Source of the DNA: a virus
Length of the DNA: 23,185 bases
Strand: one strand, 5' to 3'
IMG/VR virus record: IMGVR_UViG_3300037070_000562
Span: 1 to 23,185 of that record
A model generated the notes under the pieces. The model was not told the origin of the DNA, searched no databases, and saw only the letters and a program-made list of their open reading frames with translations. Positions 1-23,185 of this stretch are shown here, one piece after another (position 1 is the stretch's first letter; the number at the start of each line of letters is the position of its first letter). Both the position numbers and the translations under genes were made by a program.

Positions 1-154
1 AAGAGGACGCGCCCGCGGGCGTATTTATGTCGCCCCAGAACGGCCGAAGACCCCGCCGTGACCGCGGTGTGACATGGAGTAAGTGCTTGACAGGCATTGG
101 GAAACATGCTTTTGACCCCTTTGTAACTGGGGTGTAACCCGCGGGGTAGATGGG
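1..154. other. Upstream non-coding region with palindrome and repeats
   Basis: I see no gene in this stretch. It holds a perfect 12-base palindrome at 10-21 (CGCCCGCGGGCG). A TTGACA hexamer at 87-92 could be a -35 element, but no convincing -10 follows at the right distance. Two copies of TGTAAC lie at 122-127 and 133-138, one helical turn apart. A small CCCC/GGGG inverted repeat lies around the first copy (117-120 with 129-132). The position directly in front of the small terminase gene is where packaging sites (cos or pac) or a late promoter often lie. Nothing here proves either. Confidence 0.4.
87..92 (+). promoter_or_regulatory. Possible -35 hexamer (TTGACA)
   Basis: TTGACA matches the sigma-70 -35 consensus exactly and lies 63 bases ahead of the small terminase start. 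The bases 16-18 downstream (around 109-115, CTTTTGA) are a poor -10 match, so this is only a candidate late promoter element. Confidence 0.2.
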
Positions 155-568
155 ATGGCGTTATCAAGTGGCGTGAGTGCTGGTGGGCGGCCTCGGCAGC
201 CTCGAGAGATCGCGGAACTGAAGGGCGATGCGAAGCACAATCCGAAGCGGTATCGGGACCGGTATGCGAAGTCGAAGCAGCCGCTCGGCAAGCCGCCGAA
301 GCATTTGTCGGAGGCGGGTCAGGGGATCTGGTTTGAGATCGAGAGCTATGCGATCGAGGGGACGATCCGAGCTCCGCAGCGGCTGATCATGGAGGCGACG
401 TGCGAGCTGGTGGCGGAGTTTCGGGACAACCCTCGGGAGTTCCCGGTAGCGAAACACAACACTCTGCGGAGCAACCTGGCCGAGTTGTGCTTGACGACCA
501 ACAGCCAGCAGAAGCTGAAGGTTGAGGAGGCTCCGGAGGATGGCCCGTACTCGGCGTATCTCGACTGA
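155..568 (+). CDS. terS: Phage terminase small subunit (P27-like)
   Basis: A 137-residue protein that should recognise phage DNA and load the large terminase for packaging. The N-terminus has the GRPRQPREIAELKGD pattern followed by a basic stretch, which resembles the GRPP...L..L.G start of the P27 small terminase family. A segment that follows (KPPKHLSEAGQGIWFEIE) fits the P..L...a...W pattern of that family. The rest is predicted helical. It starts at ATG 155 behind a GGGG-containing leader. It overlaps the large terminase by 29 bases, the usual small-then-large order. The C-terminal part is short for the family, and the assignment relies on the N-terminal pattern plus position. Confidence 0.82.
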   Translation: MALSSGVSAGGRPRQPREIAELKGDAKHNPKRYRDRYAKSKQPLGKPPKHLSEAGQGIWFEIESYAIEGTIRAPQRLIMEATCELVAEFRDNPREFPVAKHNTLRSNLAELCLTTNSQQKLKVEEAPEDGPYSAYLD

Positions 569-2234
569 CACGCCTGCGGGGCTGGCGATTGGCTACGCGC
601 GCGATGTGGATGCCGGGCGCGTGCCGGCGGGTCCGTACGTCAAGCTCGCCTGCAACCGTTTCCTGCGCGATCTCGGGCGCAAGGACTGGCCGTACACGTT
701 CGACGCGGAGACGGCCAACAACTACGTCAAGTTCATTCAGACGTTACCGCACGTCAAAGGCAAGTGGGCGGCGCACGGTGAGACGCTGCGTCTTGGGGCG
801 TGGCAGTGCTTCATCGAGTGCAACCTCTTTGGCTGGCTGAGTGAGAAGACCGGGCTGCGGCGCTTTCGCCAGTCCTACGAGGAGATCCCGCGGAAGAACG
901 GCAAGTCGACTCGGGTGGGCTCGCGCGGCATTTTCATGCTGACGGGCGATCGGGAAGCCGGGGCTGAGATTTACGCGGGTGCGACCACGGAGAAGCAGGC
1001 GCATGAGGTGTTTCGCCCCGCCTGGCAGATGATCAAGAAGTCAGAGAAGCTGCGCTCGGTGTTTCATCTGGAGATGGCCGGGAATTCCAACAACCCCGGT
1101 CCGATCTACCGGATTCGGGACATGAGTCGCTTTGAGACGATGATTGGCAAGCCCGGTGACGGGGCGAGTCCGCACGCGGCGCTGATCGATGAGTTCCACG
1201 AGCACGACTCCCCGCAGATGCTCGAGACGATGCTGACGGGCATGGGCGCACGCGAGCAGCCGCTGCTGTCGATCATCACGACGGCCGGCAGCAATCTCGG
1301 CGGACCCTGTTACGAGAAGCGTCGCGACGTGATCCGCATCCTCGAGCAGCAGGACGAGGACGAGACGCTCTTTGGCATCATCTACGGGCTTGACCCGGAC
1401 GATCAGTGGGACGATCCCGCGAATCTGGTGAAGGCCAATCCGAACTACGACGTCTCCGTGTTCGGCGAGTTCCTGAATGCGATGCTGGCGCAGGCGCGGC
1501 GCTCATCGACCCGCCAGAATGCGTTTCGCACCAAGCACCTGAACGAGTGGATGGGTGCGAAGACGGCGTGGATGAACATGCTTGCCTGGCAGCGTCAGAA
1601 ACGCACCTTGCAGGTGAGCGATTTCAAGGGCTGTCGTTGCTGGCTCGGCGTGGACCTCGCAAGCAAGATCGACATCACCGCGCTCGTCATGCTGTTTGAG
1701 AAGAACGAGCAGTATTACTGCATTCCGCGGTTCTACGTCCCTGAAAAAGCGGTCGAGGAGAACGAGAAGTACCGCGAGTACGTCACGGGTGGGGAGTTGA
1801 CGGCCACACCCGGCACGATGACCGACTACGAGTTCCTCGAGGAGGAGATCAAGTCGGTCGCCAAGCAGGTGCAACTGCAGGACATCGCTTTCGATCCGAC
1901 GCAGGCGTCCTACGTGATGACGCGGCTCACCCAGTCACGGCTGCCGGTGATCGAGTTCGCCCAGAACGTGCGCAACCTGTCTGAGCCGATGAAGGAGTGC
2001 GAGGCGCTCATACTCGCCGGAAATCTCTTTCACGACGGCAACTTGGCGATGACATGGATGATGGGCAACGTGATGGCGCGGCTCGATGCCAAGGGGCACA
2101 TCTACCCGCGCAAGGAAAACGACTACGACCCGAAGTGTAAGATCGACGGTGTGGTCGCGCTCATCATGGCGATGGGCCGCGCACTGCTGACGAAGCAGGC
2201 GCCGAACTACAAGATATTCTTCATCGGTAAATGA
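540..2234 (+). CDS. terL: Phage terminase large subunit
   Basis: The ATPase-nuclease motor that pumps DNA into the prohead and cuts it, 564 residues from ATG 540. The ATPase half shows a Walker A-like RKNGKST at residues 118-124 and a Walker B ALIDEFHEH at 214-222. The RNase H-like nuclease half shows GVDLASKIDITAL from 370, with the first acidic residue at D372, then FDPT at 451-454, and a late KIDGVVALIMA with D536 as probable third metal ligand. This is the lambdoid/HK97 Terminase_1 pattern and the length is normal. ATG 540 is preferred because GAGGAGG at 524-530 lies 9 bases ahead. An upstream TTG at 522 is in frame but lies ahead of that site. It overlaps terS. Confidence 0.96.
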   Translation: MARTRRISTDTPAGLAIGYARDVDAGRVPAGPYVKLACNRFLRDLGRKDWPYTFDAETANNYVKFIQTLPHVKGKWAAHGETLRLGAWQCFIECNLFGWLSEKTGLRRFRQSYEEIPRKNGKSTRVGSRGIFMLTGDREAGAEIYAGATTEKQAHEVFRPAWQMIKKSEKLRSVFHLEMAGNSNNPGPIYRIRDMSRFETMIGKPGDGASPHAALIDEFHEHDSPQMLETMLTGMGAREQPLLSIITTAGSNLGGPCYEKRRDVIRILEQQDEDETLFGIIYGLDPDDQWDDPANLVKANPNYDVSVFGEFLNAMLAQARRSSTRQNAFRTKHLNEWMGAKTAWMNMLAWQRQKRTLQVSDFKGCRCWLGVDLASKIDITALVMLFEKNEQYYCIPRFYVPEKAVEENEKYREYVTGGELTATPGTMTDYEFLEEEIKSVAKQVQLQDIAFDPTQASYVMTRLTQSRLPVIEFAQNVRNLSEPMKECEALILAGNLFHDGNLAMTWMMGNVMARLDAKGHIYPRKENDYDPKCKIDGVVALIMAMGRALLTKQAPNYKIFFIGK

Positions 2235-2247
2235 GGAGATTGACGCA

Positions 2248-2826
2248 ATGTGGACCTGTTACCCGCTGCCGCCTCCGGGCGGCTTCCTGATCCTGCCCGG
2301 CGCCGGCACACCGCCACCGACCGAGCCGATCGTCATTCCACCCGACACGCAGCCCGTCCCGCCGCCTGACCTCGGTCAGCCGGGTCCGCCTGTGTATCCG
2401 GGTTGGCCCATCGGTGGAGGCGGACCGAGCCTGCCGATCCAGCCGCCGAACATGCCGGGTTGGCCGGTGATGCCCGGTTACCCGGTGCTGACGCCTCCCG
2501 GCTACGCGCCGGTGCCCGGCTGGCCCGCGCTGCCCGGTTACTGGCCCGGTGGTGGTCAGGGTGGTGGTGCACCGCAGCCGCCGCTCGGCTTCTGGGGTCC
2601 GAACGATCCACGACCGACGCTGCCGATCTACATGCCGGGCTTCCCCGGTGGTCGACCGCCCTACGGTCCCGGCGGACCCGGCACAGAGCCGCCTGCGGGC
2701 GTACAGGTCATGCCGGTCGCGATCTGGATGATGGCTGTGCCTGCCGATCAGGTGCCGCCATTCCCCGGTATCGCAAAGCCGCCGGCTGACAGCAAGCCGC
2801 CCGTGCCGGAACCGAAGAAGAAGTAA
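2248..2826 (+). CDS. Proline/glycine/aromatic-rich protein of unknown function
   Basis: 192 residues starting at ATG 2248, with GAGGAG at 2233-2238 and a 9-base spacer, 13 bases after terL stops. Most residues are Pro, Gly, Trp, Tyr, Val, Leu and Ile. PGWP occurs at 51-54, 70-73 and 90-93, with related PGYP at 76-79, PGY at 84 and 96, and PGFPG at 130-134. Glycine runs lie near 56-59 and 101-107. Charged residues are almost absent until the C-terminus, which ends in lysines. I see no signal peptide, membrane helix or enzyme motif. It probably has little regular structure apart from polyproline-type helix. The place between terminase and capsid genes suggests a virion or assembly role, but I do not recognise the family. 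A long antisense frame here is a composition artefact. Confidence 0.75.
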   Translation: MWTCYPLPPPGGFLILPGAGTPPPTEPIVIPPDTQPVPPPDLGQPGPPVYPGWPIGGGGPSLPIQPPNMPGWPVMPGYPVLTPPGYAPVPGWPALPGYWPGGGQGGGAPQPPLGFWGPNDPRPTLPIYMPGFPGGRPPYGPGGPGTEPPAGVQVMPVAIWMMAVPADQVPPFPGIAKPPADSKPPVPEPKKK

Positions 2827-2848
2827 ACGATTCGGCAATCGATGAGTG

Positions 2849-2879
2849 GAGGCCACCTTCGGGTGGCCTCTTCTTTTTT
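2849..2879 (+). terminator. Intrinsic terminator-like hairpin ahead of protease-capsid gene
   Basis: A perfect 9-bp stem, GAGGCCACC (2849-2857) with GGTGGCCTC (2862-2870), closes a TTCG loop with a C-G closing pair, the extra-stable cUUCGg tetraloop. It is followed by TTCTTTTTT (2871-2879). This is a classic rho-independent terminator. The GGAG ribosome binding site of the next gene starts at the very next base (2880). Confidence 0.9.
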
Positions 2880-2889
2880 GGAGCAAGCA

Positions 2890-4893
2890 ATGACGACGAA
2901 CCGGACAATGCCGATTGCGACCCGCGCCTACAGCGTGCTCGAGATCAAGTCCTTCGACGAGGACACGCGCGCGTTCACGGGTGTCGCAACGACGCCCACG
3001 ACGGATCTCATGGAGGACGTCGTCGAGTCGAAAGGCGGGCAGTTCAAGCTGCCGATCCCGTTCCTGTGGCAGCACGACAAGGAACGCCCCGTCGGCCACA
3101 TCACCCACGCTCAAATCTCCGACAACGAGATCGCGGTGCGCGGACGGTTGGAACGTCCGTTTGAAGGCGCACCTGCCAGTTGGGCCGAGCGACTGAACGT
3201 AGCATGGGCCGACATCAAGACCGGGCTCGTCCGCGGGCTGTCCATCGGGTTCAAGCCGCTGGAATGGGAACCCATCAAGGGCACCTACGGCAATCGTTTC
3301 ACAAAATGGACATGGCTCGAGTTGAGCGCGGTCACGATTCCCGCCAACACCGATGCCTCGATTTTGACCATCAAGTCGATCGCTGCGCGTGAGGAGCAGG
3401 CCGCGTCAGGCCGCAATGCTGCCTCGCGAGTGGTACGACTCGATTCTCCTGCCGGCGTCACGGCAAAGCGCAGATCAATCACGCCCCAGGAGGGCAATGC
3501 GATGAATGTTTCAGACCAAATCAAGTCGTTTGAGGCGAAGCGGATGGCAACCGCTACGCAGCTCGACGTCCTGCTCGAGAAGGCGGCCGAAGAGGGCCGC
3601 ACGCTCGATGAGGCCGAGCAGAAAGAGCACGATGAGCTCGACGCCGACGTCGCGCGCATCGACCAGCACCTCGACAACCTGCACGCCGCCGAGGCGCGGC
3701 AGATGGCGCGGGCGAAGCCGGTGGAGAAGGGTGGTGTGGTGGCGGCATCGCGCTCGCGCGATCCCTACATCACGGCGGGTCGCGAGACGCTGCCACCGGG
3801 CGTGGAATTCGCCCGCTTCGTCAAGTGTGTGGTGGCCTCGCGCGGCATTCCGCTCGCGGCCTTTGAGGTGGCAAAGCACCAGTATCCGGACAATCCTCGC
3901 CTGCAGACGATCCTGAAGGCGGCGGTGGCGGCCGGTACGACCTCGGATGTGGCTTGGGCCTCGCCGCTGGTGGAGTATCAGCAGCTTGCGAGCGAGTTCA
4001 TCGACTTCCTGCGCCCGCAGACCATTCTCGGGAAGTTTGGCACCAACGGCATTCCGGCACTCAATGCGGTACCGTTCAACGTGCGTATTCCGAGGCAGAT
4101 GACGGGTGGACAGGGCTACTGGGTCGGACAGGGCAAGGCGAAGCCGCTGACGAAGTTCGACTTCGACAGTGTGACCTTCGACTTCTACAAGGTGGCGAAC
4201 ATCGCCGTGCTCACCGACGAGCTGGTGCGTTTCAGCAATCCGTCCGCGGATCTGCTGACCCGCAACTCCCTCGCCGCGGCGCTGCGCGCTCGGCTCGACA
4301 TCGACTTCATCGATCCGGGCAAGGCGATCGATGTGGGCGTCTCGCCCGCCTCGATCACCAACGGCATCACCGGTATCACCTCCAGTGGTACGGGTGCCGA
4401 TGGCATCTTCGCGGACCTCGAGGCGGTGATGGGTGCGTTTGCGGCGAGCGGTCTCGCCCCGAACGTGGCGATCATGTCCTCGATGAACGCGCTCGCGCTG
4501 TCGATGCTGCGCTATCCGCTCTCGGGTGCGCCCGTGTTCGGTGGCATGTCGGCACAGGGCGGGACGTTCAACGGACTGCCGGTGATCGTAAGCGAGTACG
4601 TGAGTCAGGTCGGCGAGACGGGATCGAGCCCGATCGTCTTCCTGAACACCAACGAGATCCTGCTCGCCGACGACGGCACGGTGACGATCGACGCATCCAA
4701 CCAGGCGTCTCTGGAAATGTCGGATGCACCGGCCCACAACTCGGGCACGCCCACGGGGGCGAGTCTGGTCAGCATGTGGCAGACGAACTCGGTCGCCCTG
4801 AAGGCCGAGCGGTACATCAACTGGCTGCGTGCCCGTGACGAAGCCGTGGTGTGGATCGATGGGGCGGCCTACACATCGGTGCCGTCGACGTAG
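2890..4893 (+). CDS. Fused HK97-type prohead protease and major capsid protein
   Basis: 667 residues joining two normally separate genes in one frame. Residues about 8-165 are a U35-type prohead protease: LWQHDKERPVGH contains the candidate catalytic His62, RGLSIGF the candidate nucleophile Ser118, and WLELSAVTIPAN the conserved block with Glu144. A linker (165-204) leads to a charged helical delta/scaffold-like segment (about 205-275). The HK97-fold capsid domain follows, with recognisable TSDVAWASPLVE, TGGQGYWVGQGKAKPLTKF and a C-terminal SVALKAERYINWLRARDEAVVWI. The protease should cleave the delta segment during maturation. ATG 2890 is chosen because GGAG lies 6 bases upstream. The in-frame ATG at 2842 would put the terminator hairpin inside the coding sequence. 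Terminator-like hairpins flank the gene on both sides. Confidence 0.95.
   Translation: MTTNRTMPIATRAYSVLEIKSFDEDTRAFTGVATTPTTDLMEDVVESKGGQFKLPIPFLWQHDKERPVGHITHAQISDNEIAVRGRLERPFEGAPASWAERLNVAWADIKTGLVRGLSIGFKPLEWEPIKGTYGNRFTKWTWLELSAVTIPANTDASILTIKSIAAREEQAASGRNAASRVVRLDSPAGVTAKRRSITPQEGNAMNVSDQIKSFEAKRMATATQLDVLLEKAAEEGRTLDEAEQKEHDELDADVARIDQHLDNLHAAEARQMARAKPVEKGGVVAASRSRDPYITAGRETLPPGVEFARFVKCVVASRGIPLAAFEVAKHQYPDNPRLQTILKAAVAAGTTSDVAWASPLVEYQQLASEFIDFLRPQTILGKFGTNGIPALNAVPFNVRIPRQMTGGQGYWVGQGKAKPLTKFDFDSVTFDFYKVANIAVLTDELVRFSNPSADLLTRNSLAAALRARLDIDFIDPGKAIDVGVSPASITNGITGITSSGTGADGIFADLEAVMGAFAASGLAPNVAIMSSMNALALSMLRYPLSGAPVFGGMSAQGGTFNGLPVIVSEYVSQVGETGSSPIVFLNTNEILLADDGTVTIDASNQASLEMSDAPAHNSGTPTGASLVSMWQTNSVALKAERYINWLRARDEAVVWIDGAAYTSVPST
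3488..3504 (+). promoter_or_regulatory. Internal ribosome binding site and start codon for capsid-only product
   Basis: AGGAGGG at 3488-3494 is followed after 7 bases by ATG 3502, in frame with the protease-capsid fusion (Met205). It falls exactly at the junction between the linker after the protease and the capsid delta segment. It is one of the best Shine-Dalgarno matches in the window. Confidence 0.65.
3502..4893 (+). CDS. Major capsid protein, predicted separate internal translation product
   Basis: 463 residues nested in frame in the fusion gene. The predicted product starts with a charged helical segment (MNVSDQIKSFEAKRM...), like the delta domain that acts as built-in scaffold in HK97-type capsids, and continues through the capsid fold. 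Separate initiation would supply many capsid subunits against few fused protease copies, a ratio assembly needs. The same result could come from proteolysis of the fusion alone, so this entry is a prediction based on the strong internal ribosome binding site and its position at the domain boundary. Its ATG lies 7 bases after AGGAGGG. Confidence 0.55.
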   Translation: MNVSDQIKSFEAKRMATATQLDVLLEKAAEEGRTLDEAEQKEHDELDADVARIDQHLDNLHAAEARQMARAKPVEKGGVVAASRSRDPYITAGRETLPPGVEFARFVKCVVASRGIPLAAFEVAKHQYPDNPRLQTILKAAVAAGTTSDVAWASPLVEYQQLASEFIDFLRPQTILGKFGTNGIPALNAVPFNVRIPRQMTGGQGYWVGQGKAKPLTKFDFDSVTFDFYKVANIAVLTDELVRFSNPSADLLTRNSLAAALRARLDIDFIDPGKAIDVGVSPASITNGITGITSSGTGADGIFADLEAVMGAFAASGLAPNVAIMSSMNALALSMLRYPLSGAPVFGGMSAQGGTFNGLPVIVSEYVSQVGETGSSPIVFLNTNEILLADDGTVTIDASNQASLEMSDAPAHNSGTPTGASLVSMWQTNSVALKAERYINWLRARDEAVVWIDGAAYTSVPST

Positions 4894-4900
4894 TAGACTT

Positions 4901-4945
4901 CCGGACGTGAACCACACGTACTCCCGTGCATGTGGTCGCAACCGG
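4901..4945 (+). other. Extended hairpin between capsid gene and terminator
   Basis: ACCACACGTAC (4911-4921) pairs with GTGCATGTGGT (4926-4936) around a TCCC loop. This gives 11 positions with one C-A mismatch and one G-T wobble. CCGG at 4901-4904 and 4942-4945 could form an outer stem. It begins 8 bases after the capsid stop and directly precedes the terminator. It may protect the 3' end of capsid mRNA or simply strengthen the stop. Confidence 0.5.
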
Positions 4946-4947
4946 AG

Positions 4948-4986
4948 ACCCCGGCGGGCGTAACAGCCCGTCGGGGTTTTCTTTTT
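4948..4986 (+). terminator. Intrinsic terminator after protease-capsid gene
   Basis: A 12-bp stem, ACCCCGGCGGGC (4948-4959) with GCCCGTCGGGGT (4966-4977), has one G-T wobble and a GTAACA loop. It is followed by TTTCTTTTT. The next gene's GGAG starts at 4987, right after the T tract, repeating the arrangement seen at 2849-2892. Confidence 0.92.
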
Positions 4987-4999
4987 GGAGAACACAGCC

Positions 5000-5185
5000 A
5001 TGCACTTGAAAGTCGTCCGCAACATCCGCGGGCTGGTGATGGGTCAGCGCCTGACGATGGACCGCTACTTCGGGCGCGCACTCGTCGCGCACGGCATCGC
5101 CGAGGAAGTGCTCGAGGGTGAGCAGCCGCGCAAGAAGCGCGCCTACAAGCGGCGCGACCTGCAAGCCGAGCAGAGCCGGGAATGA
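5000..5185 (+). CDS. Small basic protein between capsid and portal genes
   Basis: 61 residues from ATG 5000, with GGAG at 4987-4990 and a 9-base spacer. An in-frame TTG at 4985 is rejected because it overlaps the terminator tail. The N-terminal half (RNIRGLVMGQRLTMDRYFGR, then ALVAHGIAEE) resembles small phage proteins near capsid genes that have a short beta-hairpin followed by an A..L...G.A pattern. The C-terminal half is very basic (PRKKRAYKRRD) and could touch DNA or RNA. Its ATG-TGA junction overlaps the portal start by 4 bases. The function is unknown. A minor head protein is a reasonable guess from position. Confidence 0.75.
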   Translation: MHLKVVRNIRGLVMGQRLTMDRYFGRALVAHGIAEEVLEGEQPRKKRAYKRRDLQAEQSRE

Positions 5186-6615
5186 AACTCCCAAAGCTGC
5201 TGCAGTTCTTCACCCCGACCCAGCGCGACGCGCCAGTCGCGCAGCGCAAACTCCTGCACCCCATGAATGGGCGCGGTGGCGCCGGCTGGTTTCGTATCTA
5301 CGAGAGCTACAGCGGTGCCTGGCAGCAGAATGTCGTGCTCGACCGCGACACGATCCTCTCGCACTCGGTCGTCTTCGCCTGCATCACGCTCATCTCGCAG
5401 GACATCGGGAAACTGCGCTGCAAGCTGGTCGAGCAGCAGGAGAGCGGCATCTGGAAAGAGGTGCAGAACTCCGCCTATTCGCCCGTGCTGCGCAAACCCA
5501 ATCATTTCCAGACGCGCGTCAAGTTCTTTGAATACTGGATTGCGTCGAAGCTGATTCACGGCAACACCTATGTGCTGAAGCAGCGCGATGATCGCAACGT
5601 CGTCAAGAGGCTCTACATCCTCGATCCGACACGGGTGAGAGTGTTCGTCAGCGACGATGGGGCGGTGTTCTATGAACTGAAGATCGACAATCTCGCCAAC
5701 CTCGATGCGGTTGCCGGGCGGCGCGAGAACAACACGCTGATGGTGCCCGCACGCGAGATCATTCACGACCCGATGTCGCTGCTGTGTCATCCGTTGCTCG
5801 GTGTGTCACCGCTCACCGCCAACGGGCTCGCCGCACTGCAGGGCCTGCGAATCCAGCAGGGTTCGGCGGCGTTCTTTGCCAACGGGTCTACCCCCTCCGG
5901 CGTCATCACTGCACCGGGACATCTCGAGCAGGACGATGCCGATGAGATCAAGTCGGCATGGGACACCAACTACTCCGGTGCCAATGCTGGCAAGGTCGCG
6001 GTGCTCGGTGATGGGCTCAAGTTTGAGCAGATGGCGGTGAACTCGGTCGACGCGCAGCTCATCGAGCAACTCAAGTGGACCGGTGAGAACATCTGCACGG
6101 CATTTCATGTACCACCGTACATGGTGGGCATCGGTCCCATGCCGACCTATAACAACATCGAGGCGCTGAACCAGCAGTACTACAACCAGTGTCTGCAATC
6201 GCTGATCGAGAACCTGGAGCTGTCGCTCGACGAGGGCCTCGAGATGACGAGCCCGACGCTCAGTCTCGGCACGGAGTTCGACCTGAAGGGACTGCTGCGA
6301 ATGGACACCGCGACGCGCTACAAGGCGCACAGCGATGCGATCGGTGGCGGCTGGTTGACGCCCAATGAGGCGCGCATCGATGAGGATCTGCCGCCCGCGC
6401 AGGGCGGGGCGACGCCCTACATGCAGCAGCAGAATTTCTCCCTGCTGGCGCTGAACAAGCGCGATCAGAAGGACGATCCATTTGCGAGCGGTAGCAAGGC
6501 TCCGGCCACCCCGGCGCCACCCGCACCGCCCGAGAAGGACGATGAGGAGAAGAGTCTCACGCTCTTTGCGACCGAGCTGCGCAAGTCACTCTCCCTTGCC
6601 GTCCTGACAGGCTGA
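5182..6615 (+). CDS. Phage portal protein (HK97 gp3-like)
   Basis: 477 residues. It forms the dodecameric ring at the capsid vertex through which DNA enters and leaves and to which the neck attaches. Visible family hallmarks are SVVFACITLISQDIGKL near residues 62-78, an EYWIASKLIHGNTYVL block, HPLLGVSPLTAN at about 203, FFANGSTPSGVI, and FHVPPYMVG near 308. The length matches HK97-type portals. The C-terminal 50 residues are a Pro/Ala-rich and charged tail (TPAPPAPPEKDDEEK). It starts by ATGA overlap with the small basic gene, which suggests translational coupling. The gene lies after the capsid gene, whereas HK97 and gene transfer agents place it before the protease. Confidence 0.95.
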   Translation: MKLPKLLQFFTPTQRDAPVAQRKLLHPMNGRGGAGWFRIYESYSGAWQQNVVLDRDTILSHSVVFACITLISQDIGKLRCKLVEQQESGIWKEVQNSAYSPVLRKPNHFQTRVKFFEYWIASKLIHGNTYVLKQRDDRNVVKRLYILDPTRVRVFVSDDGAVFYELKIDNLANLDAVAGRRENNTLMVPAREIIHDPMSLLCHPLLGVSPLTANGLAALQGLRIQQGSAAFFANGSTPSGVITAPGHLEQDDADEIKSAWDTNYSGANAGKVAVLGDGLKFEQMAVNSVDAQLIEQLKWTGENICTAFHVPPYMVGIGPMPTYNNIEALNQQYYNQCLQSLIENLELSLDEGLEMTSPTLSLGTEFDLKGLLRMDTATRYKAHSDAIGGGWLTPNEARIDEDLPPAQGGATPYMQQQNFSLLALNKRDQKDDPFASGSKAPATPAPPAPPEKDDEEKSLTLFATELRKSLSLAVLTG

Positions 6616-6639
6616 AGTAGTGGTGGTGGTGCTCTCGGC

Positions 6640-7803
6640 ATGGACCGTCATCAATCAACGGAGGCATTGAACAACGTGGATATGCGGAACATGGCTGAGA
6701 TCGTTGCCAGTGCCGTCAAGGAGTACGTGGCGCTCGCCGTTGCGGAGCTCTCCGGGCGCGTCGGGCAGATCGAGAAAGCACCGCCACCGGTCGAAGCCGC
6801 GGTGATCAAGGCGCTGATCGAGGCGGAAGTGCAGGAGACGACCTCGGAGATGCGTGGGCAGTGGGACGCACAATTGAATACCGCAATCGCGGCACTGCCC
6901 CCGCCGACGGATCTCGCGCCGCTCGCTGAAACGGTGGCGCACATCGAGCAAAGACTGAGCGAGGCCACCACGCTGCAGATCGCGGACATACCAGAAGACC
7001 TGAAGGCACGGGTGAAGATCGATTACCTGAATCTGCAGAACCTTCACGAGCGTGTGATGACCATGGAGGCAAAGCCGATGCCGGTCGAGGGACCGCCCGG
7101 CGAGCGCGGACTGCAGGGGGAGCGGGGTGAGAAGGGCGAACCGGGGGATGCTGGTCCGCCCGGCGAAGTCGGTCCTGCGGGCGAGAGCGGGGCTCCCGGC
7201 GAGCGCGGTGAGAAGGGTGCCGACGGTCTGCCGGGTGTGCCGGGTGAGCGGGGTCCGGACGGCCAAGACGGTCGGGATGCGGTCGCCCTTGAGATCCTCG
7301 ACGGGGTCGACGAGACCCGCCGCTATCCACGGGGCACGGTGGTGACCTTCCGCGGCGGGCTGATTCGGGCGTTCCGACGCAGCGATCCGCTCGCCCCCGG
7401 CGTGGAACTCGAGCGGGCCGGCTGGCATGTAATCCTGAACGGCATTGCCGAGATGGCCTCCGAAGTACAGAACGAGCGCGAGTTCGTCCAGCGCACCGTG
7501 TTTACCAACGGCGCGGTGAACGAGGTCCGCACCCGCATGGCGATCCCGCTCTATCGAGGCATCTGGAAAAAGGGCGTGGACTATCACGCTGGCGACAGCG
7601 TCACCTACGGCGGCTCCAGCTTCATTGCGCAGCGCGACACGGTCGATGAGGAACCAGAGGCCAGCGATGCCTGGCGGCTCGCCGTCAAGCGCGGGCGCGA
7701 TGGCAAGAATGGCAAGGACGGCAACAAGGGCGAGCCGGGCGTGCAAGGCGAGCGCGGCCGAGACCTCACACAACGCGACTACACGACAGGACGGCGATTC
7801 TGA
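6640..7803 (+). CDS. Collagen-like virion protein with carbohydrate-binding-like module
   Basis: 387 residues. The N-terminal 145 residues are helical and probably form a trimeric coiled coil. Then come 21 uninterrupted Gly-X-Y triplets at 151-213, rich in GER, GEK and GEP, and a folded region to about 300. [18 protein letters not shown]...GSSFIAQ...W block at about 305-347 resembles chitin-binding type 5/12 modules of phage proteins. Eight more triplets lie at 352-375. Collagen-like stretches in phages form rigid trimeric rods in fibres. The position between portal and connector suggests a head or neck fibre rather than a tail fibre. The start is uncertain: ATG 6640 has a weak leader, while ACGGAGG at 6658-6664 favours in-frame GTG 6676. 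Confidence 0.85.
7090..7278 (+). repeat. Collagen-like Gly-X-Y repeat, 21 triplets
   Basis: Codes for 21 consecutive Gly-X-Y triplets. Charged GER/GEK triplets are common; they are known to stabilise bacterial collagens that lack hydroxyproline. Confidence 0.92.
7693..7764 (+). repeat. Second collagen-like Gly-X-Y repeat, 8 triplets
   Basis: Codes for [24 protein letters not shown] near the C-terminus, separated from the first block by a folded region of about 140 residues. Confidence 0.88.
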
Positions 7804-8147
7804 TGGTCATGCTAGTCAGTCTGGATCAGGCGAAGTTGAGCCTGCGTCTCGATCACGATGCCGACAACGAGCGGGTCGAGGAAGAGATTCACGATGCCTC
7901 TGCGATCGTGCTCACGCACCTGAAGGACCGCGCGTTGCTGCTGGTCGACACCTCCGGTGAAATCCTCTCCGATTCCACCGGCACCATCGAGATTCCGCGC
8001 GACATCCAGCGCGCCACACTCGCGATGGTGAAGATCCTGCATGAGAGCAATGCGGGCGACGGGCAGCGGATGGGCTGGAACGAAGGGTTCCTGCCGGATG
8101 AAGTGCGCGCGTTGCTGTTTCCGCACCGGATGCCAACCGTCGCATGA
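7803..8147 (+). CDS. Head-tail connector protein (gp6-like)
   Basis: 114 residues. The mostly helical protein starts [19 protein letters not shown] and has the D..L...I..A...V pattern (NERVEEEIHDASAIVLTHL), then PRDIQRATLAMVKILHE. This is the usual shape of the gp6-like adaptor that binds below the portal and begins the neck. A short C-terminal LPDEVRALLFPHR tail ends it, as in homologues where the last residues fix the LL..YR motif. The start overlaps the collagen-like gene by one base (TGATG). A second in-frame ATG lies two codons in. Confidence comes from both pattern and position. Confidence 0.85.
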   Translation: MVMLVSLDQAKLSLRLDHDADNERVEEEIHDASAIVLTHLKDRALLLVDTSGEILSDSTGTIEIPRDIQRATLAMVKILHESNAGDGQRMGWNEGFLPDEVRALLFPHRMPTVA

Positions 8148-8512
8148 ACACCGCCAATATGGGCACGGGCGATCTCAACCGGGTGGTTGACATCGAAGAG
8201 AAGACGCTCGTGCAGAACACGATCACGGGAGCCAAGACTCCCACTTGGAGCGTATTGTGGAGCGACGTCCCGGCCAACATCGATTTTCGCACTGGAAAGG
8301 AGTACATCGCCGCACAGGCAGTCCAGTCCGAAATAACCTGCTTCATCACCATCCGCTACCGGGACGGATTACGGCCCGCACACCGCATCGTGCAAAAGGC
8401 AACGGAGCGGCGCAGCCGAAAAGTGTTCAATATCCGCGGCATCATCCCCGACTCCAAAAGCGGCCTCGAGTGGCTGACGATGCCGTGCTCCGAGGGCGTA
8501 GATCAGGGGTAA
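8144..8512 (+). CDS. Phage head-tail joining protein (head closure)
   Basis: 122 residues in the Phage_H_T_join/SPP1 gp16-like family. It forms the ring that closes the filled head and accepts the tail. Visible markers are LNRVVDIEEKTLVQN, W..LWSDVPANIDFRTGKEYIAA, the central I.IRYRDGLRPAHRI, and the C-terminal FNIRGIIPDSKSGLEWL, all typical of this beta-rich family. It starts by ATGA overlap with the connector gene. Its 3' end overlaps the most likely start of the next, unrelated gene by 28 bases. That junction marks the left edge of the five-gene insertion. Confidence 0.9.
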   Translation: MNTANMGTGDLNRVVDIEEKTLVQNTITGAKTPTWSVLWSDVPANIDFRTGKEYIAAQAVQSEITCFITIRYRDGLRPAHRIVQKATERRSRKVFNIRGIIPDSKSGLEWLTMPCSEGVDQG

Positions 8513-9147
8513 GCGCCACCGTCGCGCCGGAGTGGCGTGGCGAGACGGTGGCGATTCTCGCGGCGGGTCCCTCGCTTACCCGCGAGCAGGCAGAGCAGGT
8601 GCGCGGTCGCTGCCGGGTGATCGCGGTCAACAACACCGCGATCGACACGGAGGTAGACGGTGTCCTGCAACTGGCTTTTGCACCGTGGGCAGACGTGCTA
8701 TACGCGGCCGATGCGAAGTGGTGGCACTGCTACAAGGATCGTGCGCTGGCATTCGCAGGGCTCAAGTACACGATCTCGGCGATTCCGTTTCCTGAAGTAC
8801 TTCGGTTGCAGCGTTCGCACCAGAGAGCCTTCGATGAGCGCCCGACGCACCTCTGCGGATCGAACAGCGGCTACCACGCGCTGCACCTGGCGGTGCATTT
8901 CGGGGCGGCGCGCGTTCTGCTGCTCGGCTTCGATATGAAGAATGGCATCAACGGTCGGCGCCACTACTTCGGCAATCACCCAAAGCGATTGAATGCCCGG
9001 CCGGCGTTTCCGACGTGGATCAACCAGTTTGCGAAGCTCGCGCCGGAACTCGCCAAGCGGCGCATCGAGGTTGTGAACTGCAGCCCGAGCACGGCATTGT
9101 TTGCGTTCCGGCGGGCAAGTCTGACGACGGTACTAAATGCCCAATGA
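8485..9147 (+). CDS. DUF115/MptE-like protein, possible glycosyltransferase fold
   Basis: 220 residues from GTG 8485. It has a Rossmann-like layout: VAILAAGPSLT at 22-32 (GPS loop), VIAVNNTAI, ADVLYAADAKWW at 69-80, GSNSGYHALHLAV at 125-137, and ARVLLLGFDM at 142-151, then HYFGNHP. These are the marks of the DUF115/6-hydroxymethylpterin pyrophosphokinase MptE-like group, which shares its pattern with GT42 sialyltransferases (GPS near the start, SG..A..A...G...I.L.G.D later). Phage members are often annotated with no function. The start is unsettled: GTG 8485 has a poor ribosome binding site and overlaps the upstream gene, but the PEWRGETV lead-in argues against starting later. The substrate is unknown. 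Confidence 0.75.
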   Translation: MLRGRRSGVSATVAPEWRGETVAILAAGPSLTREQAEQVRGRCRVIAVNNTAIDTEVDGVLQLAFAPWADVLYAADAKWWHCYKDRALAFAGLKYTISAIPFPEVLRLQRSHQRAFDERPTHLCGSNSGYHALHLAVHFGAARVLLLGFDMKNGINGRRHYFGNHPKRLNARPAFPTWINQFAKLAPELAKRRIEVVNCSPSTALFAFRRASLTTVLNAQ

Positions 9148-9736
9148 CTTAGGACAGCGCGCCTCGCTCGCCTACCGCAACGCACGGGCTGAGATCGAGG
9201 CAGGGCAAGTGCCAGATAAGTATCGGCGTCTGCTGCCGTACATTCAGGGCCAGCGGGTGCTAGAGATCGGTGCGGCGGAAGGCGTGCTCGGACTGCTGCT
9301 GTCACGCGAGGGCCAAGTCGAGCGAGTGACGGCGCTCGAGCTGCGCGAAGACCGGCACCGGGAGGGTCAGCGCCTGCAGCGGGTCTGGGCGGAGCGCGGC
9401 TTCGATGTAAGCCGCTGCCTGATGGTACAGGGCGACATCCGCGAGCACCTGCACCTGCTCGAGGTCACCGATACGCTGGTGGCGGTGCGCTCGATCTATT
9501 ATCTGCGCGCGGAAGCACAGTCAGTTATGGAGGTGGCTGCGCGTCGGGTGCGTCGCGTGGTGTTGTGCGGCAACGCTGGCCGGCAAGCCCAGTACCGCTC
9601 GCAGCCGAGCAGTGAGCTCGGTCGGTTCAATTACCTGGCCGCCATCGATGGCATGAAATGGCTGTTGACGGGCGCGGGTTATCAGATCGCCGCGGTGATC
9701 AGTAGTGGCGATCCTATCGTGGTGGGCATCCAATGA
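9137..9736 (+). CDS. Class I SAM-dependent methyltransferase
   Basis: 199 residues. VLEIGAAEGVLGLLL (motif I) at 41-55 and the acidic strand end TALEL (E68) form the S-adenosylmethionine pocket, and VQGDI near 97-101 fits the adenine-contacting loop. VAVRSIYYL at 116-123 is a plausible motif IV region without the NPPY of amino-DNA methyltransferases, so DNA is not an obvious substrate. It resembles small-molecule or sugar methyltransferases more, but I cannot name the target. It starts 11 bases inside the upstream gene and is followed by an ATGA overlap, so all five genes of this cassette look co-translated. Confidence 0.8.
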   Translation: MPNDLGQRASLAYRNARAEIEAGQVPDKYRRLLPYIQGQRVLEIGAAEGVLGLLLSREGQVERVTALELREDRHREGQRLQRVWAERGFDVSRCLMVQGDIREHLHLLEVTDTLVAVRSIYYLRAEAQSVMEVAARRVRRVVLCGNAGRQAQYRSQPSSELGRFNYLAAIDGMKWLLTGAGYQIAAVISSGDPIVVGIQ

Positions 9737-11097
9737 CGGTCGTCTTGCGAGTCTCGCCGCAGGACGTGACGCACAAGCTCTCGTGCGATCTCTTTGAGAC
9801 CGAGGCGGCGGAGTGGGGCGATAAGACCTACATGCCGATCGAGCAGACGATCAAGCACCGCTCGATCGTCGCTCGTTACGTCGAGGGGCGCGCGTGGGAG
9901 GAGACGGAACTGTTCACCAACATCTACACGCGCCGCTTCGCGGCCGGCGAGCATGTGCGCGGCTGCTCGACGATGGCGGGATTGCTGCAGCAGTACCGCA
10001 CACGGGTCGATCACATGTACGCCGACATGCAGAAGCACGGGTATCGCGACGACGCCGATGACCTGATCCCGGTGGTGATCGCACCCGACGGGACGCTCAC
10101 GCTTGGCAACCAGGGCAACCACCGGCTCGCCATTGCCAAGGTGCTCAACATCCCGAAAATCGCCGTCAGGGTGTGCGGCCGACTCGACTCAATCCGCTGC
10201 CCGGTGGAACCGGCGACGTTCCAACCGGTGCTGCACGACGGAGCACGGGAGATCCCGGCGATGACCACGCCGGCCGAGCGGGTGGCGTACTACGAACTGG
10301 CGAAAGCGCAGGCGGCGCTCGGCGCGGTCGTCGAACTCGGCACTTGGCTCGGGGCGGCGACGGTGTTCATGGCGGCCGGTGTGCGTGATGCGGACACTCG
10401 CCGCCCAATGCACTCCTACGACCGCTTCAAGTGGAAGCCGATCCATGAGTACAAGGCGGGGCATCCGCTGCGCTGCTCGATGATCGAGCAGGTGAAGCGC
10501 AACTTGGGTCCGCTCGCCGCGCTGGTGCAGCTGCACAAGATCGAGATCACCGACGCGAAGTGGCTGGGCGGGCCGATCGGGCTGCTGGTGGCGGACGGAC
10601 CGAAGCACGCGGGAGACGTGGTGCGCACGCTCGGGATCTTCGGACCCGAGCTTGTCGTCGGCAGTTGTACGGCGTGGCAGGATTTTGCGTACTTCCCGGC
10701 TTACGAGCTGCCGGTGTGCTTTGAGCGACTCGAGCAGGCGGGCGTGGTGTCATTTGTGCGCGGCGTGTTTCCCGGCACCACTGCTGTGTTGCGCATTGAG
10801 AAACACATCAGTCGCAAGCTCGCACACTCCATCAAGGTGAGTGACATCAAGACGACCGAGATCCTGCCGATCTGGGAAAAGTGGAGCGCGCGGCTGCCCG
10901 AGGAGATGCGCCCGCGGTTCATGTGTGGAGCGGCGCTCTTTCTGCACGACCGTGGCGAGCAGGCGCAGGCGGCCGCACTCTTCAAGGCGCTGCTCGCGGA
11001 GTACACCGAGGACATCGCATCGAAGTGGGAATACTTCAAGAACAAGAAACCGGAGATGCTGCGGCGCTATCCGGCCATCGCGGCCGAATTGTCATGA
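9733..11097 (+). CDS. ParB-like domain fused to TylF-like methyltransferase
   Basis: 454 residues. The N-terminal part (about 50-150) runs WEETELFTN..., then IPVVIAPDGTLTLGNQGNHRLAIAKVLNIPKIAVRV, with GNQGNHRLAIA at 125-135 matching the G.HR.AIA core of ParB/sulfiredoxin-like folds. From about 180 a class I methyltransferase follows: VVELGTWLGAATVFMAAG at 199-216, SYDRFKW with D230, and LLVADGPKHAGDV at 284-296, close to the TylF/CmcI and Methyltransf_24 sugar-methyltransferase pattern. The last 80 residues are helical, ending in a possible TPR-like pair (AALFLHDRGEQAQAAALFKAL). ParB-like domains of this WE...lf type also occur in surface-polysaccharide clusters, which fits a glycan role better than plasmid partition. 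It starts by ATGA overlap. Confidence 0.72.
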   Translation: MTVVLRVSPQDVTHKLSCDLFETEAAEWGDKTYMPIEQTIKHRSIVARYVEGRAWEETELFTNIYTRRFAAGEHVRGCSTMAGLLQQYRTRVDHMYADMQKHGYRDDADDLIPVVIAPDGTLTLGNQGNHRLAIAKVLNIPKIAVRVCGRLDSIRCPVEPATFQPVLHDGAREIPAMTTPAERVAYYELAKAQAALGAVVELGTWLGAATVFMAAGVRDADTRRPMHSYDRFKWKPIHEYKAGHPLRCSMIEQVKRNLGPLAALVQLHKIEITDAKWLGGPIGLLVADGPKHAGDVVRTLGIFGPELVVGSCTAWQDFAYFPAYELPVCFERLEQAGVVSFVRGVFPGTTAVLRIEKHISRKLAHSIKVSDIKTTEILPIWEKWSARLPEEMRPRFMCGAALFLHDRGEQAQAAALFKALLAEYTEDIASKWEYFKNKKPEMLRRYPAIAAELS

Positions 11098-11834
11098 TGC
11101 TCACCCCGGAGGAACTGGCCGAGCTGCCGCCGAAGGCGAGGCGTGACTTGGAGATCGTCGATCTCTATCTCGAGCACGACTACCTCACCGCGTATGCGCT
11201 GCACACCGCGCAACGGATTGTGCATGAAGGGTACGAGGCCGCGGCAGGGGCGGATGCGAGCCGTGACAACTGGGACAGCCACGGCAACCTGCAGCGGGAT
11301 TTCCTGCTCAACATGGGGCTGCAGCCGCACCACCGGCTGCTCGAGGTCGGCTGTGGGGCGGGACGGCTTGCACGCAAGATCGTGCCGTACCTCGGACGCG
11401 GGCAGTATCACGGCGTCGACCTTTCGGAGGCGGCTGTTGAATCAGCCATTGAATTGTCGGTCAGCGAAGGCTGGAGTCACCACGATCCGCAGTTCTATGT
11501 CGGGCAGGTCGCGGATCTCCGGGCCGGCTCTTTCCAATTCGCTTGGGCGCACTCGGTTACCACGCATTTACCACCGACACTGATCACAAATCTCTTTTCC
11601 CAGGTGGCAGCCGCGATGGTCGGCAATGGGGTCTTCTACTGGACGTACCTGCCCGCGGAGCGTGACGAGCGATACGGGCTGACGCAGTTCCGTACCACGG
11701 TGGCGACGCTGCGCAGGTGCGCCGAGGATGCGGGGCTCACCTTTGACGAGGTGCCCGACTGGGTGCGGCTTGCTGGCTACAAGCCCGGTCGCTGGAGCTA
11801 CGGGCAAAGCATTGCGGTGAGCCGGCGTGCATAA
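11094..11834 (+). CDS. Class I SAM-dependent methyltransferase
   Basis: 246 residues from ATG 11094 (a second ATG follows directly). Motif I is LLEVGCGAGRLARKI at 82-96 and the ribose-binding acid lies in YHGVDLS (D109). A conserved FAWAHSVTTHLP at 149-160 fits the motif IV region of Methyltransf_11/25 types, followed by NGVFYWTYLP. The N-terminal 60 residues are helical and may cap the active site. No DNA-methyltransferase NPPY/DPPY motif is present, so a small molecule or sugar is the more likely acceptor. The start overlaps the ParB-methyltransferase stop by four bases, and its 3' end overlaps the glycosyltransferase by eight. Confidence 0.85.
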   Translation: MMLTPEELAELPPKARRDLEIVDLYLEHDYLTAYALHTAQRIVHEGYEAAAGADASRDNWDSHGNLQRDFLLNMGLQPHHRLLEVGCGAGRLARKIVPYLGRGQYHGVDLSEAAVESAIELSVSEGWSHHDPQFYVGQVADLRAGSFQFAWAHSVTTHLPPTLITNLFSQVAAAMVGNGVFYWTYLPAERDERYGLTQFRTTVATLRRCAEDAGLTFDEVPDWVRLAGYKPGRWSYGQSIAVSRRA

Positions 11835-12573
11835 GCTGACGGTCGCGTGCTGGAAGTGGCGTTCTGCGCCCGGCTATCGCTCGACCTTCACCGCGCAGCA
11901 TGTCAACACGCTGCGCAGCATGGTGGCGCGGCATTACGCGAAGCCGCACGATTTTGTCTGTATCACGGATGATCCGGCCGGCATCGACGGGGATGTCCGG
12001 ATCGTTCCAATCTGGGACGACCACAAGAATCTCCGCGGGCCGAATGGGGTCAACTGCTATCGTCGTTTGAAGGCGTTCTCGGTGGAAGCAGCGGATCTCA
12101 TCGGCCCACGGTTCGTCTCACTGGATCTGGATGCGGTCGTCACGGACGATCTGACACCACTGTGGGACCGGCCGGAAGAGTTCGTCATCTGGGGCGATAC
12201 CGCGCGCGGCACGCCGTACAACGGCAGCATGTTCCTGCTGACCGCAGGCACGCGCACGCGCGTCTGGGAGACGTTCGATCCGCAGAAGTCGCCGGCCGCC
12301 GCCAAAGCGCGCGGCTACATCGGCAGCGACCAAGCGTGGATCGGCGCGTGTCTCGGTCCGCACGAGCGCAAGTGGTCGATACTCGACGGCGTGTATTCGT
12401 ACCGGGTACACATTGCGCAGGAACTGAGGAACTCACGCTTTGAGCGACCGCCGCCGGGTCGTCCGCACATCCTGCCCGGCAACGCGCGCATTGTCCTCTT
12501 TCATGGCCGGCACGACCCGTGGCATCCGCAAGTCCAGAAATTGAATCCGTGGATTACGGACCATTGGAGATAA
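11827..12573 (+). CDS. Glycosyltransferase-like protein (GT-A type, DxD motif)
   Basis: 248 residues starting at GTG 11827. VACWKW and FVCITDD at the N-terminus, FVSLDLDAVVTDDL with the DLD metal/nucleotide motif at 100-102, YNGSMFLL at 131-138, IGSDQAW at 165-171 and a late VLFHGRHDPW at 223-232 follow the order seen in GT8-like transferases (donor pocket, DxD, acceptor loop, final metal-binding His). It should move a sugar from a nucleotide donor, but donor and acceptor cannot be read from sequence. It closes the five-gene cassette; the next gene returns to tail morphogenesis six bases later. Confidence 0.85.
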   Translation: MHKLTVACWKWRSAPGYRSTFTAQHVNTLRSMVARHYAKPHDFVCITDDPAGIDGDVRIVPIWDDHKNLRGPNGVNCYRRLKAFSVEAADLIGPRFVSLDLDAVVTDDLTPLWDRPEEFVIWGDTARGTPYNGSMFLLTAGTRTRVWETFDPQKSPAAAKARGYIGSDQAWIGACLGPHERKWSILDGVYSYRVHIAQELRNSRFERPPPGRPHILPGNARIVLFHGRHDPWHPQVQKLNPWITDHWR

Positions 12574-12579
12574 GCACTA

Positions 12580-13140
12580 ATGGCTAAGGTTTCCTTTGAG
12601 GTCGAGATGAAGCAGAGCGGATTGCCGCAGCTCATCAATACGCTCAAGGACTTCCCCGACCGTTTCCAGCAGAAGATCGTGCGGCGTGCCGCACGCCGAG
12701 GCATGAACATCGTCCGCGACGCGGCCCGAACGAAAGCGAAAGCGATCGACGATCCGGCCACGCCGAAGCGGAAAATCTTCAAGAACATCGTCACCAACGA
12801 ATCGGCGCGGCGCGGTCGCGCCATTGGCGGCATCGTGATGAAGGTCGGTGTGCGCGGTGGCGCACTCGCCTATCCATTGATGACCCACGGGCGCGGTGCG
12901 CCGTTTCAGCCACGCCGCAAGCCGCGGGCGAGCGCGAAACCGCCGTCGCCGCATCCCGGTGGCGACACCCGCTACTGGCGGCACCAGGAATTCGGCTGGC
13001 GGCATGTGGGCGGAAAGCACGTCGTCGGACGCAAGTTCATGCTGCAGGCACTGATTGAGAACTCGCAAAAGGTTGCCGACAAGATCGTCCAAGAGATCAA
13101 CATCGGGCTCGACACGCTTTTCAAGGGAGGCCCGCCATGA
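12580..13140 (+). CDS. HK97 gp10-like neck/tail protein
   Basis: 186 residues. The pattern MAKVSFEVEM...GLPQLINTLKDFPDRFQQKIVRRAARRGMNIV is typical of the HK97 gp10 family, small neck or tail-completion proteins that work between the head-tail joining protein and the tail terminator. The C-terminal GRKFMLQALIENSQKVADKIV helix fits the family's F..PA....... end. The middle (about 105-130) is a basic Pro-rich loop (PRRKPRASAKPPSPHPGG), which makes it longer than many relatives. GGAG at 12566-12569 gives a 10-base spacer to ATG 12580. It is followed by an ATGA overlap. Confidence 0.86.
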   Translation: MAKVSFEVEMKQSGLPQLINTLKDFPDRFQQKIVRRAARRGMNIVRDAARTKAKAIDDPATPKRKIFKNIVTNESARRGRAIGGIVMKVGVRGGALAYPLMTHGRGAPFQPRRKPRASAKPPSPHPGGDTRYWRHQEFGWRHVGGKHVVGRKFMLQALIENSQKVADKIVQEINIGLDTLFKGGPP

Positions 13141-13526
13141 TTGGCGTACCGCCGATCTACGAACTCTGCGATGTCGACACGGGTGTGCAAGCCGTGCTGG
13201 GCGGTCCTGATGGCCTGCGCGTGTATCCATTCGGGCATGTGCCGCAGGACAACCCGCCCGAGCCGCGACCGTATGCTGTGTGGCGACGGACGTATGGGGC
13301 ACCCGAGAACACGCTTGGCTGCCCGCCCGATATGGATTACGTCGGCATCGAGGTAATCTGTGTCGGCGATCCGGACACCTGCCGGGAGGCGCACGATGCG
13401 ATCATTCTGGCGATCGAAAGTCACTGTCATGTGGTCGGCCTTGATGACGAGGGGCGCGATCCGGACACGGATGATTACTGGTGTTCGTTCACGGCCGACT
13501 GGTTTGTATCGCGCAACGGAACATGA
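13137..13526 (+). CDS. Probable tail terminator/completion protein (DUF3168-like)
   Basis: 129 residues. The sequence starts PPIYELCDVDTGVQAVLG, then RVYPFGHVPQDNPPEPRPYAVWRRT, the usual I...L..d..v..ll......riyp...pq....PyvvY pattern of DUF3168/gp17-like tail completion proteins. A central V.CVGD...C.E...AI..AIE resembles the helix that packs onto the tube end. This ring caps the tail tube and docks it to the head. It lies between the gp10-like and tail tube genes, the standard place, and starts by ATGA overlap. The cysteine count (5) is unusual for the family. Confidence 0.8.
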   Translation: MIGVPPIYELCDVDTGVQAVLGGPDGLRVYPFGHVPQDNPPEPRPYAVWRRTYGAPENTLGCPPDMDYVGIEVICVGDPDTCREAHDAIILAIESHCHVVGLDDEGRDPDTDDYWCSFTADWFVSRNGT

Positions 13527-13699
13527 AACCGTACACCTATCGGTTTCACTTCGCGGTGATACGCGCGCTGCGCGGCGTACTCACGGCATGGGAGAAGTGG
13601 GTGGAAGCGGACCATCTGGCGGGCTTGCCAGAGGGTACGCCTGAAGAGGTGATGAAGCTGCTGACGCCGGAACAGCGTCGACCAGACAAGCCACAATAG
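13523..13699 (+). CDS. Small hypothetical protein
   Basis: 58 residues from ATG 13523, starting by ATGA overlap with the tail terminator gene. The overlap and the absence of a better start upstream make it a likely real gene. The first half (FHFAVIRALRGVLTAWEKWVE) could form an amphipathic helix, and the rest is charged and Pro-rich. I see no motif and do not recognise a family. Position suggests a tail-assembly accessory role. Confidence 0.6.
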   Translation: MKPYTYRFHFAVIRALRGVLTAWEKWVEADHLAGLPEGTPEEVMKLLTPEQRRPDKPQ

Positions 13700-13817
13700 T
13701 TTTTAACACTGCCTCGCTCCGTGCCTCGCGCATCTGCGCCGCGCACACATGGCCTCGCAGGAAACAACCTCTGACTGCTCGTAGGCGGTCTGTTTTCCTT
13801 TTCTGGAGGATTGAGCA
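13700..13817 (+). promoter_or_regulatory. Intergenic leader of tail tube gene with GCCTCGC repeats
   Basis: No gene fits here. GCCTCGC occurs three times (13711-13717, 13723-13729, 13752-13758). GCGCATCTGCGC at 13728-13739 is a short inverted repeat. A hairpin with a T tract and a GGAGG ribosome binding site complete the leader. I see no convincing promoter. Confidence 0.5.
13773..13802 (+). terminator. Weak terminator-like hairpin ahead of tail tube gene
   Basis: GACTGCT (13773-13779) pairs with GGCGGTC (13784-13790) around CGTA. The 7-bp stem has two G-T wobbles and is followed by a broken T tract (TGTTTTCCTTTT). The tail tube GGAGG starts at 13805. It is weaker than the hairpins at 2849 and 4948 but set out the same way. 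Confidence 0.5.
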
Positions 13818-14285
13818 ATGGCTGTAAAAACCCAAGGCACCGAACTTTATTTCATCGACCCCGATTCAACCGAGGTCGTGAAGATCGGCTGCCCGACGAC
13901 GATCACCGGCATCGGCGCTGCGCGCGACCAGATCGAGACCACCTGTCTCGATTCGGAAGGCCGCACGTACGAAGCCGGCATGCCGACGCCCGGCACGGCG
14001 AACTTCACCATTCAGGCGGACCCGGCTGATCCGAGCCACATCCGTCTGCATGAGTTGTACCGCGAGGGGACGACACTCGACTTTGCGCTCGGCTGGTCGG
14101 ACGGCACTGGCATCGTACCGACGGCGGATTCGTCGGGATTCACCCTGCCGACGACGCGGTCGTGGATCAGTTTCACCGGGTACGTCACGGACTTCCCGTT
14201 CGACTTTGCACTGAACTCGGTCGTGACATCGAATCTGGGAATCCAGGTGTCCGACTTCCCGCATTGGATTCCCAAGTCGACCTAG
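13818..14285 (+). CDS. Major tail tube protein
   Basis: 155 residues with GGAGG at 13805-13809 and an 8-base spacer, one of the strongest start regions in the window, as expected for a protein needed in hundreds of copies. The order fits: after the tail terminator and before the G/G-T chaperones. The sequence is beta-rich with the tube-family marks GTELYFIDPDST at the start, a C.DSEGRTYEAGMPTPGTANFTI region, and a late SWISFTGYVTDFPFD. It has no C-terminal Ig-like extension, unlike lambda V. It resembles the short tube proteins of many alphaproteobacterial siphophages. Confidence 0.87.
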   Translation: MAVKTQGTELYFIDPDSTEVVKIGCPTTITGIGAARDQIETTCLDSEGRTYEAGMPTPGTANFTIQADPADPSHIRLHELYREGTTLDFALGWSDGTGIVPTADSSGFTLPTTRSWISFTGYVTDFPFDFALNSVVTSNLGIQVSDFPHWIPKST

Positions 14286-14306
14286 ACAGGTCAAGCGAGG
14301 TAACTG

Positions 14307-14693
14307 ATGGATCTGAAACAACTGCAAGAGTTGGGTGGCTTCGTCCCGAAGCTGCCGATCAAGCGCCCCGTGACGTGGCAGCCGGTCAACGACGACGGCA
14401 CGCCGAAGGGCGACGAGCTCACGTTCGATGTCTTCATCCGGAAGCTGTCGTTCGGTGCGCTCGAGCGATTGTTCGACGACAAGCAGCCGATCGATCGGCA
14501 GCGCATGTCGGCCTACATCGCCGATGCGGTATCGCTCGGGGACGAGGGCAAACAGAGAATCAGTTACCAGCAGGCTATGGAGCTGGAGCCGACGCTCGCC
14601 ACGGCGCTGATGAACGCCGTCGGCGAGGTGAACAGCGTCAAGAAGCAGGAAGTGAAAACCAACGGGGAGGCTGAACCGGAAGCAAAAAACTAA
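14307..14693 (+). CDS. Tail assembly chaperone, unshifted product (gpG-like)
   Basis: 128 residues. The protein begins MDLKQLQELGGFVPKLPIKRP and has a folded beta-alpha N-terminal part, then a helical FGALERLFDDKQPIDRQRM region and an acidic, Glu-rich tail (NGEAEPEAKN). It binds the tape measure protein to help tube assembly. It lies just after the tail tube gene and before the tape measure, as lambda gpG does. The gene ends with a slippery sequence directly before its UAA stop, so a fraction of ribosomes should make the longer G-T form. Confidence 0.9.
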   Translation: MDLKQLQELGGFVPKLPIKRPVTWQPVNDDGTPKGDELTFDVFIRKLSFGALERLFDDKQPIDRQRMSAYIADAVSLGDEGKQRISYQQAMELEPTLATALMNAVGEVNSVKKQEVKTNGEAEPEAKN

Positions 14694-15013
14694 CACCCGC
14701 CGAACGCGAGGAGGCATCACGGGATTTCTGGTGCGAAATGGTGATGGCCGGCGTCGGCGGGAAGACGGTCGAAGAGGCGAAGGACCGCCTCACCTTTTGG
14801 GAGGTACAGGAATTCTGGATTCCGTACCAGAGCAGGCACGGGTCGTTCAACAGCACCGAGCGGATGGAGTTGGGTTTCGCCCAACTCTGCCGACTGGTGA
14901 ATCACGCGGCCGGCGGCCATGCGCGGCTGGAGGATTTCCTGCCGCGTAGAGAGGGCGAGCAACACGGGACACCGGAGCAAGTGATGGCAATCCTGATGGG
15001 CAAGAGGACGTAA
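14307..15013 (+). CDS. Tail assembly chaperone G-T fusion made by -1 frameshift
   Basis: Predicted 235 residues: all 128 of the unshifted protein, then 107 from the -1 frame (14690-15010). The added part, starting LTPAEREEASRDFWCEMVM and containing DRLTFWEVQEFWIPYQSR and an ERMELGFAQL helix, has no good independent start: the first ATGs in its frame (14729 and 14738) lack a usable ribosome binding site. The T part is thought to grip the tube subunit while G coats the tape measure, as in lambda gpGT. The stop is immediately followed by the tape measure ATG. Confidence 0.85.
14664..14693 (+). other. Programmed -1 ribosomal frameshift site
   Basis: Slippery heptamer A AAA AAC at 14684-14690, in phase for the X XXY YYZ rule (codons GCA AAA AAC), followed at once by the UAA stop of the zero frame. 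GGGGAGG at 14664-14670 lies 13 bases upstream, at the distance where an internal Shine-Dalgarno stimulates -1 slipping, as in dnaX. Confidence 0.88.
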
Positions 15014-18000
15014 ATGGCAACTCGCGGCTTGGGCACACTCACGCTGGACCTGCTCTTAAAGGTCGGCGGTTTCAAGCAGGGCATGACCGAAGCAGAGCGC
15101 GCGGCTGAGCGTGCGATGCGTGCCATCACAGAGAGCGCGAGACGTGCGTCCAAGGACGTCAATCAATCCTTCAGCGGTGGTGTCAAGGTCGAGGGCCTGC
15201 AGAAGGCGGCACGGATTGTTCAGACGGAACTGAAGAAGACCGAGGATTCGGTCAAGGCGGTCAAGGCGACGTTCGGGGATGTGGGGTTCCGCATCCCCGG
15301 ATTGCGCCAGGCGGAAATCGAGGCGCGGAAGCTCAACGAGGCGATGGCGCTGCTGCGGGAGCGCACGGCGCAACTGCTACAGGCAGGGTTCGGCGAGCGG
15401 GTGGCGGCGCAAGTCGCCACGCCACTCGAGCTCTACCGCAAGCAGGTTGAGTTGCTGAATTTCGCCGCCGCGCAGGGCGTCATCAACCAGCAGACCTTCA
15501 GCCGGGCACTGCACTCAACGACGCAGGCGTTCATTGCTGGCACGCCGGCCATGCAGCGATGGAATCTACTGGTTGAGGAAGGCAAGCGGCTCATGGCGGC
15601 CAACGTCGGGCCGCAGGATGCGTTCCGCAATCGCTTCAAGGAACTGACGCAACTCGCGCTCTCCGGGCAGATCACGCCCGAGGTGCGCACCTCCGAGATC
15701 GCCAAGGAGAAGGCGATCCGCGACAGCTTGACGGGCGTCACGGCCGAGAACAATCGTCTCGATACCGAAGCCAAGCGCATCAAGGAATCGCAGATCCCGC
15801 CGCAGCGTGAATACAACGAAGCGATGGCGCTGACGCAGAAGTTGCTCGACACGCAGCGCATCGATCAAGCGGAATTCAACACCGAGGCACAGCGACTCAA
15901 GGCCATCCTCGATGCCAGTAATCCGGCTCAACAGGAGCAGAACCGGCTGATGGCGGAGGCGGCGAAGCTCGCTGCACGGCTGCAAGATCCGCTGATCCAG
16001 TATCAGCAGCGACTGAAAGAAATCGCTGCGATGAAGATCGCCGCACCGGATCTGGTCAGTGATGAGATCGAAACCGCTGCGATCAAGGAGGCCGAGGACG
16101 CCTACAACAAACTCAATCCGGAGATTCAGGAGAACCTCCGCCTTGAGAAAGAGGCGGCGGCGATCAAGGCGGCGAACACGACTGCGCAGGAACGCTACGA
16201 CGCAGCGATTGCCCACTCCGCTTCGTTGATCGGCAAGGTCGGTTTCACGCAGGCCGATCACAACCGCGAAATCGCACGGCAGAAAGCCATTCTCGATGCG
16301 AGCAATCCGGCGCTGCAGGAGCACGCGCGCCTGATGGCCGAGGGTGCGCGTGCGACGAAGACGCACATGTCGGCGCAGGAGCAGCTCGACGCGGCCATCG
16401 CGCACGCCGATAAACTGCTCGCCACCTACGACGCGACGCTCAAGCGCACGGCGATCGATCAGCAGACGCACACCCGTATGGTGGCTGCGGCGCGTGCCGA
16501 ATTCGATCGCGCGTCACAGAGTACGCAGAAATTGAGCGGGCGCTTCTTGGAGTTTTCCAAGCTCCTGAATCGCGGGTTTGGCCTGCAGTCGTTTGTGGCA
16601 CAGGCCCTGTCGATCTTCGCCATCATCAATCTGGTACGTTCGATCATCCAGATCACCGATGAGTTGAAGCTGCTGGAGAACCGGCTGAGGCTGGTCACGC
16701 ACAGCACCAGCGATCTCGTACGCACACAGAAAGAACTGTTTGAGGTCGCACAGCGCACGCGGCAGGAATATACCGGCGTCACGGATCTCTACATCCGACT
16801 GGCGCAGGCCAGCAGTGAACTCGGTGCCACGCAGCAGGAATTGATCGCCGTCACAGAAGCGACAGGCAACGCGCTTGCTATCGCCGGTACAGGGGCGGAG
16901 CGCGCCAGAGGCGTACTGATCCAGCTCACACAGGGTCTTGGCGGCGGCACGTTCCGCGCTGAGGAATTCAACTCGGTGCTTGAGGGGGCCGCGCCGCTGG
17001 TCCGCATCGTTGCAAAACACATCGATCGTTTTGCCGGCAGTGTGCAGGCCCTGCGCAAAGAGGTGCGCGAAGGCACCGTGACATCAAAGGAGTTCTTCGA
17101 TGCCATCCGCGATGGCTCTGAAGAACTGTCGAAACAGGTGGCGTCGACGCCGGTCACGATCAGTCAGGCGTTTACCCAACTGAAAAATGTTTTCCAGCAG
17201 GCGGTGCTCGGCACCGATATGCAGCCGCTCGTAAAGGGCATTCTCGACCTGAAGGTGCTACTGGAAGATCCGCAGTTCCAGCAAGCGTTGGTGGACTTCG
17301 TCAACTTGCTGCTGACCGCCGGCGGCGCGGTTCTGCGCACGGGCGAACACTTTGCGCAACTCGCGCTGGAGTTGAAGCAGAGCATCGCCTATGCCAAGGG
17401 CGAGCTGAGCGAGATCGAGGTGCTGGAGGCGAAAATTCAGCGGGTTGGGTTCACATTGCGGCAGGCCCAGCGAGGAGGGTTCCTCGAGAGCGGCGACATC
17501 ACGGCCATCGGTCTCAGTGTCGAAGGTCTGACTGCGAAGCTGGAGCGTCTGCGTAAAGAACTTGAGTTGCTGAAAGGCCAGGAACTCAGTGAGATCGTCA
17601 TCACGGCGAAGTCCATTGAGGCGCCCGTCGCGCCGATTGGTGATCCGAAGGCTCTCGAGCAGATCCGCAAGCAAATTGAGGCACTGGAGCAGCAGCGCGT
17701 GCTGCTCGGCAAGAATGCCGCGGCGACGATGGCGTATCGCATCGCGGTCGGTGATCTGAGAGAGACGTTTCAGAAAGCTGCCCCTGACGCGGAGGACTTG
17801 AAGGGCGCCCTGATTGCGGCTGCGGCGGCGCTCGAGCAGGAAACTGCCGTGCAGAGCGTCAAGAACTCGATCGAGGCTCTGCAACGCCAAGCGGCGGTGC
17901 TCAATCTCACGGAAAAGGAGGCGTTTGAATATAACCTGACGCAGGGCGAGCAGGCCGATCAGCTGGAAAGAACCGGTAAGGCGCAGGCGGGGTTGACCGA

Positions 18001-19690
18001 GGAATACCGCAAGGCGTGGGAGCAACTGCAGCAGCAGAAAGACGTCAAGACCATCATCGAAGGGCTGGTCGAGGTCGAGCAATTGCTGCTGGAAGCCTCG
18101 GGTCGTACCGCAGAGGCGCAAGCCCTCGCCACGCAGGAACGCTACAAGAAGCTGCTCGATGCCGTGTCGGCCGAGACCGAGCGCGCCGTGGCCGACATGG
18201 AGGCGCTCAGCGCCCAAGTGGAAGGTGCGGTGATCGATCCGACGGTCGACGCGAGTGGCATCGAGCACATCACCATCGAGGCGAAGAAGGCGAAGTACAG
18301 CCTCGAGGAACTGCAGCAGATCGAGATCAAGATCAAGGCTGCGATGGACATCGAATCGTTCCGTGCGCAGGCCGACGCGCTCGACAGGCGGATCGAGGAC
18401 ATCCGTACGGATTTCGGTCGTCAGGAGCAGACCATTCAGGCGCGGGTCGACACGGGACTGCTGTCGGAGATCGGCGCCCGCAGAGAACTGATCCGCGTGC
18501 ATCAGCGCGAGGCGGCGGCGCTGCAGGACCTCTACAACCAGTACAAGGCGCTCGCCGACATCAGCGGCATGGACGAAGTCCGCCGCAAGATGGAAGAACT
18601 CGGGATCATCATCGAGGATCTGAAGACCTCGGTGGACACGCTCGGCAAGGCGATGGCCGATGCGTTTGAGGAAGGAATCGGGGAGGCGCTCGGCGACGTG
18701 GCGAAGGGCGTCGCCTCGCTCGGTGAGGCGGCCGAGAGTTTCCTCGAGAGCCTCACGGATGCGCTTATCGATTGGGCGTCGGAGCAGGTGGCCGCGCAGA
18801 TGCGCGACGTCATCTTCGGACCCAATGGTCCGCTCGGGGAGATCCTGAAGACGATCGGGGGCGGGGGGCTCTTCGCTGGCGGCGGCGCCGGCCTCTTTGG
18901 CGACGGGCTCGAGGAGATCGCGGTCACGGCGCAGCGGTTGCCCGAGGGCGTGGGCGAGGTGGCGGCGGCGGGGGCGGAGACGGCAGGGATGGCAGCGGCG
19001 ATCACGGCGGCCGGCACCGCGGCGGGGGCGTCGATCACCGGGGCCACGGCGGCGCTCACCACCGCAGGGGCGACCGTCGCCGGAGCAATCACCACCGCTG
19101 GCACTGGGGTCGCCGGGGCGATCTCGGCGGCGGGTAGCGCGGCGGCGGCGGCGATCGGGGCGGCCAGTGCCAGTTCCGCCATCCCGATCCCGATACCGGG
19201 CGCGGCGGGGGGCGGCCTGCTCGCGGACATCGCCGTGGTGGCCGGATTGGGGATGGGGCGGTATGCCGGAGGGGGTCCGCTCGATGTCTTCTCTGGGGGC
19301 TTCCTGCGCGGTCCCGGCACGCCCACCTCGGACTCGCTCCTGCTGCGGGGCTCGCGGGATGAATTCATGGTGCAGGCGCGGGCGGTCGGCCAGCCGGGCG
19401 GGCGGCAGTTCCTCGACGCCTACAACAGCGGGCTGGTGACGGTGCGGGAGATCCGCCACGGGCTGGAGTCGATCGGGCGGGTGCCGCGCTTTGCGGGGGG
19501 TGGATCGCTGTCCTCGGGTGCCAGTCCAGCCGCGGTGAGCAGCCCAGCGGTCTCCCGCCGACAGGGGGACACGATCAACCAGTACCTGACGATCAACGCA
19601 CCGGGGGGCAATGTGAGTCGACAGACCGAACTGCAGATCACCGCCGCTGCCGCGCGTGGCGCACGGACCGCTGACAGGCGCAACAACTGA
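15014..19690 (+). CDS. Tail tape measure protein
   Basis: 1558 residues, the longest gene here. It sets tail length and is ejected with the DNA. About 25-135 is helical, then six 63-residue repeats (137-504). A hydrophobic segment at about 523-548 (FVAQALSIFAIINLVRS) may cross a membrane. The conserved tape-measure domain spans about 548-745 (TDELKLLENRLRLVTHST, TEATGNALAIAGTG, GTFRAEEFNSVLEGAAPLVR, FDAIRDGSEELS). Long coiled coils fill 745-1260. A Gly/Ala/Thr-rich region lies at about 1314-1396. The C-terminus carries a GPGTPTSDSLLLRGSRDEFM block and LDAYNSG, common in tape measure ends. At 1.5 angstrom per helical residue the upper limit of tail length is roughly 230 nm. ATG 15014 follows the G-T stop directly, with AGAGG upstream. 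Confidence 0.95.
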   Translation: MATRGLGTLTLDLLLKVGGFKQGMTEAERAAERAMRAITESARRASKDVNQSFSGGVKVEGLQKAARIVQTELKKTEDSVKAVKATFGDVGFRIPGLRQAEIEARKLNEAMALLRERTAQLLQAGFGERVAAQVATPLELYRKQVELLNFAAAQGVINQQTFSRALHSTTQAFIAGTPAMQRWNLLVEEGKRLMAANVGPQDAFRNRFKELTQLALSGQITPEVRTSEIAKEKAIRDSLTGVTAENNRLDTEAKRIKESQIPPQREYNEAMALTQKLLDTQRIDQAEFNTEAQRLKAILDASNPAQQEQNRLMAEAAKLAARLQDPLIQYQQRLKEIAAMKIAAPDLVSDEIETAAIKEAEDAYNKLNPEIQENLRLEKEAAAIKAANTTAQERYDAAIAHSASLIGKVGFTQADHNREIARQKAILDASNPALQEHARLMAEGARATKTHMSAQEQLDAAIAHADKLLATYDATLKRTAIDQQTHTRMVAAARAEFDRASQSTQKLSGRFLEFSKLLNRGFGLQSFVAQALSIFAIINLVRSIIQITDELKLLENRLRLVTHSTSDLVRTQKELFEVAQRTRQEYTGVTDLYIRLAQASSELGATQQELIAVTEATGNALAIAGTGAERARGVLIQLTQGLGGGTFRAEEFNSVLEGAAPLVRIVAKHIDRFAGSVQALRKEVREGTVTSKEFFDAIRDGSEELSKQVASTPVTISQAFTQLKNVFQQAVLGTDMQPLVKGILDLKVLLEDPQFQQALVDFVNLLLTAGGAVLRTGEHFAQLALELKQSIAYAKGELSEIEVLEAKIQRVGFTLRQAQRGGFLESGDITAIGLSVEGLTAKLERLRKELELLKGQELSEIVITAKSIEAPVAPIGDPKALEQIRKQIEALEQQRVLLGKNAAATMAYRIAVGDLRETFQKAAPDAEDLKGALIAAAAALEQETAVQSVKNSIEALQRQAAVLNLTEKEAFEYNLTQGEQADQLERTGKAQAGLTEEYRKAWEQLQQQKDVKTIIEGLVEVEQLLLEASGRTAEAQALATQERYKKLLDAVSAETERAVADMEALSAQVEGAVIDPTVDASGIEHITIEAKKAKYSLEELQQIEIKIKAAMDIESFRAQADALDRRIEDIRTDFGRQEQTIQARVDTGLLSEIGARRELIRVHQREAAALQDLYNQYKALADISGMDEVRRKMEELGIIIEDLKTSVDTLGKAMADAFEEGIGEALGDVAKGVASLGEAAESFLESLTDALIDWASEQVAAQMRDVIFGPNGPLGEILKTIGGGGLFAGGGAGLFGDGLEEIAVTAQRLPEGVGEVAAAGAETAGMAAAITAAGTAAGASITGATAALTTAGATVAGAITTAGTGVAGAISAAGSAAAAAIGAASASSAIPIPIPGAAGGGLLADIAVVAGLGMGRYAGGGPLDVFSGGFLRGPGTPTSDSLLLRGSRDEFMVQARAVGQPGGRQFLDAYNSGLVTVREIRHGLESIGRVPRFAGGGSLSSGASPAAVSSPAVSRRQGDTINQYLTINAPGGNVSRQTELQITAAAARGARTADRRNN
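15422..16525 (+). repeat. Six tandem 63-residue units in the tape measure
   Basis: Aligned lead residues Y141, F204, Y267, Y330, Y395 and L458 are spaced 63, 63, 63, 65 and 63. Each unit has Y..........L...G.I....F-like spacing, then a helix ending in an N/Q-rich RLM.EA motif. LDASNPA.QE is shared nearly verbatim by units 3 and 5 (15902 and 16289 region). Confidence 0.82.
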
Positions 19691-20310
19691 TGAGCGACTT
19701 CATCGAGTCGCCGCGGTTTCCGGCGTGCCCGAGCTTCGGCTACACCTCGGAGCCTGAGTACAAGGTCATCATCCAGCGGCGGGCGAGCGGCGTAGAGAAG
19801 CGCAACCGCGCCTGGTTGCGCCCGCTGATCCGCGGCACGGTCACGGTGGGTCCGCGCCTTGAGGCTGAGATCGAGGAACTGCTGACATGGTGGCATGCAA
19901 CGGGCGGCATGGCGCGCGGTTTCCGGTTCAAGGACCGGGTCGACTGGAAGTCGACGACGCAGATGGCACAGTCTGTGTCGAATACCGACCAGCCGCTCGT
20001 CGAGACGACGACACCGGGAGTCTACCAGCTGACCAAGCGTTATCAGGTCGGTATCGACGAGGATGGTGATCCGGTTTATCAGGACCGCTACATCTACAAA
20101 CCCGTCTCGGGCACGGTGGTGCTCTCGGGTGGCGGGTCGGTTGACTACACGACCGGGCTCGTCACCGGAGGAGGCGCCGGTACTTGGGGCGGGGAGTTCG
20201 ACGTGCCGATGCGATTCGACTCCGGCTTCCCGGTCGAGATCGTGCAGGCACGGATCGAGTCGGTGACCTTTGCGCTGCAGGAACTTCGCATGACCGGAGA
20301 GACCGGGTGA
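19690..20310 (+). CDS. DUF2460 tail protein (distal tail component)
   Basis: 206 residues. This is a clear DUF2460 (TIGR02217-type) match: FPACPSFGYTSEPEYKVIIQ, SGVEKRNRAWLRPLI, the WWHATGGMARGFRFKDRVDW block, YQLTKRYQVG, YIYKPVSGTVVL, VDYTTGLV and the FDVPMRFDSGFPV end. In gene transfer agents the matching protein (g12) joins the tail tube to the hub. It starts by TGATG overlap with the tape measure stop and is followed by DUF2163, the usual pair. Confidence 0.93.
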   Translation: MSDFIESPRFPACPSFGYTSEPEYKVIIQRRASGVEKRNRAWLRPLIRGTVTVGPRLEAEIEELLTWWHATGGMARGFRFKDRVDWKSTTQMAQSVSNTDQPLVETTTPGVYQLTKRYQVGIDEDGDPVYQDRYIYKPVSGTVVLSGGGSVDYTTGLVTGGGAGTWGGEFDVPMRFDSGFPVEIVQARIESVTFALQELRMTGETG

Positions 20311-21257
20311 GAACCATCCCCGCGGGCTTCCTCGACAGCCACGTCACCCAACTCCACGTCTGCTGGCGCGTCATCCGCCGCGACGGTGAAGTGATCTACG
20401 GCACCGAATGCGACGAGGACATTACGATCACGACCGGCGACTACGTGGGCGTGTACATCGCCCGCGCCGGTATCACGGGCAGCGACATCCGCTCGACCTC
20501 GGACTTGTCGGTCGACAATCTCGAGGTGGTGGGCGCGCTCGCGCCGTCAGCCGTGCCGGGCGATACGGGTGATACGAGTGACACCAGCGACACAGGCACG
20601 CTCACGCTCATCGACGTCAGTGCGGCCGACATCGAGGCGGGACTGCTCGACAACGCCGAAGCCGTCACGTTCATCGTCAACTCCGACGACCCTGATCTCT
20701 ATCAGCGTGTCCTGCGAGCCGGCTGGATCGGCAACGTCACGCGCACGGCCGAGGGTAAATGGACGACTGAGCTGCGTGGTCTGACGCAGGCGCTCTCGCA
20801 GGGCATCGTTCGGACTTACGGCGTCGGCTGCGATGCGGAGTTGTTCGACGCACGCTGCAGGGTCGATCCCGCGGCGTTCTCCCTCTCCAGTTACGTCTAC
20901 GAGCTCGACAGCCGTCGGCGCTTCAAGGTGCATCCGGACTTGGGCGACTTGGGCGCGCAACCGGGTCAGGTGCCGGGCGGCATGATTACATGGACCTCGG
21001 GCGCCAATACCGGCTACTCGATGGAGATAAAGACCTACAGCGATGGAGCGCCCGACACGCTCGACAACCTGTTCTGGGTCGAACTCTTTCTGCCGATGCC
21101 GAGGGACATCGACTTCGGCGACACCTTCGACTTCCGAGCCGGCTGTGACAAGAAGATGGAGACCTGCCTCGGCGTCTATAGCAACCTGCCGAACTTCCGA
21201 GGCCATGGTGTCCTCGTTCCCGGTGATGCAGAAATCCTCAAGGTGGGCAAGAAGTGA
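20307..21257 (+). CDS. DUF2163/BR0599-family tail hub protein
   Basis: 316 residues from GTG 20307, overlapping the upstream stop (GTGA) with GGAGAG at 20295-20300. The N-terminal part (IPAGFLDSHVTQLHVCWRV, then VGVYIARAGITGSDI...) is DUF2163. The C-terminal part has the Cys pairs of the BR0599 family: VGCDAELFDARCRVD near the middle and AGCDKKMETCLGVYSNLPNF.GH at the end, which may bind a metal or iron-sulfur cluster as reported for the gene transfer agent homologue g13. A loop rich in Asp-Thr (GDTGDTSDTSDTG) is inserted in the N-terminal half. It lies directly between DUF2460 and the peptidase, as in gene transfer agents. Confidence 0.92.
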   Translation: MRTIPAGFLDSHVTQLHVCWRVIRRDGEVIYGTECDEDITITTGDYVGVYIARAGITGSDIRSTSDLSVDNLEVVGALAPSAVPGDTGDTSDTSDTGTLTLIDVSAADIEAGLLDNAEAVTFIVNSDDPDLYQRVLRAGWIGNVTRTAEGKWTTELRGLTQALSQGIVRTYGVGCDAELFDARCRVDPAAFSLSSYVYELDSRRRFKVHPDLGDLGAQPGQVPGGMITWTSGANTGYSMEIKTYSDGAPDTLDNLFWVELFLPMPRDIDFGDTFDFRAGCDKKMETCLGVYSNLPNFRGHGVLVPGDAEILKVGKK

Positions 21258-21772
21258 GCCCATGTTCCGGCTGCATTAAAGTGCGCCGTGCCATCATCAA
21301 TAGAGCGCCACCTCGCATCGCCGCCCCTCTCGCCCGCGCTTTTCTGCCGACGGTCACGACCGCGGCTGCCGTCATTGCTGAAGCTCGTACGTGGGTCAAC
21401 GTGCCGTTCCGGCATCAAGGTCGCGACCGCAGCGGGGTCGATTGCGTTGGGATGCCGATCGTCGTGTTGCACGCACTCGGCGCAGTCTCAGGCGACTTTG
21501 AAATTCGCGACTATTCCCGTCGGCCGCACCACGGCAACCTTGAGCAGCGCCTCACCGCGCACTGCACGCCGCTGCCGGAATACGTGCCCGGCTGCCTGGT
21601 CGCAATCCGCTGGGAAAAGACCCTCGCGCACGTCGCGATCTACACCGACACCGACACCCTGATCCATGCACTCGAGCGCCATCAGAAAGTAATCGAGCAC
21701 GGCTTCCGCGGCATGTGGCGTGCGCGCTTCGCACAGGGCGCATGGGCGCTGCCGGGGGTGCGCTATGGCTGA
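21254..21772 (+). CDS. NlpC/P60 peptidase of the tail tip
   Basis: 172 residues. It probably cuts peptidoglycan cross-links so the tail can cross the wall. AEARTWVNVPFRHQGRDRSG leads to the catalytic Cys64 in GVDCVGM. LAHVAIYTD carries His126, and LIHAL carries His138 as likely third residue. The length is normal for tail peptidases of gpK/g14 type. GTG 21254 overlaps the previous stop (GTGA). The first 35 residues are not part of the NlpC fold and a later start is possible. It is followed by an 8-base overlap with the tail-tip gene. Confidence 0.9.
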   Translation: MSPCSGCIKVRRAIINRAPPRIAAPLARAFLPTVTTAAAVIAEARTWVNVPFRHQGRDRSGVDCVGMPIVVLHALGAVSGDFEIRDYSRRPHHGNLEQRLTAHCTPLPEYVPGCLVAIRWEKTLAHVAIYTDTDTLIHALERHQKVIEHGFRGMWRARFAQGAWALPGVRYG

Positions 21773-23185
21773 CCAAGTTGGCCGTTTTGCGCTGACTGCT
21801 ATCGGCGGATACTTTTTTGGTCCGTGGGGGGCACTGGCGGGTAGTTTCCTTGCCAATTTTCTCTTTCCGGTCGAAGGCCAGAAAGGACCGCGCCTCAACG
21901 AACTGAACTTACAGCACTCGACCATCGGCGCAGCGATCCCGATCGTCTACGGTACGGGTGTCCTCGCCGGAAACGTGATCTTCAGCGGTGGCCTCACCGA
22001 GACCGAGCATGAGGGTGGCGGCGGCAAGGGTGGGCCGAGCGGACCGGCGACGTACTCGTATGCCGTTGATGTTGCAGTTGGCATCTGTGAAGGTCCGATT
22101 GGGGGTATCAGGCGCATCTGGGCAGACGCGGATCTGATCTATGACGCGAGCGATGACACGACGCTCGCAGAGCGGTTCGGGGATGACTTTGAGAATATCT
22201 CGGAGGCGTTTCTCGCCATCCGCGCGATGTCTGCACAACTGGACTTTGATTTATACCTCGGCGACGAAGATCAGCTGCCTGATCCCACGATTGAAAGCCA
22301 TGTCGGCGTTGGCCTTACGCCAGCGTATCGCGGACTGGCGTACATCGTCCTGCCAAACTTCCAGCTTGAGAAGTTTGGCAATCGCATCCCGAATTTCAGG
22401 TTTGAAGTCTTTACGCTCGGCACTAACACGGAGTGCGCGGTCTACAGCGCCGGGCATCTCGAGCCTTGGCAGTTCTATTACAACGCTGGCACATTAGATC
22501 CGCGCAACCCTAGCAATCAACACCTCTATGGCTACACCGAGCTTGGTGGTTCACCAAATACGACCTACGAGGCTGCACTTGCCGACATCAACGCGGTTAC
22601 TGATCATCCAGAAAACCCATTTCATTTTGAAAAAGCTCCACAGCACGGGCCAACTTATGTTCACGGCTGGGCGATCACGCAGTCGGGCGGTGGTGGACTA
22701 ACAAACCCCTGCGGGATCGAGGAGTCTGACCCCTTCTCAGGCGACCCCGGCACCGATTACATCGGGGTCTTCATGTCGGTTAATTCGCTTGAGACTGTCA
22801 GCGATGAATGTGAGTCGGCGCTTGGTAATCCGTCAGGCTTTACAGAGACATGTGCAGCATGGTGGACGCTTCTGGGTGGCAAGGGTCGAGTCAAATACGT
22901 CATTGATAAAACAGGTGGTTCCTCTGGTTACTGGGTTCTTACTGATCACAATGAAGACCCAGCACCGTGGTTTGAAGGCACTACGAATGCGTCCGGTGAC
23001 GTATATCACGTTATCGGGCAAACAATTCCCTGCGCTGATCTGGGTGGTGGTTCCTTTGATGTTTGGCGCATGGCGTCACACGAGATCGAAGTACGGCGCT
23101 GGTGGGCGCCGACGAGTTCACTGTTTGAATGGACGCGAGTCTCCGGCACCTTCAAGTCGCTGCGCCCGTATGTCGAGAATAGTGT
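21765..23185 (+). CDS. Tail tip/host specificity protein (partial, runs off right edge)
   Basis: Open for 473 codons with no stop before the window ends, so only the N-terminal part is seen. It starts at ATG 21765, inside the peptidase gene. After a Gly-rich hydrophobic stretch (FALTAIGGYFFGPWGALAG) come TIGAAIPIVYGTGVLAGNVIFS, ATYSYAVDVAVGICEGPIGGI and IRRIWADADLIYD, which mark the large tail-tip protein family (lambda J-like/gene transfer agent g15-like). YRGLAYIVLPNFQLEKFGNRIPNF is the second conserved block. From about 22460 the coding sequence is clearly less GC-rich and lacks recognised motifs: a family-foreign insertion with Cys-rich segments (about residues 235-450). The function is host contact and tip structure. 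Confidence 0.9.
   Translation, partial: MADQVGRFALTAIGGYFFGPWGALAGSFLANFLFPVEGQKGPRLNELNLQHSTIGAAIPIVYGTGVLAGNVIFSGGLTETEHEGGGGKGGPSGPATYSYAVDVAVGICEGPIGGIRRIWADADLIYDASDDTTLAERFGDDFENISEAFLAIRAMSAQLDFDLYLGDEDQLPDPTIESHVGVGLTPAYRGLAYIVLPNFQLEKFGNRIPNFRFEVFTLGTNTECAVYSAGHLEPWQFYYNAGTLDPRNPSNQHLYGYTELGGSPNTTYEAALADINAVTDHPENPFHFEKAPQHGPTYVHGWAITQSGGGGLTNPCGIEESDPFSGDPGTDYIGVFMSVNSLETVSDECESALGNPSGFTETCAAWWTLLGGKGRVKYVIDKTGGSSGYWVLTDHNEDPAPWFEGTTNASGDVYHVIGQTIPCADLGGGSFDVWRMASHEIEVRRWWAPTSSLFEWTRVSGTFKSLRPYVENS

Follow-up and report, generated by a model that had tools for sequence, protein, structure and literature searches.

How does a phage obtain hundreds of copies of its capsid and tube proteins, but few of their neighbours, from one late transcript? 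The question is an old one, and alongside it stands the unexplained observation of promoterless terminator-like hairpins inside late operons, as in SPP1 (PMC6316719). The window, a stretch of 23,185 nucleotides of viral DNA (IMG/VR record IMGVR_UViG_3300037070_000562), brings the two together.

Hairpins before three genes of the window

The original prediction described a hairpin, T tract, GGAG(G) and ATG in the same order at three sites, and on rechecking the coordinates this order is real at each, with 0-2 bases between the T tract and GGAG(G).

2848..2883, + strand: site 1, GC stem 2849-2857/2862-2870 with a UUCG loop, T tract 2871-2879, GGAG 2880-2883; fold z -3.87
4900..4946, + strand: structured stretch 5′ of site 2, a long stem-loop closed by CCGG; z -4.0 alone, -6.8 with the site 2 hairpin
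4944..4990, + strand: site 2, 16-pair GC hairpin 4944-4981, T tract ending at 4986, GGAG 4987-4990
13773..13802, + strand: site 3, stem 13773-13790, then T-rich to 13802, placed between a leader element and the Shine-Dalgarno sequence

The genes that follow encode a protease-capsid fusion (ATG 2890), a 61-aa basic protein (ATG 5000) and, after GGAGG at 13805-13809, a tail tube (ATG 13818). The identities proposed for the first and last, the latter belonging to PF16460, were confirmed, and for the basic protein PHROGs gave no more than a marginal match, to a family of unknown function.

A GC-rich hairpin with an immediate T tract, the hallmark of an intrinsic terminator, is present at all three sites, strong at sites 1 and 2 and weak at site 3, as had been ranked. 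Sites 1 and 2 are the top two terminator-like hairpins on the + strand of the window; shuffled sequence gives 2.25 hairpins per strand at a score of at least 15 and 0.83 at 18 or above, which places site 3, scoring 16.5, at chance level as a terminator. The loosest scan of the window found 13 hairpins against 12.6 expected, no overall excess, and the meaning of the hairpins therefore rests on their position and conservation. The stem-loop at 4900..4946 is unrelated to the element at site 3 described below, and a search of Rfam with it gave nothing above gathering score.

The same order in related phages

We examined 50 tail-tube loci, with gene starts fixed, for a hairpin and T tract 6-45 nt before the start. 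The arrangement, which the original prediction had suggested seeking in relatives, precedes 29 of these genes compared with six of 293 other co-directional neighbours (P=6.5e-23). The distance from stem end to ATG is mostly 21-29 nt, and in four loci (L063, L092, L093 and L096) tandem terminators precede the tail-tube gene. The sites thus differ from ordinary ends of operons. Among the many phages that repeat the order ahead of major virion genes are the isolates JLK-2012, Medea1, AUS531phi, Aval, VarioGold and BgManors32.

A conserved leader at site 3

The hairpin assigned to site 3 is there, but the main feature had been overlooked. The hairpin is an insertion in a conserved leader (13709-13809) with predicted alternative pairing, which itself lies 3′ of a conserved micro-ORF.

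13523..13699, + strand: micro-ORF, MKPYTYRFHFAVIRALRGVLTAWEKWVEAD..., 58 aa in the window and about 30 aa in relatives, overlapping the preceding gene at its end (ATGA); E 3.5e-11
13709..13763, + strand: leader element, P1 CUGC 13709-13712/GCAG 13757-13760, CUC/CUC 3x3 loop, P2, P3, second 3x3 loop, P4; 48.6 bits, E 9.7e-14
13753..13764, + strand: switching strand CCUC(G)CAGGAAA, predicted partner of either the P1 5′ strand or 13799-13809
13799..13809, + strand: UUUUCUGGAGG, U tract and Shine-Dalgarno sequence, the sequestered partner strand; Shine-Dalgarno paired to the element strand at 0.98 in the full-length RNA
13818..14285, + strand: major tail-tube gene, PF16460, PHROG 158, the proposed target of the leader

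Leaders found 3′ of the micro-ORF share a common plan of P1, a 3x3 pyrimidine loop, GC/GC, an A-rich bulge, P3 and often a second 3x3 loop. A strict test of this architecture was passed by 69 of 83 micro-ORF leaders, compared with 1.7% of shuffles and none of 35 tail-tube leaders lacking the micro-ORF. In P3/P4 both sides have changed in nine of 15 element pairs (covariation score 0.31, against 0.09 when shuffled). In divergent members P1 carries compensatory changes at five of five pairs, scoring 0.58 against 0.19 for shuffles in an alignment whose rows were trimmed by structure. The P1 variants were obtained solely through the micro-ORF search, which uses no RNA information; a pattern leaving P1 free but fixing CCUCG recovered none. 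Matches of the R1 model at L199-L201 and G004:C12 were judged from sequence context to be chance. Most divergent leaders lack the terminator hairpin, which means that their core function is not termination.

The element is carried by many unrelated phages, just 5′ of genes for the most abundant shell or tail proteins. The genes 3′ of it encode tail tubes (PHROG 158, 584, 1407 and 10528) and major heads (PHROG 212 and 264); in L371 the leader precedes a terminase gene. Leader and micro-ORF are found together in numerous uncultivated phages and, as prophages, in Delftia, Comamonas, Variovorax, Acidovorax and Pseudorhodoferax genomes.

Predicted alternative pairing with the ribosome-binding site

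The P1 3′ strand doubles as a complement of the Shine-Dalgarno region. Two mutually exclusive helices thus share one strand in the predicted folds, and one of them hides the Shine-Dalgarno sequence; it is this sequence, not the terminator arms, that the switching helix uses. Complementarity between the two strands is significant in 39 of 46 leaders (z -3.2), against z 0.0 where tail-tube leaders have a hairpin and lack the element, and in 14 of 18 of the divergent class. Covariation extends to both helices, through the compensatory changes in P1 and, for the Shine-Dalgarno strand, through native strand pairs that outscore swapped pairs. P1 is predicted to form in 43 of 46 nascent leaders and the Shine-Dalgarno to be closed in all 46 at full length. 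The complementarity of the window's own leader is ordinary against shuffles (z -0.5), yet its full RNA nonetheless folds with the Shine-Dalgarno closed, and the pairing is weak in some AT-rich members (L466 and L487). By these predicted folds the leader would either open or close access to the ribosome-binding site. A switch of this type was sought at sites 1 and 2, where inspection by eye revealed no such complementarity, and the window holds only the one micro-ORF.

The micro-ORF

The micro-ORF shows the signature of a conserved protein, with codon-position differences of 6.0/3.8/11.1 and with invariant residues. Searches of Pfam, PHROGs and NCBIfam with the product gave nothing below E 0.28. 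In tblastn searches of phages the window-class consensus had no match and the divergent consensus only matches at E 3; plasmids gave none. A search for a trans-acting factor among shared genes identified no family of at least 60 aa common to all phages with the element. The top candidate of that search led to the micro-ORF.

A model and its alternatives

Site 3 probably forms the interior of a bistable leader that controls translation of the tail-tube gene, with the micro-protein as the likeliest regulator in trans, sites 1 and 2 being simpler cassettes. The RNA architecture, covariation, Shine-Dalgarno complementarity, coding conservation of the micro-ORF and genomic association were all computed here; that state A is on and state B off in the cell, that the micro-protein is the ligand, and the function of sites 1 and 2, we infer. 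During transcription the leader would fold into P1 with the 3x3 pyrimidine loops (state A), leaving the ribosome site free once made. In the full-length RNA the P1 3′ strand would pair instead with the U tract and Shine-Dalgarno (state B), and the ribosome site would be hidden. The likeliest regulator would bind and hold state A, turning translation on, because the conserved features, loops, GC/GC pair and A-rich bulge, belong to that state. The candidate ligand is the micro-protein of about 30 aa encoded just upstream, a putative RNA-binding protein acting in trans. The terminator-like hairpin inside the switch of this phage may add partial attenuation of transcription. Sites 1 and 2 would represent a simpler, widespread form, with hairpin, T tract and Shine-Dalgarno packed tightly before virion genes and no switch. 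More tentatively, micro-protein and leader could form a two-part module, ligand and bistable RNA, that sets the timing and strength of tail-tube or capsid translation and is swapped as a cassette between unrelated phages. Such a module has apparently not been described before.

Could the micro-ORF instead act in cis, as a leader peptide whose translating ribosome, on finishing, masks the 5′ strand of P1 and thereby chooses the structure? The stop codon lies mostly 8-20 nt 5′ of P1 and synteny is strict in nearly all loci, as such attenuation by translation would have it. The spacing, however, ranges from 4 to 58 nt, with an extra hairpin intervening in L177, L370 and L376, and the tail beyond AWExW varies from 4-18 residues in relatives to 32 in the window, which leaves no fixed stalling geometry between codons and structure. 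Moreover the amino-acid sequence is conserved, and G006 has two elements, one before the capsid gene and the other before a KPP10_Orf10 virion gene, but a single micro-ORF, leaving one element with no adjacent ORF. We regard a cis-acting peptide as unlikely. Attenuation relieved by antitermination, one of the readings in the original prediction, would have the hairpin and T tract stop transcription except when RNA polymerase is modified, by a late regulator or by the RNA element itself acting like put; we consider it equally doubtful. The textbook terminators at sites 1 and 2, the tandem terminators in relatives and the specificity of the hairpins for virion genes speak for it, but most divergent leaders have no hairpin, the switching helix engages the Shine-Dalgarno rather than the terminator arms, and a six-frame comparison gave no antiterminator-like family common to all phages with the element.

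A role in processing or stability, with the extended hairpin of state B as an RNase III signal and hairpins shielding RNA ends so as to raise capsid and tube mRNA, is improbable. An internal loop interrupts the long stem of state B, which resembles phage RNase III signals, but the length of the stem varies, a cut would fall in or beside the Shine-Dalgarno, and the conserved P1, 3x3 loops and micro-ORF would be left unexplained. For sites 1 and 2, and hairpin cassettes generally, it is conceivable, though we would not favour it, that they enhance translation, the hairpin bordering the ribosome footprint and an S1-binding, U-rich tract lying ahead of a strong Shine-Dalgarno. The stem-to-ATG distances in tail-tube cassettes fit this idea; the tandem full terminators and unbroken T runs look rather like genuine terminators. 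Sites 1 and 2 are terminator-like elements that may serve in attenuation, in stabilisation of 3′ or 5′ ends, or as U-rich enhancers.

On the preferred reading of site 3 as a bistable leader, it is precisely the capsid and tube genes that are preceded by a conserved RNA switch and its micro-ORF, which makes the copy-number question directly testable. A ligand role for the micro-protein would make it an RNA-binding regulator of very small size and a compact part for gene control.

Comparison with known systems

SPP1 presents the same puzzle, since stem-loop terminators bound its late-gene clusters yet no consensus late promoter was found; in the sections considered, that account mentions neither a switch nor a micro-ORF like those proposed here (PMC6316719). 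Against Rfam 15, at gathering and relaxed thresholds, the leader gave only sub-threshold matches, which we take as chance. One Rfam motif, mu-gpT-DE, is a phage RNA located near a capsid gene and, like our element, is a structured RNA tied to a major head gene; the present element matches no Rfam family above gathering score.

The put sites of HK022 and the N-boxB system of lambda, the latter using a short RNA-binding peptide, achieve antitermination. They too are phage RNA elements beside terminators, but the present element precedes individual virion genes, is predicted to act through Shine-Dalgarno pairing, and in divergent members mostly lacks a terminator. The leader-peptide attenuators trpL and tnaC likewise have alternative RNA structures immediately preceded by a short ORF in which Trp residues are conserved. 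Here, distance and C-terminal length vary, the peptide is conserved and a second element has no ORF, differences that point to a trans-acting peptide.

Translational riboswitches and ribosomal-protein leaders sequester the Shine-Dalgarno, and the present leader resembles them in its predicted folds: in an aptamer-like domain, the 3′ strand of P1 has two possible partners, the 5′ strand of the helix and the Shine-Dalgarno. Unlike them, it belongs to phage virion genes, adjoins a micro-ORF and has no known ligand; leaders of the window class also hold a terminator-like hairpin inside the switch. The cIII mRNA of phage lambda and the maturation-gene leader of MS2 can fold in more than one way, one fold concealing the ribosome site, with folding kinetics playing a part. 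The present leader, a phage mRNA too, is predicted to share these properties, but the architecture differs, and the present element recurs before unrelated virion genes together with a conserved micro-ORF.

Hairpins ahead of virion genes

A hairpin and T tract immediately before the Shine-Dalgarno (SD) sequence of three virion genes had been proposed, and the sequence bears out all three positions. The results presented here on these sites, the leader and the micro-ORF are computational, and relatedness among sequences inflates some of the counts.

Site 1: T tract to 2879, GGAG from 2880, start codon 2890, + strand
Site 2: T tract to 4986, GGAG from 4987, start codon 5000, + strand
Site 3: T tract to approximately 13802, GGAGG from 13805, start codon 13818, + strand

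The genes that follow encode a protease-capsid fusion (PHROG 617; PF04586 and PF05065), a 61-residue basic protein whose only PHROG match is marginal, and a tail tube of lambda type (PF16460), respectively. The window, part of an uncultivated phage, almost exactly matches the beginning of a 58,968-base contig. In a scan of the window the hairpins of sites 1 and 2 are the top terminator-like structures on the + strand, exceeding shuffles. The terminator strength of the site 3 hairpin alone, unlike these, is not beyond shuffles. We took the capsid start as 2890, the ATG preceded by an SD; an in-frame ATG at 2842, just 5′ of the hairpin, also opens this ORF so that a hairpin-spanning start exists (2842-2892). 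Directly 5′ of site 2 is a long, well-paired stem-loop (4900-4946; z −4.0 alone, −6.8 with the site 2 hairpin), which differs from the site 3 element described below and has no Rfam match above a gathering score.

The original prediction suggested looking for this order in related genomes, and many of them have it. Among tail-tube relatives gathered from viral contigs using protein similarity alone, 29 of 50 tail-tube genes have a hairpin and T tract 6-45 nt ahead of their start, compared to 6 of 293 other co-directional genes at the same loci (Fisher P 6.5e-23); for the majority of these 29 the distance from stem end to ATG is 21-29 nt. The order also precedes capsid genes in six loci (L004, L005, L042, L210, L225 and L226) and, in isolated phages, the capsid gene of JLK-2012, the capsid and another late gene of BgManors32, and the tail-tube genes of Medea1, AUS531phi, Aval and VarioGold. 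A terminator immediately 3′ of the capsid gene, ahead of a small protein, recurs as well and agrees with site 2. Tandem terminators occur right before the tail-tube SD in contigs L063 (2891-3000) and L092, L093, L096 and L099 (upstream of 3001), phages that are without the switch element. Stem-loops bounding late-gene clusters, without a consensus late promoter, had already been described in SPP1 (PMC6316719).

A structured leader and its micro-ORF

Element: 13709-13763, + strand, CUGC-CUC-GC...GC-CUC-GCAG, upstream of the site 3 hairpin
Micro-ORF: 13523-13699, + strand, 58 residues

The element was first noticed ahead of the tail-tube genes of relatives, and a pattern search then found it in 48 viral stretches and in Burkholderiales genomes. 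The window copy scores 48.6 bits against a covariance model. Both-sided change occurs in nine of 15 pairs over 35 sequences, with covariation of 0.31 against 0.09 when shuffled. The genes following the element are tail tubes from two Pfam families (PF16460 and PF08813). Contig G006 carries two elements, one preceding the gene for a PF09950 major capsid protein and the other a KPP10_Orf10 virion gene (PF11681). L202, from a contig with a PF09950 capsid, holds a second copy of the element (11547-11603) with no adjoining micro-ORF.

The short ORF directly 5′ of the element emerged when all six reading frames were compared for shared genes. It is usually 30-35 residues long, 58 in the window, with the consensus M..ATKELHETLIRL.KG...AWEKWL..Q, in which T, H, R, G, A, W, E and W do not vary across 29 sequences. 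Differences by codon position (6.0/3.8/11.1 per 22 codons) demonstrate that the protein is under selection. No match was found in Pfam, PHROG or NCBIfam, nor did the consensus match a record among the phages and plasmids searched, a divergent query giving only matches at E 3. The micro-ORF was not found in seven control phages lacking the element. Among 299 bacterial genomes (a Delftia family sample) it is present in five, all with the element.

An independent search used the micro-ORF rather than the RNA. It returned 159 and 175 viral stretches, and the 80 kept from each gave 83 distinct leaders. A strict architecture (P1, the outer stem, of at least four pairs, a 3x3 loop and GC/GC) is present in 69 of the 83, compared to 1.7% of dinucleotide shuffles and none of the 35 element-free tail-tube leaders. 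It is also present in 31 of 41 leaders that lack the CUGCC motif. P1 types include CUGC/GCAG, CCAAG/CUUGG, CCGAG/CUCGG, CCGGG/CCCGG and CUACCAGG/CCUGGUAG. All five P1 pairs show both-sided change (0.58 against 0.19; 0/500 shuffles), a count that leans towards structure because rows were trimmed by structure. Downstream genes encode major head (PHROG 212) and major tail proteins (PHROG 158, 584, 1407 and 10528), with PHROG 290 and one terminase in addition. The last is in contig L371 (approximately 2090-2245), where micro-ORF and a CCGGG/CCCGG leader precede the terminase large subunit, not a major virion gene.

A predicted switch at the SD

The U tract together with the SD (UUUCUGRAGGC) is complementary to the element's 3′ strand (GCCUCGCAGAAA). 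Cassettes that carry the element show strong complementarity to the SD region (mean z −3.2, 39 of 46 significant), and there is none in tail-tube cassettes that have a hairpin only (z 0.0; P 2.5e-7 between groups). Arms from the same phage pair better than arms swapped among phages. Folding predictions give P1 a probability above 0.5 in 43 of 46 RNAs lacking the last 18 nt, and all 46 full-length RNAs are predicted to be SD-closed, with a median gap of 9.2 kcal/mol. For the window, P1 has a predicted probability of 0.97 in an RNA ending at 13772, before the hairpin, and of 0.01 in one that reaches 13817, in which the SD is 94-98% paired to the element strand. The window pairing is itself ordinary against shuffles (z −0.5), and the case for a switch therefore rests on the family. 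In the divergent leaders SD pairing is significant in 14 of 18 and native arms beat swapped ones; the SD varies in step with the element strand (CUCCUUG/CAAGGAG, CUCCUC/GAGGAG). In most of these leaders no terminator hairpin separates P1 from the SD.

The conserved features belong to the state with P1 folded and the SD free, and a factor binding that state would therefore switch on translation by keeping the SD free. The leading candidate for such a factor is the micro-protein, given its coding selection, its presence with the element at nearly every locus, its variable tail and distance to P1 (4-58 nt), and one phage with two elements but a single micro-ORF. The variable tail and distance also argue against a fixed ribosome-stalling geometry. 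In leaders of the window class the hairpin and T tract may add transcription attenuation.

Other features of the window

Between terminase and capsid lies a 192-residue ORF rich in proline and glycine (2248-2826), with no Pfam or PHROG match. ARAGORN assigns a possibly spurious tRNA-Gly(ccc) to the minus strand at 10191-10283, within a + strand gene. A portal-like protein (6640-7803, PHROG 1289) has one stretch matching collagen-like and tail-fibre families.

Follow-up and report, generated by a model that had tools for sequence, protein, structure and literature searches.

The window analysed here, a stretch of viral DNA of 23,185 nucleotides, carries a five-gene island (P1–P5) between two neck genes of a siphovirus virion operon. 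We consider that this island builds a methylated glycan on a virion protein of the phage itself, a reading to which we give a probability of roughly 0.6. The glycosyl- and methyl-transfer chemistry proposed by the first-pass annotation is best supported for P5, through its DxD motif, and for P3, through its sugar O-methyltransferase fold. Many related phages have islands of this type at that place, each with its own set of enzymes, which suggests decoration of the phage's own particles, or of the host surface, with methylated sugars.

All five genes lie on the plus strand. P1 (8485–9147, GTG start) encodes a DUF115/MptE-like protein of PHROG_4603, and P2 (9137–9736) a small class I SAM methyltransferase. 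P3 (9733–11097) consists of an N-terminal domain with a GNxGNHR motif, a Methyltransf_24 sugar O-methyltransferase domain and a helical C-terminus. P4 (11094–11834) is a class I SAM methyltransferase (Methyltransf_12/25), and P5 (11827–12573, GTG start) a GT8-like glycosyltransferase of the GT-A fold. The island is flanked on the left by the gene for the head closure Hc1/head completion protein (8144–8512, plus strand; phrog_25, 4e-25; PF05521, 2e-18) and on the right by that for the gp10-like Neck1/tail completion protein (12580–13140, plus strand; phrog_5, 2e-16), after which comes the tail terminator (13137–13526). This arrangement is as first annotated: five open reading frames in one direction between a head closure and a gp10-like neck gene, joined by overlaps of 4 to 28 bases. 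The overlaps of Hc1/P1, P1/P2, P2/P3, P3/P4 and P4/P5 measure 28, 11, 4, 4 and 8 nt, and a gap of 6 nt separates the end of P5 from the start of the gp10-like gene. A promoter or terminator uncoupling the island from the virion operon was rejected, as no such signal within it rises above chance. Together with the gene overlaps between the neck genes, this bears out the membership of the island in the virion operon, and we infer that it would be expressed late, along with the virion genes. Repeats, considered as marks of insertion boundaries, gave only weak, chance-like matches. With the gp10-like protein as query, the source contig was the sole match.

The assignment of P5 as a GT-A glycosyltransferase is well founded. 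The protein matches phrog_1962 (3.5e-15) and has no Pfam match, and profile comparisons relate it to solved GT8/GT77 enzymes, namely AgtA (6mw5, E 3.8e-4), LgtC (0.012) and glycogenin (0.04). Across 25 homologues, the DxD motif (D100-L101-D102) is invariant, and HG and DPW motifs are near-invariant.

Methyltransferase domains are present in P2, P3 and P4, in line with the first-pass annotation, but the ParB-like domain that it placed at the N-terminus of P3 was not significant when set against genuine ParB domains taken from four genomes (hhalign probability 3%). The GNxGNHR motif aligns in register with ParB domains despite this non-significant profile comparison, and the N-terminal region has no Pfam match. 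The methyltransferase domain of P3 scores above the cut-off against PF13578 (3.4e-6). In an AlphaFold2 model of P3 (pLDDT 88), its best Foldseek matches are the sugar O-methyltransferases SpnH, MycF, MeT1 and NovP (E 5e-7 to 1e-5), of which SpnH, MycF and NovP act on antibiotic sugars, and P3 is thus predicted by fold to be a sugar O-methyltransferase. It differs from the TylF/MycF/SpnH/NovP enzymes in sequence (∼15–23% identity) and in that the domain sits within a three-part phage protein. Asp288 and Asp317, invariant in seven homologues, may be the counterparts of the divalent-metal ligands of MycF and NovP. By structure, P3-type domains also align within longer viral proteins that bear GT2 and MptE-like annotations, suggesting that such domains are fused to these putative enzymes. 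A pattern search of 84,980 species genomes confirmed no P3 relative in a host genome, and a candidate tRNA-Gly inside P3 was rejected, with nothing scoring at Rfam gathering thresholds. P2, whose gene immediately precedes that of P3 at all P3 loci seen, has a conserved VLEIGAAEGVL motif (seven homologues), a match below the cut-off to PF13649 (0.003) and a profile match to the O-methyltransferase 2gpy (E 9e-4). P4 matches PF08242 above the cut-off (1.7e-11) and is a variable member of the cassette, missing from several relatives. A defence-system match of P2 and P4 in PADLOC ('mad2') was set aside, since the model is larger and the match is confined to its methyltransferase domain.

P1 is the anchor gene of the neck islands. 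Its full-length profile match to PHROG_4603 (1.3e-39 across residues 26–219) sustains the DUF115/MptE-like label, although the match to PF01973 (4.6e-5, 23.7 bits) falls below the Pfam gathering cut-off of 34.6 bits. PHROG_4603 carries the annotation 'alpha-2,3-sialyltransferase', for which we found no biochemical support in the literature. The model of P1 (AlphaFold2, pLDDT 90) has as its best PDB match the MptE-type HPPK 8sd5 (probability 0.99, TM-score 0.45, E 4e-3). GT42 sialyltransferases gave no significant match (CstI/CstII-type chains at E 0.1 or worse) and are absent from its top 50 fold matches. P1 may resemble the superfamily of MptE (the archaeal 6-hydroxymethylpterin diphosphokinase), Maf and GT42 in fold, and shows weak profile similarity to it, but its sequence matches none of the characterised members significantly. 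It may be a glycosyltransferase, though its nearest fold is that of the pterin pyrophosphokinase MptE, a point that weighs against the glycan reading. Alternatively, P1 could handle pterins or nucleotides, or be a structural neck protein with an MptE-like fold, the rest of the island acting as we propose. We regard this as possible but doubtful: it accords with the fold match and with a few P1 loci that seemingly lack recognised cargo, some of which end at contig edges. Against it stand the glycosyl- and methyltransferases that accompany P1 in most bracketed loci, the structural alignment of an MptE-like phage protein with the P3-type methyltransferase domain, and the sialyltransferase label of its family, which is annotation only.

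The order of reactions and the sugar, as we infer them, would be as follows. During late gene expression of the siphovirus, the neck island would supply enzymes of glycan decoration. P5 would draw on nucleotide sugars made by the host and transfer their sugars to an acceptor in the cytoplasm, P1 might act as a second, Maf- or sialyltransferase-like transferase, and P3, with P2 and P4, would O-methylate the glycan. The likeliest acceptor is one of the phage's virion proteins, so that the released particle would bear a methylated glycan. A simple hydropathy scan detected no transmembrane-like segment in P1–P5 (maximum 19-residue mean 1.54), unlike the membrane-bound Gtr proteins, and a cytoplasmic acceptor is therefore natural. 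Reading through the remainder of the 59-kb contig, where the profile search covered three base-modification families only, brought no recognisable sugar-nucleotide gene to light; the donor would thus have to be host-derived.

Besides capsid, tail and host surface glycan, the first-pass annotation had named as a possible target the collagen-like protein, which is portal-associated (6640–7803, plus strand; 21 Gly-X-Y repeats; PF01391, 2e-14). Its C-terminal stretch is CBM5/12-like (PF02839, 7e-5, below the cut-off). We rejected it as an acceptor coupled to the island: collagen length does not differ with island presence in a portal-selected sample (p=0.95, n=38), several islands occur in phages with no collagen-like gene, and, of five published phages whose neck is empty, four have the gene as well. 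By eye, C-terminal Ser/Thr enrichment of capsid and tail-tube proteins, of the mycobacteriophage type, shows no visible difference between phages with and without an island.

The same enzymes could instead modify the host surface, altering a cytoplasmic precursor of LPS, capsule or O-antigen late in infection or in lysogens, and so block superinfection or the rebinding of virions to debris. O-antigen and capsule clusters hold the same enzyme classes as the islands (FkbM, GT2, GT9 and sulfotransferase cargo), phages are known to encode glycosyltransferases that change the serotype of the host (as cited in PMC12619734), and P5 homologues are found in bacterial contigs, at least two of them clearly amid phage head genes. 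However, Gtr-type serotype conversion employs a membrane flippase and a polytopic glycosyltransferase, neither of which is found among P1–P5, and no flippase-like neighbour of the Gtr type was seen. In addition, the island is tied by its overlaps into the virion operon rather than placed in a lysogeny region. We therefore hold modification of the host surface to be unlikely, and in its Gtr-type form less likely than virion glycosylation.

Relatives of P1 occur in at least 565 IMG/VR stretches, and we examined 103 loci. Head or tail genes are present in 99 of the 103, within 500 nt in 73, and 54 have head genes on one side and neck/tail genes on the other; recognised glycosyl- or methyltransferases occur in 38 of these 54. 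The cargo around P1 homologues comprises GT2, GT8-like, GT9 and GT1-like enzymes, GT-D+methyltransferase fusions, FkbM and other methyltransferases, a sulfotransferase and hexapeptide transferase/acetyltransferase-type proteins. Exchange of one enzyme for an unrelated one of its class recurs at this place. The function class, sugar and methyl transfer, is supported because relatives hold non-homologous glycosyl- and methyltransferases at the same place. Comparison of loci with and without the insert, as proposed with the first-pass annotation, gave 12 of 38 portal-selected relatives with recognised island enzymes and 23 with an empty neck; the same five genes are thus not a near-constant feature of relatives, a finding that the first-pass annotation would have counted against its reading if joined to a known structural role. 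The wide variation in content and the many empty necks could also mean that the neck is simply a tolerant insertion point, gathering metabolic or moron genes with no shared purpose, and this counts to some extent against virion glycosylation. We consider it very improbable, since island contents are confined to decoration chemistry, whereas the 41 late ORFs of these phages that served as controls included no glycosyltransferase and one methyltransferase protein. Moreover, of the 12 portal-selected loci in which island enzymes were recognised, 11 have P1, the P2 and P3 genes are neighbours in every case, and P1–P5 are all under purifying selection (dN/dS about 0.16–0.29 against relative L003).

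Least probable, and ranked like the Gtr-type reading below virion glycosylation, is a glycan placed on a modified phage base against restriction: viruses are known to encode DNA-hypermodifying glycosyltransferases (Pyle 2024, cited in PMC12619734), but a thymidylate-synthase-like (hydroxymethylase) gene was found in none of eight possibly incomplete contigs (the source and seven relatives), no cytosine methylase scored above the cut-off, the controls of both searches were positive, and the five island proteins, as first annotated, have no NPPY-type motif of amino-DNA methyltransferases ([DNS]PP[YFW]). A search for Tet/JBP oxygenases gave no match, its control being silent too.

A bolder reading, which we regard as possible but doubtful, is that P1 would be the O-glycosyltransferase that initiates the protein-linked glycan in a virion-glycosylation system widespread among siphoviruses outside the mycobacteriophages. 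P1 would be fixed in the neck, while modular enzymes of extension and decoration (GT8-like, GT2, GT-D, GT9, methyl-, sulfo- and acetyltransferases) would come and go and so diversify the surface glycan, as in bacterial capsule loci. We found no demonstration in the literature of virion glycosylation by phage-encoded enzymes outside mycobacteriophages, and no paper on the islands of D3-like phages. The islands occur in virion operons of diverse siphoviruses, the well-studied laboratory phages D3 and PAJU2 among them. They are swapped in the manner of capsule loci, and their chemistry includes methylation, sulfation and reactions of the acetylation type. If virions are decorated, phage particles would have variable glycan coats, with a bearing on adsorption, on the stability of the particles, on grazing by protists and, in therapy, on immune recognition. 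The islands also offer a direct assay for the DUF115/PHROG_4603 family.

A P1 homologue and a methyltransferase are present in the neck region of Pseudomonas phages D3 and PAJU2 and of phage Psp6. In the head-tail connector region, D3 (orf7, orf12, orf13) and PAJU2 (gp10–gp12) each encode a methyltransferase together with a DUF115/PHROG_4603 protein and a third protein (phrog_6804, no Pfam match). The PAJU2 trio has Hc1 and the gp10-like gene as its immediate neighbours, as here, whereas the D3 genes are split to both sides of the connectors; both phages lack a P5-type GT8-like enzyme and the P3 fusion. Tetraselmis viridis virus S20 has a P5 homologue (50% identical) and, in the stretch from capsid to Hc1, two DUF115 homologues and enzymes of the GT-D and FkbM types; it differs in lacking the P2–P3 pair and in having its island upstream of Hc1. 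Mycobacteriophage Corndog (cluster O), compared by its published description, encodes an O-methyltransferase and several glycosyltransferases in its virion operon, between the portal and protease genes, and these are made during infection (PMC4351075). It is one of the mycobacteriophages for which glycosylation of virion proteins was later reported (Freeman 2023, cited in PMC12363180 and PMC12619734). The present island differs in position and in host phylum. It shares with virion glycosylation of the Corndog/Che8 type a phage-encoded glycosyltransferase, P5, and the location of its enzymes within the virion operon, in a run of overlapping genes from Hc1 to the gp10-like gene.

The window corresponds to the first 23,185 nt of the 58,968-nt IMG/VR contig IMGVR_UViG_3300037071_002299, with 5 mismatches (four fall at its two ends), and encodes a virion operon that combines an HK97/lambda-type head with a siphovirus tail. 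Small and large terminase, a fused protease-capsid, portal, a collagen-like portal-associated protein (6640–7803), Ad1 and Hc1 (8144–8512) are followed by the five island genes (8485–12573), which precede gp10-like Neck1 (12580–13140), tail terminator, tail tube, tape measure and tail-tip genes with NlpC/P60. As the first-pass annotation had described, these genes overlap: Hc1 shares 28 nt with P1 (8485–9147), P1 11 nt with P2 (9137–9736), P2 4 nt with P3 (9733–11097), P3 4 nt with P4 (11094–11834), and P4 8 nt with P5 (11827–12573), all on the + strand; a 6-nt gap separates P5 from the gp10-like gene. No promoter or terminator signals above chance were detected inside the island, and its G+C content (∼63–65%) is similar to that of its flanks. 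Comparison with the genes of a relative, L003, gave dN/dS values of 0.27, 0.26, 0.29, 0.23 and 0.16 for P1–P5, which indicates, at the sequence level, that all five are maintained by purifying selection. Elsewhere, a proline/glycine-rich ORF of 192 residues between terminase and capsid (2248–2826) matches no Pfam family and its codon score is negative, and two long glycine-rich ORFs lie beyond the tail-tip genes (source contig L051–L053, ∼25.5–28.1 kb).

P5 had no match in a Pfam scan. Based on its match to phrog_1962, the invariant D-L-D and near-invariant C-terminal HG..DPW of its family (25 homologues), and profile resemblance to AgtA, LgtC and glycogenin, it is a predicted GT8-like GT-A enzyme. 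P1 has a full-length match to PHROG_4603 (1.3e-39); its hit to PF01973 (MptE-like/DUF115) falls short of the cut-off. The fold nearest to its confident predicted model (pLDDT 90) is that of an archaeal MptE-family pterin pyrophosphokinase (TM 0.45), with a human sialyltransferase matching less well, and none of its profile matches to GT42 sialyltransferases is significant. Thus, the PHROG label "alpha-2,3-sialyltransferase" is a superfamily assignment that implies no activity. Second P1 homologues are found near tail-tip genes, far from the neck, in four loci (L004, 14983–15645; L025; L148; L156).

P2, a small class I methyltransferase (motif VLEIGAAEGVL), adjoins P3 in every P3 locus seen, and P4 is a clear Methyltransf_12/25 enzyme. 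In P3, a GNxGNHR motif marks the N-terminal domain, which is followed by a Methyltransf_24 domain and a helical tail; the best solved neighbours of its predicted model (pLDDT 88) are the sugar O-methyltransferases SpnH, MycF, MeT1 and NovP. The N-terminal domain had been described as ParB-like, a label that is not supported, as comparison with real ParB domains was non-significant. ParB N-terminal domains followed by an in-frame DNA-methylase-like DPPY motif, a layout unlike that of P3, occur in L166–L168 (genome of the Bradyrhizobium contig). A P3 pattern search of 84,980 species genomes found none. The P3 methyltransferase aligns structurally with domains of viral proteins that bear GT2 and MptE-like annotations, consistent with a shared pathway. 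On the opposite (−) strand within P3, ARAGORN reports a tRNA-Gly(ccc) (10191–10283) that is probably spurious, as nothing there reaches the Rfam gathering thresholds.

Ad1, Hc1 and the gp10-like gene are tightly packed in the island-free necks of FSL SP-016, PPompW_132418, RHph_X2_26, SOVA965 and Mcat3. Among 38 whole-neck loci picked by portal similarity, irrespective of island content, 23 necks are empty and 12 carry recognised island enzymes (P1 in 11 of the 12); the full five-gene set is present in the window only. P1 relatives are encoded in at least 565 IMG/VR stretches. In 103 P1 loci, an incompletely random sample since it was partly found via other island proteins, head/tail genes are present in 99 and lie within 500 nt of P1 in 73; head genes on one side and neck/tail genes on the other flank P1 in 54, 38 of which have recognised glycosyl- or methyltransferases. 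A Pfam scan of 84 unassigned island-cargo ORFs identified Methyltransf_24 (8) and GT2 (7), together with other methyltransferases, GT9, GT1-like, hexapeptide transferase, sulfotransferase, radical SAM/B12 and 2OG-Fe oxygenase matches. Of three recurrent cargo clusters, two comprise GT2 and GT-D+methyltransferase fusions and the other FkbM. In contrast, 41 unassigned late ORFs from the same phages but located away from the islands yielded no glycosyltransferase and one methyltransferase. Thus, unrelated enzymes of the same class replace one another at one neck site. Larger neck islands occur in L098, L105, L111, L131, L136, L145 and L152; the sulfotransferase, hexapeptide transferase, radical SAM/B12 and 2OG-Fe oxygenase matches come from some members of the cargo pooled across islands, with radical SAM/B12 confirmed in L136.

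A simple hydropathy scan found no transmembrane-like segments in the five island proteins. As the enzymes appear cytoplasmic and soluble and are encoded in the virion operon, their most plausible targets are virion proteins that are awaiting or undergoing assembly. P5, perhaps alongside P1, would use host nucleotide sugars as donors for sugar transfer, leaving P3, P2 and P4 to methylate the glycosylated product. Modification of the host surface is a less probable, though still credible, use of these enzymes, as the island has neither Gtr-system membrane proteins nor a lysogeny location. A site that merely accepts neutral cargo is very unlikely, given the restricted cargo chemistry and the purifying selection on all five genes. 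DNA hypermodification is slightly less probable still: searches of the contig and seven relatives turned up no hydroxymethylase gene and no cytosine methylase over the cut-off; a Tet/JBP search gave no match, its positive control being likewise silent.

If virion proteins are the target, no single acceptor stands out from the comparisons of the collagen-like protein, capsid and tail tube. The first-pass annotation had proposed glycosyl and methyl transfer within the virion operon, which holds for enzyme classes and location, and had named the collagen-like protein among several possible targets. A specific link to that protein is not supported: island-bearing and island-free loci do not differ in its Gly-X-Y repeat number (Mann-Whitney p = 0.95), and its gene is absent from several island-bearing loci. 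Capsid and tail-tube C-termini, compared by eye, showed no obvious difference. The collagen-like protein has a C-terminal CBM5/12-like stretch below the Pfam cut-off, and collagen runs in its homologues range from 0 to 76 triplets.

Glycan decoration that a phage encodes within its virion operon is already known, and this island is probably a variant of it; Corndog is among the mycobacteriophages reported with glycosylated virion proteins (Freeman 2023, as cited in PMC12363180 and PMC12619734). Its main interest is how widespread and modular the pattern is, and that D3 or PAJU2 would allow it to be tested. A larger island, with a P5 homologue, is present in Tetraselmis virus S20. D3, PAJU2 and Psp6 carry a P1 homologue and a methyltransferase among their neck genes, as in the window, and in PAJU2 the pair lies exactly between Hc1 and the gp10-like gene, as it does here.
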